Shown: piece after piece, positions 1 through 64,000 of the stretch
Numbering within the stretch: position 1 is the stretch's first letter
Layout of the letters: every line of letters starts with the position of its first letter
NCBI GenBank assembly: GCA_947498625.1
Contig: CANMKR010000001.1
Location: 674,090-738,089 of the forward strand
Reading direction: 5' to 3'
DNA: 64,000 nucleotides
Source: an uncultured Kangiella sp.
Lineage (GTDB): Bacteria; Pseudomonadota; Gammaproteobacteria; Enterobacterales; Kangiellaceae
Notes under the pieces: generated by a model
Told to the model about the DNA's origin: nothing
What the model saw: only the letters and a program-made list of their open reading frames with translations
Databases searched by the model: none
Program-made: the position numbers and the translations under genes

Positions 1-840
1 ATCAGTCTTAAATCTATTCATAAATATGAATCAGGAACGGGCAAAGATCGTTCTACTAGAGAAAAAATATTGTGGGAAGACACTCAAAGAGTGGATATTT
101 TTTCTTCAGAATCTAGATTTGAGTTTAATGTACCTTCGAGTCTGAAAGAAACCGATGCTTCAAATTCAAGATCGCAATATCTATGGCGAATATCTATAGA
201 CTCCAAACAGAAAGGCCCGGATCTAAAGTTAGACTTTGAAGTGCCTGCATTTAAATTGTCCAAAGAAGAGCAGTTAGAAAAAGAAATGGAAGAAACGGAT
301 TTATTTACCGCAGACTCCTCTCCGTCTTTTGCCAGTCGAGTAAGCGAAAGGGGTGACTGGACCAAAATTGGCGTTATCCAGTCTTATTCTAATCAAGGCG
401 TAGAATACTTATTCCCAAGAATGAACACCTTGCTATGGTCAATAATGTCACTAATTGGCTGGGTATTTGTAGCAGTGGGTATCGGTGTTTATATGCACGG
501 AGCACCAGTATTATTCCTCATCATATTTGGACTGTTGGGTGGACTCTTTGGGGTTTTAGGGATGAGATCAGCTTTATTTAAAAGCCGAGTATATGTCGAT
601 GGTTCGAATCTATATTATCAAATCGGGCACATTACTTTTGGTGAAACAAAAAGCATTCCCAAAGAAAATATAAGAAAATTCGATACCATTTCGCTGACCA
701 GTTCAGGCAACACCAAGTATTACAATATATTGGTTCATACTAATGATGGAAGAAAACACACCATTGCCAAGAACTTAAAAGTTAAAGGTGATATCGAGGC
801 GTTTATCACCAAGCTAAAAGACGAACTGAATTATATGTAA
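1..840 (+). CDS. DUF3592-like membrane protein, 5' end outside window
   Basis: The frame is open from base 1 with no stop, so this is the C-terminal 279 residues of a longer protein; a TTG at 70 is in frame but need not be the start. The visible part begins with a Y-x-S-G-x-G-K-D-R-S-T-R-E stretch followed by a beta-rich segment ending in a phrase like LDFEVPAFKL, as I remember for DUF3592 proteins. Two hydrophobic segments follow in the middle of the frame (around bases 440-570), then a soluble tail of about 90 residues resembling a membrane-anchored PH-like fold. Function is unknown. It converges on the NHL-repeat gene. The family assignment is from memory and moderate; the reading frame itself is certain. 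Confidence 0.6.
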   Translation: MSLKSIHKYESGTGKDRSTREKILWEDTQRVDIFSSESRFEFNVPSSLKETDASNSRSQYLWRISIDSKQKGPDLKLDFEVPAFKLSKEEQLEKEMEETDLFTADSSPSFASRVSERGDWTKIGVIQSYSNQGVEYLFPRMNTLLWSIMSLIGWVFVAVGIGVYMHGAPVLFLIIFGLLGGLFGVLGMRSALFKSRVYVDGSNLYYQIGHITFGETKSIPKENIRKFDTISLTSSGNTKYYNILVHTNDGRKHTIAKNLKVKGDIEAFITKLKDELNYM

Positions 841-861
841 AAAAGACGCCCTTAGGGCGTC
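838..861 (-). terminator. Intrinsic terminator of the NHL-repeat gene
   Basis: A perfect 7-bp stem GACGCCC (845-851) and GGGCGTC (855-861) has a 3-nt loop. Read on the minus strand the stem is followed by six T residues, so it ends transcription from the NHL gene; on the plus strand no T-run follows, so the DUF3592 gene gains less from it. Confidence 0.75.
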
Positions 862-890
862 GAAAGGAGTTAAGTCTTTAGGTTGATGGT

Positions 891-2138
891 TTAATTATGG
901 TTTGCAAGTAGTCGTTCTCTAAAAATAAACACCAGCAAAAGCAGTGAAAACATTGTAATAGGACCGCCCCCACTCGAACCTGATGGCGCTGGAGCCGGGG
1001 GAGGAGGGGTTGACCCAGATACCACCAGTTCGTACGATTGTACAACTGTTGACAGGGAATCATTAAGAGAAGCTGTCACCGTATAGGTTTGTCCTGAATC
1101 ATTCGCCGAGGGCGTTCCAGAAATAGTATCGGTGCCGTCAAAAGCCAACCATGCAGGTAGGTCACTAAATTCTAAAGTTAAAGCATCGTTGTTAGGGTCT
1201 TCAAAAGTGTATTGGTAGCTATATGCACTATCTTGAGAGGCGCTTGTGATAGGAGTACTAGTAAAGTAAGGGGCAATTTGATCAACTTGAGGGTCTGCGA
1301 ATAACGCTCGTCTGACATGATTTTGTGTAGCGAAATAAATACTATTACCATCTTCTGCTACAGCTAATCCGATTGCGGGGTCCATGCTTGCAATATCTAG
1401 AGTACCATCCTGAAAACCATTATTGGAAGCATTCACTACAAATATGTGATTACCATCTAAGTCAACTTCAATAATCTGTCCTTGATTGATTACGGTTGCG
1501 AAAAGCTTGTTATTAAATTCATCAAATTGGATATAGCCAAAACCTTCTAGTCCAGTTGAAGAGAATAAACTAATATCTCCACTAGGGCTGACTTTATATA
1601 TATCTCCACTTCCATAACTAGTGACATATACATTGTTGTCACTATCAATACAAAGACTAGACACACTGGATAACTGATTGATGGAAGCAAAACTTTCTGA
1701 GGTGCCATCTGGTGTAACTTTAGTTACTGTAGTTGTCCCAGCGAAGTTACTAACATATAAGTTCCCTAAGTCATCCCAATCTAAAGCTATAGGTTCTCTT
1801 ATTCCGGAACTAAACGTTTCTATTTGCCCATTAACAACTGTGACGACTTCACCAATATTATACATGGCAACTAGCATATTACCTGCGTTATCAAATCTTA
1901 TACCTGCAGGTCCGTTGTTATTTGCTGTTAACACTATTGACACCTCTCCATTAGGAGTGATTCTATAAATAACCCCAGTGTTATAGTTAGAGCTATATAG
2001 ATTGTTATCTGGACCAATGGTTATTGCATCTCTAGCAGAAACTTCTGCAATCGTTTCTAAAAATGTTTCAGCACTAACTATATTGTTAATACTGAATAAA
2101 TTGATAAGCATAAATATAATGATCGATATTGATTTCAT
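891..2138 (-). CDS. Secreted NHL-repeat beta-propeller protein with GlyGly-CTERM-like tail
   Basis: The 415-residue product opens with a signal peptide (MKSISIII... cleaved near VSA-ET at residue 23). About residues 30-290 hold repeated blocks with G-x-x-x-x-D-x-x-G/N-N-x-Y/L-V, typical of NHL or SMP-30-like propellers. An Ig-like He_PIG/cadherin-type module (phrases SxTPxT, LPAWLAFD, ISGTPSANDSG) covers about 295-370. A Pro-rich linker leads to SGSSGGG, a hydrophobic run and the basic FRERLL end, the three-part layout of GlyGly-CTERM tails processed by rhombosortase; that reading is inferred. It lies downstream of, and in the same direction as, a membrane-bound regulator that may control it. 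The substrate or ligand is unknown. Confidence 0.7.
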   Translation of the reverse strand: MKSISIIIFMLINLFSINNIVSAETFLETIAEVSARDAITIGPDNNLYSSNYNTGVIYRITPNGEVSIVLTANNNGPAGIRFDNAGNMLVAMYNIGEVVTVVNGQIETFSSGIREPIALDWDDLGNLYVSNFAGTTTVTKVTPDGTSESFASINQLSSVSSLCIDSDNNVYVTSYGSGDIYKVSPSGDISLFSSTGLEGFGYIQFDEFNNKLFATVINQGQIIEVDLDGNHIFVVNASNNGFQDGTLDIASMDPAIGLAVAEDGNSIYFATQNHVRRALFADPQVDQIAPYFTSTPITSASQDSAYSYQYTFEDPNNDALTLEFSDLPAWLAFDGTDTISGTPSANDSGQTYTVTASLNDSLSTVVQSYELVVSGSTPPPPAPAPSGSSGGGPITMFSLLLLVFIFRERLLANHN

Positions 2139-2218
2139 TCTAAGACCCTTTGCTTTTAAGTTAGTTAAGAGTCGAAAATATATTTGATGAGGATTACAGT
2201 AACAATAGAAAGGAGTTA

Positions 2219-2252
2219 ATGAGACTCTGATATAATCTTATGAAATTCTGAT
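2219..2252. promoter_or_regulatory. Two 13-bp direct repeats upstream of the NHL gene
   Basis: ATGAGACTCTGAT (2219-2231) and ATGAAATTCTGAT (2240-2252) match at 11 of 13 positions and are 21 bp apart, two helical turns, which suits a dimer or paired winged-helix domains. They lie between the regulator gene and the NHL gene. A 10-bp piece of the second copy recurs inverted upstream of the regulator at 4435-4444. Role as an operator is inferred. Confidence 0.4.
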
Positions 2253-2309
2253 ACTTTATCTAATTGATATTTAAACAAAAATTCGAAGCGCTGGTAGGGT
2301 CGAAATGTT

Positions 2310-4400
2310 TTATCGTGTTTGCTTATAGATGATAATGTCGCTATTAGGATAAGAATAGTCGTCATGAGCTAACATTTTATTATGGTGATCGATTGAGAAT
2401 GAACGTGCAATTGGTTTATTCCAATCCGTAATGTGGGTGGTTTCTCCTGTTTTCAAATTTTTATATTTTATATATGAGCGGTCACCAGATGAGTCGAGAA
2501 AATAAACGCCAGTCTCATTTAAACGCCAAGCATTGCTAGTGCTAATTTTTACCTCAGGGATGACGAGCTCTTTTTTGCCAGTTGCTAATTCAGTTCTAAA
2601 GAGCCCGTCTTGATAAGAGCTTGTGAAATAAGCAAACTCTTTATTAGAATCTTGCTGATAATTTAAAATATCCTGAGATATTATTTCCGGCTTTTTAGTT
2701 GCTGAGTTCAGCGTCAGTTTATATAAATAGAATTTATCATCGGCAAGTCGATTGTAAAAAATATGCTGGTTATCGCTCGACCATGTAGGTCCAAATAAGG
2801 TTTCATCAAGAGCTGCGGAAAGTATCAATCCAGCGGATTGGGACTCAAAATTATAGATGTAAATGTTGCGAGCTCTCGCAAAAACTATTTTTTTGTCATC
2901 CTTTGACCAACGTAACTTCCCCATCCATCCATCTTCTTTAAACTGAGTCAACTGAACTATTTTGCCATCTTGCTTTTTTTGCCACAGTTGGTTGGATCCA
3001 GAGCGGTTGGAAACAAATGCTAATGTCTCGGAGTGATGAGCAAACTCGGGATAAGATTCTGTGTAACTAGAAGTTATGTCGGTATAGTTGGTACTAGTTT
3101 CGCCATTGATACTTTTGACTTTGATAGACAAAGGCGAGCTCGCAAACTGCTCAAATGAAAAAGTATTACTTTCCGCAGCTTTATTTAAATTCCCCAGCCG
3201 GTGCGTTGTTTGCAAAAACTGTGATATTTCACCAGTGTTAATATTAACCTTATGATATGTGTTTTGTTTACTTTTGAAGACGATAGTATTTTCTGAGTCC
3301 CCCCAAGATATTGATGGAATAATACTAGGGAAAATATAAAACTCAGTGGCTAACTTGGTCTTTATATCGTAAAGATAAAAAATCGTTTCTTGGTAATTTT
3401 TATACCTGAGAACTATCAGTTTGTTCTCATAAGGAGACGCTAATACCTGGTAATTCCAGCTCAATCCTTCATCATTAATGGGTAAAACAATACTGGATTC
3501 AGAGCTCTCTAATGACGTTAAAAGGATGCTAGCTTTACCGTTAACGACTTTATTATATGCTATATGTTGGTCATCAAACGTAAACTGTAGAGACTCTGGC
3601 GGGGATGTATCGCAAGTAGCAACATTTTTTGGATTAGATATACTTAAATTTTCGTGGTCAAAAGTAGCGATGAATATATCGCAGCTATCATTATTGGATT
3701 GTGCGTAGGTTATTTTCCGTCCATCATATGACCAAGAAGGGGAGTGGTAATTATGGTGACTGGATCGGATTAGCGGAAAGCTACGCTGTTGCGCTTTAGC
3801 AAATGTTTCTTTATTGGTTGAGTACGACGCAGGATCATTAAGTAGCTGCGCATATATTTCCGATTTCGAATGTTCATTTTCTTGAGAGATGAAGGCAAGT
3901 AAACTTCCAGTAGGGTGTAAGGCCGGATGAAATTCCCTACCAGGCATAGATGTAGCTGGTTCAAAAATATACTGCGCGAAACTATCGCCTTTTCTATCGC
4001 TTATCAAGGGGTACAACATGAGCGAAAAGGCTACAAGGAACAATACTATTAAGGCAAATAATCCCATATTAGCTTTCTTGTTGGTTACCGGCTGTACAAG
4101 GCTATAACCTCTTTTATTAATGGTTTTTACGTATTGGACATCGGAGCCTGATTCAAGAGCTTTTCTTAATTCAGCTATAACTCTATAAACTGCACTATTA
4201 GAAACAACTTGCTGCTGCCATACTGCTTGTTGAATTTGTTTGATGGTAACTGCAGAGTCATTATGTTGGGAAAGAAAAACTAATACATCCATAACTCTAC
4301 TTTCAAGTTGCCTGGATGTTTTCCCTTTAACAATAAGGTTTTCTTTTGGGCGAACCGTCCACTGTCCCACTTGAAACTGGTTATTGTTAGAAAAAAGCAT
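2310..4400 (-). CDS. CadC-type membrane transcription regulator with TolB-like propeller
   Basis: The 696-residue protein starts with an OmpR/PhoB-type winged helix (about residues 8-105, with the wing phrase VKTINKRGYSL). A single membrane span (about 112-133) follows, then a large periplasmic domain with repeated TolB/WD40-like blades (phrases such as PSWSYDGRKI, LRWSKDDKKI, PTWSSDNQHIFY). This is a one-component sensor that binds DNA while anchored in the inner membrane, as in CadC and ToxR. The ligand is not known. The ATG at 4398-4400 fits the domain start. It is the upstream neighbour of the secreted propeller protein, with a 171-bp gap containing direct repeats, so that gene is the likely target. 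Confidence 0.8.
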   Translation of the reverse strand: MLFSNNNQFQVGQWTVRPKENLIVKGKTSRQLESRVMDVLVFLSQHNDSAVTIKQIQQAVWQQQVVSNSAVYRVIAELRKALESGSDVQYVKTINKRGYSLVQPVTNKKANMGLFALIVLFLVAFSLMLYPLISDRKGDSFAQYIFEPATSMPGREFHPALHPTGSLLAFISQENEHSKSEIYAQLLNDPASYSTNKETFAKAQQRSFPLIRSSHHNYHSPSWSYDGRKITYAQSNNDSCDIFIATFDHENLSISNPKNVATCDTSPPESLQFTFDDQHIAYNKVVNGKASILLTSLESSESSIVLPINDEGLSWNYQVLASPYENKLIVLRYKNYQETIFYLYDIKTKLATEFYIFPSIIPSISWGDSENTIVFKSKQNTYHKVNINTGEISQFLQTTHRLGNLNKAAESNTFSFEQFASSPLSIKVKSINGETSTNYTDITSSYTESYPEFAHHSETLAFVSNRSGSNQLWQKKQDGKIVQLTQFKEDGWMGKLRWSKDDKKIVFARARNIYIYNFESQSAGLILSAALDETLFGPTWSSDNQHIFYNRLADDKFYLYKLTLNSATKKPEIISQDILNYQQDSNKEFAYFTSSYQDGLFRTELATGKKELVIPEVKISTSNAWRLNETGVYFLDSSGDRSYIKYKNLKTGETTHITDWNKPIARSFSIDHHNKMLAHDDYSYPNSDIIIYKQTR

Positions 4401-4488
4401 AGAAATATGGAAGCTAATTATAATGAAAAAACTATATCAGAATTGAACCGTTAAAGCTTCTCAATAAGTTATGGGGATTTGCAAAAGA

Positions 4489-4515
4489 AAAAGCCTGCAA
4501 TTAAGCAGGCTTTTA
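4489..4515 (-). terminator. Intrinsic terminator of the tRNA-Met/tRNA-Ser unit
   Basis: Stem GCCTGC (4493-4498), loop AATTAA and GCAGGC (4505-4510), with A-runs on the left and T-runs on the right. On the minus strand it is followed by TTTTTCTTTT, just after the tRNA-Ser 3' end. The symmetry would also stop plus-strand transcription. Confidence 0.75.
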
Positions 4516-4519
4516 AATA

Positions 4520-4610
4520 TGGCGGAGAGGGTGGGATTTGAACCCACGGTGGGCTATTAACCCACGCCGGTTTTCAAGACCGGTACATTCGGCCGCTCTG
4601 TCACCTCTCC
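4520..4610 (-). tRNA. tRNA-Ser (anticodon TGA)
   Basis: On the minus strand the 91-nt gene has acceptor stem GGAGAGG pairing with CCTCTCC, discriminator G and encoded CCA. The anticodon stem CCGGT/ACCGG encloses CTTGAAA, so the anticodon is TGA. The long variable arm (GCGTGGGTTAATAGCCCAC) is the class II mark of serine tRNAs. The T arm carries GGTTCAAATCC. Confidence 0.96.
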
Positions 4611-4675
4611 GAAGAAGCGAAATGATACCTTAACTAATCGTTATTTGGAATCACTTTCTTATTACTGAAAGAATA

Positions 4676-4752
4676 TGGTAGCTATGGGTGGACTTGAACC
4701 ACCGACCCCAGCATTATGAATGCTGTGCTCTAACCAGCTGAGCTACATAGCC
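4676..4752 (-). tRNA. tRNA-Met, elongator (anticodon CAT)
   Basis: On the minus strand this 77-nt gene has D-arm TAGCTCAGCTGGTTAGAGCA, anticodon stem CAGCA/TGCTG around TTCATAA (anticodon CAT), T-loop GGTTCAAGTCC and encoded CCA. Overall it matches elongator Met tRNA better than initiator or tRNA-Ile2. The acceptor is GGCTATG against CATAGCT, giving a G1-U72 wobble at the end pair where E. coli has G-C. It lies upstream of tRNA-Ser, probably in one transcript. Confidence 0.93.
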
Positions 4753-4837
4753 ATAAATTCAGTGGCGCGTATTTTGGTGATTTTAGAGCTTTTTGTCAAG
4801 CCCATTTAGCCTAAATAGCGCCAAAAAACAGTATTAT

Positions 4838-5929
4838 CTATACGTTGAATCTGAAGTGCATAACGTCGCCATCTTGCACTATGTAATCTTTGCCTTCAAG
4901 GCGCCATTTGCCTGCTTCTTTTGCGCCAGCTTCGCCATTACCAGCGATATAATCATCGTATGCTGTCACTTCGGCGCGGATAAAGCCTTTTTCAAAATCC
5001 GTATGAATGACGCCAGCTGCTTGCGGTGCGGTTGCACCTACTCTTACTTGCCAAGCGCGGACTTCTTTTTTACCGGCAGTGAAGTAGGTTTGCAGGCTTA
5101 GCAAATCATAGCCAGCTCGAATTACTCGGTTTAAACCAGGTTCTTCTTGTCCTATGTCGGCAAGGAAATCGATCTTATCTTCGTCATCCAATGCGGCGAT
5201 TTCAGATTCGATAGAGGCGCAAATAGGCACCACTTCCGCATTTTCACTAGCAGCAAATTCGCGGACTTTATCGAGTAGCGGGTTATCTTCAAAACCATCT
5301 TCACTGACATTAGCGATATACATAGTTGGTTTAGTGGTAATGAGCTGGAAACGAGACAAAACTTTCTTTTCGTCTTTATCCCAATCTAAACTGCGCAATG
5401 CATTACCTTCATCTAGGCAAGCTTTACACTTTTCTAAAACTTCTAAATCTGCTTTAGCATCTTTGTCGCCGCTTTTTGCGATTTTAGCTGTTTTAATTAA
5501 ACGCTTTTCAACAGACTCCAAATCTGCCAACGCTAATTCAGTATTGATGGTTTCAATGTCAGCAATCGGATCAACTTTTCCCGCTACATGCACTACATCA
5601 TCATTATCAAAACAACGAACAACGTGAGCAATGGCATGAGTTTCGCGAATATTCGCAAGGAACTTATTACCTAGGCCTTCACCTTTTGAAGCGCCAGCTA
5701 CTAAGCCGGCAATATCGACAAATTCCATAGTTGCCGGTAAGACTTTTTCCGGATCGACAATCCCTGCTAGCGCATCTAAACGCGGATCGGGAATTGGCAC
5801 AACACCTGTATTGGGCTCAATGGTACAGAAAGGATAGTTGGCTGCATCAATGCCAGCGTCTGTGAGCGCATTGAATAGAGTGGACTTTCCAACATTAGGT
5901 AAACCTACGATTCCGCAATTTAATGGCAT
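4838..5929 (-). CDS. ychF: Redox-regulated ATPase YchF (OLA1 family)
   Basis: The 363-residue length equals the usual family size. The G domain begins at residue 2 with [18 protein letters not shown], followed by the switch and the [20 protein letters not shown] block. A coiled-coil insert lies around 130-200 and the C-terminal TGS domain ends in [16 protein letters not shown]. YchF is an Obg-related ATPase that binds ribosomes and tunes stress responses. It follows pth by 15 bp on the minus strand, the classic pth-ychF pair, and is followed by tRNA-Met. No unusual residues were seen. Confidence 0.97.
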
Positions 5930-5944
5930 TGTTATCTTCTCTCG

Positions 5945-6541
5945 TTATTGGCTGAAAGGTGAGGTTAAGCTGTGCAGACGGTGCACCGCCGTATCCCATT
6001 CGCCTTTTAATAAGGTTTCTGTTTCTCGTACCGCTTCATCAACCGCGATATCGATAGCATTTTTTTCGTCTGCGTTTGGTTTATTTAGCACATAACCTGA
6101 AACTTTTGATTTATGTCCAGGATGGCCAATACCTACGCGCAAGCGGATAAATTCTTTATTGTTAGCAAGTTTGCTAATGGTATCTCTTAAACCATTATGA
6201 CCGCCATGACCGCCGCCTTTTTTCAACTTTAAAGTACCAGGGGCTATATCCAGCTCATCATGTGCGATTAAAATTTCTTCGGGCTGTATCTTGTAGAAAT
6301 TCGCAACTGCTTGAATGGCTTTACCACTCAAGTTCATGAAAGTTGTGGGGACTAATAGTTTAACTTCAAAACCACCGATGAATCCTTTGCCAAAAAAGCC
6401 ATGGAATTTAGATTCGGTTTTTAGTTGTATTTGATAAGAGCGAGCTAGCTCTTCGACATACCAGGCGCCAGCGTTGTGGCGTGTATCTTGATATTGTGAG
6501 CCTGGATTGGCCAGGCCCACAATTAACTTGATGCTAGACAT
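5945..6541 (-). CDS. pth: Peptidyl-tRNA hydrolase
   Basis: The 198-residue enzyme cleaves peptidyl-tRNA to recycle tRNA from stalled synthesis. The start was set at the ATG giving [17 protein letters not shown], because the family begins there; the frame stays open upstream but that part only shadows the acidic tail of rplY. Catalytic and substrate residues are visible: N in GLANPG, H in DTRHNAG, the block FMNLSGKA, and D in AHDELDI. The C-terminal part shows the conserved [11 protein letters not shown]. It sits 52 bp after rplY and 15 bp before ychF, so the three likely share a transcript. Confidence 0.96.
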
Positions 6542-6593
6542 GCTTAGACTTTCTTTATGTCTAACTACAGCTTGGTTAGAAGCTAGCGAAGAA

Positions 6594-7253
6594 TTACTCT
6601 TCGCCGCCTTCTTCAGCTGCTGGTGCTTCGTCTGCTGCTGTTTCTTCAGTAGCTTCATCATCACTAGAAGCAGAAACAGTAGGAGGAACGATGTTAGCAA
6701 CAGATGCATCATTGTCTTGGTTTTGCTCGAAAGCAGCTAAACGTACGCCTTCAGGCATGGTTAGATCTGATAAGTGAACTACGCCACCCATTTCAACTGA
6801 ACCCATGTCAACTTCGATGTACTCAGGCAAGTTACGAGGCATACAGATGATTTCAACAGAAGTCACTTGGTGAGAAACTACGCCGCCTTCTTTAACGCCA
6901 GGAGCATTTTCTTCATTTATGAAGTGTAATGGAGCGTTAGCGTGCATTTCTTGACCACGTACAACGCGCTTCAAGTCCATGTGTAATACTTTTGGCTTGA
7001 ACGGGTGACGTTGAATGTCTTTTAATAAAACTTCTTCAGTTGTGCCTTCAACATCTAAAGTGATGATTGAAGAGTAGAAAGCTTCTTCTTCTAAAAGACG
7101 AACCACTTGGTTGTGGTTTAAAGTTAATGATTGCGCTTCTTCCTTGCCGCCGTAAACAACAGCTGGAATCATGTTCGCTTCACGACGTAGGCGGCGGCTC
7201 GCACCTTTCCCTATATCGCTACGCTTAGTAGCATTTAAGATAAAATCGCTCAT
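6594..7253 (-). CDS. rplY: 50S ribosomal protein L25, long (Ctc) form
   Basis: The 219-residue protein has the N-terminal L25 5S rRNA-binding domain (about 1-95, with [15 protein letters not shown] and PAVVYGG) and the beta-barrel C-terminal Ctc domain, ending in a very acidic Ala/Glu tail (about 195-219). It binds 5S rRNA on the large subunit. The start ATG at 7251-7253 is preceded by a strong AAGGAG site. It opens the rplY-pth-ychF unit and is separated from prs by an unrelated plus-strand gene. Confidence 0.96.
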
Positions 7254-7341
7254 ATTTGTCTCCTTAAGAATAGACTATGAGTGTTAGTAAAACTGTTATC
7301 AGCTTGCGACCAGCCAATAACCCATAAAAATTTGGAGCGCG

Positions 7342-7347
7342 ATTATA
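7342..7347 (-). promoter_or_regulatory. Probable -10 of the rplY promoter
   Basis: On the minus strand TATAAT at 7347-7342 is followed by the GC-rich discriminator CGCGCTCC, a layout usual in ribosomal and stringently controlled promoters. The -35 region is weak (AGCTTA at 17 bp). The transcript would start about 80 bp before the rplY ATG. Confidence 0.5.
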
Positions 7348-7541
7348 CACCGATCTGGAGCTGATAAGCTAGTAATAAAGCGAGCAAATATAGGCTTTTG
7401 AGTGGAAATGAAGAAATTATTAGGAGAAACTCGCTAAAATAGAAATACGGTTGTAAGTTTTACTCTGATTAGTTAGCTTTGCAATATGCGTAAGGTACAT
7501 CCTTTAAACATAAGCAATTAACGAAGAATGGACAGGATTAC

Positions 7542-8297
7542 ATGAAAAAGTCACTAATTATCATAACGCTTTCGGTTATTGTCGTCATATTGTTTAAGTT
7601 GGCAATTCAAGAGCAAAGAGTAGAACTATATCAATCTGAAGAACCTCAAATTATAAAAGAAAATCAATATCTCGAAGTGGTTGAATTAAAAGCTCTAAAG
7701 CAAACTTCTAATGTATCAAAAGAAAGTGAAAAGTCGATTTCACAGGAACAGAAATACCAACTCCAAAATTTTTTGAGGGATAGAGGTTATAGCGAATGGG
7801 CAGATGTAGATGGAGAGTTCAAAGAAGTCCCTTTCGATTATCATGCCTATGATGACCAATCTTTAAAAGATATTGCAGACTCTGGAGATAGAGTTGCTCA
7901 GATGGTATTTTCTGAGAGAGCAATATTGAAACAGGATTATGTAAACGCTGAGATTTATGCTTATAAGTCAATATTAAATGGTTATACAAAGCCAATTAAA
8001 AATATCATTTCTGCTAATATGCATAAATTAGGAGAGAAAAAATCTCTTGGCGATCTTGAGAGTGCCAAATTACTTTATATTGAGGCTATGGCTTGGTTTG
8101 AAGTTGCATCTATAAGAAATGATCCTTTCCTTCTAAAGTCAAAATCGCTATATAAAAATTATTCTCAAGGCTTGAATGTAAATGATGCAGATAGAAATAG
8201 AATTAAAGAGTTAGGCAAGGAATTTTACAATAAGCTTGTATCAGAAAGGCTAGCCAATGGATTAGATGAATTTGATAATTCCTTTCCAGACGGGTAG
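7542..8297 (+). CDS. Unknown membrane-anchored protein between rplY and prs
   Basis: I do not recognise this 251-residue protein. It starts MKKSLIIITLSVIVVILFKL, one N-terminal membrane span or uncleaved signal, then a Lys/Glu-rich hydrophilic region. The middle (about 110-200) is helical, with alternating A/L/Y positions such as DIADSGDRVAQMVFSERAIL and AEIYAYKSILNGY, resembling Sel1 or TPR-like helices but without clear consensus. An AGGA site lies 8 bp upstream. It is AT-rich, on the opposite strand to all close neighbours, and splits the usual prs-rplY pair, which suggests a lineage-specific insertion. Confidence 0.55.
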   Translation: MKKSLIIITLSVIVVILFKLAIQEQRVELYQSEEPQIIKENQYLEVVELKALKQTSNVSKESEKSISQEQKYQLQNFLRDRGYSEWADVDGEFKEVPFDYHAYDDQSLKDIADSGDRVAQMVFSERAILKQDYVNAEIYAYKSILNGYTKPIKNIISANMHKLGEKKSLGDLESAKLLYIEAMAWFEVASIRNDPFLLKSKSLYKNYSQGLNVNDADRNRIKELGKEFYNKLVSERLANGLDEFDNSFPDG

Positions 8298-8323
8298 TTT
8301 CAGGGCTGTTGAAACCCTGAAAC
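8297..8323. other. 9-bp inverted repeat between convergent genes
   Basis: GTTTCAGGG (8297-8305) and CCCTGAAAC (8315-8323) form a strong hairpin that includes the last base of the stop codon of the unknown gene. It sits between two convergent genes, but the T-run is on the wrong side for both strands (A-run after it on the plus strand), so it is not a standard intrinsic terminator. It may block 3' exonucleases or serve factor-dependent ends. Confidence 0.4.
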
Positions 8324-8338
8324 TAAAAAATAGCGAGC

Positions 8339-9286
8339 TTAGTCTAAGAACATTGTTGAGATAGATTCTTCGGTATTTACACGTCGAATCGACTCGCCTA
8401 ATAATGGTGCCAAGTCTAGAGAATGAATGCGGTCGCAGTTTTGCGCGGCATCTGATAAAGGTATGGTGTTGGTGATAACCAATTTATCCAAACCAGAACC
8501 GTTAATATTGTCGATGGCTTTGCCTGACAAAACTGGATGGGTTGCATAAGCAGATACGCTTTTAGCACCATGGTCTTTAAGAGCTTGAGCGGCTTGGCAA
8601 AGTGTACCAGCAGTATCGACCATATCATCAACAATCACACAATCGCGACCAGAAACGTCACCAATAATATTCATTACGCTGACTTCGTTAGCGCGCGGAC
8701 GACGCTTATCGATAATCGCTAAGTCTGCATCGTTTAAACGCTTAGCGATAGCACGAGCACGCACTACACCGCCAACGTCTGGCGAAACGACCATTAAGTT
8801 TTCGCTAGCATCTTGTAAAATGTGTTCAAGGAGAACTGGAGTCGCGTAAACATTGTCTACCGGAATATTGAAGAAGCCCTGGATCTGATCAGCGTGTAAA
8901 TCAACGGTTAATACACGGTCAAAGCCAACGCCGCCGATCATATCGGCAACCACTTTAGCACTGATGGGTACACGAGCTGAACGAACACGTCTATCTTGGC
9001 GTGCATAACCGTAGTAAGGAACCACTGCGGTGATACGCTTTGCTGAAGCACGCTTTAATGCGTCAGCCATAATGATCAATTCCATTAAATTGTCATTGGT
9101 TGGAGCGCAAGTTGATTGGATAATGAAAACGTCTTTACCGCGAACATTCTCTAAAACTTCTACACTGCACTCACCATCGCTAAAACGGTTGGTCGTGATA
9201 TTGCCTAATGGCACATTAAGGTATGAAGAAATACTAGCGGCAAGATCTGGTGTGGCATTACCACTAAACAGCATCAAGTCAGACAT
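8339..9286 (-). CDS. prs: Ribose-phosphate pyrophosphokinase
   Basis: The 315-residue enzyme makes PRPP from ribose 5-phosphate and ATP for purine, pyrimidine, His and Trp synthesis. The ATG giving [16 protein letters not shown] is chosen because it gives exactly the usual family length; a TTG five codons upstream is also in frame. The conserved blocks are present: [20 protein letters not shown] (ATP-binding), [11 protein letters not shown] and the PRPP loop [10 protein letters not shown]. No good Shine-Dalgarno site precedes the ATG. It follows tRNA-Gln on the minus strand, as in pseudomonads. Confidence 0.96.
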
Positions 9287-9363
9287 GAAAAAAGGCCCCA
9301 AAAAGCAATAAAAATTGAAAAATTAAGTTTCAAGCAGTAGGGCTGGATAGTATAAGAAGAAAA

Positions 9364-9438
9364 TGGCAGGGGTAGCAGGATTTGAACCTACGAATGGCGG
9401 CATCAAAAGCCGCTGCCTTACCGCTTGGCGATACCCCT
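9364..9438 (-). tRNA. tRNA-Gln (anticodon TTG)
   Basis: On the minus strand the 75-nt gene has acceptor AGGGGTA/TACCCCT, D-arm TCGCCAAGCGGTAAGGCA, anticodon stem GCGGC/GCCGC around TTTTGAT (anticodon TTG), T arm GGTTCAAATCC, discriminator G and encoded CCA. The first pair is A1-U72 where E. coli has U1-A72. Its first two bases overlap the ispE stop codon, so it must be cut from the ispE-prs transcript. Confidence 0.95.
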
Positions 9439-10345
9439 ATTTTTTAAATTCCTCTATCAGCGGGGAGGTATTGATACCTTGAGCTTCAAGAGTTAACCAG
9501 CGCTGCTTGCACAGTGCCGATATTTTACTGGCTTCTCGCTCATTGTCAAAGGTTAAGAAGACACAACTTCCAGTACCTGTGAGCATGGCTTTACCGTATT
9601 GATTTAGAAACTCTAAAGCCTCTTTCACTTCAGGATAAAGCTCTGCAACAAGTGGTTGAAAGGCATTGTAACCCAAGCTTTCCAACTTCACCTCTGGGCG
9701 AGAGGCGCGTAATTTAATGGGTTTATCGTCTCTTGTCAACGCTGGATGCGAAAAAATTTTTCCGGTGTTGATAGAGCACTCAGGATAAACAATAAGATAG
9801 TGTTTTTGGGGCAACTTGGCTGCAGTTAAAATTTCTCCAATTCCTTCTGCCCAGGCGCTATAGCCATTGACAAAAACAGGAATATCGGCACCCAATTGTT
9901 CGCCCATGGCGCATAGATCAGAATTGGGTAAATCGAGCCCCCACAATGCATTTAAGGCTACTAAGGTAGTGGCAGCGTCAGAACTACCGCCGCCTAAGCC
10001 TGCTCCCGAGGGCATGCGCTTATTTAATTTAATGGTTGCGCCAAGCTGATGTTCTTTGGTTTTAGTTATTAATGCTTGGGCTGCTTGTATGACTAAGTTA
10101 TCTTCATTGGCCACTTCTTGATAGTCAGTTATTAGCTCTAATTGACCAGTTGTATTCGGTTTAATCCATAGCTCGTCACCAATATTTAGTAATTGAAATA
10201 AGGTCTGCAGATTATGATAACCATCGGCTCTTTGGCCTAAGATCCTTAGCTCAAGGTTCAGTTTTACTGGTGCTGGCCAATAGCTATAACCGTGTTCATC
10301 GGTAAAGCCTGTCGAATGAGTAAAGTGCAAGTTAGAAGGCGTCAA
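9437..10345 (-). CDS. ispE: 4-diphosphocytidyl-2-C-methyl-D-erythritol kinase
   Basis: This 302-residue GHMP kinase phosphorylates CDP-methylerythritol in the MEP isoprenoid pathway. The family N-terminus is visible as WPAPVKLNLELRILGQRADGYH, and the ATP loop as PSGAGLGGGSSDAA. The later motif LTGTGSCVF matches the third GHMP motif. A TTG at 10343-10345 is the only plausible start upstream of the conserved block and adds about 22 residues, slightly long for the family. It lies 26 bp after lolB; its TAG stop overlaps the tRNA-Gln 5' end by two bases. Confidence 0.95.
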   Translation of the reverse strand: MTPSNLHFTHSTGFTDEHGYSYWPAPVKLNLELRILGQRADGYHNLQTLFQLLNIGDELWIKPNTTGQLELITDYQEVANEDNLVIQAAQALITKTKEHQLGATIKLNKRMPSGAGLGGGSSDAATTLVALNALWGLDLPNSDLCAMGEQLGADIPVFVNGYSAWAEGIGEILTAAKLPQKHYLIVYPECSINTGKIFSHPALTRDDKPIKLRASRPEVKLESLGYNAFQPLVAELYPEVKEALEFLNQYGKAMLTGTGSCVFLTFDNEREASKISALCKQRWLTLEAQGINTSPLIEEFKK

Positions 10346-10371
10346 CTAAAGATCCCAATTATAATTCCCAA

Positions 10372-11001
10372 CTATAGTTCCCAACTACGAATAGAGAGTA
10401 TCAATTTATTATCGCCTTCAATAATACGAATTTTCGCAGGCATTTTCTTGTTATCACTCGATAGGTATTTCTCGTAACTGACATTAAACACTTTATTCGG
10501 ATCTATCGAGCTTTGTTCGATATAGGTTAGCGATTGCAAAGTACCATCGGCATTGATGGCGATTTTATCTCTGCCAACACCTGTGGGTACGCCCTTTATC
10601 CAGTCTGATAAATAGTTTAACGGTAATTTCCAGCCTAAAGTCTCTGCAATTAATAGGCTAGCATTTGGACCTTCAAAAAAACGTTCGTCAGCAGTTTCCA
10701 AGCTAGTCCAATCCGGAGTGGAGTTCATTAAGGCATAAGTATTACCAAAAGCGCCATACATCCGGAACTTAAAACTTTTATAATCATTTTGCTGCCAGTG
10801 GAAATTACTGGAAAAGCTATCTTGCGGATTACTAATACCAATGCGGCCTTTTAGAGCAAAGGTTTGAATAGGCTTTAATGCTTTATAGTTTGCTTGCCAT
10901 AAAGGATCATCCCATTCAGTGGTTGCTTGTGGGATTCTCTTGTGATCACAGGCTTGCAGCAAAAAACTAACAAAGATAAGCGCTATAAATTTCGTATTCA
11001 T
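10372..11001 (-). CDS. lolB: Outer-membrane lipoprotein insertion factor LolB
   Basis: The 209-residue lipoprotein receives lipoproteins from LolA and inserts them into the outer membrane. It starts with a lipoprotein signal ending in the lipobox LLQAC (Cys about residue 18). The LolB fold is indicated by FALKGRIGI, FHWQQNDYKSFKFRMYGAFG and the GWKLPLNYLSDWIKG block. The gene sits 3 bp after the TPR lipoprotein gene and 26 bp before ispE, the usual lolB-ispE pairing, so one operon is likely. Confidence 0.93.
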   Translation of the reverse strand: MNTKFIALIFVSFLLQACDHKRIPQATTEWDDPLWQANYKALKPIQTFALKGRIGISNPQDSFSSNFHWQQNDYKSFKFRMYGAFGNTYALMNSTPDWTSLETADERFFEGPNASLLIAETLGWKLPLNYLSDWIKGVPTGVGRDKIAINADGTLQSLTYIEQSSIDPNKVFNVSYEKYLSSDNKKMPAKIRIIEGDNKLILSIRSWEL

Positions 11002-11004
11002 GAA

Positions 11005-13059
11005 TTAAGGCAATAAATTGGCTTCTGGGAAGCGTAGTAGCGTGTCGCGAATATATAAGTTAGAGGGCTCTTGTTGCAAGGCCTTTTTCCAGATAGCAAT
11101 CGCTTTTTCTGTTTGTCCCATTTGCCATAAGACTTCGCCAAGATGAGCTGCTATTTCTGGAACGGGCGCTTTGTCGTAGGAGAGTTGAATGTATTTTAAT
11201 GCTTGCTCTAAATTGCCGAGGCGATATTGAATCCAGCCCATTGAGTCTAAAATGGCATCATTATCGGGTTCAGCTTGATAAGCGGACTCGATGAGCTTTT
11301 TAGCTTCATCTAAGCTTTTATTGGTGTCAGCTAAGGTGTAACCCAATGCATTTTGTGCATCAACATTATCCGGGGCAATACTTAATAAATAGCGTAAATC
11401 TGTTTCCAATCGGTCATATCGTTTTAAAGGCTCATTCGATAAAGCTCGCGCATATAACAAGTCTAAGTCTTCTGGAAAGGCCTTAACTTCTTTATTAAGC
11501 ACGTCAAAAATTAATTCATAAGCTTTTTCTTGGGTTAAAATATTCACAGCGCTGAAGGTAACTTCTTTACGTAAGTCTTGATCGGGAGCTTGCTGTTGTA
11601 GTTGATGAACCTTAGCTAAAAAATCGGTTTGCGATAAGGTTTTATCGGCAAGCAATAACTGTAAATAGTAAATAGTGCCATTGTTGGGCTCTAACTGAAT
11701 GGCTGATTCAAGTCTGGATTTAGCTAATTGATATTGCTCATACTCTAATAAATAATTAACTTCATATTTCAGTAGCATCTGTCGTTGATTAAAATCAACT
11801 AAGGATTGCGCTTTTTGTAAGCTTTCTGCGCCAACGCGATACATTTTTTTATTAGCATAAATCGTCGCCATCCGCTGACGAGCTTCTAAAAAGTACTGGC
11901 TCACTGGAACCATTTCAAAGCAGCTTAAACTTCTAACGATGTCATCATTACGCTCTGCCGAATCGGCACAGTAAAAAGCGCTAGCTTCTTTACGGTAATC
12001 ATCAATGGCTAGTTGATAAAAGATATCAGTCGCTTGTTGATATTTTTTATTGGCAAAGTGACTTCCTGCTAACAGAAACTGAGCTTCGGAATTATCAGGC
12101 TCTGAATCTACTATTCTTTGGAAGCCAATGGTTGCTGAGGAATAATCTTTTTGTCGGTAGGCGAAGTTGGCCAACTCTGAGATTTGATCTTTGCTTAGAG
12201 CTTGCTGGGATAAAATTTTATTTAAATAATCCGTACTGTTTTCTACGGAAATCAGCCTTAAGGCTTTAACTTTAGTATTAATGGCCGCAATAAAGCCCGG
12301 GTTCTTCTCAATAACGCCATCTAATAGGCTATGAATGCGGGCTAATTTAGTTAGTGGGCCTCGACTATTTAGATGCAAATAGGCTTCGGCGGTTTGCGTG
12401 CTATCGCCATAAAAAGACTGGGGGTTTTCTGTATTATATCGCTCTAAGAGAGAAGCCAGTCCTAATTGTTGGTGCTCCAACCCTTGTTGATCCAGGGTTT
12501 TGGAAAAAGCTAAGGTCAACAAATCGTTGAAACTATTTTTGAGTACACTGGCAGAAACCTGATAGCTTGAATCAGCGTCATCGGGCGAGCTTATTTCTAT
12601 TGGAAAGAGTGACAATAAATGATTGTAAGCCTCTTCATATTGAGATTTATGCAATGCAATTAATAGGGCAATTCTTTTTGGGGCGCTGGAATCAGGTGCG
12701 CTGCTTTGCCATATATCTAGAGCTTTTTCGGCGGCAATAAAGTCTTTTTGAAATAATGCTATTTTGGTACTAAGAGCAGCAATTTTCGGGCTTTGAGTTT
12801 TTTCTAAAGCATCTTGATAATTGCTTTGGGCTATATCTAGGAATTGTTTTTTTTCTGCCAGCCTTGCTAATAAGATGGAGTAGTACAACTGACTACGTTG
12901 ATCAGCACTTAAATGGCTAACATCAATAGCAGCGGGTGCCATAGTTTTGGTGGATTTAGTTTCATTGGGTAAAAGCTTTGGTGAAGACGCGCAAGCAGCG
13001 AGCATCAGTGTGCCAATAGCCAATAGCAAAAGGTGTTTATTGCGCAATGAAAAATCCAC
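11005..13059 (-). CDS. TPR-repeat lipoprotein upstream of lolB
   Basis: The 684-residue protein has a lipoprotein signal with lipobox LAAC (Cys about residue 23) and many tetratricopeptide repeats through its length; the best are near the C-terminus (NVDAQNALGYTLADTNKSLD, ILDSMGWIQYRLGNLEQAL, PEIAAHLGEVLWQMGQ). The same kind of TPR protein precedes lolB in pseudomonads. It is probably an outer-membrane lipoprotein acting as a scaffold; the precise partner is unknown. It leads the tpr-lolB-ispE unit and is divergent from hemA. Confidence 0.85.
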   Translation of the reverse strand: MDFSLRNKHLLLLAIGTLMLAACASSPKLLPNETKSTKTMAPAAIDVSHLSADQRSQLYYSILLARLAEKKQFLDIAQSNYQDALEKTQSPKIAALSTKIALFQKDFIAAEKALDIWQSSAPDSSAPKRIALLIALHKSQYEEAYNHLLSLFPIEISSPDDADSSYQVSASVLKNSFNDLLTLAFSKTLDQQGLEHQQLGLASLLERYNTENPQSFYGDSTQTAEAYLHLNSRGPLTKLARIHSLLDGVIEKNPGFIAAINTKVKALRLISVENSTDYLNKILSQQALSKDQISELANFAYRQKDYSSATIGFQRIVDSEPDNSEAQFLLAGSHFANKKYQQATDIFYQLAIDDYRKEASAFYCADSAERNDDIVRSLSCFEMVPVSQYFLEARQRMATIYANKKMYRVGAESLQKAQSLVDFNQRQMLLKYEVNYLLEYEQYQLAKSRLESAIQLEPNNGTIYYLQLLLADKTLSQTDFLAKVHQLQQQAPDQDLRKEVTFSAVNILTQEKAYELIFDVLNKEVKAFPEDLDLLYARALSNEPLKRYDRLETDLRYLLSIAPDNVDAQNALGYTLADTNKSLDEAKKLIESAYQAEPDNDAILDSMGWIQYRLGNLEQALKYIQLSYDKAPVPEIAAHLGEVLWQMGQTEKAIAIWKKALQQEPSNLYIRDTLLRFPEANLLP

Positions 13060-13152
13060 TCGAACTCATAAAAAGTTAGATTATCAGTTTTGCTTTTGAA
13101 AAACAGTGAATTTTTATAAAACTATCAACTTAAGTGAGAATAGCTATTAATC

Positions 13153-13181
13153 TCGCAGATAATATTTGCCGATGCTATAAT
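13153..13181 (+). promoter_or_regulatory. Probable hemA promoter
   Basis: TATAAT at 13176-13181 is followed by a GC-rich discriminator (TCGCGCC). The -35 at 17 bp (TCGCAG, 13153-13158) is poor. The expected start near 13188 gives a leader of about 40 nt before hemA. Confidence 0.5.
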
Positions 13182-13230
13182 TCGCGCCATTAAAGCATTT
13201 CGAACATTTCTGGAAACAATTTAACGCCCT

Positions 13231-14532
13231 ATGTCATTGATATCTTTGGGAATTAACCACAAGACTGCGCCGGTATCGGTGCGGGAAAAAGCAGCCTTTG
13301 CTGAGCATGAATTAGCTCAAGCTATGGCTGATTTGCAGTCTTGGTTAAATCAAGAGTTATCAACTGGCCTACAAAAGCCCTCAGAGGTTGCGATTATTTC
13401 AACCTGTAATAGGGTTGAGTTTTACATAAATGCCACGGGCTGTGCGCCTGAAATAGTCGTGGAGCAAACCAAATCTTGGCTACAGAACTATAACCAGCTG
13501 GAAGAGAAGCTTGATTCTTATTTGTATCTTCATAGCAATCTAGAAGCGGTAAGTCACATTATGCGAGTGGCTAGCGGTTTAGATTCTATGGTACTGGGTG
13601 AGCCACAAATTTTAGGTCAGCTAAAAGCGGTTTACCAAAAAGCTAAGCGGGCAGGCACTTTGGGTGTGGATATAGAACGCTTATTTCAAAAAGCCTTTTC
13701 TGCTGCTAAAAAAGTTCGTCATGATACGGATATTGGAACCAATCCAGTATCGGTTGCCTTTGCGGCAGTTAATTTGGCCAAACACATCTTTGCAGATTTT
13801 TCCGAGTTAACGGTATTGTTTGTCGGCGCAGGTGAGACCATTGAATTGGCAGCAAGGCATTTGCAACAACAAACCGTAGGGCAAATGCTAATGGCCAATA
13901 GAACTTTGGCTAATGCACAGAAATTGGCGCAAGAGTTTTCCGGTCAGGCCATCGGTTTAGAAGCCATTCCTCACTTTTTCTCACAAGCGGATATAGTGAT
14001 TTCTTCCACCGGTAGTATGTTACCGATCATTGGTAAGGGTATGGTGGAAGAGGCGCTAAAAAAACGCAGACGCAAAAGCATCTTTATGGTGGATTTAGCC
14101 GTACCAAGAGATATAGAGGCTTCAGTTGCCGATTTGGATGATGTGTATCTTTATACCGTTGATGACTTAGAAGGTGTTATTCAAGACAATATGCAGGCTC
14201 GACAGGAGGCTGCCACTCAAGCTGAAGCTATTATCTTGCCTTTTGTTGAATCTTATTGGCAATGGCTGGAGAATCAGAAAAAGCATGATACAGTGCGTGA
14301 TTTGCAAAAGAAATATCAACAAATTGCAACACAAGAGTTGCAAAGAGCTAAAGCGCAATTGCAAAATGATGCTCAAGCAGAGGATGCACTTGACGCCTTA
14401 GCGCATCGTTTATTAAAAAAGTTTATGCATCAACCGTTGGTCTGGCTGCGTCAAGAATCGAACTCAGAATCAACAGTGGAAATTGAACAGGATGATTTGT
14501 TGCGTGAGATTTTTAAACTTGATGATGACTAA
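13231..14532 (+). CDS. hemA: Glutamyl-tRNA reductase
   Basis: The 433-residue enzyme reduces glutamyl-tRNA to glutamate-1-semialdehyde, the first step of C5 haem synthesis. Family marks: GINHKTAPVSVREK at the N-terminus, the catalytic Cys59 in STCNRVEFY, GLDSMVLGEPQILGQLK, and the NADPH domain VGAGETIELAARHL. The C-terminal dimerisation helices end at LDDD. No Shine-Dalgarno site is visible before the ATG. It is followed by prfA and prmC, the standard hemA-prfA-prmC order, and is divergent from the TPR-lolB unit. Confidence 0.97.
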   Translation: MSLISLGINHKTAPVSVREKAAFAEHELAQAMADLQSWLNQELSTGLQKPSEVAIISTCNRVEFYINATGCAPEIVVEQTKSWLQNYNQLEEKLDSYLYLHSNLEAVSHIMRVASGLDSMVLGEPQILGQLKAVYQKAKRAGTLGVDIERLFQKAFSAAKKVRHDTDIGTNPVSVAFAAVNLAKHIFADFSELTVLFVGAGETIELAARHLQQQTVGQMLMANRTLANAQKLAQEFSGQAIGLEAIPHFFSQADIVISSTGSMLPIIGKGMVEEALKKRRRKSIFMVDLAVPRDIEASVADLDDVYLYTVDDLEGVIQDNMQARQEAATQAEAIILPFVESYWQWLENQKKHDTVRDLQKKYQQIATQELQRAKAQLQNDAQAEDALDALAHRLLKKFMHQPLVWLRQESNSESTVEIEQDDLLREIFKLDDD

Positions 14533-14566
14533 CAAAAAATAATAGCGATAGGAAAATAATTTACCC

Positions 14567-15661
14567 ATGTTGCAAGAATCCGTTATAGAAAAGTTACAAG
14601 GCTTGGTTGACCGTCATGAAGAGTTGAGTGCTTTATTGGGCGATCCAGATGTGATCACCGATCAGAATAAGTTTAGAGATTTATCTAAAGAATATTCGGC
14701 GCTTGAAGAAGTGGTTGCAGGTTTCCAAAAATATCAAGAAGCAATTGACGGTTTGGCTACAGCTGAAGAAATGCTGGGTGATAGTGATCCTGATATGCGC
14801 GAAATGGCGCAAGAAGAATTAAAAGAATATAAAGGCTTATTGGTAGACTTAGAAGATCAGCTACAAAAGTTATTACTACCAAAAGATCCGAATGACGATA
14901 AAAATACTTTCTTAGAAATTCGCGCTGGCACTGGTGGTGATGAAGCCGCAATTTTTGTTGGTGATTTATTCCGTATGTACTCTAAGTACGCAGAAAAGAA
15001 ACGCTGGCAGGTTGAAGTAATGAACGAAAACCGTAGTGATCAGGGCGGTTACAAAGAAATTATTATGCGCATCAGCGGTGATATGGTTTATTCGCGTTTG
15101 AAATTTGAATCAGGCGCTCATCGTGTGCAGCGAGTCCCAGAAACTGAATCTCAAGGCCGTATTCATACTTCAGCTTGCACAGTTGCAATTATGCCAGAAG
15201 CCGATGCTGTGGATGCTATTGAAATTAATCCGGCGGATTTGCGAGTCGATACCTTCCGCGCTTCCGGCGCAGGTGGTCAGCACGTTAATAAAACGGATTC
15301 AGCGATTCGCCTTACTCACTTACCAACTGGGGTAGTAGTGGAATGTCAGGATGAGCGTTCGCAACATAAAAATAAAGCCAAAGCCATGGCCATGTTGCAA
15401 GCTAGAATTCAAGCGGCGGAAGATGCTAAAGCACAAAAAGAACAAACCGAAATGCGCCGTAATTTAGTAGGTACAGGTGATCGCTCAGATCGAATTCGTA
15501 CTTATAACTATCCGCAAGGCCGCATGACTGACCATCGTATTAATTTAACTCTGTACAAGTTAGATGAAATTATGGAAGGGGATATCGATCAGATTGTTGA
15601 ACCATTAGTGGCTGAGAATCAAGCTGACCAATTAGCTGCACTTGCAGAATCAGCTCACTAG
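14567..15661 (+). CDS. prfA: Peptide chain release factor 1
   Basis: The 364-residue protein reads UAA and UAG stop codons. The GGQ motif is at residues 236-238 in [14 protein letters not shown], and the codon-reading P-x-T motif is PET at 191-193. The C-terminal domain shows the typical [17 protein letters not shown] and [16 protein letters not shown]. It is placed between hemA and prmC, whose product methylates the Gln of GGQ, so substrate and modifier are adjacent. An AGGA lies somewhat far (13 nt) from the ATG. Confidence 0.98.
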
Positions 15662-15678
15662 AATTATGAGGAGCCTTA

Positions 15679-16533
15679 GTGTTCCAGTCTTCTAAAACGA
15701 TTAAGGAATATTTAACAGCTGCAACTCAAGAGTTGCAAGCTGTTACCGATGAACGAGAATCTCAATTAGAGGCAGAACTTTTATTAGCATTTAGCCTGCA
15801 AAAAAGTCGGACTTGGCTAAAGACTTGGCCGGAATTTCAATTAACCAATGATGATGATCAGTTATTCTGTCAATTAATAGAAAGAAGATTAACTGGTGAG
15901 CCGTTAGCTTATATTATCGGTTCGCAAGATTTTTGGACTTTTAGCCTGAAAGTCACTCAAGACACTCTTGTTCCAAGGCCTGAAACTGAATTATTAGTCG
16001 AGCTAGCCCTTGAAAAAATTCCTTTGGAAGGCGACTTTAATGTGGTTGATTTAGGTACTGGTAGTGGCGCTATAGCTTGTGCATTAGCCAGTGAACGATC
16101 CCAAGCTACCATTTTTGCGCTAGATTTTAGTGAGAAGGCATTAGCTGTTGCACTGCAAAACGTCGACGATTTAAGTCTTGCTAATGTTCAGTGTCTGCAA
16201 AATTCTTGGTTAGATAATTGGCAAAAGGGCCAACTCGATTTAATTGTATCAAACCCTCCTTATGTTGCCGCAGGCGACCCTCATTTAAAGGATTTAAGCT
16301 TTGAACCTTATTCCGCTTTGGTGGCTCAAGATAATGGTTACGCGGATATTAGAACCATTGCTGAGCAAGCAAAGGCCATTTTAAGCAGCAATGGCTATTT
16401 GATGTTTGAGCATGGGTTTGAACAAGCACAAACCATTCAGTCCATATTGCTTGAATTAGGCTATAGGGAAATTGAAACCTTTCAAGATCTTGCCGGACTT
16501 GATCGGGTGACTATCGCAAAACTAATCAATTAG
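15679..16533 (+). CDS. prmC: Release-factor glutamine methyltransferase
   Basis: The 284-residue enzyme methylates the Gln of the GGQ motif in RF1 and RF2 with SAM. The N-terminal helical domain is followed by the SAM loop VDLGTGSGAIACAL and the catalytic VSNPPYVA. A GTG start is used, preceded by a GAGGAG site 6 bp upstream. It is 17 bp after prfA. Nothing unusual was seen. Confidence 0.96.
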   Translation: MFQSSKTIKEYLTAATQELQAVTDERESQLEAELLLAFSLQKSRTWLKTWPEFQLTNDDDQLFCQLIERRLTGEPLAYIIGSQDFWTFSLKVTQDTLVPRPETELLVELALEKIPLEGDFNVVDLGTGSGAIACALASERSQATIFALDFSEKALAVALQNVDDLSLANVQCLQNSWLDNWQKGQLDLIVSNPPYVAAGDPHLKDLSFEPYSALVAQDNGYADIRTIAEQAKAILSSNGYLMFEHGFEQAQTIQSILLELGYREIETFQDLAGLDRVTIAKLIN

Positions 16534-17848
<1,315 letters not shown>

Positions 17849-17862
17849 TTAAAGTTTACAAT

Positions 17863-17890
17863 AAAAATCGGGCTTCAAGCCCGATTTTTT
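17863..17890 (+). terminator. Strong intrinsic terminator between mreB and mreC
   Basis: A 13-bp stem AAAAATCGGGCTT / AAGCCCGATTTTT around a C ends in a six-T run (17885-17890). It is symmetric and would work in both directions. It implies that mreCD depend on readthrough or on a separate promoter in the 65 bp before mreC. Confidence 0.9.
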
Positions 17891-17955
17891 ATATGATGGT
17901 TTTATTAAAATACAGTATTAAAAAATAGTAATTAAATAGTTAGGGGTAGTTAGCT

Positions 17956-18801
17956 ATTAAAACAATATTCACTCAAGGTCCTTCTTTATTAATCCAATTA
18001 TTATTGGTGCTTATAACTTGCTCTAGCATGATGGTACTTGATTACCGCTACCAATATTTGAACTCAGTACGCAGTACTTTTTCAACATTGGCTTCTCCAG
18101 TTTATTATGTAGCAAATTTACCCAGTGAAATCAGCGTTTGGGCAGATGATAACATTGTCAGTCGAGCTGATTTGATCGATGAGAATCAAAACTTAAAAGA
18201 TCAGCTGATGATACTAAAAGCACAGAACCAGCGATTGGTAGGTTTAGAATCAGATAATGCTCAATTACGTAAACTACTTAATTCATCAAGAAAATTAAAA
18301 GGTAAACGCCTGATTGCGGAAATTATTAATGTGAACACTAATAATTATGCGCAAGAAATCATGGTCAACAAAGGCTCGAGTGATGGATTATACGTTGGTC
18401 AGTCCGCTGTCGATTCTGATGGTGTTATGGGACAGGTAATTGAAGTGACCCTATTTTGGAGTCGAATTATTTTGATTAATGATCCCAATCATGCCATTCC
18501 AGTTAAAAATAATCGAAATGGTATTCGGGCGATAGCAAGAGGTAATGGTCTTAACTTAAATGTTATGCATTTACCAAGTACCATCGATATTAAGCAAGGT
18601 GATTTATTATTAAGTTCGGGTTTGGGTGAAAAATTTCCTGATGGTTACCCTGTCGCCAAAGTAGTGTCAGTGACTAAAAATTCGGATCAACCTTATTTAG
18701 AAGTTATTGCGGAGCCGACAGCCAATATCAATACAGCAGATCATGTGTTGCTACTTTGGGAAACAGCAACCCAAGAGTTGGAGGCAACCAATGAGCAATA
18801 G
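17956..18801 (+). CDS. mreC: Rod-shape determining protein MreC, AUU start
   Basis: The 281-residue protein links MreB to periplasmic synthesis enzymes. Homology to E. coli MreC starts at MKPIFSRGPSL; here the same frame reads ATT AAA ACA ATA TTC ACT CAA GGT. No ATG, GTG or TTG lies between the in-frame stop at 17947 and this block; the next such codon (TTG 18004) would delete it and part of the membrane span. ATT at 17956 has AGGGG nine bases upstream. After the membrane helix comes a coiled coil (about 65-105) and the beta domain ending in HVLLLW. It overlaps mreD by 11 bp. The start is inferred; the gene is certain. Confidence 0.9.
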   Translation: MKTIFTQGPSLLIQLLLVLITCSSMMVLDYRYQYLNSVRSTFSTLASPVYYVANLPSEISVWADDNIVSRADLIDENQNLKDQLMILKAQNQRLVGLESDNAQLRKLLNSSRKLKGKRLIAEIINVNTNNYAQEIMVNKGSSDGLYVGQSAVDSDGVMGQVIEVTLFWSRIILINDPNHAIPVKNNRNGIRAIARGNGLNLNVMHLPSTIDIKQGDLLLSSGLGEKFPDGYPVAKVVSVTKNSDQPYLEVIAEPTANINTADHVLLLWETATQELEATNEQ

Positions 18802-19273
18802 CAAAAGAGGGACCTGGTTAATATTGCTGTCTTTAACGGTAGCCATGGTTTTAACTTTGTTTCCGATGCCTGACTCATGGCAAATTTGGCGACCATCTTG
18901 GGTTATGTTGGTATTGAGCTTTTGGGTCTTATATATTCCGGAAAGAGTCGGTTTGTTTTGGGCATTGATAGTTGGTCTAATGCTGGACGTGATTTTAAAT
19001 ACCAGTATGGGCTTGCATGGATTTGCATTGGCAATCACTACTTTCATTCTGCAATTATTGTATAAGAGAATTCGTCTCTTCCCTTTATGGAAACAAGGCC
19101 TATCACTAGCTATCGTAAGTGCGGTTTATTTAGCTATAACCTATTGGTTAGGACGTTTAACGGGTAAGTCAATTGATACATTGCCATGGATCGGAATTGT
19201 CTTAAATGGAATCTTATGGCCTTGGATTTATCTGCTATTAAAGCAAATCGCGGGTTATTTTAAGGTTAAATAA
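18791..19273 (+). CDS. mreD: Rod-shape determining membrane protein MreD
   Basis: The 160-residue inner-membrane protein has five to six hydrophobic spans and the family phrases PSWVMLVLSFWVLYIPERVG and GLMLDVILNTSMGLHGFA. The ATG at 18791 gives MSNSKRGTW and overlaps the mreC end by 11 bp, indicating translational coupling. It works with MreBC in the elongasome. maf begins 2 bp after its stop. Confidence 0.94.
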   Translation: MSNSKRGTWLILLSLTVAMVLTLFPMPDSWQIWRPSWVMLVLSFWVLYIPERVGLFWALIVGLMLDVILNTSMGLHGFALAITTFILQLLYKRIRLFPLWKQGLSLAIVSAVYLAITYWLGRLTGKSIDTLPWIGIVLNGILWPWIYLLLKQIAGYFKVK

Positions 19274-19275
19274 AG

Positions 19276-19911
19276 ATGCCTAATCAATATAAGGAAATTT
19301 ACCTGGCTTCTAATTCACCTCGTCGAAAAGAGTTGCTTACTCAGTTGGGAGTAGCCTTTACTCATATAAACAACGAATTTGATGAAAGCCAATTACCTAA
19401 TGAAACTCCACTTGAGTATGTAGAACGATTAGCGCGCGGCAAAGCGTTATCTGCAAAGCAGAATCTTGCTTCAAGTGATCATCTCAATACAAAGAGTTTG
19501 GAGTCTGCTAATAACCACCAAGCTCCAATTTTAGCAGCGGATACTATTGTTGTATTAGATAATGAAGTATTAGGCAAGCCAGCAGATAAGCAGGATGCGG
19601 TAAAGACACTTACCAAACTATCTGGCAAGACGCATCAAGTATTAACCAGTGTGGTCGTTGTTGATGCAGACATGCAAATGCAAAGAACTAGTCAAAGCTC
19701 GGTAACTTTTGAAAATATTAGTCTCAAGCAAATCACTGCCTATTGCGACACTTTAGAGCCTATGGGCAAAGCTGGTTCATACGCTATTCAGGGTGTTGCT
19801 GCTAGTTTTATAAAAAGGTTAGTAGGAAGTTACTCAGGTGTTATGGGTTTACCCCTATTTGAGACTCGACAAATGCTTGATGAATTTAACGTTAAATATC
19901 TATTGAATTAA
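19276..19911 (+). CDS. maf: Maf-family nucleotide pyrophosphatase (YhdE type)
   Basis: The 211-residue enzyme hydrolyses dTTP/UTP and modified nucleotides. Family marks are LASNSPRRKELL (residues 10-21), the catalytic ILAADTIVVLD, GKPADKQDAV, LSGKTHQVLTSV and the SYAIQGVAASFI block. About 20 residues (63-84, rich in S/N/L) are extra compared with E. coli YhdE at 197 residues, placed just before the catalytic strand. The order mreD-maf-rng is standard. Confidence 0.93.
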   Translation: MPNQYKEIYLASNSPRRKELLTQLGVAFTHINNEFDESQLPNETPLEYVERLARGKALSAKQNLASSDHLNTKSLESANNHQAPILAADTIVVLDNEVLGKPADKQDAVKTLTKLSGKTHQVLTSVVVVDADMQMQRTSQSSVTFENISLKQITAYCDTLEPMGKAGSYAIQGVAASFIKRLVGSYSGVMGLPLFETRQMLDEFNVKYLLN

Positions 19912-19956
19912 CAGCATAATTGCTACACTAAAATCTATCAAAAATAGAATGTTGCT

Positions 19957-21435
19957 ATGCGCGAAGAAATTTTAATTAATGTAACGCCGCAAGAAACACG
20001 TGTTTCTGTGGTAGAAAATGGCGTCCTGCAAGAAGTGCACTTAGAAAGGATTGCTAATCGCGGTGTTGCAGGAAATATTTATAAGGGAGTCGTGACGAGA
20101 GTCATGCCTGGTATGCAGGCAGCTTTCGTGGATATCGGTTTAGATAAAGCTGCTTTTTTACATGCCGCCGATATCTTCATGGAGCGAGAGCTTGACTCCA
20201 CAAGCGAACAAAATTCTGAAGACTCTGCTGAACTGCAAGACATTACTAATTTAATTCGAGTCGGCCAAAAGATTTTAGTACAAGTAATCAAAGATCCCAT
20301 CAGTACTAAAGGTGCAAGATTAACAACTCACATCACTATTCCATCGCGTTATTTAGTCTTGATGCCAGAACATAAGCACATTGGGGTATCGCAACGAATT
20401 GAAGAAGATGATGAGAGGCAAAGATTAAAAGAAATTTTAGAAGCTAGCTGCACCGAGGATTATGGATATATCGTTAGAACTGCAGCAGAAAAAGCAGAAA
20501 AGGAAGAGCTCACTCGAGATAGTCTGTTCTTGCAAAAATTATGGTCTGAAATTCAACTGCAAGAAAAGAAGGTTCGATCACCAGGTTTGGTGCATGAAGA
20601 TTTACCGCTCGAGCTGAGAATTATGCGTGACCTATTGGCTGAGGATATTGAGCGTGTAAGGATTGATGATGAGGCAACTTTTAAGCAGCTTAGTAAGTTT
20701 GTAAAGAAGTTTACTCCTGCGCTAACCGAAAGGTTAGAAGCTTATAATGGCGAACGTCCAATATTTGATTTGTACAATATCGAAGAAGAAATTCACAAAG
20801 CGTTAGAGAGAAAAGTGCAATTAAAATCGGGTGGCTATCTTGTGGTTGATCAAACTGAAGCCATGACCACTATTGATGTTAATACTGGTGCTTTTGTAGG
20901 ACACAAAACTTTAGAAGAAACCATCTTTCGAACCAATCTTGAAGCGGCAAATGCCTTGGCGAGGCAACTAAGATTAAGAAATCTCGGTGGAATTATTATT
21001 GTCGACTTTATCGATATGCAAGATGCAGAACATAAACGTCAAGTATTGCGAACCTTAGAGAAAGCTTTGGAAAGAGATCATGTAAAAACCCAGATTACGG
21101 AAGTTTCCGCTTTAGGTTTAGTTGAGATGACGCGTAAAAGAACTCGAGAGTCACTTGAACAGTTGATGTGTGAGCCGTGCCAGTATTGTAATGGTCGTGG
21201 CTTCATCAAGACTGCGGTAACTATTTGTTACGAGATATTTAGGGAGATCAGCCGCTCCTCGCGCGCTTATGATGTTCAGAAGTTATTAGTCTTAGCCAGT
21301 GAAGATGTGGTTGAGTGTATGCTTGATGAAGAGGCCAGCAGTTTAGCAGAGCTAGAAGATACGATCGGGAAACCGATTCGTTTGCAAGCTGAGCCATTAT
21401 ATGGAACCGATCAATACGATGTAGTGCTGATTTAA
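19957..21435 (+). CDS. rng: Ribonuclease G
   Basis: The 492-residue endonuclease matures the 5' end of 16S rRNA and cuts some mRNAs. An S1 domain covers about residues 38-130 (GNIYKGVVTRVMPGMQAAFVDIG), followed by the RNase H-like and DNase I-like catalytic core with the metal motif VDFIDM and the Zn-link CEPCQYCNGRG. It lacks the long C-terminal scaffold of RNase E, which identifies it as RNase G. It lies between maf and yhdP as in other gammaproteobacteria. Confidence 0.96.
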   Translation: MREEILINVTPQETRVSVVENGVLQEVHLERIANRGVAGNIYKGVVTRVMPGMQAAFVDIGLDKAAFLHAADIFMERELDSTSEQNSEDSAELQDITNLIRVGQKILVQVIKDPISTKGARLTTHITIPSRYLVLMPEHKHIGVSQRIEEDDERQRLKEILEASCTEDYGYIVRTAAEKAEKEELTRDSLFLQKLWSEIQLQEKKVRSPGLVHEDLPLELRIMRDLLAEDIERVRIDDEATFKQLSKFVKKFTPALTERLEAYNGERPIFDLYNIEEEIHKALERKVQLKSGGYLVVDQTEAMTTIDVNTGAFVGHKTLEETIFRTNLEAANALARQLRLRNLGGIIIVDFIDMQDAEHKRQVLRTLEKALERDHVKTQITEVSALGLVEMTRKRTRESLEQLMCEPCQYCNGRGFIKTAVTICYEIFREISRSSRAYDVQKLLVLASEDVVECMLDEEASSLAELEDTIGKPIRLQAEPLYGTDQYDVVLI

Positions 21436-21438
21436 TTT

Positions 21439-24400
21439 ATGGCTTCAGCATTCAGCAAATTTTTATCAAAGTTAATATCAAAGTCTATTTGGTTAATTTC
21501 CATATTGCTGATCATCTTTGTGTTGTTGCTAACGTTAATTAAAGTTTCTCTGCCTTATTTCTTACAAAAAAAACAAGTCATTCAAGAATATGTGACTGAT
21601 TATACCGGCGGTGATTTAGATTATAAGAATCTGCAAGTTGATTGGTCAGGTTTTCATCCAATAGTCGAAATTACAGATTTACAATGGTCAGATAAAAATC
21701 GAGGTATTGAGTTTTTAAGTAAGAACAACAAACTCAAGTTTGATCTATGGGCCACACTCTTCAGCGGAAATTTAGTCACTAAAGAAGTAGAAATCTCAGC
21801 AGTTAACTTGAATCTTGCTTCGGCAACAATATCTGATTCAAGCCAATTGATGACAGTTGAAGATTTCGAGAAATCAGCACGTAATTTTATTAATAGCTTT
21901 GACCATGGCTATATTTCAATTATAGATGTAGAAGTTTCTGCATTAGTGGCTCAAGAAAAAGTGGTTCAAACAATATCACAGCTCGTTTATAAGCAGGATA
22001 AAGATAATAGACAATTACTGTTGGATACTTATGGCGAATTTATTAAAAAAGGGCGGCTAGTTGTTGAATCACAGGGCAGTTTTTTTAATCGCCAAGAAAA
22101 GCTGCAATATTACCTAAATATTCAATCTATAGAACTGGAGAAACTCAATAAGTTAGTTAACTTAGAAAATATTGTAGATTATCAACAGGTCAATTTAAAA
22201 GCCTGGATCAATCAGAATAATGGCAAGTTAGAGGCTGGAAGACTTGAATTAAACAATTCTGACAGCGCAACTGCTAAAGTTGATATTGCATTGAATCTAT
22301 CTAAACAGGGCGAGCAATATTCAATACATAGCGACAAATTATTAATCGCAACGAAACAAGACGATAGCTATGAGCAGCAGCAAAGTTATATTGAACTGAC
22401 AACATTAAGTCTTGATAGCCAGAATGCCTATCGATTAAAAACGGGAACCTTGCCTGTTGGATTTTTGACAAGACTGGTAGCTCCAGCCTTAACCGACGAG
22501 CAATTAACAGTTTTAATTGGTTTGCAACCCAAAGGAATCGTCGATTCGGTAGATTTAGTGCTAATAGATACAAAGGGCGTTATTAAACCATTTAGCGGAA
22601 CATTAGATTTTAGTGACATTAAAATAAACCCATTTAAGAAAATACCTGGGGTAGAGTTAGACAATATAATTTTAAAAGGTGAGCAAGGCACTTGGGTTTT
22701 AAATGCTAAAACAACTAATGCTTCTGTTGATTTTCGCCCAATGCTCAAGGAGAAAACGGTTGTTAAAGAACTAGCCCTTAGTGGTGCTTATGAGATCGAC
22801 CAGCCTAGGACTGTTCTTATAGATCAGTTTTCATTTGAAAATCAAGATGCGAAAGTCAAAGCGAGAGGGGCTATAACATTTGATGATGATCTACATATGT
22901 CGCTTTATGCTGAAGGTGGAGATATCAATGTGGCTAAACTTGAGAATTATTGGCCACGCCAGGGCGGTTTATCGAAAAAGACTTTAACTTATTTAGATCA
23001 GAGTCTTAAGTCCGGACAAGTACCTTTTGCAAAATTCATATGGCAAGGCTCGATGAAGGACTTCCCTTTTAAGAATAATGATGGACTTTTTAACGTTCTA
23101 GCTAATGTCGCAGATACGGATTTTAAATTTCAACCAGATTGGCCACTAGCGACAGGCATTGATGCTAAAGCGATTTTTGATAATGAAAGAATATCCTTCA
23201 CGGCAACAGATGGAACTTTAGAAGGAGCAAAGATTTTAGATGGGATGGCTATCATTCCTGATATAAAAGCCCCAGATGAAGAACTATTGGTAAAACTATC
23301 TGTAAAAACGGATTATCCAAGTTATAAGAAAATATACCAGCAATCGCCAATGCTTGATGTATTGGGTAAAGGTCTTCTTAATGTAAAATTTTCAGGTGAT
23401 TTGGCAGCAGACCTTAATTTAGATTTTTTATTAGCTAAAGAAATTGAATCTAAAATAGAAGGACTAATTAGTTTTTCAGATACTAGTATTTCCGGTATTC
23501 CTTACGGATTAATTTTGAATAAAACAAATGGGCAGCTACGTTTTACAGAGAATGGAGCTGTAACCAAAAAATTCAAAGGTAACCTTTTCGATAGCCCCCT
23601 AAATATTGATGTAAAGGTGGGGGATCTTACAGACGGTGATGACTTTATCCAAATCGATGCAAAAGGAAAAGTTAATTTAGCTAAAGTAAGTCAGCAATTT
23701 TTAGGCTATCAATTATTAGACATTAATGGACAGAGTGATTTTTCATTACACTACAAGGTTGCTACGCAAGATAATTTTGAAGAGTCATTAATTATTAGAA
23801 GCAATTTGTTCGGCACCAGTATTGATGGCCCTGAATGGGTAAAGAAAAATAAAGATGATAAGAAAAACTTATTAGCAACCGTTTTTAAGCAGGATAAAAC
23901 ATTACGATTAAGAGCATCTTATGGTGATAAAATATCGACTCAAATTGAGCAAACTCAAGGAAACAATTATCATCCAACAGGAATTATAAAACTGGGAGAA
24001 TTAGCAACCCAGAAGTTAGAAATACCCACGAAAGGAGTTGCAATAGAGGGTTATTTCAGCAGTCTATATGTCAATGAATGGCTGGATGCATTTAATATAG
24101 AGTCGCAGGGTGATTCTAATTGGCCAAACTGGATTCAACGAATCAATCTAACAACACCTAAGCTTGTTTTTGCTGGTCAAGATTTTACTAATGTCAGAAT
24201 TAATGACATAAAAGAAGCAAGCGATGAAAAAAGCGCGGTACGCTTTAACTTCTATTCTGAGCAAGCAAGAGCCAATATCAATTTTCTAGAAACGGGTCAA
24301 AAGAAATTAGTTATTGAAAATCTAAATATGGATTTGTCTTTAGGAGCTGATGAAGTTAGTGAGCAAGGTTCAGTTGATATAGATCTTGAAGAATACGATA

Positions 24401-25329
24401 ACTGGTTACTCGAGTGTCAGGTTTGCACTATCAATGGTTATCAATTTGGGCCAGTAGAAATAAAAAGCGAATTTTCCAATAACCAAATCGCTATTGATGG
24501 TCAGGCTTTTGTTAGTGATCAACTTGCGTCTCAAATTCAAGGTACCATCGATCAAGATAATACCAACATCAATTTAAATTTTGATATCCCTAAACCCAGA
24601 GGCTTGATGGATTTTTGGAATTTAGGTGGTGGACTTAGAGACTCCAAAACATCTGGTGAGTTATCTTTATCCTGGCCAGGACGTTTGCATGATTTTGAGT
24701 TAAATCAAACGAATGGCCACTTTAAGTTAAAAGCAGATAAAGGCTCTATAAAAGATTTAAGTGATAAAAAGGCTCGAATATTTAGCTTGTTTTCACTAGA
24801 GTCTATCCCGCGTAGGTTATCATTAGACTTTAGCGATCTTTTTAGTGACGGTTTTTTCTACGATGAAATTGTAGGCAATTTCAAAATAGAAAAAGGTGTT
24901 TTATTAAGTGAAAAGGTCGAAATTAAAGGTACTGCGGCTGATGTAGTGGTCAGTGGGCAAGTTGATTTGAATCAACAGTCAGTAGAACAGCAAGTTCTGG
25001 TAACTCCTAAACTGGGCTCTAGTTTGCCAGTATTAGCAGGCTGGGCAATTGAGCCAACCACAGGTTTGATCATGTTGATTATTAGTAAAATTTTTGAACC
25101 TGCATTGAATGTTGTATCAAGTATTGAATATAAAATTACTGGACCGCTCGATGATCCAGAAGTGATTGAGGTATCGAAAAAAGCTAAAGAAGTTGAAATT
25201 ACTCTGGATCAGATTGAAGCTGAAAAGGCTTTGCAGAATATTCAAGAAAACACTAATCCAATTCAAGATAATAAGTCTGAAGATATGCCTGAACAGAAAA
25301 CTGAAAAAGTTAAAGAGCTTACACCATGA
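21439..25329 (+). CDS. yhdP: YhdP-type AsmA-like inter-membrane lipid transport protein
   Basis: The 1296-residue protein has an N-terminal membrane anchor (about residues 16-38) and a very long beta-rich periplasmic region typical of the AsmA/TamB/YhdP bridge proteins that carry phospholipid to the outer membrane. The end matches the YhdP/AsmA C-terminal block: SGELSLSWPGRLHDFEL, GSIKDLSDKKARIFSLFSLES and the amphipathic AGWAIEPTTGLIMLIISKIF. A Glu/Lys-rich tail follows. It begins 3 bp after rng and overlaps the nitrilase gene by 4 bp (ATGA). Confidence 0.93.
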   Translation: MASAFSKFLSKLISKSIWLISILLIIFVLLLTLIKVSLPYFLQKKQVIQEYVTDYTGGDLDYKNLQVDWSGFHPIVEITDLQWSDKNRGIEFLSKNNKLKFDLWATLFSGNLVTKEVEISAVNLNLASATISDSSQLMTVEDFEKSARNFINSFDHGYISIIDVEVSALVAQEKVVQTISQLVYKQDKDNRQLLLDTYGEFIKKGRLVVESQGSFFNRQEKLQYYLNIQSIELEKLNKLVNLENIVDYQQVNLKAWINQNNGKLEAGRLELNNSDSATAKVDIALNLSKQGEQYSIHSDKLLIATKQDDSYEQQQSYIELTTLSLDSQNAYRLKTGTLPVGFLTRLVAPALTDEQLTVLIGLQPKGIVDSVDLVLIDTKGVIKPFSGTLDFSDIKINPFKKIPGVELDNIILKGEQGTWVLNAKTTNASVDFRPMLKEKTVVKELALSGAYEIDQPRTVLIDQFSFENQDAKVKARGAITFDDDLHMSLYAEGGDINVAKLENYWPRQGGLSKKTLTYLDQSLKSGQVPFAKFIWQGSMKDFPFKNNDGLFNVLANVADTDFKFQPDWPLATGIDAKAIFDNERISFTATDGTLEGAKILDGMAIIPDIKAPDEELLVKLSVKTDYPSYKKIYQQSPMLDVLGKGLLNVKFSGDLAADLNLDFLLAKEIESKIEGLISFSDTSISGIPYGLILNKTNGQLRFTENGAVTKKFKGNLFDSPLNIDVKVGDLTDGDDFIQIDAKGKVNLAKVSQQFLGYQLLDINGQSDFSLHYKVATQDNFEESLIIRSNLFGTSIDGPEWVKKNKDDKKNLLATVFKQDKTLRLRASYGDKISTQIEQTQGNNYHPTGIIKLGELATQKLEIPTKGVAIEGYFSSLYVNEWLDAFNIESQGDSNWPNWIQRINLTTPKLVFAGQDFTNVRINDIKEASDEKSAVRFNFYSEQARANINFLETGQKKLVIENLNMDLSLGADEVSEQGSVDIDLEEYDNWLLECQVCTINGYQFGPVEIKSEFSNNQIAIDGQAFVSDQLASQIQGTIDQDNTNINLNFDIPKPRGLMDFWNLGGGLRDSKTSGELSLSWPGRLHDFELNQTNGHFKLKADKGSIKDLSDKKARIFSLFSLESIPRRLSLDFSDLFSDGFFYDEIVGNFKIEKGVLLSEKVEIKGTAADVVVSGQVDLNQQSVEQQVLVTPKLGSSLPVLAGWAIEPTTGLIMLIISKIFEPALNVVSSIEYKITGPLDDPEVIEVSKKAKEVEITLDQIEAEKALQNIQENTNPIQDNKSEDMPEQKTEKVKELTP

Positions 25330-26135
25330 AGGTGGCAGCATTACAATACACTGCCAGCGCCGATTTAGAGGCTAATTTAAGCAAACTTGAATCAATGCTA
25401 GAAACTTGCCATCAAACTAAAGTTGATATGTGCCTGTTGCCAGAAAACTTTGCCTTGATGCCGGTCTCTTCAAGTCAAAAATTAGCCATTCAAGAACCGC
25501 ATCAAAAAGGTCGAGTGCAAGACTGGCTGGCAAAGATGAGTGCTAAATTTGGACTTTATCTAATAGCGGGTTCTTTTCCTATTGCATCTAATGATCCTAA
25601 ACGACCTTATGCGCGCTGCTTAGTTTACGATAATAGCGGTGGCTTAATTTCTTATTACGACAAAATACATCTATTTGATGTTGGGGTCTCTGCAAATGAG
25701 TCTTATTGTGAATCCGCTGATACAATGGCTGCTAGCAAGCCTGTGATAGTCAATATAAAAGGATTTAAGGTTGGGCTTTCTATCTGCTATGATTTGCGCT
25801 TTCCCGAACTGTATCGCTATTATCAAACGCAAGGTGTCGAGCTTATCGTTGCCCCATCTGCTTTTACTGATGTCACCGGTAAAGCACATTGGGACACTTT
25901 ATTAAAAGCTCGTGCGGTTGAGAATTTATGTTACTTACTAGCAGCTAATCAAACAGGTGTGCATGATAACGAAAGGCGCACTTATGGGCATAGTAAAATA
26001 ATTGATCCTTGGGGAGCTGATTTGATACAGCTTACAGAAGAAGAAGGGATTATTAGTTATCAAATATCGAAGGAAGTTATAGCTTCCATAAGAGAAAGAT
26101 TTCCAGCGCATACCCATAGAGTTAATTTTTTATAA
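25326..26135 (+). CDS. Carbon-nitrogen hydrolase, Nit/YbeM-like
   Basis: The 269-residue nitrilase-superfamily enzyme shows the full catalytic triad: Glu40 in LLPENFALMP, Lys113 in YYDKIHLFDV and Cys154 in LSICYDLRFPE. By its close match to Nit1/YbeM it probably acts as deaminated-glutathione amidase, a metabolite repair role; this is inference. The ATG overlaps the yhdP stop (ATGA), so translation is coupled. It sits before tldD as in Pseudomonas. Confidence 0.9.
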   Translation: MKVAALQYTASADLEANLSKLESMLETCHQTKVDMCLLPENFALMPVSSSQKLAIQEPHQKGRVQDWLAKMSAKFGLYLIAGSFPIASNDPKRPYARCLVYDNSGGLISYYDKIHLFDVGVSANESYCESADTMAASKPVIVNIKGFKVGLSICYDLRFPELYRYYQTQGVELIVAPSAFTDVTGKAHWDTLLKARAVENLCYLLAANQTGVHDNERRTYGHSKIIDPWGADLIQLTEEEGIISYQISKEVIASIRERFPAHTHRVNFL

Positions 26136-26171
26136 TATTAACCCTTATACCAATAATTATTGAGCCAGATT

Positions 26172-27605
26172 ATGAATTTACTAAACCAAGTTGAAAGCCA
26201 ATTATTTCAAGAGTCTGACTTAAGTTTAGATTATTTACGCCAATCAATCGAAAGACTCAACAGTTACCAGCTGGATTATTCTGATATTTATTTGCAACAA
26301 GGGAGCATGGAGTACTGGCAGCTTGAAGATGGTTTGGTTAAAGATTCAAGCTTTAATTTGGTAAAAGGACTGGGTGTTAGGTCAATCTTAGGAGATAAAA
26401 CGGGTTTTGCTTATGCTAATGCATTTGAACAGCAAGAGCTTACCAATGCAATAAAAGCGGCGACTTCGATTAGTAAAGCTGGTCAAAATAAGCAAGTCAG
26501 TTTTAAGACCTCAGTATCTGAAAATATATTTCAACATGCTTCCCCCATGGCAGATGTCAGGCAATCAGAGAAGATTAATTTATTGCAAGATATTGATAAG
26601 TTAACTCGTAGTCTTGATGAAAAAGTCAATCAGGTCATTATAGGTTTGTCCGCAGCTGATGAATCGATCTTAGTGTTAGCGACAGATGGGGTGCAAGCAG
26701 CTGACATTCGCCCCATGATTCGATTAAATATAACGGTGGTAGTCGAATCAGAAGGTAAACGAGAACGAGGTTCAGCAGGTATCGGCGGACGATATTTATG
26801 GCCTGAGTTATTGGATGCAGATTTTTCAGATCTTGCCAAGCAAGCTGTAGAACAAGCAATAAGAAATTTAGATGCGCAAGAAGCACCTGCGGGCAGTATG
26901 CCAGTAGTCTTGGGTAATGGCTGGTCAGGTGTTTTACTACATGAAGCAGTAGGTCATGGATTAGAAGGGGATTTTAATAGGAAAGGCTCTTCTGCATACT
27001 CAAATAAAGTAGGTCAAAAAGTTGCATCAGATTTATGTACAGTGGTCGATGACGGCAGTATAAAAAACATGCGTGGTTCGCTTGCTGTTGATGATGAGGG
27101 AACCCCTACAAAATCCAATGTGTTGATCGAAAAGGGTATTTTAAAAGGGTACATGCAAGATAAACATAATGCTCGTTTAATGGGCGTCGAGCCAACCGGA
27201 AATGGTCGACGAGAGTCTTATGCGCACTTGCCTATGCCGCGCATGACGAATACTTTTATGCTGTCTGGCAGCTCTGAAAAAGAGGAGATTATTCAGTCAG
27301 TGAAAAAAGGGATTTACGCGCCTAACTTTGCCGGTGGTCAGGTGGATATAACCTCGGGTAACTTTGTGTTTAGTGCCAGCGAAGCATACCTTATTGAAGA
27401 TGGTAAAATTACCGCGCCGATAAAAGGTGCCACTTTGATTGGCAACGGCCCTAAGGTTTTACAAAAAGTAAGCATGGTTGCGAACGACTCGTGCCTTGAT
27501 CCTGGAATTGGTGTTTGTGGAAAGGCTGGTCAAAGCGTACCGGTTTCGGTTGGACAGCCAACTATGAAAATTGATGAGTTAACGGTTGGCGGCACTAAAA
27601 ACTAA
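26172..27605 (+). CDS. tldD: Metalloprotease subunit TldD
   Basis: The 477-residue protein forms with PmbA/TldE the heterodimeric zinc protease that trims unfolded or modified peptides, such as microcin B17 precursor and CcdA. The metal motif HEAVGHGLEGDFNRKG is present with the following AVDDEGTPT. The ATG at 26172 (MNLLNQVESQL) is preferred; a TTG at 26160 would add four residues and no clear ribosome site decides. The partner pmbA lies downstream, separated by the opposite-strand darP. Confidence 0.95.
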   Translation: MNLLNQVESQLFQESDLSLDYLRQSIERLNSYQLDYSDIYLQQGSMEYWQLEDGLVKDSSFNLVKGLGVRSILGDKTGFAYANAFEQQELTNAIKAATSISKAGQNKQVSFKTSVSENIFQHASPMADVRQSEKINLLQDIDKLTRSLDEKVNQVIIGLSAADESILVLATDGVQAADIRPMIRLNITVVVESEGKRERGSAGIGGRYLWPELLDADFSDLAKQAVEQAIRNLDAQEAPAGSMPVVLGNGWSGVLLHEAVGHGLEGDFNRKGSSAYSNKVGQKVASDLCTVVDDGSIKNMRGSLAVDDEGTPTKSNVLIEKGILKGYMQDKHNARLMGVEPTGNGRRESYAHLPMPRMTNTFMLSGSSEKEEIIQSVKKGIYAPNFAGGQVDITSGNFVFSASEAYLIEDGKITAPIKGATLIGNGPKVLQKVSMVANDSCLDPGIGVCGKAGQSVPVSVGQPTMKIDELTVGGTKN

Positions 27606-27626
27606 CTGTCTTAACGGCAATTTCGG

Positions 27627-28130
27627 CTAAATATTTTCTTTTAGATACTGAAAAATTAGTCGTTTTGATTTAGGTGGCTGATTGCGCTTTTCTTCATTAA
27701 TAGCATTTCGTATTAATTGACGAAGATGTTGTCTGTCTAAATGATAATATTCGTTAAGCAAGTCAGTTAGCGCGCTATTGCCGTCTGTGATCAAACTATC
27801 TCGCCACGCTTCAAGGTCGTGAAACTTTCGGTTTTCCAATAATTTTTCTTGATCAAGAATATCTAACTGCTCTTGAACGGCATCCATATCTTCGCTTCTA
27901 AGTAGCTTACCTATGTACTTTATTTGACGATTACGACCAATAGGACTAGTGATCCTTTTGCCTTCAAGAATAGCTTTTATACTGGTTTCGCTTAAGGGAT
28001 AAGTTATCAACTTATCTTTAGGGATTTCCAGCAGTCGCTTACCCAATTTGGTGATTTCTTGGATCTCTCTCTTCTGTTCTGATTTAGAACGGTAATCGTC
28101 GTTGTTTTCGATTGCTTTTTGTTCAGACAT
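27627..28130 (-). CDS. darP: Ribosome-associated protein DarP (YjgA, DUF615)
   Basis: The 167-residue basic helical protein shows the DUF615 features: KREIQEITKLGKRLLEIPKDKL, the arginine-rich middle IKYIGKLLRSED and the C-terminal DRQHLRQLIRNAINEEKRN. DarP assists late 50S assembly. It is convergent with tldD (21-bp gap) and divergent from pmbA, an arrangement conserved in many gammaproteobacteria. Confidence 0.93.
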   Translation of the reverse strand: MSEQKAIENNDDYRSKSEQKREIQEITKLGKRLLEIPKDKLITYPLSETSIKAILEGKRITSPIGRNRQIKYIGKLLRSEDMDAVQEQLDILDQEKLLENRKFHDLEAWRDSLITDGNSALTDLLNEYYHLDRQHLRQLIRNAINEEKRNQPPKSKRLIFQYLKENI

Positions 28131-28179
28131 AATTTAAATCGCCGGTAATATATGCTGCAACAGCAGAATAAGGTGATAA

Positions 28180-28208
28180 ACATAGAAGCTATATCTAGTA
28201 TTCTATGT
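28180..28208. repeat. 8-bp inverted repeat between darP and pmbA
   Basis: ACATAGAA (28180-28187) and TTCTATGT (28201-28208) are perfect inverted arms with a 13-nt spacer, midway in the 183-bp divergent region. Placement fits an operator for one or both genes; no factor is known to me. Confidence 0.35.
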
Positions 28209-28313
28209 AAATATGATAGTTAATACAAAGTCATCATTAATATAATTACAACCGCTGCTGATAGTTTTGTTAAGATAGTAAAAACTTAAGACGATTTCTA
28301 AGGTCCTTATTTA

Positions 28314-29684
28314 ATGAATGCGAAAAGCCAGCAATTGACTTTAGCTCAACTTGCAGAGCAACAAACTATCACTGCCAGTAAATATCAAGAACTGGTAAAA
28401 GAAGGACTCTTGATGGCACAAAGAGCTGGTGCCGATGCGGCTGAGGTATGGTGTCATAATACTGTTGGTAATTCGATTGAAGTTCGTAACCAAGAGCTTG
28501 AAACTTTAGAGTTTAACCAGGATAGCTCATTAAGCTTAACTTTATACTTCAATCAATCTAAGGGTTCAGTTTCTATCAATGATGTGACTAAAAGCGGGAT
28601 TGAGAAAGGCGTTAAAGCGGCTTCTGATATTGCTCGATTTACCCAAGCTGATAAGTATGCTGGATTAGCTCCGAAAGATAGAATGGCAACAGACATTAAA
28701 GACTTAGATTTATGCCATCCAAGTTCAATGTCTATTGAAGACTCTATCGAACAAGCAAAAATTGCTGAAGGCGCAGCTTTAGAAAGCTCCATTATTAAGC
28801 AATCAGAAGGCGCTAATATTTATGGCCATTGCTCCGCAAGCATATGTGCCAATAGTCATGGTTTTATGGCACATAAATTAACCAGCCGATACAGTTTATC
28901 AACTACGATGATTGCCGATAGTGATAGTGGAATGCTTAAAGAAGCCTATTATAGTGTGGGTCGAGATTATGCAGATTTGGAGTCCGCTCAATCAATAGGG
29001 GCAGAAGTTTCGAATCGTTTGCAAAGAAGGTTACATCAAGGAAGCATCAAAGCTGGCAAATACCCGGTTGTATTCACTCCAGAAACCGCAAGAACCATTT
29101 GGGGACATCTTTTAAGTGCTCTAAAAGGTGGGGCTTTATATCAAAAATCTTCTTTTATGTTGGATAAAAAAGATCAGAAGGTTTTACCTAGTACCGTACA
29201 AATCGTAGAAGATCCTTTTATCTTAAAAGGCTTTGGTAGTGGGTGTTATGACTCTGAGGGTGTTGCGACTTATAAACGAGATATAGTGTCAGATGGTATT
29301 TTGAAGGATTATTTCTTAAGTAGTTATTCCGCAAAAAGACTTGGTCTTGAATCTACTGCGAGTGCTGGCGGCATTCATAATATTTTAGTTAGTCATGATG
29401 AAATTTCTCAAGCAGAATTGATAAAAAAAGTAGGTACAGGTTTATTGGTTACTGAACTGATGGGGCAAGGTGTCAATATAGTTACTGGTAACTACTCTAG
29501 AGGTGCGAGCGGCTTTTGGATAGAAAATGGTGAGATAAAATATTTTGTGCAAGAAATTACTATTGCTGGAAACTTAAATGATATGTTACTGAATATTATC
29601 GGCCTAGCAAATGATATCGATCATCGTTCAAGTATTATAACTGGTTCTATGGCTATTGATAATTTAACAGTTGCCTCTCAATAG
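28314..29684 (+). CDS. pmbA: Metalloprotease subunit PmbA (TldE)
   Basis: The 456-residue partner of TldD carries the family phrases DAAEVWCHNTVGNSIEVRN, EAYYSVGRDYADLE and the C-terminal GQGVNIVTGNYSRGASGFWIENGEI plus EITIAGNLNDMLLNI. It lacks the HExxxH metal site, as expected for TldE. An AAGG site precedes the ATG. It converges with mgtE, 50 bp apart, with no hairpin seen between. Confidence 0.95.
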   Translation: MNAKSQQLTLAQLAEQQTITASKYQELVKEGLLMAQRAGADAAEVWCHNTVGNSIEVRNQELETLEFNQDSSLSLTLYFNQSKGSVSINDVTKSGIEKGVKAASDIARFTQADKYAGLAPKDRMATDIKDLDLCHPSSMSIEDSIEQAKIAEGAALESSIIKQSEGANIYGHCSASICANSHGFMAHKLTSRYSLSTTMIADSDSGMLKEAYYSVGRDYADLESAQSIGAEVSNRLQRRLHQGSIKAGKYPVVFTPETARTIWGHLLSALKGGALYQKSSFMLDKKDQKVLPSTVQIVEDPFILKGFGSGCYDSEGVATYKRDIVSDGILKDYFLSSYSAKRLGLESTASAGGIHNILVSHDEISQAELIKKVGTGLLVTELMGQGVNIVTGNYSRGASGFWIENGEIKYFVQEITIAGNLNDMLLNIIGLANDIDHRSSIITGSMAIDNLTVASQ

Positions 29685-29734
29685 GTTTATTTGAACAGCT
29701 CTTGACCGAACAAAACGATTAACTAAGAGTTAGT

Positions 29735-31111
29735 TTAGGCGAAGAAGAAGGTTGCTAATCCTAGTAACGCGAAAAAACCTGCCACGTCAGTAACGGTAGT
29801 CAGAATAACTCCTCCAGCAATTGCAGGGTCGATGTTCATTTTCTTTAATACCATTGGCAGAGTAGCGCCGACTAAAACTCCGGTCACTAGATTAAATAAC
29901 ATGGCGCCGCCAATAGTTATGGCAAGATGCAAATGGTTGAACTCAACCGCTTTGTAGAGCGCAAAAAGGTAGACAAGGCTAGCGATCACGAATGCCCATA
30001 GAGTGCCGTTAATGATGCTTACAGCCAGTTCTTTTTTCATTAAGTAAGCACGATTTCCTTCACTGATATGTCCTAGCGACATACCGCGTATCACCAGCGT
30101 TAAAGTTTGAGTTCCTGCAATACCGCCCATACTAGGGACGATTGGGAGTAATACCGCTAATAAAGTCACCTTCGCAATGGTACTTTCAAAAAGACCTATT
30201 ACTAAGGCTGCTAAAATAACGGTGACTAAATTTATCCCGAGCCAAATAGCACGCCTTTTAGCGGTCTTACTGATCGAGCCAAAAGTATCTTCAAATTCAT
30301 CCAAGCGAGCCATAGATAATAGGGAGTGATCAGCTTCTTCAACGATAACGTCTACTACGTCATCAATGGTAATTCTGCCTAGTAGTTTGTTATTACTATC
30401 TACCACTGGCGCGGTCACTAAATCATGACGTTGGAATAATTGTGCAACCTCAGCATCATCGGTATCTGCCAAAATTGGAAAGTGATTCTCGATAACCAAA
30501 TCTAAAATAGGTGTCTCTGGCGGATGAGTTAAAATCGAGCTAATGGTGACTGAGCCGATTAAATGATCATTCGAATCAACAACATAAAGCTGATCCGTAT
30601 TATCAGGCAGGTTTCCTCTTATTCTAAGATAACGCAGCACCACTTCTACAGATACCCTGGGGCGGATCATGATGGTATCAATATTCATCAAGCCGCCAGC
30701 AGTATCTTCAGGATAAGATAAGGCTTGTTCGATTTGCGAACGATTTTGCTCGTCTAATCGTCTTAGTACTTGCGAGCTTAATTTTTCAGAAAGATCCTCG
30801 ATGATATCAACCGCGTCATCGGTATCCATCTCGGAAACCACATCAGCCAATTCTTGCGGTTGCATCTTATCGATGAAGTCTTGGCGTACTTCATCGGATA
30901 AATATTGCAGCACCTCACCTTGATGATCAATATCAATCAGTTCCCAAGCAGTTTTACGAACTTTTGGCGGCGATGATTCAAGGAATAAGGCAATATCCGG
31001 CGCAAACAATTCGGATAATAAATTTTCAAAAGTAACCAGCTGACCGCCTTCTAAAGCTTTATTCAGCTGAAGCAGTTGTTCTTTACTTTGATTTGTTTGA
31101 TTATCCGTCAT
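29735..31111 (-). CDS. mgtE: Magnesium transporter MgtE
   Basis: The 458-residue channel has the N-terminal MgtE helical domain (about 25-130, including LSYPEDTAGGLMN), paired CBS domains (about 135-255, with VVDSNDHLIGSV and GRITIDDVVDVI), the plug helix and five membrane spans (about 285-455) with PIVPSMGGIAGTQTLTLVIRG. It imports Mg2+ under control of the cytosolic Mg-sensing domains. It is the last gene of the minus-strand run and occupies the place next to rapZ where many gammaproteobacteria have the HPr-like NPr gene. Confidence 0.95.
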   Translation of the reverse strand: MTDNQTNQSKEQLLQLNKALEGGQLVTFENLLSELFAPDIALFLESSPPKVRKTAWELIDIDHQGEVLQYLSDEVRQDFIDKMQPQELADVVSEMDTDDAVDIIEDLSEKLSSQVLRRLDEQNRSQIEQALSYPEDTAGGLMNIDTIMIRPRVSVEVVLRYLRIRGNLPDNTDQLYVVDSNDHLIGSVTISSILTHPPETPILDLVIENHFPILADTDDAEVAQLFQRHDLVTAPVVDSNNKLLGRITIDDVVDVIVEEADHSLLSMARLDEFEDTFGSISKTAKRRAIWLGINLVTVILAALVIGLFESTIAKVTLLAVLLPIVPSMGGIAGTQTLTLVIRGMSLGHISEGNRAYLMKKELAVSIINGTLWAFVIASLVYLFALYKAVEFNHLHLAITIGGAMLFNLVTGVLVGATLPMVLKKMNIDPAIAGGVILTTVTDVAGFFALLGLATFFFA

Positions 31112-31178
31112 AAAGCCGATCTTAGCTTTTGATTTGATTCAAATTTTACATAAAACAGCTAGAGCTGGCTAGCTATCT

Positions 31179-32045
31179 TTATTTGCCAAGATTCTCAAGT
31201 TGTTGGTGGCGAATTTGCAGATTGGGATATTGGGCTAGAAAGTATTCCCCGAGCTTTTCAACAATATAGACTGAACGATGCTTACCTCCGGTGCAGCCAA
31301 CAGCGAAAGTAAAGTAGCTACGATCTTGTTTTGCAAAAGCAGGTAACCAGGTATCGAGAAAAACCCTGACTTGCCAAAGATACTCCATAACCTGATCATC
31401 AGCGCCTAGATAATTTTGAATAGGCTCATCTTTACCGGTAAAAGGTCTTAAATCTGGAACCCAATGCGGATTGGGTAAGCAGCGGGCATCGAAAATAAAG
31501 TCGGCGTCTTGTGGTGCGCCATGTTTGAAGCCAAATGAAGTGAACAAAATATCCATATTGGATTGAGTATTTTGAGTTACTCGGCTACGAATTTGTTCTC
31601 TTAAGTCGTGCGGCGTTAAGGTGCTGGTGTTAATCACCAGATCTGCAATTGCACGAATCGGACTTATCAGTTGTTCTTCTTGTTGCATCGCGTCTCGTAA
31701 TGAAATCCCGCTATGGGTGAGTGGATGTCGTCTTCGAGTTTCACTAAAACGTTTTAGCAATACCGTTTCGTTGGCATCAATAAAAATAACTTTTAAATCA
31801 GGATGTACTATTTTGATTCGCTCCATTTCTTGAGTGAAGTGTTCTAGATCACCTGGATTTCGAGCATCAACACTTATCGCTAAGGCGTCGGTATGTTTGA
31901 AGTGGCGGTTACGAACTTCAAGGGTTAGTTCTAACGGTAAATTATCAATGCAATAATAACCTGCATCCTCAAGCGCCTTTAGTGCTACCGATTTGCCAGA
32001 GCCAGAGCGGCCACTAAGAATGACTAGTTTCATTTTTGGGTGCAT
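31179..32045 (-). CDS. rapZ: RNase adapter RapZ
   Basis: The 288-residue protein senses glucosamine-6-phosphate and directs RNase E to the sRNA GlmZ in enterics. The Walker A motif is GRSGSGKSVALKAL; RRRHPLT and the C-terminal FAVGCTGGKHRSVYIVEKL are conserved. Two ATGs compete: 32045 (MHPKMKLV) and 32033 (MKLVILSG), and the AAGG site falls between ideal distances for each. Its start overlaps the ptsN end by about 20-32 bp, indicating coupling. Confidence 0.95.
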   Translation of the reverse strand: MHPKMKLVILSGRSGSGKSVALKALEDAGYYCIDNLPLELTLEVRNRHFKHTDALAISVDARNPGDLEHFTQEMERIKIVHPDLKVIFIDANETVLLKRFSETRRRHPLTHSGISLRDAMQQEEQLISPIRAIADLVINTSTLTPHDLREQIRSRVTQNTQSNMDILFTSFGFKHGAPQDADFIFDARCLPNPHWVPDLRPFTGKDEPIQNYLGADDQVMEYLWQVRVFLDTWLPAFAKQDRSYFTFAVGCTGGKHRSVYIVEKLGEYFLAQYPNLQIRHQQLENLGK

Positions 32046-32526
32046 TTTCCTTGAGTTCCACTGAGTTACACATTTCTAGGGCGCCAAGCATTATGTCATA
32101 AAGCGCTTGTCCATTATGCGCATTTCTTATTTGCGCGCGCAATACTTTATCTTGAAATAGTTCAACTATTTGGTTGAGGCCACCCAATTCTTGAAAGTCG
32201 TAATTTTCTGGAACTAATAAACAAAACATGAGGTCGACAACTTCTTGATCAGGTGCAGAAAAATCGACCCCTTCTTCTAAGCTTAGCAGGGCGCCAATCG
32301 GTCTTTGGCAATCAATCGTTCTCGCATGAGGTAAGGCAACGCCATTACCAATAGCGGTTGAGCCTAATTGCTCACGAGTAATTAGCGCTTTTAGAACTTC
32401 AAAGTCATCTAAAGCATTATCATGTTGTTGTAATGATTGAGCGAGAATTTGTAAGGCTTTTTTTCGACTAGTAGCTTGTTCCCCAAGCAAACAAAGCTCA
32501 GGGAACAAAATTTCAGAAATTTGCAT
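32014..32526 (-). CDS. ptsN: Nitrogen-regulatory PTS protein EIIA-Ntr
   Basis: The 170-residue EIIA domain of the PTS-Ntr relay carries the phosphorylated His67 in GVALPHART, with GSTAIGNGV before it. It regulates potassium transport, nitrogen and envelope stress by protein contact. It lies between hpf and rapZ as usual. The phosphocarrier NPr gene that often follows rapZ is not present in this window. Confidence 0.95.
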   Translation of the reverse strand: MQISEILFPELCLLGEQATSRKKALQILAQSLQQHDNALDDFEVLKALITREQLGSTAIGNGVALPHARTIDCQRPIGALLSLEEGVDFSAPDQEVVDLMFCLLVPENYDFQELGGLNQIVELFQDKVLRAQIRNAHNGQALYDIMLGALEMCNSVELKENAPKNETSHS

Positions 32527-32543
32527 TTAGAATTCGAGTGACA

Positions 32544-32831
32544 TTAGTGTCTGGTAAGTTTCTCTTTATGTTTTATCACTTGACGGTCTAGTTTATCAAC
32601 TAATAAATCAATTGCAGCGTACATATCTTCTGCTTCACTGTTGGCAAAGATCTCACCACCATTAACATTAAGGGTGGCTTCAGCTATTTGACGTACTTTT
32701 TCAACGCTGAGAATAACGTAAACATTATTGATGTGATCGAAATGGCGTTCCAACCTTTCAAATTTATCATTAACGAAAGATTTTAAAGCATCAGTGACTT
32801 CCATATGACGGCCAGTTAAATTGATTTGCAT
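32544..32831 (-). CDS. hpf: Short ribosome hibernation promoting factor
   Basis: The 95-residue protein is the short form of HPF/RaiA: MQINLTGRHMEVTDALKSFV, a basic groove and AIDLLVDKLDRQVIKHKEK. It binds the 30S decoding centre in resting cells to promote 100S dimers. It lies between rpoN and ptsN, 17 bp before ptsN. Confidence 0.95.
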   Translation of the reverse strand: MQINLTGRHMEVTDALKSFVNDKFERLERHFDHINNVYVILSVEKVRQIAEATLNVNGGEIFANSEAEDMYAAIDLLVDKLDRQVIKHKEKLTRH

Positions 32832-32857
32832 AGTATGATTCCTTTTGTTGATATTAA

Positions 32858-34252
32858 TTAAAGGATAGTCGATAACTGTTTGCGCTTAGTTGCGCTAGGG
32901 ATATTAAGAGCATCACGATATTTTGCCACGGTTCTCCTGGCAATTGTGATCCCTAATTCAGCTAATAAACTGACAATTGAGTTATCGCTAAGGGGTTTTT
33001 TGGAAGGTTCAGATTCAATAATTTTTTGGATCTGATGTTTAACCGCAGTTTGTGACCATTCACCTCCTTTTTCAGGATTGATAGCATTTGAGAATAATGC
33101 TTTTAAAGGGATAACTCCACTTGGAGTTTGACAATACTTATTACTGGTAGCTCTGGAGATTGTCGATTCATGTAAATCTAAGGCATCAGCAACAGTGATC
33201 AGATTTAGTGGTTTTAAAGCAGCATCACCGTTTTCAAAAAACTCTTTTTGATGAACGATTAAATAGTCAGCAATTCTTTGTAAGGTTGATTTTCGAGCTG
33301 CTAATGAATTCAAAAACTGTTGTGCCAGTTGGGTTTTATCTTTTATGTATTTTCTCTCATCTGCTTTAACACTTTGTTTGGCCAACACCAGATAATCCGT
33401 ATTTATTTGCAATCTTGGTAACTCTTTAGTGTTAACTTTAGCTTGCCACTGGTGATTAATCTGCGAGAAATCAATATCAGGCTTGATATAGTCGATGCTG
33501 CTATCAGCGCGATAATCATTGGGTCTTTGTCGAAGTGTTTGAATGATATTTAGCAGTGCTTTTAATTCATCTTTACTTATTCCCAACTTACTTTCAATTT
33601 TTTCATATTGATGATCCGCTAATAACTTAAAGTGGTGATTGAATAATACTTTTAATTGCGACACTTGTTGTTGTGAAATGGCTAACTTGCGATTATCAGT
33701 AATTTGAAAAGATAAAAATTCTTGTAAATCTAAACAAGCGCAACCACTCGGTTCAAACGTTTGAATCAGATGTTTTATGGCTAACACTTCTCCTTCGTCA
33801 GTTTCAAGTTGCGTATCCTGTCGCATTTGGCTAGCTATTTCTCTTTCACTTAAGGTCAAAAAACCTGATTCGTTGAGGTTTTCAGTAATGTAGTAGCCAA
33901 TCTCAAGATCTTTTCTTGATAGATGGTGGAGTTGTAGCTGAGATTCCAACGATTCCTTAAGATCTGCTTGATCTGGAATAGACTCCCAATAATTTTCTTG
34001 GGTTTGTGAATCAGTTTTGCTTTGGCTGCTAACTGAACTAAGGCTATTAGCGGTTAGAAGCTCACTATTAGGATCATTTGTCTCATTGCTATTTGGTAAG
34101 TCTTCGCAAACCAGTAGCGGGTTATTGTCAAGTTGGTATTGAATTTCTTGAGCCAATTCTAGCTGAGAAAGCTGGAGCAGTTTGATTGATTGCTGCAACT
34201 GAGGATTGAGTTTAATCTGCTGTTTGAGTTGTAACTCTAACGCTTGGTTCAT
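32858..34252 (-). CDS. rpoN: RNA polymerase sigma-54 factor
   Basis: The 464-residue factor shows the Gln/Leu-rich activator-interacting region I (LKQQIKLNPQLQQSIKLLQL), an acidic linker, the core-binding and HTH region (DLHESTISRATSNKYCQTP) and the C-terminal RpoN box ARRTVAKYR. It reads -24/-12 promoters. It sits directly downstream of lptB with a 163-bp gap. The hpf, ptsN and rapZ genes follow, the classic rpoN cluster. Confidence 0.97.
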   Translation of the reverse strand: MNQALELQLKQQIKLNPQLQQSIKLLQLSQLELAQEIQYQLDNNPLLVCEDLPNSNETNDPNSELLTANSLSSVSSQSKTDSQTQENYWESIPDQADLKESLESQLQLHHLSRKDLEIGYYITENLNESGFLTLSEREIASQMRQDTQLETDEGEVLAIKHLIQTFEPSGCACLDLQEFLSFQITDNRKLAISQQQVSQLKVLFNHHFKLLADHQYEKIESKLGISKDELKALLNIIQTLRQRPNDYRADSSIDYIKPDIDFSQINHQWQAKVNTKELPRLQINTDYLVLAKQSVKADERKYIKDKTQLAQQFLNSLAARKSTLQRIADYLIVHQKEFFENGDAALKPLNLITVADALDLHESTISRATSNKYCQTPSGVIPLKALFSNAINPEKGGEWSQTAVKHQIQKIIESEPSKKPLSDNSIVSLLAELGITIARRTVAKYRDALNIPSATKRKQLSTIL

Positions 34253-34415
34253 TAATATCTTATGATTCTTTGATCCGTTTTACATCCGTTAACTTACAAG
34301 TTACTCCTAAGGATAATAGCTTGCAAGTGCTTATTAAAGTGATGGGGTTAAAAATTGTAAATTCAACAACTTGGCTGGAGAAAAGAAAAGCAAAAGCAAA
34401 CGGACAAAGGGAAAA

Positions 34416-35141
34416 CTACATAGTGAAGTGTTCGCCTAAATAACGTTTCCTAACCAACTTATTATTCAAGATTTCATCAGGTGTTCCTTCGGCGATAATA
34501 TTTCCTGAATCAACAATGTAAGCATGTTCACAAACATCAAGAGTTTCACGAACATTGTGATCAGTGATTAAGACTCCAAGACCACGCTCTTTAAGTTGCT
34601 CGATAATGCCTTTGATATCGATGACTGAGATAGGGTCAACACCAGCAAAAGGCTCATCTAACAAAATGAACTTAGGGTCGTTGGCAAGCGCTCTAGCAAT
34701 TTCAACTCGGCGTCTTTCGCCTCCAGATAAGCTCATACCAAGGCTGCGACGAATATGTTCAATATGAAACTCCTTAAGGAGTTGTTCAAGTTTTTCTTCT
34801 CGTTCTTGAGCGGAAAGCTCTTTGCGCAGCTGCAGAATTGCCATAATGTTATCTTGCACAGTGAGTTTTCTGAAGATAGAAGCTTCTTGCGGCAAGTATC
34901 CGATACCCATTTTGGCTCTATTGTGCATGGCTACCGAAGTTAAATCGGTATCATCCAACAATATTTTCCCATCATCAGAGGGTACTAACCCTACAATCAT
35001 ATAAAATGAAGTTGTTTTCCCTGCTCCATTGGGGCCTAGTAATCCAACTACCGCGCCTTGTTCAACTTGTAAGCTAACGCTCTCAACTACTTTGCGGCTT
35101 TTGTAACTTTTTGCTAACGATTTGGCGTACAAAATACTCAT
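34416..35141 (-). CDS. lptB: LPS export ATPase LptB
   Basis: The 241-residue ABC ATPase powers LptFG extraction of LPS. Walker A is GPNGAGKTT, the signature [16 protein letters not shown], Walker [14 protein letters not shown], and the switch histidine is in [10 protein letters not shown]. It abuts lptA without a gap. lptF and lptG are not in this window, as is normal. Confidence 0.97.
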
Positions 35142-35891
35142 TTACGGCTGCTCTTTTTTATCTTTGTTATATGAGTCTTGATTTTCAGCTTCTTTTTGCC
35201 AAAAGAATTCGGTCTCTACTCTTTGACTACCATCTTCACTTTGTTGAGCAGAAATTAACTCAGTTTCTCCATCATAAATCATAGAGGCTGCGGCCATTAA
35301 CGAGTCTCCTTGACGCAGTTGAACATTTCCTCTGAGCTCAGTTTGGCGAGCTTTACCGTTAGAGCTTAAGCTGGCTGCGCGAGCTTCAATTAAAGCTTGT
35401 TGCGGGCGCTGTAACTTGAAAAAAGTTGGACTACCTGTCAGGGTGAAGCTGAACCCGCCGGCTGTTTTACGATTTGCTTTGAGCTTATTTCCGGTTAATG
35501 TGAGCGTATCCTGCTTGGAAGTTTGCACTATGTTAATGGCATCATTAGCAGAACCTGAAGCGATGATTTCGCCCGAGTCTTCCCAATACAATATTTCTGG
35601 TGATTGGATACTGGTTTTTTCTCCGCGAACATCAATAAAAGTTACCATCACAGGATTGCCAATAACGCTGACTTTTTTTCTATTATTATTAACTCTGATC
35701 AGTTTATCTGCAGAGATGGTTAGTTGGCCATGCTGATAACTCACATTACCTTGATAGATAAATTCATTCCTATCAATAAACGATTGCTCAGCTTTAATTT
35801 TTGCTTTTTCTAATTCAGCAGCATCTACAAACCCAGAGTAAGATAAGGTTGCGGCAGTGAAAGCCAAAATTGAAATTATAGGATATCTCAT
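35142..35891 (-). CDS. lptA: LPS periplasmic bridge protein LptA (large form)
   Basis: The 249-residue protein has a signal peptide (to about VDAAE, residue 25) and the OstA/LptA beta-jellyroll (NEFIYQGNVSYQHGQLTISADKLI), which stacks into the periplasmic LPS bridge. It is longer than E. coli LptA (185 residues); the extra 60 C-terminal residues continue with a second OstA-like stretch (ARQTELRGNVQLRQGDSLM) and a charged tail. It overlaps lptC by 4 bp and adjoins lptB. Confidence 0.92.
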   Translation of the reverse strand: MRYPIISILAFTAATLSYSGFVDAAELEKAKIKAEQSFIDRNEFIYQGNVSYQHGQLTISADKLIRVNNNRKKVSVIGNPVMVTFIDVRGEKTSIQSPEILYWEDSGEIIASGSANDAINIVQTSKQDTLTLTGNKLKANRKTAGGFSFTLTGSPTFFKLQRPQQALIEARAASLSSNGKARQTELRGNVQLRQGDSLMAAASMIYDGETELISAQQSEDGSQRVETEFFWQKEAENQDSYNKDKKEQP

Positions 35892-36442
35892 AATTCTTCT
35901 GATACTACCTTAGATTTAAAGTGAATAACATTCTCTTTTAAGTCTGCATTCATGCCTACGGCTGTTAGTTGATATAAATTACTTTTTAATAAAATAGCAC
36001 TTTTTGTGGAAGCATTTTCTGATGCTAAATCGATCAACAAATTATCTGTTGTTAGCTCTGCGCTAGCGCCACCAGCATCACTGATTAGAATACTTACGCC
36101 ATTGGTTAGCAGCAGCTCTTCGCTTAACTCTTTATTGGTTGCTTTATTTGCAGTCACTTTCCATTGCTCATTGTTGCTATTAATAATGGTTAAAACTGGA
36201 TTTTCCATTGCCGTTTCTTGCTTAAATATATAATGCAAAGTTTTAGCGCTAGTAAACTGTCTTTCTTGCAACCCTTCGGCATTAAAATCATAAGACTCAG
36301 TATTGATAAGGAAGTAATCAGGATTAGTTTTTTCTTGAATGAAATTGGGTGTGGCTACTTCTGTTCTATCCCATAAAAAAGCAACGATAACGGTGATTGG
36401 AATGAGTAGCCATAAAATGGCGCGGCCTTTTAAAAAGTTCAT
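35888..36442 (-). CDS. lptC: LPS export membrane protein LptC
   Basis: The 184-residue bitopic protein has an N-terminal membrane helix (about residues 8-25) and a periplasmic LptC jellyroll with TESYDFNAEGLQERQFTSAKTLHY and LTTDNLLIDL. It hands LPS from LptBFG to LptA. It starts 2 bp after kdsC and overlaps lptA by 4 bp. Confidence 0.92.
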   Translation of the reverse strand: MNFLKGRAILWLLIPITVIVAFLWDRTEVATPNFIQEKTNPDYFLINTESYDFNAEGLQERQFTSAKTLHYIFKQETAMENPVLTIINSNNEQWKVTANKATNKELSEELLLTNGVSILISDAGGASAELTTDNLLIDLASENASTKSAILLKSNLYQLTAVGMNADLKENVIHFKSKVVSEEL

Positions 36443-36444
36443 AC

Positions 36445-37041
36445 TTAACCTTTTAAATCACTCTGTAAATAGTCCTTTACATAGTCCTGTAAATAACTCG
36501 CCAAATGACCATCTAATAAATTTTGGCTATGCAAAATTAAGTCTGAAACCTCTCTTACCGCACCAAATCCACCTTTTTGCGAAGTTATCCAATCCGCATG
36601 TTTTTGCACAAACCAATGGGCATCTGAAACGGCAATGCCTAAACCTGCTTTTTGAATTAAAGGGAGATCCGGTAAATCATCACCAACATGACAAACTTGC
36701 TCGGCAGTTATTTGGTATTTTTCACAAAGCTCTGCAAAAGCAGATGTTTTATCTAAATGTCCTTGATAATAGTCTTGAATGGAAAGTTCTTGGCAGCGCT
36801 TTTCTACAATTTTCGAATTACGACCGGTGATAATTGCTGTCGCAATACCAAATTTCTGCAAGGCTTTAATTCCAAAACCATCTTTGATATTGAAGGTTTT
36901 AAGTTCTTCATCAGAGTTACCAAGAATCACTTGACCATTACTTAAAACACCATCGACATCACAAATGAGCAAGCGAATTTTGCTCGCTTTTTCGAGTAAG
37001 TCTTCTGATAAGTTATCTAATTGAGGATTTAATCTTGTCAT
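36445..37041 (-). CDS. kdsC: Kdo-8-phosphate phosphatase
   Basis: The 198-residue HAD phosphatase removes phosphate from Kdo-8-P. The catalytic DxD is Asp28/Asp30 in LLICDVDGVLSNG; IITGRNSKIVEKRC and HVGDDLPDLPLIQKAG complete the HAD motifs. It lies between kdsD and lptC, the standard order. Confidence 0.96.
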   Translation of the reverse strand: MTRLNPQLDNLSEDLLEKASKIRLLICDVDGVLSNGQVILGNSDEELKTFNIKDGFGIKALQKFGIATAIITGRNSKIVEKRCQELSIQDYYQGHLDKTSAFAELCEKYQITAEQVCHVGDDLPDLPLIQKAGLGIAVSDAHWFVQKHADWITSQKGGFGAVREVSDLILHSQNLLDGHLASYLQDYVKDYLQSDLKG

Positions 37042-37052
37042 AATGCTTTTTG

Positions 37053-38030
37053 TTAGACGACACCAGCTTTTAGCAGGTCATGCATGTTTAGAGCGCCAAT
37101 AGGTTCATTTTGTTCATTTAAAATGACCAAAGCGTTAATGCTGTTCGATTGCATGATTTGCACTGCTTCAGAAGCTAGAGTTCCAGAGGTGACAGTCTTA
37201 CAGTTTTTAGTCATTAATTCACCAATGGGCTTAGCTAAAATATTGGTTTCGCTTTCTAAAGCTCGGCGCAAATCGCCATCAGTAAAAATACCTAACAGCT
37301 GTTTGTCAGCATTGACAATGGCAGTCATGCCCAAACGCTTGTTAGTAATTTCAAGTAAGGCTTCTTTTACAGAAACTGCTTCTGAAACCGATGGGAAATC
37401 ATCGCCAGCGTGCATTAAATCGTCGACAGCTAATAACAGTTTTTTGCCCAAGCTGCCGCCAGGGTGAGAAAGCGCGAAATCATCAGCGGTAAAACCACGC
37501 GCTTCTAGCAGGCTGACAGCAATAGCATCGGCCAATACCAATACCGAAGTAGTCGAGGCGGTAGGGGCTAAATTATGCGGACAAGCTTCTTGCTTTACTG
37601 CAACGGTAAGGTGAACCTGGCTTGCTTTGGCTAATTGCGAATTAGGGTTGCCAGTAATGGATATCAGAGGAATACCGCGACGCTTAATCACGGGTAATAA
37701 ACTGGTCACTTCATGAGTTTCGCCAGAATTGGACAGGGCAATTACAATATCTTGCTCGCTGATCATGCCCAAATCACCATGACTAGCTTCGGCAGGATGG
37801 ACAAAAAACGCTGGAGTGCCTGTGCTAGCTAGTGTGGCGGCCATCTTATTACCAATATGGCCTGACTTGCCCATACCAATAACCACAACTTTGCCTTGGC
37901 AATCCAAAATACTCTGACATGCGCTAATAAAGTCATCACCAAGAGTGTCTGCTAACTCTTGAATCGCATTTTGCTCAATAGCAAAAACAGTTTTCGCGCT
38001 TTTTATAAATGAATGCTTAGTAGGGTTCAT
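37053..38030 (-). CDS. kdsD: Arabinose-5-phosphate isomerase
   Basis: The 325-residue enzyme converts ribulose-5-P to arabinose-5-P for Kdo. An N-terminal SIS domain (VVIGMGKSGHIGNKMAATLASTGTPAFFVHPAEASHGD) precedes two CBS domains. The ATG at 38028-38030 (MNPTKHSF) is chosen as matching the family; a GTG six codons upstream is in frame. kdsC follows after 11 bp. Confidence 0.95.
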   Translation of the reverse strand: MNPTKHSFIKSAKTVFAIEQNAIQELADTLGDDFISACQSILDCQGKVVVIGMGKSGHIGNKMAATLASTGTPAFFVHPAEASHGDLGMISEQDIVIALSNSGETHEVTSLLPVIKRRGIPLISITGNPNSQLAKASQVHLTVAVKQEACPHNLAPTASTTSVLVLADAIAVSLLEARGFTADDFALSHPGGSLGKKLLLAVDDLMHAGDDFPSVSEAVSVKEALLEITNKRLGMTAIVNADKQLLGIFTDGDLRRALESETNILAKPIGELMTKNCKTVTSGTLASEAVQIMQSNSINALVILNEQNEPIGALNMHDLLKAGVV

Positions 38031-38096
38031 ATCCTTAATTATCACCACTAACTACTGTCAATAGTTACAGTTTAGCAGAGACTTAATTATCTGATT

Positions 38097-39080
38097 TTAA
38101 AAGAATCTTACCGCATAATAACCGATAAAGACGCCTAATAAAATGATTCCTTCAAGCCTAGTGATTTTACCGGGACCTTTAAAGCCATAGGCCATCACTG
38201 CCATGGCGACGGTTAAACAAAGCATTACCGGATAATCAAAGGTGATAATTTTTTCTTCAATGCTTGGCGCAGCGATTAAAGCAGGGATACCGAGCACTGC
38301 TAAAAGGTTGAAAATATTGGAGCCGATAACATTACCGATAGCAATTTCGTACTCTTCTTTTAAGACGCCCGCAATAGAAGCTGCAAGCTCAGGTAAACTA
38401 GTGCCTAATGCAACAATGGTTAAACCAATCACGGTTTCCGATACGCCAAAATGCAGTGCAATACCTGAAGCACCTTTGATCAGGATATTTGAACTGAAAA
38501 CTAACAAAATAAGACCAATTACTAGATAAAATATAGCCTTGCCGTTGCCCATGCGATCGGGTAATTCTTCGACAATTTCTTCTAACATGGGATCATCTTT
38601 TACTCGAGACTTAAGCCCCAAACGAACCAACCATATAAAATAGATGAGTAAAGATGTTAATAAAATGGCACCTTCTAAATGGCTTAATTTTAAATTCCAC
38701 AGGAATACTAATGCCATTATGGTGACACCAAATAATATCGGGATTTCTCGGCGAAGAGTACTTGAATCGACTAATAGTGGGCGGACTATAGCGGTAATAC
38801 CTAAAACCATGGCAACATTAGCAATGTTCGAGCCAATAGCATTACCAATGGCTAATTTAGGACCACAGTTTAATTCGCCTGGGTCACAAGATTTGATAGA
38901 GTCCATTAATGAAACGAATATCTCGGGAGAAGAGGAGCCAATGGCGACAATGGTCAAGCCTACAATTAAGCGAGATACGCCAAAGTTTTGTGCGATGGCA
39001 GCTGCACCGTCGGTAAAACGGTCCGCGCTCCAGACTAATAAGCTAATACCTACCAATAGGTAAGCTAGATACTCTAACAT
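38097..39080 (-). CDS. yrbG: YrbG-type calcium/sodium antiporter
   Basis: The 327-residue CaCA exchanger has two inverted halves of five membrane helices. Both alpha-repeat signatures are visible: VGLTIVAIGSSSPEIFVSL (first) and GLTIVALGTSLPELAASI (second). It leads the yrbG-kdsD-kdsC-lptCAB run, as in E. coli. Its physiological ion is inferred from family. Confidence 0.93.
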   Translation of the reverse strand: MLEYLAYLLVGISLLVWSADRFTDGAAAIAQNFGVSRLIVGLTIVAIGSSSPEIFVSLMDSIKSCDPGELNCGPKLAIGNAIGSNIANVAMVLGITAIVRPLLVDSSTLRREIPILFGVTIMALVFLWNLKLSHLEGAILLTSLLIYFIWLVRLGLKSRVKDDPMLEEIVEELPDRMGNGKAIFYLVIGLILLVFSSNILIKGASGIALHFGVSETVIGLTIVALGTSLPELAASIAGVLKEEYEIAIGNVIGSNIFNLLAVLGIPALIAAPSIEEKIITFDYPVMLCLTVAMAVMAYGFKGPGKITRLEGIILLGVFIGYYAVRFF

Positions 39081-39445
39081 GGAATTCCTAGTTTAATTTC
39101 TGACTGCGATTTTAATGTTATTGATATTAACGGCCAATATCCTTGTTATGGACTTCGGTCCATGGTTAAGCTCTATCTTAATGACATAACAGGCAGGAAA
39201 TTAAAGCAAGCTCGAATTTGTTTCAAAGCATTGCCTTTACTGCATTTAGCCAAGCCGCCTATTGTAACTGATTATTATAAAGCCTGTCATCTTATCTATG
39301 TTTGGAGAATATAGCTGTTTCTAGGCGTAAATTAAGGTAAAATCTCGCCAGATTTTGACAGACTTGATAATAGATTGGTCATTTTTTCTCAGAATAGTGA
39401 TATTTTTAAAGGATATTCTGGCGTTAAGCCAATCAAAGGTGAATT
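39081..39445. promoter_or_regulatory. Divergent yrbG/ibaG control region with UUCG hairpin
   Basis: This 365-bp gap has no convincing reading frame. It contains a perfect 6-bp hairpin with TTCG loop, ATGGAC (39148-39153) and GTCCAT (39158-39163), without a T-run, in the leader of yrbG. AAAGG lies just before the ibaG ATG. The mlaFEDCB genes that stand here in E. coli and Pseudomonas are absent. Confidence 0.45.
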
Positions 39446-39691
39446 ATGATAGAAACAATTGAACAATTAATCTCCAATGCGATTGATTGTGAACATATGA
39501 AAGTAGAAGGTGATGGCAGTCATTTTGCAGTAACTTTGGTGAGCGAAGCTTTTGTTGGCTTACGTTCTGTAAAACGCCAACAAATGGTTTACGCTACGGT
39601 TAATGAGCATATTGCGAGTGGTGCTATTCACGCTTTAACGATTAAAGCTTATACCGATGAAGAATGGCAAAAAGTTAAGCACTTTCAATAA
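39446..39691 (+). CDS. ibaG: BolA-family protein IbaG
   Basis: The 81-residue protein has the BolA fold with GDGSHFAVTLVSEAFVGLRSVKRQQMVYA and the conserved His in HALTIKAYTDEEW. IbaG works with monothiol glutaredoxin in Fe-S handling and acid response. It lies 35 bp before murA, the usual pair. Confidence 0.94.
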   Translation: MIETIEQLISNAIDCEHMKVEGDGSHFAVTLVSEAFVGLRSVKRQQMVYATVNEHIASGAIHALTIKAYTDEEWQKVKHFQ

Positions 39692-39714
39692 ATCACCTGC
39701 CAAAAAGTATTTGA

Positions 39715-40986
<1,272 letters not shown>

Positions 40987-40992
40987 CAGGAT

Positions 40993-41547
40993 TTAATTTT
41001 TCAAGATATTCTTAGCTGGATCTAAATAAAACATTTTTTTCCAGCCTTGAGTTTCACTGGTTAGTTTCCAAAAGTGAGGAAACATACTGAGAATAGAATA
41101 ATGGACATGAGGTTGTTTACCTTTGGCATTACCGCTATCTCCAACCTTACCTATCAGTTCCCCAGAATCTATAAAAGAAAAGCTAGCGGTATTGATAGAT
41201 TCTAGATGAGCATAATAGTGAAGTTTCCACTTTGGTCCTAAAACCAAAACAACTTTGCCGCCTTTTTTGATAGTTCCAGTATATAAAACTATTCCTTGAG
41301 TACTTGAAATTAAGGGTTGACCCATAGACGCGAAAATATCAATGCCTTTGTGTACTCCTGAAGTTCCCCAGGGTTCATACCAAAAAGATTTCTTATTCCA
41401 ATCGCTCGGTTTGGCTCCTTGGACGGGGATAACTGTTTGTTCTGGCAAAATGAATCCAATCAGTATAATTGCAACAAGAGCTATTAAGGTTTTTTTGGTT
41501 TTAGTCAGCGAGCTTTTTTTATTCTTATTAATTTCTGTAGTCGTCAT
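40993..41547 (-). CDS. Membrane-anchored M23-family peptidase
   Basis: The 184-residue protein has a cytoplasmic Lys-rich N-terminus, a membrane helix (about residues 20-35) and an M23 LytM domain. Zinc ligands are visible as H66-x3-D70 in HKGIDIF and the HVHYS motif near residue 146, so it is probably active on peptidoglycan cross-links in the periplasm. The domain is short and lacks the usual coiled coil. It follows the DUF2200 gene on the minus strand. Confidence 0.85.
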   Translation of the reverse strand: MTTTEINKNKKSSLTKTKKTLIALVAIILIGFILPEQTVIPVQGAKPSDWNKKSFWYEPWGTSGVHKGIDIFASMGQPLISSTQGIVLYTGTIKKGGKVVLVLGPKWKLHYYAHLESINTASFSFIDSGELIGKVGDSGNAKGKQPHVHYSILSMFPHFWKLTSETQGWKKMFYLDPAKNILKN

Positions 41548-41565
41548 ACTTTAATCTCAATCTTT

Positions 41566-41926
41566 TTAAGATTTCCGTAAAATTTTTTCCATTTTGCGAC
41601 CTTTGGCCAATTCGTCCACTAGCTTGTCCATATACCTCGCTTGCTGGGTTAAAGGTGTGGTTATATCTTCAATTCGGTAGCCACAAATGACACCTTTAAT
41701 TGATGAAGCACTTGGGTTGAGCACTGCCTTGTCGAAAAAGTCTTTTAAGGTAGCTTTATTATTAATCAATTTTTGTAGCTGCGACTCATCAAAACCGGTA
41801 AGCCACTCGATAACTTGATGTAACTCTTCTTTTGTTCTTCCTTTCTTTTCGATTTTATTCAAATAATGCGGATAAACTTCGGCAAAGGTTAGTTCAGCGA
41901 CTCTTTTGTCATGTTCTGGAGGTCAT
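41566..41926 (-). pseudogene. DUF2200 gene with an apparent N-terminal frameshift
   Basis: From 41862 down, a 98-residue frame gives a clear DUF2200 protein (EKKGRTKEELHQVIEWLTGF, GVICGYRIEDI, YMDKLVDELAKGRKMEKIL). The same frame continues upstream as EHDKRVAELTFAEVYPHYL, which is also family-like, but ends at a TGA with no start codon. A proper start, ATG at 41924-41926 with AAAGG nine bases upstream, is one frame off; removing one base near 41915-41919 joins them as MTS-EHDKRV. So the gene is frameshifted, or starts at TTG 41862 in shortened form, or the sequence has an error. Function of the family is unknown. Confidence 0.65.
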
Positions 41927-41931
41927 AGTAA

Positions 41932-43101
41932 TTAACCTTTAGTTCCTAAGATCACTTCTGTTTGCGATTGGTTGCCATTTCTAAAATAAGTTACGTGAAC
42001 TTTATCGTCGGGTTTTTTATTCCAAATGGCGCCCAGTAAATCGCTGGTGCTATATAAAGGTTTACCATTCACCTCTGTAACGATATCCAAAACTTGCAAA
42101 CCAGCTTCATCGGCAGGCCCACCTCGGTTTATTCCAGTCACTACGATACCTTGGCTGAAAGGTAACTTCGATATTTCGTCTTTTAGCTTATTAGTTTGTT
42201 CGTTGCTCAGCTGGTTTTCTTGGACAATCGACTCTAGATTCAAGCTCATTTCGCCATTGAGTCCCAACCAGCCTCGTGCAACTTCACCATTAGTTTGAAG
42301 TTGTTCAACGATCACAGCTACATCAGAAGAAGCAATGGCAAAGCTTTGTAATAGCTTCTCTTCAGAGCCCTCTTGAGTGCTAAGTTGAGTAATCCCAACT
42401 AATTCGCCTTTAGTATTGATTAAAGCGCCACCAGAATTACCTGTTCTTAATGGGGCATCTATTTGCATGTAATTGGATACTTTAGCAAAGAATTTTGCGC
42501 TCACGATGCCACTGGTAACGGTTTGATGAAAGCCCATATAAGGAGTGCCAATGGCGTAAATTGGATCGCCTACCTGTGAGTCTTTTGAGCTTAAAGGCAA
42601 AAATGGTGTTTTATCAGAGGCGACTTTAAGTAAAGCGATATCGGACTCCAAATCAAGCCCAACGATTTCAGCGGTGGTTTTCAGACCATCAGAAAATTCC
42701 ACTAATAATGTTTCAGCCTGATCAAAAACTTGTCCGCGTGAAGTGAAGGTCACCACATGGGCACTCGTCACTAAATGGCCTTGCTGATCAATAATAACCC
42801 CAGAGCCATTGTTAAAGAAACGGCAAGCATTTTGCTGGTTGTTAAAACTCTGAACACTTTCAAAACACTGGCGCGAGTTGATCGGGTAGGCTTTAGATTG
42901 TACTTGTAAAGTAACCACTGCAGCTTTGGCAGTCGCTAGCATCTCAGTAGTATTGACTGGCTTAATCGGTATAACAGTTTCTTGTTGATTAAAAGAAAAG
43001 CCAAATCGATTCGGCATTAGCAATACCGACAATGCAGCAAAGCCTAAACCAATAAGAATGTATTTAGCAATAAAAGTTAAACTGGAGAAAAATTTCATCA
43101 T
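41932..43101 (-). CDS. DegS-like membrane-anchored trypsin-like protease with PDZ domain
   Basis: The 389-residue protein has an N-terminal membrane anchor (about 12-31), an S1C protease domain with triad His115 (TSAHVV), Asp154 (ESDIALLK) and Ser223 (RTGNSGGAL), and one PDZ domain (about 290-385, QGIVVTGINRGGPADEAGLQVLDIV). Layout is that of DegS, which senses misfolded outer-membrane proteins and cleaves RseA. An unusual insert (75-97) with two Cys (79 and 93) may form a disulfide. It follows zapG, the usual position of degS/degQ. Confidence 0.85.
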   Translation of the reverse strand: MMKFFSSLTFIAKYILIGLGFAALSVLLMPNRFGFSFNQQETVIPIKPVNTTEMLATAKAAVVTLQVQSKAYPINSRQCFESVQSFNNQQNACRFFNNGSGVIIDQQGHLVTSAHVVTFTSRGQVFDQAETLLVEFSDGLKTTAEIVGLDLESDIALLKVASDKTPFLPLSSKDSQVGDPIYAIGTPYMGFHQTVTSGIVSAKFFAKVSNYMQIDAPLRTGNSGGALINTKGELVGITQLSTQEGSEEKLLQSFAIASSDVAVIVEQLQTNGEVARGWLGLNGEMSLNLESIVQENQLSNEQTNKLKDEISKLPFSQGIVVTGINRGGPADEAGLQVLDIVTEVNGKPLYSTSDLLGAIWNKKPDDKVHVTYFRNGNQSQTEVILGTKG

Positions 43102-43129
43102 GATAATATTTTTTTGTTTTCAGTCAGAC

Positions 43130-43705
43130 TTAAGATTTTGGGTTTGGTTCAGTTGTCGTTTCATTTTCAGAATTTGCTATCCCTACCTTTTCTTGCTCCG
43201 CTTCAACGGCTATTGAGCTTTCTTGCTCAGACTGCTCTTGTATAGAGTTATCTTTTATAGAGTGCTCTTTTTTAGAGCTATTTGACTCGGAATCTTTTTC
43301 ATCAAGAGCATCATCTTTAACATAATCGACAGGCTGTTGAGCTTGTTTGTCAGTATCTTCTACATCATTTGAGTCTTCTTCAGCATCAGCAACTTCTTCA
43401 TGATCGATGAGTTGTTCACTTGGCGCCGACAAAGCTATTTTAAAACGTTGGTTACTCAGTTCGGTTGCGCCTTTAGCTAAATGTTTATAGAGCTCTTTGT
43501 ATTCTTCTGTCAGATTAGTAAAACGGCGCGCCGTTTCTGCAAAGTGCTCATCGACCCCTGATTTTAGCGATTCAAGCTCTTCATCTTTTTTTTCTAATTC
43601 TTTTGAAAGCTGTTTTGAGCGCTCCGACATGCCATGCCAACGACCGGCAAAAAAGCCTGCAATCAAAGCTAGAAATATTCCAAGGGTAACTAAAGCGGTT
43701 GTCAT
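43130..43705 (-). CDS. zapG: ZapG (YhcB, DUF1043) envelope/division protein
   Basis: The 191-residue protein starts with one membrane helix (MTTALVTLGIFLALIAGFFAG) and the conserved GRWHGMSERSKQLSKELE coiled coil, then ARRFTNLTEEYKELYKHLAKGATEL. The ATG at 43705 has GAGGAA at good distance. An unusually long acidic, low-complexity tail (about 110-191) ends the protein. ZapG helps coordinate envelope growth and division; it is classically next to degQS and zapE. Confidence 0.88.
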   Translation of the reverse strand: MTTALVTLGIFLALIAGFFAGRWHGMSERSKQLSKELEKKDEELESLKSGVDEHFAETARRFTNLTEEYKELYKHLAKGATELSNQRFKIALSAPSEQLIDHEEVADAEEDSNDVEDTDKQAQQPVDYVKDDALDEKDSESNSSKKEHSIKDNSIQEQSEQESSIAVEAEQEKVGIANSENETTTEPNPKS

Positions 43706-43757
43706 CTTTTCCTCGTATTTATACGATTCAGTAATATTTAGGAGTAATATAAGTCTA

Positions 43758-43855
43758 ATGTCCTTTGAGATAATGATACACATATTTTTATCAAAAATGT
43801 GTAAACAATTATCACATTAAGATTTTAGTGCCACTTACGCTGAAGTGGTTTTTTT
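43758..43855 (+). ncRNA. Candidate leader/attenuator or small RNA with orphan terminator
   Basis: On the plus strand, between divergent zapG and the synthase gene, there is an intrinsic terminator CCACTT (43831-43836) / AAGTGG (43843-43848) followed by seven T, with no plus-strand gene before it. Upstream is a hairpin ACACATaTTTTT / AAAAATGTGT (43778-43802), and a 20-codon frame (43758-43820, MSFEIMIHIFLSKMCKQLSH) that ends 10 nt before the terminator stem. This could be an attenuator of the downstream operon or a separate sRNA. Presence of the terminator is clear; the role is inferred. Confidence 0.5.
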
Positions 43856-43947
43856 ATATCGCAATTATAGATAAATTCAATGGCAATTGATGAATGTTCC
43901 TGTCTACAATGGCCATAGCGAATTCAGTAAATGAAGAGGAAAGCCAA

Positions 43948-45597
43948 GTGCAAGCATCTGATTTATTAGTGAAGTGTTTAGAAGAAGAGGGCATAGAGTA
44001 CATTTTCGGTGTTCCAGGTGAAGAAAATGCTGACTTTATGATGTCTTTGGAAAAGTCTGACAGCATTCAATTTATTCTGACCCGCCATGAGCAAGGCGCT
44101 GCTTTTATGGCAGAAGCTTATGGTCGCCTTACGGGTAATCCCGCCGGCTGTTTGGGAACTCTAGGTCCCGGAGCTACTAACTTGATCACAGGCGTAGCGG
44201 ATTCCAATATGGATCGAGCGCCTATGCTGGTCTTGACTGGACAAGGCGCTACCACTCGCCTGCATAAAGAATCTCATCAAGCGATGAATGTGGTCGAGAT
44301 GTTCAAACCAGTGACTAAATGGGCGGTAAGCATTTCTCATCAAGATAATATCCCTGAAATTACTCGCAAAGCGGTGCGTTTAGCGCGCACAGAAAAGCCT
44401 GGAGCGGTTTTGATTGAATTGCCAGAAAATATTGCTGCGATGCAAACTGAGAAAAAGCCAATAAAACCAGTGCGCTTTCGCCGTTCGGTGCCTGAGAAAA
44501 GTATCGTGCAACAAGTTGCCCAACGCATTGCACAAGCAAAAAGACCTATCATTGTCGCCGGTAATGGTTGTATCAGAGAAAGAGCAAGCGCCAGTTTACG
44601 TGAGTTATGTGAGTTAACGGGGATTGGCGTTATCAGTACCTTTATGGGTAAAGGTGCCGTGGATATGGATTCAGAGCATTGCCTTTATACCATTGGTTTG
44701 GGCGCTAAAGATTTAACCGCTTGTGCCCTCGATGCCTCCGATCTGATTATTATGCTTGGTTATGACATGGTGGAATATCATCCACATTTGTGGAATGAGA
44801 ATGCGGATAAAAATATTATTCATATCGACTTTTTACCTGCAGAAATTGATGAGCATTATAATCCACAGATAGAAGTGATCGGCGATCTGGCCAATGCACT
44901 TGATATGTTAACTCAAGAAATGAAATCGCTAGAGTATGATTTTGACTTCAGTCAGCAGCAGGCGGTGCGTCGTGATATGCAGGCTGAATTAGCTGAATAT
45001 AAAGATGATGATACACAAGGTTTGATTAAGCCGCAGAAGTGCTTATGGGATCTTCGCAAAGCGCTTAATGCTGAAGATATTTTATTATCCGATGTAGGCG
45101 CGCATAAAATGTGGATAGCGCGTCACTATCACTGTAATGAACCCAATACTTGTTTAATACCTAATGGCTTTTGTTCTATGGGCTTTGCTTTACCCGGCGC
45201 TATTGGTGCTAGCATGGTTTATCCTGATAGAAATATTGTGGCAATCTGCGGTGATGGCGGTTTCATGATGAATGTGCAAGAAATGGAAACAGCTAAACGA
45301 ATGAATAGCAATATTTTGGTGATTGTTTGGGAAGATAGTGGTTATGGACTTATTGAGTGGAAGCAAGATACGGAATTTGGTAGACACACTCAGTTAGCAT
45401 TTGGCAACCCGGATTGGTTACAGTTGGCGCAAGCATTTGGTTGGGATGGTTACTTTGTGAAAAACTCGGTTGATTTTGCCCCAACACTTGAAAAAGCTTT
45501 AGCAAAAGAAGGCCCACGTTTATTGGTGATCCCAATCGATTACTCTGAAAATCCGAAACTCACGGAAAAATTAGGTAAGATTGTTTGTCCCATATAA
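43948..45597 (+). CDS. Acetolactate-synthase-like TPP enzyme
   Basis: The 549-residue protein has the three TPP-enzyme domains: N-terminal Pyr (EYIFGVPGEENADF, catalytic Glu48 in HEQGAAF), central, and C-terminal PP domain with GDGGFMMNVQEMETAKR. In the second half of the TPP motif, where AlsS has N-D, this one has E-D (VWEDSGYGLIEWKQ). The GTG at 43948 is chosen because GAGG lies 8 bp upstream and homologues begin M-x-A-S-D-L; an ATG 18 codons earlier has no such site. No regulatory subunit is nearby, so a catabolic AlsS-like or decarboxylase role is possible. aldehyde dehydrogenase follows after 43 bp. Confidence 0.82.
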   Translation: MQASDLLVKCLEEEGIEYIFGVPGEENADFMMSLEKSDSIQFILTRHEQGAAFMAEAYGRLTGNPAGCLGTLGPGATNLITGVADSNMDRAPMLVLTGQGATTRLHKESHQAMNVVEMFKPVTKWAVSISHQDNIPEITRKAVRLARTEKPGAVLIELPENIAAMQTEKKPIKPVRFRRSVPEKSIVQQVAQRIAQAKRPIIVAGNGCIRERASASLRELCELTGIGVISTFMGKGAVDMDSEHCLYTIGLGAKDLTACALDASDLIIMLGYDMVEYHPHLWNENADKNIIHIDFLPAEIDEHYNPQIEVIGDLANALDMLTQEMKSLEYDFDFSQQQAVRRDMQAELAEYKDDDTQGLIKPQKCLWDLRKALNAEDILLSDVGAHKMWIARHYHCNEPNTCLIPNGFCSMGFALPGAIGASMVYPDRNIVAICGDGGFMMNVQEMETAKRMNSNILVIVWEDSGYGLIEWKQDTEFGRHTQLAFGNPDWLQLAQAFGWDGYFVKNSVDFAPTLEKALAKEGPRLLVIPIDYSENPKLTEKLGKIVCPI

Positions 45598-45640
45598 TAA
45601 TTATAAAGGCTAAAGCTGAACATAAATTTAGGAAGCAAAG

Positions 45641-47077
45641 ATGATTATTCATGATGTCAAAATAAATTCTAGGATCCCAAAAGCGGGCGATTTAGAAGTT
45701 TTTAATCCTTTCGATCGTTCAAAAATTGCGGAAGTTGCAACCGTTGGCGAGCAGCATTTAGAAGACGCATTATCGAGTGCTGAAAAACTGTATTTGGATA
45801 AAGCCAACTGGATGAGCGTCCACCAAAGAGTGGTGATCCTAGAAAAAACCGCCGAAATTATTAGTCAAAGAGTGGCAGCCTTAACCAAGTTAGCGGCTAG
45901 CGAAGGCGGTAAACCTTACCTGGATTCGCAGGTCGAAATTAATCGCGCTATTGATGGTTGTAAGCTAGCAATAGAAGCTATCCGTAATGAGCATGGTGAA
46001 GTCATTCCCATGGGCGGCGATAAATATAGTGCCAATCGAGCTGCTTTTACATTAAAAGAACCTATTGGTGTTGTAGTTGCCGTCAGCGCCTTTAATCATC
46101 CTTTTAATTTGATTATTCATCAAGTAATTGCCGCTATTGCTGCGGGTTGCCCAGTCATTGTTAAGCCTGCTAGTGATACTCCGTTATCTTGTATCGCAGT
46201 TCGTGATATTTTAATTGAAGCCGGTTTACCCAAAGAATGGTGCCAGGTTTTTATTAGTGATAAAAGCGCTACAGCCACTAAGTTAGTGACCGATCTACGT
46301 GTTAGCTTCTTTAGTTTTATCGGCAGTGCAAAAGTTGGCTGGATGCTGCGCTCTAAACTTTCAAGCGGTACACGTTGTGCCCTTGAGCATGGCGGTGTAG
46401 CTCCGGCAATCGTTTACCCGGATGCTAATTATGCAGAAGCGATTACGCTACTTGGTAAAGGTGGCTTTTATCACGCCGGACAAGTGTGTGTGTCGGTGCA
46501 AAGAGTCTACCTGCAAAAAGACCATTCAGAAAAATTTGTTGCTGGCTTAAAAACTTTGGCAGAAAGTTTAGTGGTTGGCGATCCCTTAAGTGATAAAACA
46601 GAAGTTGGCCCTTTAATCAAACCGCAGGAGTGCGATCGTATTCATGAGTGGGTAACAGAAGCTGTTGCTGCTGGTGCTAAGCTCGTTACCGGCGGTAATA
46701 AAATTTCTGATAGCTGCTATCAACCAACCATTTTACTCAATCCTCCATTGGACTCTAAAGTCAGCCAGCAAGAAGTTTTCGGTCCAGTCATTTGTATATA
46801 CGAAGTGGAAGAAATGAGTAAGGCGATAGAGCTTGCCAATAGTCTAGAAGTATCCTTCCAAGCTGCAGTTTGGACCTCAAATATCGATAATGCATTTTAT
46901 GTGCGCAAGCATATTAATGCAGCAGCGATTATGGTGAATGATCATACGGCTTTTAGAATTGATGGAATGCCTTTTGCTGGCCTGAAAGATTCTGGTTATG
47001 GTATTGGCGGAATTCCGCATACCATTGAAGATATGCAAGTAGATAAAATGATGGTCATCAAATCACCGAGTATTTAA
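45641..47077 (+). CDS. NAD(P)-dependent aldehyde dehydrogenase
   Basis: The 478-residue enzyme shows GVVVAVSAFNHPFNL, the NAD motif FIGSAKVGW, catalytic Glu in LEHGGVAPAI and catalytic Cys in GQVCVSVQRVY, then KDSGYGIGG near the end. These are intact, so it should be active. Substrate is not evident. It is co-directional with the TPP enzyme and probably co-transcribed, suggesting that the aldehyde released by decarboxylation is oxidised here; this is inference. A terminator follows. Confidence 0.87.
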   Translation: MIIHDVKINSRIPKAGDLEVFNPFDRSKIAEVATVGEQHLEDALSSAEKLYLDKANWMSVHQRVVILEKTAEIISQRVAALTKLAASEGGKPYLDSQVEINRAIDGCKLAIEAIRNEHGEVIPMGGDKYSANRAAFTLKEPIGVVVAVSAFNHPFNLIIHQVIAAIAAGCPVIVKPASDTPLSCIAVRDILIEAGLPKEWCQVFISDKSATATKLVTDLRVSFFSFIGSAKVGWMLRSKLSSGTRCALEHGGVAPAIVYPDANYAEAITLLGKGGFYHAGQVCVSVQRVYLQKDHSEKFVAGLKTLAESLVVGDPLSDKTEVGPLIKPQECDRIHEWVTEAVAAGAKLVTGGNKISDSCYQPTILLNPPLDSKVSQQEVFGPVICIYEVEEMSKAIELANSLEVSFQAAVWTSNIDNAFYVRKHINAAAIMVNDHTAFRIDGMPFAGLKDSGYGIGGIPHTIEDMQVDKMMVIKSPSI

Positions 47078-47096
47078 AAGTAATCAAGCACTTAGC

Positions 47097-47141
47097 AAAA
47101 ACTCAAGATTGTGCGAAAATAGCGCTATCTTGAGTTTTTTT
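47097..47141 (+). terminator. Intrinsic terminator after the aldehyde dehydrogenase gene
   Basis: Stem AAAAACTCAAGAT (47097-47109) and ATCTTGAGTTTTT (47127-47139) with a 17-nt loop and a run of seven T. It ends 18 bp before the next ATG. Confidence 0.85.
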
Positions 47142-47158
47142 ATGAACACAATAATTTC

Positions 47159-47785
47159 ATGAATAAAAATCATATTTTAATTGAAGGCGCAATTGGCGAG
47201 CTCGAAGCAATTTGGGATTTACCCGAAAATGATGGCGGTGACTATGTCGCCGTTTGTTGTCATCCACATCCGCAACATGGCGGAGCTATGACCAACAAAG
47301 TCATCTACACCGTTTCACGAACTCTTGCGGGATTAGGAATGCCATCCTTACGTTTTAACTTTCGTGGTGTGGGGCATTCTGCAGGTGCTTACGATGAAGG
47401 CCGTGGCGAACAACAAGATCTGATTAAAGCCATAGAGTATGCCAAGGCGCAATATCCTAATAGGAAATTATGGTTAGCAGGTTTTAGTTTTGGCTCCTGG
47501 ATAGCGGCATTGCAAGCGCATAAACAATTACCCTCTCAATTAATTAGCATAGCCCCGCCAGTCAATCGATTCAGCTTTGAAAATTTTGTGATTCCTGATT
47601 GTGATTGGTTGGTGGTGATGGGCGATGCTGATGAAGTGGTTGAGCCACAAGCAGTATTCGATTGGGTTGATGAGTTAGAACCGCAACCTAAATTAATCAA
47701 AATGCAAGGTGCGGGTCATTTCTTCCATAGTCGCTTGGTGGATTTGCGAGAAGAGCTTGAACAATCGTTGGAGTCAAATCTTTAA
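47159..47785 (+). CDS. Alpha/beta hydrolase, YcfP/dienelactone-hydrolase-like
   Basis: The 208-residue hydrolase starts with [14 protein letters not shown] and has [19 protein letters not shown] (oxyanion region), [11 protein letters not shown], the nucleophile elbow GFSFGSW, Asp in VMGDADEVV and His in GAGHFFH. It is the widespread small COG2945 type hydrolase, with unknown natural substrate. It overlaps zapE by one base (TAATG), so the two are coupled. Confidence 0.85.
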
Positions 47786-48876
47786 TGCCAACCGCGATAA
47801 ACATGAGTCCAATAGAAAAATACCAACAAGATCTAGCCAATGGCTTTAGTAAAGATGAAGCCCAACAACAGGCGGTCGAAGCTTTAAACCGTGTCTTTCT
47901 TGAATTAAATGCACAAAAAGGCACTGGCTTTTTTAGCAAGTTATTTGGCACCTCTAAATCCGTCAAGGGCCTTTATATGTGGGGCGGAGTAGGGCGGGGT
48001 AAAACCTATTTGATGGACACTTTCTTCAATTGTGTAGCCACTGATAAAAAGATCAGGTTGCATTTCCACCGCTTTATCCATGAAGTCCATGCTGAATTAA
48101 AAAAACTATCTGGTGAGAAAAACCCTTTAACTAAAATTGCTGATCAATTATCTGAGCGAGCAAAGCTCATTTGTTTTGACGAGTTCTTTGTTAAGGACAT
48201 AACCGATGCCATGATCTTAGGCGGTTTATTTGAAGCGTTATTTGAACGTGGCGTCGTTTTAGTCGCCACTTCTAACATTCCTCCTGAAAAGTTGTACTGG
48301 AATGGGCTACAGCGTGAAAGGTTTTTGCCAGCGATAGCTTTAATCGAAAAGCATTGCCAGGTGATGAATGTCGATGGTGGTACTGATTATCGAATGCGCA
48401 CTTTGGAGCAAGCTGAGATTTATCATTATCCGTTAGATGCGCAAGCAGATAAAAATTTGCAGGAATATTTTTTGCAATTATCGGGCGAGCAGGGCGAAGA
48501 GCATCGCAAGTTAAAGGTGGAAGGGCGCTTAATTGAAACCGTTCGCTTATCGGAAAACTTGGTTTGGTTTAGCTTTGATGCTATCTGTGGTGGCCCTCGT
48601 TCTGCAGCGGACTATATAGAGCTTTCTAGAAGCTATAACACCGTTTTTGTCAGCCAAGTTCCACAAATGGATAACTCTATTAATGATGCCGCTAGACGCT
48701 TTATTGCTTTAGTGGATGAATTTTACGAACGCAACGTGAAACTCATTATCTCAGCCGAAGTAGCCATTGAACAACTTTATATTGGCTCAGGTTTAGCATT
48801 TGAGTTTGAACGCACCATCAGCCGCTTGCAAGAAATGCAGTCTAAGGACTATCTAGCTAAAGAGCATTTGGCATAA
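47785..48876 (+). CDS. zapE: Cell-division ATPase ZapE
   Basis: The 363-residue AFG1-like AAA ATPase has Walker [13 protein letters not shown] (about 67-78), Walker [12 protein letters not shown], sensor [20 protein letters not shown] and the C-terminal [20 protein letters not shown]. It modulates FtsZ ring constriction. Its start overlaps the hydrolase stop by one base. In most gammaproteobacteria zapE precedes rplM-rpsI; here a hydrolase remnant and a HU gene lie between. Confidence 0.95.
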
Positions 48877-48910
48877 GCTATTATTCTTTCGAATACTGTT
48901 TTGCAAATAG

Positions 48911-49303
48911 CTATAAATGATTTTTAAAAAAATCAGCAGCGTCCTCTGATACTTTTTTGTGGATCTCTTTTCTTTCAATGTCTGAATGATCAGAACACAG
49001 TTCTGCAAGCACCATTTTACCTTTGAAACCACAAGGCGCTAAAAAGGTATAGTGGCCAACTTTATCTAATACCTCTAATCTACTGTTAGTGATCTGTTCT
49101 TTAAGAATATTAGCATTAGTGGTTAATCTAGACTGAGCATCACTATTACCTACAGCTATTGTTATCGGGATATTAATGCTATTTAAACTTTGTGTGTCCA
49201 GCGCAGGAGTATGGACCGGCGCTAAAAGGTAAGCGCTTTTAATCCTAGTGTCTTGGCGCTGAATCATTCCAGCTTTTATTTTGGTATGGCCCAGATGCAG
49301 CAT
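48911..49303 (-). pseudogene. C-terminal remnant of an alpha/beta hydrolase
   Basis: The 130-residue frame matches only the end of the COG4188-type dienelactone hydrolases: YLLAPVHTPALDTQSLNSI, IPITIAVGNSDAQSRLTTNA and the His-bearing VGHYTFLAPCGFKGK. The N-terminal half with the nucleophile serine is missing, and an in-frame TGA lies about 12 codons upstream of the first ATG. The frame abuts the terminator of the HU gene. It is best read as a decayed fragment, though a short expressed protein cannot be excluded. Confidence 0.6.
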
Positions 49304-49345
49304 TTTGAGTCTTGATAAGTTCTTTGAAGCTATTTTTCAGATAAT

Positions 49346-49371
49346 AAAAAGCCGGCTGTTGCCGGCTTTTT
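49346..49371 (-). terminator. Intrinsic terminator of the HU-family gene
   Basis: AAAAAGCCGGC (49346-49356), loop TGTT, GCCGGCTTTTT (49361-49371). It is symmetric with U-runs on both strands and lies just after the HU stop. Confidence 0.9.
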
Positions 49372-49388
49372 ATTTAGCGTACTAAAAC

Positions 49389-49721
49389 TTAGCCAACCAT
49401 ATCTTTTAATTTCTTCAATGGACGGATTTTAACTGCAATTGAAGCAGGCTTAGCTTTGAACATAGTTTCTTCGCCAGTGAAAGGGTTGATACCTTTACGA
49501 GCTTTTTTAGCTGGCTTTTTAACCGTGCTGATTTTTAATAAACCAGGTAAAGTGAATTCGCCACAAGCGCGTTTTTTAACGTGACGCTCGATAACTACGC
49601 CTAATTCGTCGATTACCGCACCTACGTCTTTTTTAGTTAATCCAGTTTGTTCTGCGATTTCGTTAAGGATTTGCGTTTTTGTAAATTTGTCTTTTACTGC
49701 AGTTATTTTACGGTCTGCCAT
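49389..49721 (-). CDS. HU-family DNA-binding protein, long form
   Basis: The 110-residue protein has an N-terminal extension of about 12 residues, then the HU/IHF fold: FTKTQILNEIAEQTGLTKKDVGAVIDELGVVI and GEFTLPGLLKISTVKKPAKKARKGINPFTGEE, the arm carrying the basic tip. It ends KIRPLKKLKDMV. This is the Lys-rich HU variant common in Oceanospirillales, distinct from HupA/HupB. It is divergent from rplM with inverted repeats in its upstream region. Confidence 0.88.
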   Translation of the reverse strand: MADRKITAVKDKFTKTQILNEIAEQTGLTKKDVGAVIDELGVVIERHVKKRACGEFTLPGLLKISTVKKPAKKARKGINPFTGEETMFKAKPASIAVKIRPLKKLKDMVG

Positions 49722-49842
49722 TATTTTTCCTTTGCCTCATGTTAAATGACTGTTAAAATTGCTTTCGTCTTGGCGAGTAATGCAAAATTGACTCCCCCAG
49801 CGCTTTTTATAGCGCTAAAAGCCCGTTAAATAAAGTCTTTTG

Positions 49843-49868
49843 TTGCGAATTAAGGCTAAAATTCGCAA
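49843..49868. repeat. 9-bp inverted repeat between the HU gene and rplM
   Basis: TTGCGAATT (49843-49851) and AATTCGCAA (49860-49868) are perfect arms around AAGGCTAA. A second pair, AGCGCT at 49799 and 49811, flanks a TATAAA on the minus strand (likely -10 of the HU gene). Both fit regulator binding between the divergent genes. Confidence 0.4.
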
Positions 49869-49914
49869 ATATCTCTAGGACAACGAAAAATATTTAATTA
49901 TCTGGCATTACCTC

Positions 49915-49943
49915 TTGTGCATGGGGTGGTGTTTCTGTACAAT
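49915..49943 (+). promoter_or_regulatory. rplM-rpsI promoter
   Basis: TTGTGC (49915-49920), a 17-bp spacer and TACAAT (49938-49943) followed by a GC-rich discriminator TCGCGCT. The start near 49950 gives a leader of about 95 nt, comparable to the E. coli rplM leader through which L13 represses its own operon. Confidence 0.75.
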
Positions 49944-50045
49944 TCGCGCTCTGAATTTTTAGGTGGCGTAAGGCTTTCGTGTGTCGAAATCACAGCTTTT
50001 ACGAACCCTACAATAGAGTGCAAACGGCTTTTGGAGCTCGGAAAG

Positions 50046-50474
50046 ATGAAAACATTTAGTGCAAAGCCTGAAACTGTAAAACGCGACTGGTTCGTAGTTG
50101 ATGCAGAAGGCAAAACTTTAGGTCGTTTAGCGACTGAAGTTGCTCGTCGTTTAAAAGGCAAGCATAAAGCGGAATACACGCCTCACGTTGATACTGGTGA
50201 TTACATCATTATCATTAACGCTGAGAAAGTAACGGTTACTGGTAATAAAGCGGAAGACAAAATGTACTACCGTCACACTGGTTACCCAGGCGGTATCAAA
50301 GAGATCAACTTTAATGACTTACAAGCGCGTAAGCCTGAGATGATCATTGAAAAAGCGGTTAAAGGCATGTTGCCAAGAAATCCTCTTGGTCGCGCTATGT
50401 TCCGTAAATTAAAAGTATATGCGGGTTCTGAGCACGGTCACGCTGCTCAACAACCAATCGCTTTAGAACTATAA
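50046..50474 (+). CDS. rplM: 50S ribosomal protein L13
   Basis: The 142-residue protein, exactly the E. coli length, begins [20 protein letters not shown] and shows [23 protein letters not shown] and [20 protein letters not shown]. The upstream frame to 49917 lies in the leader and is not coding. A GGAAAG site precedes the ATG. rpsI follows after 11 bp. Confidence 0.98.
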
Positions 50475-50485
50475 GGTAGAAGACT

Positions 50486-50875
50486 ATGGCTGAACAATAT
50501 TACGGAACTGGTCGTCGTAAAAGCTCTACTGCTCGCGTATTCTTACGTCCAGGCAGTGGTTCTATTACAGTAAACCAAAAATCTTTAGACCAATATTTTG
50601 GTCGTGAAACGTCACGCATGGTCGTTCGTCAACCTTTAGAGTTAACAGAAACTTTAGAAAAGTTCGACGTATACGTAACTGTAGCTGGCGGCGGCGGTAC
50701 TGGCCAAGCCGGTGCAATTCGTCACGGTATTACTCGTGCTTTAATGGAGTATGACGGTGAATTACGTCCTGCACTTCGTAAAGCGGGTTACGTTACTCGT
50801 GATGCTCGTGCAGTTGAGCGTAAGAAAGTTGGCTTACACAAAGCACGTAAGAAACCTCAATTCTCTAAGCGTTAA
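50486..50875 (+). CDS. rpsI: 30S ribosomal protein S9
   Basis: The 129-residue protein has [39 protein letters not shown] and the C-terminal tRNA-contacting KKPQFSKR. It partners L13 in one transcript, ended by a strong terminator 40 bp downstream. Confidence 0.98.
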
Positions 50876-50916
50876 TCTGCTGTTGCTCCTTGGGAGCGAG
50901 AATTCAAGAGTTCTAC

Positions 50917-50945
50917 AAAACGCCTGCATTATGCAGGCGTTTTTG
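50917..50945 (+). terminator. Intrinsic terminator of rplM-rpsI
   Basis: AAAACGCCTGCAT (50917-50929) and ATGCAGGCGTTTT (50931-50943) around a T, with a continuing T-run. Strong in both directions. Confidence 0.9.
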
Positions 50946-51025
50946 TTTGATATTTAGGGTCGGAGTAACTTTTCACTCTGCCTCTATCTGTAAATAAATC
51001 TTCTTGCCTGACTGTCGGGTTTCTT

Positions 51026-51745
51026 CTAATAATATTTGATATAGTTTTGCTCTTTTCCTACAGGGATAATGTGCTCTGGCGCAATGACTTCGATTTTAGT
51101 CCAAGGTTTCCAGAACTCTTTTAATTTATCATGAGTTAGTTCATGGTGAATGAGAATAGCTTCCTTGTAGTCGTCACGAAGGTCTAATGGCAGGATGCGC
51201 TTTTTACCTTTCAAGGATAGTTCGATGGTGTGCTGTATGCTTTGAGTATTGGCGTCAACAACAAAGGTAAACAAGCCGCCATCCCATGATTGTTCGTAAT
51301 CGTATGCAATTCCTTGTTCGTCATAGATTGGTTTCCTAAGGTTGTTAGCAACTTCATATTCATATATTTGAACACGCATTTTTTCATACAAGTAATGAGA
51401 GAAGATTAATGCTGAACTTTGCAGCTCTTCAAGTACCTTCTCTTCAACCATTTCATAGGAGGCGGAATAATCATTTTTTGTAACTTTAAGGGTAACTTTA
51501 TTAAAGCCTCTTTCTTCATTAGTTAATACAGAATCATCGAATATTTCTGACATTAATGGGCTAGTTTCAAAAATATCGGATATATATTCAAATTCGGTTT
51601 TGTTATGGAAATATTGAACTGATTCACCATATGAGCCTGAATGATGAAAATTTATGGTAATAAGGATAGTATCCCAATTTTTATCCACAAGTTGATTTTT
51701 GATGTAGCTAACGAATTTGTTGTACTTTTCAATTTGGATAAGCAT
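51026..51745 (-). CDS. Unknown protein between rpsI and petA
   Basis: I do not recognise this 239-residue soluble protein. It has no signal peptide or membrane span, is rich in aromatic and acidic residues, and alternates helical (IEKYNKFVSYIKNQLVDKNW) and strand-like blocks (TILITINFHHSGS, GLFTFVVDANTQSIQHTIEL). Such mixed small proteins are often immunity or ligand-binding proteins, but nothing here identifies a partner. It is AT-rich compared with its neighbours and lies opposite them, in the usual rpsI-petA junction, so recent insertion is likely. Confidence 0.5.
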   Translation of the reverse strand: MLIQIEKYNKFVSYIKNQLVDKNWDTILITINFHHSGSYGESVQYFHNKTEFEYISDIFETSPLMSEIFDDSVLTNEERGFNKVTLKVTKNDYSASYEMVEEKVLEELQSSALIFSHYLYEKMRVQIYEYEVANNLRKPIYDEQGIAYDYEQSWDGGLFTFVVDANTQSIQHTIELSLKGKKRILPLDLRDDYKEAILIHHELTHDKLKEFWKPWTKIEVIAPEHIIPVGKEQNYIKYY

Positions 51746-51851
51746 CAGTTTACGATGGGTTAAGAATTTAATGATTATTTTATTTTATGGATAATTTAAA
51801 AACAATGAGATGAAAGATAACTATGTTCAAGGTCTTTCAGGTCAGACCAGA

Positions 51852-51936
51852 TTGTAAATTCCTTATAATTCCAGTATGATGCGCCACCAGAATGGTGGTA
51901 ATAAATGTATGATTTTTAAGGTTATTTTAGAACCTT
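51852..51936 (+). promoter_or_regulatory. petABC promoter and structured leader
   Basis: TTGTAA (51852-51857), 16 bp and TATAAT (51874-51879). The transcript would start near 51886, within a hairpin CCACCA-GAA-TGGTGG (51884-51898), and carry a second stem AAGGTT/AACCTT (51918-51936) in a leader of about 150 nt before petA. Confidence 0.55.
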
Positions 51937-52040
51937 TCAGTAATTACCAACTTTATCTTATTTTTCAAGTGTTTATCACGCTTTCAGCTTTGTTTTGATG
52001 CGGGATAAATGCTCTTTTTAGAAGTGGGGAGACATACCTA

Positions 52041-52625
52041 ATGAGTAATGAAGGCGTTAATAAAGGACGCAGGAATTTGCTAATCGGTGCCACCGCAGGT
52101 GTTGGTGCTGTTGGAGCAGTTTTCGCGGCTGTGCCTTTCGTCAAATCCTGGAAGCCAAGTGAGAAGGCAAAATCTGCCGGTGCTCCAGTTGAGACTGACT
52201 ATAGTAAGCTTGAATTTGGCCAGCAAATTACGATTGAATGGCGCGGTAAACCTGTATGGGTTATGCGTCGTGATCCAGCCATGTTAGATGCGGTAAGCGC
52301 TTCAAATGACTTAGTGGCTGATCCTGCTTCTGAAAACGAGAAGCAGCAACCGGAAAATTGTAAAAACGAATACCGCTCAATCGATCCTGAGATATTCGTA
52401 GCAGTTGGTCTTTGTACTCACTTAGGTTGTTCACCAAAATTATTTGCCGATGCGGGTTCTGTAGACGCTACTTGGTTAGGCGGCTTCTTTTGTGCTTGCC
52501 ACGGTTCTAAGTTTGATTTGGCTGGCCGTGTTCATAAGTCAGTTCCTGCAAATGCTAACTTATTAATCCCGCCATATACGATTGATACGGCGAGCAAGAA
52601 AATCCTGGTGGGAGGTGAGAGCTAA
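52041..52625 (+). CDS. petA: Ubiquinol-cytochrome c reductase Rieske subunit
   Basis: The 194-residue Fe-S subunit has a Tat-type N-terminus (KGRRNLLIGATAGVGAVGAVFAAVPFV) that stays as anchor, and 2Fe-2S ligands in CTHLGC and CACHGS. It passes electrons from ubiquinol to cytochrome c1. Its stop overlaps the petB start by one base. Confidence 0.96.
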   Translation: MSNEGVNKGRRNLLIGATAGVGAVGAVFAAVPFVKSWKPSEKAKSAGAPVETDYSKLEFGQQITIEWRGKPVWVMRRDPAMLDAVSASNDLVADPASENEKQQPENCKNEYRSIDPEIFVAVGLCTHLGCSPKLFADAGSVDATWLGGFFCACHGSKFDLAGRVHKSVPANANLLIPPYTIDTASKKILVGGES

Positions 52626-53836
52626 TGTTTAAGAACCTTTTTGAATGGTTTGATGCGCGCTTTCCTGCGAGTAAAGTTTGGAACGAGCATTTAGCGGAAT
52701 ATTACGCGCCAAAAAACTTTAACTTCTGGTACTTCTTTGGCTCTTTAGCTTTATTAGTATTAGTAAACCAATTATTAACCGGTATCTGGTTAACCATGTT
52801 CTATAGCCCAAGCGAGCCATTTGCTTCAGTAGAGTACATTATGCGTGATGTAGAAATGGGTTGGTTAATTCGTTATTTACACTCGACGGGTGCTTCGGCC
52901 TTCTTCGTAGTAGTTTACTTGCATATGTTCCGTGGCGTTATGTACGGTTCGTTCAAGAAGCCGCGCGAATTAGTCTGGATCTTCGGCATGATCATCTTCG
53001 TGTTATTAATGGCTGAAGCTTTTATGGGGTATTTATTACCTTGGGGTCAAATGTCGTTCTGGGGTGCGCAGGTAATTGTTAACCTCTTTGCTACTATTCC
53101 TTACTTCGGTGAAGATTTGGTTGAGTGGATCCGCGGTGACTTTACTTTATCTTTAGCGACTCTAAACCGCTTCTTCGCATTGCATGTAGTGGCCGTTCCA
53201 TTAGCGCTAGTGGCGATGGTTTTCTTACACATTGTCGCTTTACACAAGGTTGGTTCTAACAACCCTGATGGCGTTGATATTAAAGAGCATAAAGATGAAA
53301 ACGGTATTCCTTTAGATGGTATTCCTTTCCACCCTTACTACACAGTTAAAGATATTGTGGGCGTGGTGGTGTTCTTAATCATCTTCTTAGCGATTGTATT
53401 CTTCGCACCAGATTTAGGCGGTTATTTCTTAGAGCGTCCTAACTTTGAGCCGGCGAATCCGTTAAAGACACCAGATGTTATTGCTCCGGTATGGTACTTC
53501 ACACCGTTCTACACGGTACTACGTGCAGTTCCTGACCCATTCCTAGGATTCCTAGCAATGGCAGCGGCAATTGTTGTTTTATTCTTGTTACCTTGGTTAG
53601 ACCGACAAAAAGTGAAGTCCATCCGTTATCGCGGCACTTCTTACAAACTAGCATTAGCCTTGTTTGTAATCTGCTTTATTTTATTGGGTTGGTTAGGCGT
53701 TCAAAGCCCAACACCAGTTAAAACATTGTTAGGCCAAATAGCTACGTTCTATTACTTCTTGTTCTTCTTAGTGATCTTGCCATTATTGCCAAGATTCGAG
53801 AAGACTAAGCCAGTACCAGAGAGGGTGACACACTAA
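52625..53836 (+). CDS. petB: Cytochrome b of the bc1 complex
   Basis: The 403-residue full-length cytochrome b has eight membrane spans. Haem-ligand helices contain IRYLHSTGASAFFVVVYLHMFRG and LNRFFALHVVAVPLALVAMVFLHIVALH; the Qo motif is seen as PVWYF (the PEWY position). It overlaps petA and petC by one base each. Confidence 0.97.
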   Translation: MFKNLFEWFDARFPASKVWNEHLAEYYAPKNFNFWYFFGSLALLVLVNQLLTGIWLTMFYSPSEPFASVEYIMRDVEMGWLIRYLHSTGASAFFVVVYLHMFRGVMYGSFKKPRELVWIFGMIIFVLLMAEAFMGYLLPWGQMSFWGAQVIVNLFATIPYFGEDLVEWIRGDFTLSLATLNRFFALHVVAVPLALVAMVFLHIVALHKVGSNNPDGVDIKEHKDENGIPLDGIPFHPYYTVKDIVGVVVFLIIFLAIVFFAPDLGGYFLERPNFEPANPLKTPDVIAPVWYFTPFYTVLRAVPDPFLGFLAMAAAIVVLFLLPWLDRQKVKSIRYRGTSYKLALALFVICFILLGWLGVQSPTPVKTLLGQIATFYYFLFFLVILPLLPRFEKTKPVPERVTH

Positions 53837-54687
53837 TGAAAAAGCTCATTATTACTGCAATTACTGCATTATCGCTAGCTGCTCCAGTTGCTTTCTCAGC
53901 AGGCGGTGGCACGACTTACCCAAATGAAAAAGCTAATGTTAATCTAGCCAACCAAGAGTCTCTGCAAAATGGTGCCAAGCTTTATTTGAACTATTGCGCA
54001 GGCTGCCACTCGATGGAATATGTGCGTTACTCGCGTATCGCACAAGATTTAGGTCTTACTGAAGAGCAGGTTATGGCTAACTTGGTTATGGGTGATCAAA
54101 AATTTGGTGACCCTATCAAGAAAAGCATGACTAAAGGCTATGCAAAAAAAGTGTTTGGTGTCGATCCTTTAGACTTAAGTTTAGCTGCCCGTGTTCGTGG
54201 TGAAGATTGGCTTTATAACTACTTAACGTCTTTCTATGCCGATCCTTCTCGTCCTTACGGCATGAATAATACGGTGTTCCCAGATGTAGGTATGCCGCAC
54301 ATTCTTGCTGATTTACAAGGCGAGCAAGTATTAACTGAAGAGTGGGTTGCAGCAGAGTCAGCTATCAAAGCAGCAAAAAATATCATTGCTGACGGTAATG
54401 CTACGGATGCACAAAAGTCTGAAGCAAATAAGAGCTTAGCAGAAGCTGAAGAGGCTAAGGCACAGCTTTCAGCTGAAGGTGGAATCTTTGTACAGACTCA
54501 AGAAGGTGAATTAACTCCTGAAGAGTACAAAGAAGAAATGCGTGATCTGGTAGCTTTCATGGCTTATACCGCTAATCCAGTCAAGCTTCAAAGTCAAAGC
54601 ATGGGTATTTGGGCAATTTTATTCTTATTATTATTGCTAGTCCCTGCGTATTTCCTGAAGAAAGAATTCTGGAAAGACATTCATTAA
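53836..54687 (+). CDS. petC: Cytochrome c1 with an Ala/Glu-rich insert
   Basis: The 283-residue subunit has a cleaved signal (to about FSAGG), haem-binding CAGCH (54-58), axial Met153 in VGMPHIL and a C-terminal membrane anchor (about 256-274). Between the Met ligand and the anchor (about 165-215) lies an Ala/Glu/Lys-rich helical insert (EEWVAAESAIKAAKNIIADG... AEAEEAKAQL) in place of the usual Cys-bearing variable loop. The complex couples quinol oxidation to proton release. Confidence 0.95.
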   Translation: MKKLIITAITALSLAAPVAFSAGGGTTYPNEKANVNLANQESLQNGAKLYLNYCAGCHSMEYVRYSRIAQDLGLTEEQVMANLVMGDQKFGDPIKKSMTKGYAKKVFGVDPLDLSLAARVRGEDWLYNYLTSFYADPSRPYGMNNTVFPDVGMPHILADLQGEQVLTEEWVAAESAIKAAKNIIADGNATDAQKSEANKSLAEAEEAKAQLSAEGGIFVQTQEGELTPEEYKEEMRDLVAFMAYTANPVKLQSQSMGIWAILFLLLLLVPAYFLKKEFWKDIH

Positions 54688-54695
54688 AAGTTCGT

Positions 54696-54728
54696 AGGCT
54701 TAGCACCTTTAAGTGCTAAGCCTTTTTT
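54696..54728 (+). terminator. Intrinsic terminator of petABC
   Basis: AGGCTTAGCAC (54696-54706), loop CTTTAA and GTGCTAAGCCT (54713-54723) followed by T-run. It ends 17 bp before sspA, so sspAB need a promoter inside this gap or readthrough. Confidence 0.9.
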
Positions 54729-54744
54729 ATTTAGGAGAACATCT

Positions 54745-55374
54745 ATGGCAGTTGTAGCCAAACGTTCAGTAATGACTTTATTCTCAGGCAATGATGCTTA
54801 TAGCCATCAAGTGCGTATTGTGTTGGCAGAGAAGGGTGTTAATTTTGAAGTGGTAGAAGTTGCAGGTGATAATATCCCTGAAGATTTACGCGATTTAAAT
54901 CCTTATGGTTCAGTTCCAACTTTAATTGATCGTGATTTAGTATTGTATGAAGCAAATATCATCATGGAATATTTAGATGAGCGCTTCCCACATCCGCCTC
55001 TAATGCCGGTTTATCCAGTAACCCGTGGGCGTAGCCGTTTAATGATTCATCGTATCCAAAAAGAGTGGTACACCCAATTTGAAATCATTAACAATGGTAC
55101 CGAAGCTAAAGCGAAAAAAGCACGTAAGCAGTTACAAGAAAGTATCATGGCATTATCACCAGTGTTTGGTGCTAGTGATTATTTTATGAGTGAAGAGTTT
55201 TCTTTAGTTGATTGTGTGATAGCTCCGCTGTTATGGCGCGCTGAACAATTGGGTTTAGAAATTTCGGGTAAAGGTTCTAAAGCTATTCACGACTACATGG
55301 ATCGTATTTTTGAACGTGAGTCGTTCAAAGTCAGCTTAACGGAAGAAGAGCAAGAACTCAGAATGGGACTTTAA
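54745..55374 (+). CDS. sspA: Stringent starvation protein A
   Basis: The 209-residue GST-fold protein (KRSVMTLFSGNDAYSHQVRIVLAEKGV, NPYGSVPTLIDRDLVLYEANIIMEYLDERFPHPPLMP) binds RNA polymerase in stress. The N-terminal Cys of catalytic GSTs is lacking, as normal. It follows petABC and precedes sspB by 10 bp. Confidence 0.96.
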   Translation: MAVVAKRSVMTLFSGNDAYSHQVRIVLAEKGVNFEVVEVAGDNIPEDLRDLNPYGSVPTLIDRDLVLYEANIIMEYLDERFPHPPLMPVYPVTRGRSRLMIHRIQKEWYTQFEIINNGTEAKAKKARKQLQESIMALSPVFGASDYFMSEEFSLVDCVIAPLLWRAEQLGLEISGKGSKAIHDYMDRIFERESFKVSLTEEEQELRMGL

Positions 55375-55384
55375 GCTCAGGATT

Positions 55385-55786
55385 ATGGCTAATCTAACGC
55401 CATTACAGCCTTACTTGCTTATCGCTTATTATGAGTGGATGCTGGATAACGATTGGACCCCTCAAATTCTAGTGGATGCCAGTCATCCACAAGTGGATAT
55501 TCCTCAGCAGTTTGCTAACGAAGGTAAGATCGTTTTGAATATATCACCAAGTGCGGTTGGTGATTACCATATGGATCATGAAGCGATTAGTTTCAAAGCA
55601 CGGTTTTCAGGTTCCTCTTTGAATATTTACGTGCCTTTAAATTCTATCTTAGCGATTTATACCCGTGAAAATGATAAAGGCATTATGTTCTCGCCTGAAA
55701 TGTATGAAGGCGAAGTTTCAGAAAGTCCTGACGATGACCCACCAAAGCCTAGCAAGGGTAAACCCAGCTTAAGAGTTGTTAAATAA
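55385..55786 (+). CDS. sspB: ClpXP adaptor SspB
   Basis: The 133-residue adaptor delivers ssrA-tagged proteins to ClpXP. The substrate domain (LTPLQPYLLIAYYEWMLDND... VPLNSILAIYTREN) is followed by an acidic linker and the C-terminal ClpX-binding motif LRVVK. Followed by a strong terminator. Confidence 0.96.
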   Translation: MANLTPLQPYLLIAYYEWMLDNDWTPQILVDASHPQVDIPQQFANEGKIVLNISPSAVGDYHMDHEAISFKARFSGSSLNIYVPLNSILAIYTRENDKGIMFSPEMYEGEVSESPDDDPPKPSKGKPSLRVVK

Positions 55787-55791
55787 GTATT

Positions 55792-55819
55792 AAAAAAGCC
55801 AGCAAATGCTGGCTTTTTT
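55792..55819 (+). terminator. Intrinsic terminator after sspB
   Basis: AAAAAAGCCAGCA (55792-55804), AA and TGCTGGCTTTTTT (55807-55819). Symmetric; it also serves the convergent small gene. Confidence 0.9.
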
Positions 55820-55836
55820 GTATGCTAAATAAGTGA

Positions 55837-56109
55837 TTACATTACGTCCGATAATTTAACCGTTTTACCACAGTGCTTAGATTGGATTTTAAAAATAACT
55901 TCTTTTTTTGAGCCACTCTTTGCTTTGCGGACTTCCTTACCGGTTTTACAACTAAAAGAAGTGCTACTGCCTTTATTTAAAGTAACAAAGCCCGAGCCGG
56001 TATGAATGCTTTGTTTACTACCAGTATCATTAACTAATTTCACATTGGCCGCAAAAGCAGCAAGTGGTAATAGTGTTGCGATTAAAAAAAATGTTTTAAC
56101 AGTTTTCAT
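55837..56109 (-). CDS. Small secreted protein, two cysteines
   Basis: The 90-residue product has a clear signal peptide (MKTVKTFFLIATLLPLAAFA-AN). The mature 70 residues are basic with two Cys (in SFSCKTG and KHCGKT) that could form one disulfide. The first strand VKLVNDTGSKQ resembles the start of a small Ig-like or beta-barrel fold. Function is unknown. It shares the terminator region with sspB and follows dolP on the minus strand with its own AAGGAAA site. Confidence 0.6.
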   Translation of the reverse strand: MKTVKTFFLIATLLPLAAFAANVKLVNDTGSKQSIHTGSGFVTLNKGSSTSFSCKTGKEVRKAKSGSKKEVIFKIQSKHCGKTVKLSDVM

Positions 56110-56161
56110 TTTGTTTTCCTTGTTTTGATTGTGTTTAATCCTGCAGTATTAAAGTTGGCTA

Positions 56162-56689
56162 TTAATCAATATACTCAAATATCTTTACGACCTTATTGAC
56201 GCCGCTAATGTTTCTGGCAACTAAAGCAGCTTTGTCTCCTTCAGCTCTAGTAACCAAGCCCATTAAAAATACTTCTTTGTTTTCTGTACGAACGGTAATT
56301 CGTTTTGAATCTAAACCTTTCTCGGCAGTCAAGCTAGAGCGAACTTTTGTCGATATCCAAGTATCACCAAAACCACTCACATCTTCGGGATTACCGACTC
56401 TGAGTTCATTAAAAACTTTGCGAATTTCGGGCACATCAGTAATGATCTGACTCACTTGTGCTTTAACTGATTCATTAGGCACTTGGCCATAAATTAAAAC
56501 GTACAAGTTATGGCTATCAACCTCAATCTTGGCAGGTTGATTTTGCTCTTCGACATCTCGTAGTAAATTATAAACACGAGACTCGATGCTATTGTCTTCA
56601 AAAATAGTGCCAAAGGTAGTACAGCCAACAAGAGCAAGACTGCAAAAAAATAAACTGATCAATGTTTTTGATGGTTTCATTGGTAGCAT
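56162..56689 (-). CDS. dolP: Outer-membrane lipoprotein DolP (YraP), dual BON domain
   Basis: The 175-residue lipoprotein has lipobox LVGC (Cys about 23) and two BON domains (about 35-100 and 105-170) with ENKEVFLMGLVTRAEGDKAALVARNISGVNKVV in the second. DolP supports BAM and outer-membrane integrity. An AGG eight bases upstream supports the ATG at 56689; an ATG three codons later is possible. It belongs to the lpoA-yraN-diaA-dolP block. Confidence 0.92.
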   Translation of the reverse strand: MLPMKPSKTLISLFFCSLALVGCTTFGTIFEDNSIESRVYNLLRDVEEQNQPAKIEVDSHNLYVLIYGQVPNESVKAQVSQIITDVPEIRKVFNELRVGNPEDVSGFGDTWISTKVRSSLTAEKGLDSKRITVRTENKEVFLMGLVTRAEGDKAALVARNISGVNKVVKIFEYID

Positions 56690-56704
56690 TTTATGAACCT
56701 ATTG

Positions 56705-57193
56705 TTATTTAACAACTAAACGAATGGGTAGAGCAAAGGAAGTCGCGACCGCTTTATCGTTCTGAATAGCTGGCATCATCTTCGGTAACGATAGTAACAC
56801 TCGCTTTGTTTCTTGTAACAGCTGAGGGATTTTCTCATTGCTGGTGACTTTAACTACATGTCCGTCACTGCTAATGACAAATGAAGCCATGATTCTATGA
56901 CTTTCAATTCCTCTGCTAGTAAAGTACTGCATATTAAATTTTCGTTGAACATGACGCCCGACTCTTTGCGATAAGCAGCGTAAGAGTTGTGGCTTATTTG
57001 CGTTTTCATCGCACCCGGGGAATACGGGAATCCTATCAACAAGAAAAGGAGCTACTAGCGGCTCAGTCACATTTTGCTCATTGGAGACTTTAGGAGCTGG
57101 CACTTGTTGCGGATATTCTTGAACAGCTTTCTCCTTCGATACACAAGCAGCCAGAACCGTTAGCATTAATAAAATTAAAAAGTGTTTCATCAT
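56705..57193 (-). CDS. Lipoprotein with TonB-C-like domain
   Basis: The 162-residue protein has a lipoprotein signal with lipobox LAAC (Cys about 17), a short Pro-rich linker and a C-terminal domain (VFPGCDENANKPQLLRCLSQRV, then FVISSDGHVVKVTSNE) reminiscent of the TonB C-terminal fold of some energy transducer proteins, with two Cys possibly bonded. It lacks a membrane helix and ExbBD genes nearby, so it is not a working TonB. It lies between diaA and dolP, which are usually adjacent. Function unknown. Confidence 0.6.
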   Translation of the reverse strand: MMKHFLILLMLTVLAACVSKEKAVQEYPQQVPAPKVSNEQNVTEPLVAPFLVDRIPVFPGCDENANKPQLLRCLSQRVGRHVQRKFNMQYFTSRGIESHRIMASFVISSDGHVVKVTSNEKIPQLLQETKRVLLSLPKMMPAIQNDKAVATSFALPIRLVVK

Positions 57194-57232
57194 ATTCTTC
57201 TAAATAGCAAAATGGTCATAAGGGATAAAAAT

Positions 57233-57832
<600 letters not shown>

Positions 57833-57848
57833 TTAGGTTTTTGTTAGT

Positions 57849-58262
57849 TTACCAAGCATTGGCTTGAAAGGCATTGCTTTGCCAATCAGCTTTAAAACTT
57901 TCTTTATTGTTCTTATCGCTTGAAATCGATACTACATCAAATCGAGCGTTATAGTTTGAAAACTTACGCTCTTTTTGTAAGAAAACTTGTGCAGTTTTTA
58001 TTAGTTTCTTTTGTTTATAAATAGTAACGGTTTCAGAACCAGTTCCATAATCTGAATTTGCCCTATAACGCACTTCCACAAATACTAGAGTTTCTGGGCT
58101 GCTATTGCAGTCTAAAAAAATCAGATCGATTTCGCCAAAGCGACTGTGGTAGTTCTGCTCAATAAACTTGAGCCCTTTAGCACAAAGGTAATCTTTGCAC
58201 CAAGCTTCTGCTACTTGTCCTTTCGCTTGGCTATCTTTTTCCATAGGTGAAAGTTTAGGCAA
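57849..58262 (-). CDS. yraN: YraN-family (UPF0102) nuclease-like protein
   Basis: The 137-residue protein has the Holliday-resolvase-like fold marks: GQVAEAWCKDYL, HSRFGEIDLIFLD and LVFVEVRYRANSDYG, which carry the D-x(n)-E-x-K-like metal residues (Lys position is Arg). Role unknown. It begins 2 bp after the lpoA stop and is 31 bp upstream of diaA. Confidence 0.92.
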   Translation of the reverse strand: MPKLSPMEKDSQAKGQVAEAWCKDYLCAKGLKFIEQNYHSRFGEIDLIFLDCNSSPETLVFVEVRYRANSDYGTGSETVTIYKQKKLIKTAQVFLQKERKFSNYNARFDVVSISSDKNNKESFKADWQSNAFQANAW

Positions 58263-58264
58263 TT

Positions 58265-60109
58265 TTATCTTTCGATATAGTTCTTCACTTCACCTTTAAC
58301 GTAATGTCCCCAAGCAAGTTGGCGCTTAATTCGGCCATAGGAGTCCATACTTAAAAGCCCGCTAATACCTTCCATTGCTGACTCAGGCAGCGCTGATAGC
58401 TGTCCTATTTCAGGGATCACCATGAAGGCATCGTGCCCTAATGCAAAGAAGCGTCCCAGATTGTTAGTACTGGTTGGTAATGTCTTCGATAAATCATTTT
58501 TTAAGGCTGCAATTGCTTTATTAGTTGATAGCATCCAAGGTGAGTCGGTAAACCGGATTCCTGATAGATCATTATCAATGCGGGTGTTACTGGTGCCGTT
58601 ATAGATATTAGAAGTGGCATACACAGGCAAATTGTAAGCGTAATAATAATTTAAGTAAGGCTTAATGATTCGAGCACGCTTGGCATCTGCAATCAAAAAT
58701 ATGGCATCTGCATTAGCGCTACCTTGACCAGAAGATTCTATTGGCAAGCTTAATAAGTTTTGCAGCTCTTCAGTACGCTGTTCAACTTTATCCACACCTA
58801 GTAAGCGAGTAATTTCTTCTTTCGGATCTTGGTTTCTGCCGATGGTTGCGGTTTGCACTACTGTGCCGCCAAGCTCTTCATAAGCTTGAGTGAAGCTTTG
58901 CATCGCACGCTGACCGACACTGGGTTCAGCGTCTATAACGAAGGCTCTAGTTTGGCCGTTGCGCATGGCATAACGGGCGATTTGGGTTGCTTCATCTTCA
59001 ACTGGCAAGCCAAATTGGTACATATTGGCGGGCGCAAAATCGCTACTTAAACGATTAAGTACTAAAGTTGGGATCGGCAGCTCGTTAAAACGAGTTAGCT
59101 CATCGATATTATTTTTGAGTAAAGGGCCTACCACCATTTCTACGCCATTAAACATGGCGTTTTGATAAATCTGTTCGATTGATTCTCCATTAGCGCTGTC
59201 ATAAACCACAACTTCAGGTTGTTCGCCTTGGACTTTACGGCTTTGAAAGTAACCTGCTAAAAAGCCGTCACGGATAGCGCCGCCGACACTTGAAAACCTG
59301 CCTGATAATGGAACTATTAAGGCGATTTTTTTAGGTGCTAAAAATTCTATATCCCTTACCGCTAATGACTCAGTGGATAGATATTGGTAAGCAGGATGTT
59401 CCGGGTAAACTGTACTCCAAGAGTTTAAGCCTTCTGATAAAAGCCTAGCGTTATTTGCAAAGCGCTGATTGGTAATGGCAAGATCTAACCAAGCCATGGC
59501 ATCGTAACTTTCAGCGCGGCTGCGTTTTGATTCAAGAGCGCCTAGTGGTGATTGAGACAATTCTTGCCACGCCAGTTGCATTTGTTGCTCAAACTCAAAT
59601 TCATCCCTAAACAAATCTTTAGCTTCGATTCGGGTGATTGCCGCGTCCACATATCTTTGATTGGCTTGTAAGGCGTCGGCCGAAATTAATTGGTAGTGCA
59701 GATTCCAATCGGGGCTTTGTAACTCTGGATTAGTAATTGACTGTAATGCACGAATCGCCTCGAAAGGTTTTTGTTGTTTTAAAGCGGATTCACCTTTCAA
59801 AAGATAATAAGCATTACGTTTATCTGGAGTTAGTTGAGTTGGTTGAAAGCTAATAATGGTTTCATAGGTTCTATCGAACCTTTGCTGTTGTGCGAAAACA
59901 GAAGCAGCCTTTAACTTGAAATTTGCTGCTTGGTCATTTCCATACTTTTCTGCTTCGGCTAAATAAAACTCTGCCGATTCACCGGAGCTAGCGCCATAAA
60001 TATTCGAGTTACTGCGCTTACTTTGTTGATTAGTAACACAAGCCGCGAGTAAAAAGATGCTGAGGCTGATAATAAAAGCTTTGCAAGCGTGGTTTTTGGT
60101 CATGCTCAT
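58265..60109 (-). CDS. lpoA: Penicillin-binding protein activator LpoA
   Basis: The 614-residue outer-membrane lipoprotein activates PBP1A. It has lipobox LAAC, an N-terminal TPR-like helical domain (about 40-240) and a C-terminal periplasmic-binding-like fold (about 255-610, KIALIVPLSGRFSSVGGAIRDGFLAGYF). It heads the lpoA-yraN-diaA-dolP unit and is divergent from rsmI. Confidence 0.94.
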   Translation of the reverse strand: MSMTKNHACKAFIISLSIFLLAACVTNQQSKRSNSNIYGASSGESAEFYLAEAEKYGNDQAANFKLKAASVFAQQQRFDRTYETIISFQPTQLTPDKRNAYYLLKGESALKQQKPFEAIRALQSITNPELQSPDWNLHYQLISADALQANQRYVDAAITRIEAKDLFRDEFEFEQQMQLAWQELSQSPLGALESKRSRAESYDAMAWLDLAITNQRFANNARLLSEGLNSWSTVYPEHPAYQYLSTESLAVRDIEFLAPKKIALIVPLSGRFSSVGGAIRDGFLAGYFQSRKVQGEQPEVVVYDSANGESIEQIYQNAMFNGVEMVVGPLLKNNIDELTRFNELPIPTLVLNRLSSDFAPANMYQFGLPVEDEATQIARYAMRNGQTRAFVIDAEPSVGQRAMQSFTQAYEELGGTVVQTATIGRNQDPKEEITRLLGVDKVEQRTEELQNLLSLPIESSGQGSANADAIFLIADAKRARIIKPYLNYYYAYNLPVYATSNIYNGTSNTRIDNDLSGIRFTDSPWMLSTNKAIAALKNDLSKTLPTSTNNLGRFFALGHDAFMVIPEIGQLSALPESAMEGISGLLSMDSYGRIKRQLAWGHYVKGEVKNYIER

Positions 60110-60436
60110 ATACTCAAGTTGGTATTATTTACTGACTTATAAAGCCCAGTATAAGTTCCAATTATTTATCATTCCTATGGCTAGCAATGTCAGGTAAAAT
60201 AATAAATAAATGAATAAGTTATGTTGCCTATCTATTCATTGATATTCTAAGCTCTATTAACAGTTTAGGCAAAGGTAGTAATCGACTTTTCAGGCTCATA
60301 CCCTAAAAGTTCGCAGTTTTTTACACTTTACTAACGCTGGCTGATATCAGGCTTTTAAAACCACTTGGTATTTAAAGCTGTATGAATAAACCTTTAGCAG
60401 GAGTCACGATTAACAGTTCACTATGAATGAGTCGCC
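60110..60436. promoter_or_regulatory. Divergent lpoA/rsmI control region with coupled mini-frames
   Basis: This 327-bp gap has no full gene. Two tiny frames precede rsmI in chain: 60382-60426 (14 codons) whose TGA overlaps the ATG of 60423-60440 (5 codons), whose TGA overlaps the rsmI ATG; both junctions read ATGA. No Shine-Dalgarno site leads the first. A CTGATATCAG palindrome is nearby (around 60340). Confidence 0.35.
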
Positions 60437-61291
60437 ATGAAGAATGATTTAAATTCAGCCTGCCTCTACGTGGTAGCAACCCCGATTGGGAATATTGAAG
60501 ATATTTCTGCCCGGGCGATTGAAACTTTAAAACAAGTGGCTCTAATTGCGGCTGAAGATACTCGCCATAGTCAGCGCTTATGTCAGCATTATGGGATTAA
60601 TACGCCCATGATTTCTTTGCATGAGCACAATGAAGAAAGTCGGGTTGTTCAAATTGCAGCTAAGTTAGATGCCAATGAGTCTATAGCACTTATTTCAGAC
60701 GCAGGAACTCCCTTAATTAGTGACCCCGGCTTTAAGTTGGTGAGAGCTTTACGCGAGCAGGGATATAAGGTGAGCCCTGTTCCAGGCCCCAGTGCCATTA
60801 TCACAGCTTTGTCCGTTGCTGGCTTACCAACGGATAGTTTCAGCTTTTTTGGCTTTTTACCGGCAAAATCCAGTTCTCGTAAACAACGATATCAAGAACT
60901 TGAAAATAGAACTGAAACGATGGTCTTTTATGAATCTTCCCACCGTATTGCTGCCAGTCTCCAAGATGCTCTAGAAACCTTAGGTAATAGACACGCGGTA
61001 GTGGCTAGAGAGCTCACCAAAACCTTTGAAACCATTCTAGATGGCCCCTTGATTGAGTTGATTGACATATTAGAACAAGATCATAATCAATCAAAAGGCG
61101 AATTTGTTTTGATGATAACCGGAATAGATAAGAAAGCAAATAATGTGAGCATCGATAGTGAGCGCTTACTAAAAGAGTTGCTAAAAGAATTACCCCCCAA
61201 CAAAGCCAGCAAAATAGCATCCAATTTTACGGGCATATCGAAGAAAGAACTTTATCAAATAGCTGTAGATCTTAAAGAGCCCTCTTTATAA
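60437..61291 (+). CDS. rsmI: 16S rRNA 2'-O-methyltransferase RsmI
   Basis: The 284-residue SAM enzyme methylates C1402 in the decoding centre. Conserved LYVVATPIGNIEDISARAIETL, AEDTRHSQRL, SLHEHNEESR, ALISDAGTPLISDPG and VPGPSAIITALSVAGLP are present. No good ribosome site precedes its ATG except GAG five bases upstream. It ends the group before the repeat gene. Confidence 0.96.
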   Translation: MKNDLNSACLYVVATPIGNIEDISARAIETLKQVALIAAEDTRHSQRLCQHYGINTPMISLHEHNEESRVVQIAAKLDANESIALISDAGTPLISDPGFKLVRALREQGYKVSPVPGPSAIITALSVAGLPTDSFSFFGFLPAKSSSRKQRYQELENRTETMVFYESSHRIAASLQDALETLGNRHAVVARELTKTFETILDGPLIELIDILEQDHNQSKGEFVLMITGIDKKANNVSIDSERLLKELLKELPPNKASKIASNFTGISKKELYQIAVDLKEPSL

Positions 61292-61359
61292 CATTATACC
61301 TATAAAATCAATGCCTTAGATGTAAAAATTCCCAACAGTTAACATTTATTTTACAAATC

Positions 61360-61387
61360 TTGTGTTACCTTAGCCCTTTATTATATT
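61360..61387 (+). promoter_or_regulatory. Probable promoter of the nonapeptide-repeat gene
   Basis: TTGTGT (61360-61365), 16 bp and TATATT (61382-61387), with AGGGG at 61408-61412 nine bases before the ATG. It suggests the repeat gene is transcribed independently of rsmI. Confidence 0.5.
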
Positions 61388-61421
61388 AACTACTTCTCAT
61401 ATAGCTTAGGGGCTAAATAGT

Positions 61422-61721
61422 ATGAATATCCGTAATTTGTTTGTGGCGACTTTGATTGCTAGCAGTTTTTCTTTCTCATTAAATCTTTCAGCTAAAACTG
61501 TCGGTGGTGGCGTAGAGCCTGTAAGCGTCGGTGGTGGCGTAGAGCCTGTAAGCGTCGGTGGTGGCGTAGAGCCTGTAAGCGTCGGCGGTGGCGTAGAGCC
61601 TGTAAGCGTTGGTGGTGGTGTAGAGCCTGTAAGCGTCGGTGGTGGCGTAGAGCCTGTAAGCGTCGGTGGTGGCGTAGAGCCTGTAAGCGTCGGTGGTGGT
61701 GTAGAGCCTGTAAGAATTTAA
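61422..61721 (+). CDS. Secreted protein of eight VGGGVEPVS nonapeptides
   Basis: The 99-residue protein has a signal peptide (MNIRNLFVATLIASSFSFSL... cleaved near SA-KT at residue 24) and then nothing but eight copies of VGGGVEPVS, the last reading VGGGVEPVR followed by Ile and stop. There is no Cys, Trp, Tyr or Phe in the mature part, so it should be soluble, acidic and disordered or beta-turn rich. Variants among copies 1-7 are only synonymous. It may be a structural or surface protein, or a peptide precursor; neither is shown. Two membrane-protein genes follow in the same direction. I know no family for it. Confidence 0.75.
   Translation: MNIRNLFVATLIASSFSFSLNLSAKTVGGGVEPVSVGGGVEPVSVGGGVEPVSVGGGVEPVSVGGGVEPVSVGGGVEPVSVGGGVEPVSVGGGVEPVRI
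61500..61715 (+). repeat. Eight 27-bp tandem repeats
   Basis: Eight head-to-tail 27-bp units (consensus GTCGGTGGTGGCGTAGAGCC then TGTAAGC) fill the mature coding part. Units 1-3, 6 and 7 are identical; 4, 5 and 8 differ at wobble positions (unit 8 also AGC to AGA). The length, a multiple of 3, makes copy-number changes in frame. There are no spacers, so it is not CRISPR. Confidence 0.97.
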
Positions 61722-61782
61722 TAGAGTCATTATTAGCTTTATCCTTTTAAAAGTACTGACGCATAAGTTATTGTAATTTATA

Positions 61783-62265
61783 ATGAATTTAGACTTTTTC
61801 TTTAATTTATTTGATGCATATTTAATATGCTTATTCTTTATTTTAATTATTTATTTTGTCCTCAATACCAGAGTAATGCTGAAGGTTACTGGAGTAATAT
61901 TATTCGTTGAGTTGTTTTCGAGGCTGATATCAAAAAATCTATTGAATCTACCATTTGCTGAATACATATGGTACTTGTCTTGGGCAACAATTGCTTTATT
62001 GTTACTTTATCAGCTAGTAAAAGAAACGCGTAAAAGTCCTCATATACAAAAAGTAACCATGCCTATATGTTTTTTAATTTTAATGGTAATAGTTATTGAA
62101 ATATTGAGATATTTTGAACGAAACTTTAGTGATCTGGAAGTTTTAAAGTCGATATACGGGATAGGTAGTTTGGCAACTAACTGGTTAATTATTGCTTATT
62201 TATTTGCGCCGATAGGGCTTCATCTGTTAAAGTCTTTACGTAGTCGTGTATCGGCTAAGCATTGA
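61783..62265 (+). CDS. Unknown polytopic membrane protein
   Basis: This 160-residue protein has about four to five hydrophobic spans (near residues 10-28, 33-46, 62-78, 90-108 and 133-150) with basic loops, ending in KSLRSRVSAKH. No conserved motif was recognised. It is AT-rich, has no clear ribosome site, and lies 61 bp after the repeat gene and 31 bp before the next gene without a terminator, so the three are probably one unit. Confidence 0.55.
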   Translation: MNLDFFFNLFDAYLICLFFILIIYFVLNTRVMLKVTGVILFVELFSRLISKNLLNLPFAEYIWYLSWATIALLLLYQLVKETRKSPHIQKVTMPICFLILMVIVIEILRYFERNFSDLEVLKSIYGIGSLATNWLIIAYLFAPIGLHLLKSLRSRVSAKH

Positions 62266-62296
62266 TTATTAAAGAGATTAAAATAAAATTACAGAA

Positions 62297-62683
62297 ATGA
62301 TGACAGATTTATTATTAATCATTACACCTTTAGCGATTATGGGGATAAGCCTTTTTGTTTTTATCAAAGGCTATCTATTCGCTAAAAATCAGGATCAAGG
62401 GTATACAATATTGTCTGCTCTAGATAATCCTGTGTCTGATGAAATTGAAACTCCAGCTGAAATCGAAGCGAAACAATTGATTATGGAATATGCTGAAGCG
62501 GTTAATGGGCGTTACGATGATGTGCATAAAACCAACCATGCAATTCAATGGGTGCGTAAACTCGATCAGCATGTGCAAAAAAATCGTAATTATTATCAAT
62601 CTGAAGTTAAAGCAGATAAGCCAATAGAAGAATTGGCGAGAAAAGACTCTAACGTGACCGATATTTTCGCTAAAAGACGCTAA
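62297..62683 (+). CDS. Unknown single-span membrane protein
   Basis: The 128-residue protein has one N-terminal span (LLLIITPLAIMGISLFVFIKGY) and a charged helical cytoplasmic or periplasmic part (EIEAKQLIMEYAEAVNGRYDD, then HAIQWVRKLDQHVQKN). No family was recognised. It is followed by an intrinsic terminator and then rnpB. Confidence 0.55.
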   Translation: MMTDLLLIITPLAIMGISLFVFIKGYLFAKNQDQGYTILSALDNPVSDEIETPAEIEAKQLIMEYAEAVNGRYDDVHKTNHAIQWVRKLDQHVQKNRNYYQSEVKADKPIEELARKDSNVTDIFAKRR

Positions 62684-62701
62684 ATCACTATAAGGTTTAT
62701 T

Positions 62702-62728
62702 AAAAAGTCCAGTTGATGGGCTTTTTTT
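62702..62728 (+). terminator. Intrinsic terminator before rnpB
   Basis: AAAAAGTCCA (62702-62711), loop GTTGA and TGGGCTTTTT (62717-62726) with a T-run of seven. It closes the repeat-gene unit and isolates rnpB. Confidence 0.8.
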
Positions 62729-62754
62729 ATGCCTGAGATAAATACAATTATAGC

Positions 62755-62790
62755 TTGCCTTTTTAACCTTAAGTGCGGAAAATTCCGCAC
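62755..62790 (+). promoter_or_regulatory. rnpB promoter containing an 18-bp palindrome
   Basis: TTGCCT (62755-62760), a 17-bp spacer and GAAAAT (62778-62783). The perfect inverted repeat GTGCGGAA-AA-TTCCGCAC (62773-62790) covers the -10 and the discriminator and ends just before the RNA 5' end. The GC-rich discriminator CCGCAC suits stringent control; the palindrome may be an operator. Confidence 0.55.
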
Positions 62791-62791
62791 A

Positions 62792-63157
62792 GAAGCTGGC
62801 CAGACAGTCGCTGTCCTTTTATCTTCGGGTAAAAAGAGAGAGGAAAGTCCGGACTTCATAGAGCAGGGTGCCAGGTAACGCCTGGGCGGCGAAAGTCGAC
62901 GGCAAGTGCAGCAGAAAATATACCGCCGATGGTTCACTTTAGTGTTCACAGGTAAGGTTGAAATGGTGCGGTAAGAGCGCACCGCATTGCTGGTAACAGT
63001 ATATGGCGAGGTAAACCCCACCTGAAGCAAGACCAAATAGGATTCCGTACGGCGTGGCTCGCGTTGGAATCGGGTAGGTTGCTGGAGCCATTGAGTGATC
63101 AATGGCCTAGACGAATGGCTGTCCACGACAGAATCCGGCTTATCGGCCAGCTTCTTT
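62792..63157 (+). ncRNA. rnpB: RNase P RNA, bacterial class A
   Basis: The RNA removes tRNA 5' leaders. P1 pairs GAAGCTGGCC (62792-62801) with GGCCAGCTTC (63145-63154). The conserved core is clear: GAGGAAAGTCCGGAC, CAGGGTGCCAGGTAACGCCT, the AAGTGCAGCAGAAA segment, CCGCCGATGG, GGTAAGAGCGCACCG, GCTGGTAACAG, AAACCCCACC, AAGACCAAATAGG and ACGACAGAATCCGGCTTATCGG. Length about 360 nt is normal. A T-run after P1 gives the terminator. An antisense frame covering it is a shadow. Confidence 0.97.
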
Positions 63158-63181
63158 TTTTAATCGAAAACTGAAAATAGT

Positions 63182-63709
63182 ATGAATCGTAGAAAGTTTT
63201 TATTGGGTACAGGTATTTCGGTTGCAGCATTAGCGGGTGCAGGGTATGCATGGACTCAGTTCTCTAACGCTTCAGATAAGCTCACTGTTGCTTTTGCATC
63301 GGAGCTTTTAGACTCGATTGATAGCGCAACTATTGAATCAAATGGTCAATGGGATCTGAGGCATATTTTTGACCATTGTGCCAAAAGTGTCGAATTTTCG
63401 ATGGTTGGTTTTCCTGAGCATAAATCCGCAGCATTTAAAAACACCATTGGCGCAAGTGCATTCGCTCTGTTTAAAGCTAAGGGTGCTATGAGTCATAATT
63501 TAGCGGAAGAAATTCCTGGCGCCATTTATCCGAATGCCTCAAAAACGCTAGAAGAGGCAATTCTCAGCCTAAAGTCTGCTTTTCAAGCTTTTGAGAGTCA
63601 TTCTGGACAATTACAACAACATTTTGCCTATGGCGAACTCAATAAACGCGATTACGAAATCGCTCATGTGATGCATTTATTGAATCACTGGTCTGAAATT
63701 CAGGCTTAA
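63182..63709 (+). CDS. Tat-exported DUF1569 (DinB-like) protein
   Basis: The 175-residue protein begins with a twin-arginine signal (MNRRKFLLGTGISVAALAGAGYA). The mature part has the DUF1569 pattern NGQWDLRHIFDHCAKSVEFSMVGFPEHKS and a late HVMHLLNHW, a four-helix DinB-like bundle with His residues able to hold a metal. Tat export fits a folded metal protein. Substrate is unknown. Confidence 0.75.
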   Translation: MNRRKFLLGTGISVAALAGAGYAWTQFSNASDKLTVAFASELLDSIDSATIESNGQWDLRHIFDHCAKSVEFSMVGFPEHKSAAFKNTIGASAFALFKAKGAMSHNLAEEIPGAIYPNASKTLEEAILSLKSAFQAFESHSGQLQQHFAYGELNKRDYEIAHVMHLLNHWSEIQA

Positions 63710-64000
63710 ATTACATTTTCCTATTTTTATCATCTTCCTAACTTAAAGTAGTTTCTAACTTATATCTGTAATCAAATGAAAAATAACAAATTTATTTTTC
63801 TCCGTTTGTGTGCGCTCACTAACTTTAGCTAAGTCTTTGGAAAATAAAGACATTTTTCACATTTTTAGAGGTTAATTTACTTGCAAAAAAGCAATCAAAC
63901 TCCTATAGTGGCGAGAAGTGGGAAAAAGTGTCATAAAGTGGATCGAAGTTAGTTTCAACGCTTTAAAAAGACCATTTGCAATAAGCTTTTTCCTAAAAAA
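63710..64000 (+). promoter_or_regulatory. dcw-operon (mraZ) promoter with phased MraZ boxes
   Basis: No gene is complete in these 291 bp. TTGCAA (63881-63886), a 17-bp spacer and TATAGT (63904-63909) form a promoter. Overlapping and following it are four 10-bp-spaced boxes TGGCG, TGGGA, TGTCA and TGGAT starting at 63909, 63919, 63929 and 63939, the layout of MraZ autoregulatory sites. The expected mraZ gene would begin beyond the window, in the rnpB-mraZ order seen in Pseudomonas. Confidence 0.7.

What the first reader, a model, noticed from the sequence alone, without database searches (positions are those of the whole stretch)
17942..18006. mreC appears to start at an AUU codon
The family N-terminus (K-x-IF-x-x-GPSL) is encoded from 17959, but no ATG, GTG or TTG lies between the in-frame stop at 17947 and TTG 18004. 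The codon in the Met position is ATT, with AGGGG nine bases before it. AUU starts are known for infC and pcnB, where they limit or autoregulate expression through IF3. AUU on a shape gene would be new to me and could couple MreC level to initiation fidelity.
Basis: partly seen in the sequence, partly recalled or inferred. Interest (0 to 1): 0.72.

Follow-up and report, generated by a model that had tools for sequence, protein, structure and literature searches.

The report
Shape gene mreC starts at AUU
In this bacterium, and it seems across much of its wide bacterial class, a gene needed for rod shape begins with a rare, weak start codon instead of AUG, which probably keeps its protein scarce; at least one published protein numbering appears to miss this.

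Summary
The window is Kangiella. mreC has no ATG, GTG or TTG between the in-frame stop at 17947 and TTG 18004, and ATT 17956 sits at the Met position. All 20 congeneric genomes read, and all 20 read from other genera of the family, have ATT, ATC or ATA there. Of 202 loci of its GTDB class, 128 read as AUU/AUC/AUA ("AUH"), 52 AUG, 15 GUG/UUG, 1 GUU and 6 unclear (one unclear one is AUA). E. coli has AUG. Only 11 of 128 AUH loci have a canonical codon at or upstream of the start in frame, against 181 of 182 for mreB. AUH starts carry strong Shine-Dalgarno sequences, AUG starts weak ones. In a Pseudomonas-like genus 25 of 25 genomes are AUH; published P. aeruginosa MreC numbering fits a start 16 codons late, inside the membrane helix. 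The likeliest role is to keep MreC, and coupled MreD, low relative to MreB. Coupling to IF3 is plausible but untested. My open-access searches found no report of it.

The parts
16805..17848 (+). mreB, ATG start
   Evidence: Pfam PF06723 E 5.1e-146; TIGR00904 over cut-off
17865..17890 (+). terminator-like hairpin and T-run between mreB and mreC, a likely brake on read-through into mreCD
   Evidence: fold; like hairpins in 18 of 19 Kangiella genomes scored. The generic scan did not list it
17942..17946 (+). Shine-Dalgarno sequence AGGGG of mreC
   Evidence: anti-SD duplex -6.5 kcal/mol for UUAGGGGUA
17935..17958 (+). predicted small hairpin that pairs the AUU start codon with 17935-17937; conservation not tested
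   Evidence: MFE and centroid; the whole stretch is only z -1.63 against shuffles
17956..17958 (+). AUU start codon of mreC
17956..18801 (+). mreC read from AUU (281 residues with initiator Met)
18004..18006 (+). TTG, the first canonical start downstream in frame; rejected as start because it lies inside the membrane helix
   Evidence: best 19-residue hydropathy falls from 2.30 to 0.78 if translation begins here
18791..19273 (+). mreD, ATG start overlapping the end of mreC (probable translational coupling)
   Evidence: Pfam PF04093 E 6.6e-26

Best explanation
Translation of mreC begins at AUU 17956, read by initiator tRNA as Met behind a Shine-Dalgarno sequence. AUU or AUC is the likely ancestral start codon of mreC in GTDB Gammaproteobacteria. 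The poor codon, offset by a strong Shine-Dalgarno sequence, fixes a low rate of MreC synthesis relative to MreB from the same gene cluster, and of MreD, whose start overlaps or abuts the end of mreC. In Kangiella a terminator-like hairpin after mreB probably adds a second brake. Lineages that switched to AUG (such as E. coli) tend to have a weak Shine-Dalgarno sequence instead. Shown by comparison: the start position, its conservation, and the association of codon with Shine-Dalgarno strength. Inferred: low output as the selected property, coupling of MreD, and sensitivity to IF3.
For: Conservation: AUH in 20 of 20 Kangiella and 20 of 20 other family genomes read and 128 of 202 loci. Matched control: a canonical codon lies between the in-frame stop and the aligned start (+2 codons) in 11 of 128 AUH mreC loci, 52 of 52 AUG mreC loci (by definition) and 181 of 182 mreB rows. 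Strictly upstream, 118 of 128 AUH loci have none, and 33 of 128 have at most three codons between stop and AUH. Of 102 AUH loci with a Shine-Dalgarno core of 4 or more bases, 89 have aligned spacing 5-8 (before four start positions were corrected). SD duplex median -6.9 (AUH, 128) against -2.9 (AUG, 52), p 2e-15; upstream background -2.4 and -2.2. ATA is used 20 times in 128 against 9.4 expected from internal Ile codons of mreB and mreC in the same loci, and in loci over 55% GC 11 of 52 against 1.7. In L177 and L198 the frame is three codons longer and ATC again directly follows the stop. The next canonical start lies past the start of the membrane-helix window in 119 of 128. P. aeruginosa residue numbers P114, F115, R175, E188, R190 (PMC8137920) fit, of five starts tried on a near relative, only GTG codon 17. 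About 180 MreC per E. coli cell, and excess MreC alters shape (PMC7793260, passages).
Against: No ribosome profiling or N-terminal peptide was seen. The rate AUH to ATG is not clearly below the rate of transversions among AUH codons (p 0.31), so selection against ATG as such is only modestly supported (p 0.014 against a mutation-only model, 0.057 for ATA-to-ATG alone). With the tree taken into account, independent pairs for AUH/AUG against SD strength give median p 0.06, 0.06 and 0.03 at three thresholds. 14 of 52 AUG and 7 of 15 GUG/UUG loci also have an SD of -5 or stronger, and 20 of 128 AUH loci do not. Some Kangiella relatives score weakly, e.g. -3.7 in L011. 39 of 202 codon classes, the 6 unclear among them, were set by eye. 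In the other families of the order only 7 of 39 loci are AUH.
Confidence: 0.82

Rival explanations
1. The AUH start makes mreC a member of an IF3-responsive set with infC: when free IF3 falls relative to ribosomes, MreC and MreD rise, so elongasome capacity follows initiation capacity.
For: Same codon class as infC, which I read by eye as AUH in 28 of 30 loci of the class. In S. aureus the relative efficiency of the ccpN AUA start rose in rich medium (PMC13009471 passages). Switches among AUU, AUC and AUA are free, while AUG-to-AUH change has a fitted rate of zero.
Against: No expression data. In the same S. aureus work citZ AUA responded only modestly and cvfC1 AUU not at all. Lineages with AUG mreC, E. 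coli among them, do without it. Parsimony does allow about 1.7 canonical-to-AUH changes.
Confidence: 0.3
2. Translation begins downstream at a canonical codon (TTG 18004 here; GTG codon 17 in the Pseudomonas-like genus), as the published P. aeruginosa numbering assumes.
For: A canonical codon exists within 60 codons downstream in all 128 AUH loci.
Against: It lies past the start of the membrane-helix window in 119 of 128 loci; the K-x-I/L-F block upstream would be untranslated, yet it recurs as protein from the family to the wider class; the Shine-Dalgarno sequence lies at the AUH.
Confidence: 0.04
3. The Ile is internal and translation begins further upstream at some other non-canonical codon or by frameshifting.
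For: Variation among ATT, ATC and ATA is synonymous for Ile; 10 of 128 loci have an upstream in-frame canonical codon, and 24 of 128 have a canonical codon or CTG upstream.
Against: 33 of 128 loci have three codons or fewer between stop and AUH, and where there are one or two they are mixed (GCC most often; also CCA, GTT, ACC, GCG and others); ATA excess over internal Ile usage; SD spacing. Out-of-frame upstream starts were not tested.
Confidence: 0.04

Closest known systems
infC (IF3) AUU/AUC/AUA start
   Same: AUH start, read by eye in 28 of 30 loci of the same class; a low-efficiency start on a gene whose dose matters (recalled)
   Different: infC is said to be self-regulated through its AUU (PMC9410913 passage); mreC encodes a membrane shape protein with no known role in translation (recalled)
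E. coli pcnB AUU start
   Same: inefficient AUU start that limits translation (title of Binns and Masters 2002 as cited in PMC9410913; that paper itself not seen)
   Different: in 28 pcnB loci printed (2 of 30 not found) the apparent starts look mixed (by eye)
S. aureus cvfC1 (AUU) and ccpN (AUA)
   Same: conserved non-canonical AUH starts with strong extended SD, found by Ribo-Ret and lowering yield (PMC13009471 passages)
   Different: other phylum (recalled), other genes; there backed by experiment

Membership tests
genes with a conserved AUU-class start codon (infC, pcnB kind) | no canonical start codon available at the family N-terminus | tested here: met
   canonical codon between stop and start +2 in 11 of 128 AUH loci against 181 of 182 mreB rows; next one downstream past the start of the helix window in 119 of 128
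genes with a conserved AUU-class start codon (infC, pcnB kind) | codon conserved among relatives | tested here: met
   40 of 40 family genomes read; 128 of 202 loci of the class
genes with a conserved AUU-class start codon (infC, pcnB kind) | initiation shown at the codon by experiment | not testable with these tools
   needs Ribo-seq or N-terminal peptides
IF3-regulated genes | expression changes with IF3 level because of the start codon | not testable with these tools
   no expression data
MreC | MreC core domain and mreB-mreC-mreD order | tested here: met
   PF04085, TIGR00219, PF06723, PF04093

The most novel reading that the evidence does not exclude
mreC is, with infC, an ancient AUH-start gene of Gammaproteobacteria, forming a small IF3-sensitive set by which translation-initiation capacity sets elongasome dose and so cell width.
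Probability: 0.25. Interest if true: 0.88.

Novelty: new member of a known kind. Interest (0 to 1): 0.72.

Why it matters
E. coli is said to have only two AUU-start genes (PMC9410913 passage), so such starts pass for oddities. A further gene that keeps AUU/AUC/AUA in much of a bacterial class, with a different Shine-Dalgarno strength where the codon is AUG, suggests weak starts used as a long-lived dosage device on a morphogenesis gene. It also suggests that MreC starts are wrong in some annotation: the published P. aeruginosa numbering fits a start inside the membrane helix, so a construct called full-length by it would lack the cytoplasmic end and part of the helix. How many database entries are affected was not examined. 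Start callers that allow only ATG, GTG and TTG will miss it.

Tried and rejected
Sequencing error or private mutation: rejected by conservation. Start at TTG 18004, or further upstream: see rivals. Ordinary Ile codon usage: rejected by the ATA excess. Strong selection against ATG at the third base: only modest support. RNA structure as cause: the start hairpin was not followed (whole stretch z -1.63). The terminator-like hairpin between mreB and mreC is usual in Kangiella (18 of 19 scored) but present in only 26 of 114 AUH, 7 of 50 AUG and 0 of 15 GUG/UUG loci (shuffled expectation 0.35, 0.3 and 0), so it is not the common rule. Outside the class: the 11 same-phylum loci printed (L276, L278, L281, L285, L287-L289, L291, L292, L294, L300) lack the K-x-I/L-F N-terminus; I did not call their starts. 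pcnB was read by eye and gave a mixed picture.

My first mreB control (a canonical codon within 12 codons of the aligned start in 182 of 182 rows judged, 2 at an edge) is too loose to compare; one search replaces it with one measure for both genes. At the exact aligned mreB position 149 of 182 are canonical, 1 AUH and 32 other; most of the 32 as printed have M one to three residues earlier. The mreD figure (62 of 62) searched for canonical codons only, so it shows that one is available, not that it is used. A first motif script misplaced the start of L016-L018; two searches found and corrected this, and L091 too. Searches were run before; no codon class changed. A genus script with a faulty pattern found nothing and was replaced.

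Full report
What is there. The window is from Kangiella (nearest named record Kangiella sp. HZ709, MreC 99% identical). The genes mreB, mreC and mreD lie in order. In the mreC frame the stop TAG 17947 is followed by TTA GCT ATT AAA ACA ATA TTC; ATT 17956 is where E. coli MreC has Met (E. coli reads ATG AAG CCA ATT TTT). No ATG, GTG or TTG lies between 17947 and TTG 18004.

How far it reaches. I read the start of mreC in 202 loci: the window, a named Coxiellaceae locus, E. coli K-12, 78 relatives and 121 further genomes from the class search (loci fetched; read). The classes are ATT 60, ATC 48, ATA 20, ATG 52, GTG 12, TTG 3, GTT 1, unclear 6; 39 were set by eye. By kinship: genus 20 of 20 AUH; other genera of the family 19 of 20 with one unclear, which reads ATA; other families of the order 7 of 39 AUH, 30 ATG, 1 TTG, 1 unclear; rest of the class 81 of 121 AUH, 21 ATG, 14 GTG or TTG, 1 GTT, 4 unclear. 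On a FastTree of MreB plus MreC without its N-terminus (184 of the 202), AUH lies on both sides of the midpoint root, and one group of 30 rows with E. coli in it is 29 ATG and one TTG. In a simple likelihood model the root is ATT or ATC and the fitted ATG-to-AUH rate is zero; parsimony allows about 1.7 changes from a canonical codon to AUH against 14.3 the other way and 35.3 within AUH. The 11 same-phylum loci printed have a different N-terminus, and their starts were not called.

Why the AUH codon is the start. In 118 of 128 AUH loci no canonical codon lies upstream in frame, and 33 have three codons or fewer after the stop. On one measure for both genes, a canonical codon is found between stop and start +2 in 11 of 128 AUH mreC loci and 181 of 182 mreB rows. 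The Shine-Dalgarno duplex is strong (median -6.9 kcal/mol) against an upstream background of -2.4, and 89 of 102 loci with a core of 4 or more bases have aligned spacing 5-8. The first canonical codon downstream lies past the start of the membrane-helix window in 119 of 128 loci. ATA is twice as common as internal Ile codons predict, and in loci over 55% GC 11 of 52 against 1.7 expected. infC, known for such starts, was read by eye as AUH in 28 of 30 loci; one looked like GTG and one was not resolved, and five of the 28 (L213, L214, L228, L236, L238) also have a canonical codon upstream in frame.

Pseudomonas. Two genomes of one genus have MreC 94% identical over 173 residues to PDB chain 6zlv. 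The accession occurs in PMC8137920 (its passage was not shown), a paper on P. aeruginosa MreC (abstract and passages). All 25 genomes searched in that genus have AUC (23), AUU (1) or AUA (1); two of the 25 also have an upstream canonical codon. The paper's residues P114, F115, R175, E188 and R190 were tried on one of these relatives, L272, with five start codons; all five residues match only for GTG, codon 17. The paper puts the cytoplasmic and membrane parts in the first 14 residues. So the form in use most likely lacks 16 residues.

How it most likely works. AUH starts go with strong, AUG starts with weak Shine-Dalgarno sequences (-6.9 against -2.9, p 2e-15; with the tree in account median p 0.03 to 0.06). 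This fits selection for low output by either of two routes. MreC is scarce in E. coli and its excess disturbs shape (PMC7793260 passages). An mreD-sized frame opens with a canonical codon within 38 bases before to 8 bases after the mreC stop in the 55 AUH loci that could be scored, 45 of them overlapping, so MreD should be held down too. In Kangiella a terminator-like hairpin after mreB (18 of 19 genomes scored) would add to it. Whether IF3 level changes MreC in life is open.

Limits. There is no experiment. The class sample is top-weighted and not random, with 40 of 202 loci from one family. The case for selection against ATG itself is modest. Searches for a report in print were made, in an open-access library that lacks most subscription papers. 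Of eight papers opened I saw passages only; none of these passages reports it.

Noticed in passing
window 17865-17890: Terminator-like hairpin between mreB and mreC, with like hairpins in 18 of 19 Kangiella genomes scored; it may make many mreB transcripts end before mreCD.
   Followed up: partly
window 17935-17958: Predicted hairpin that pairs the AUU start codon; conservation not tested.
   Followed up: no
L154, start region: One class member has GTT where AUH is expected, behind GGAGG at normal spacing; possibly a GUU start.
   Followed up: no
L177 and L198, start region: ATC directly after the stop TAA with an N-terminus three codons longer than usual.
   Followed up: partly
L116: mreC split over two frames in this draft genome, with an ATA start; frameshift or assembly error.
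   Followed up: no
L241-L270: pcnB shows a mix of apparent start codons across the class, some AUH and some ATG.
   Followed up: no
literature, PMC13192273 passage: A Cupriavidus metallidurans strain gained two mutations between mreB and mreC; the authors suspect a small RNA, but the mreC start region may be the target. The positions were not seen.
   Followed up: no
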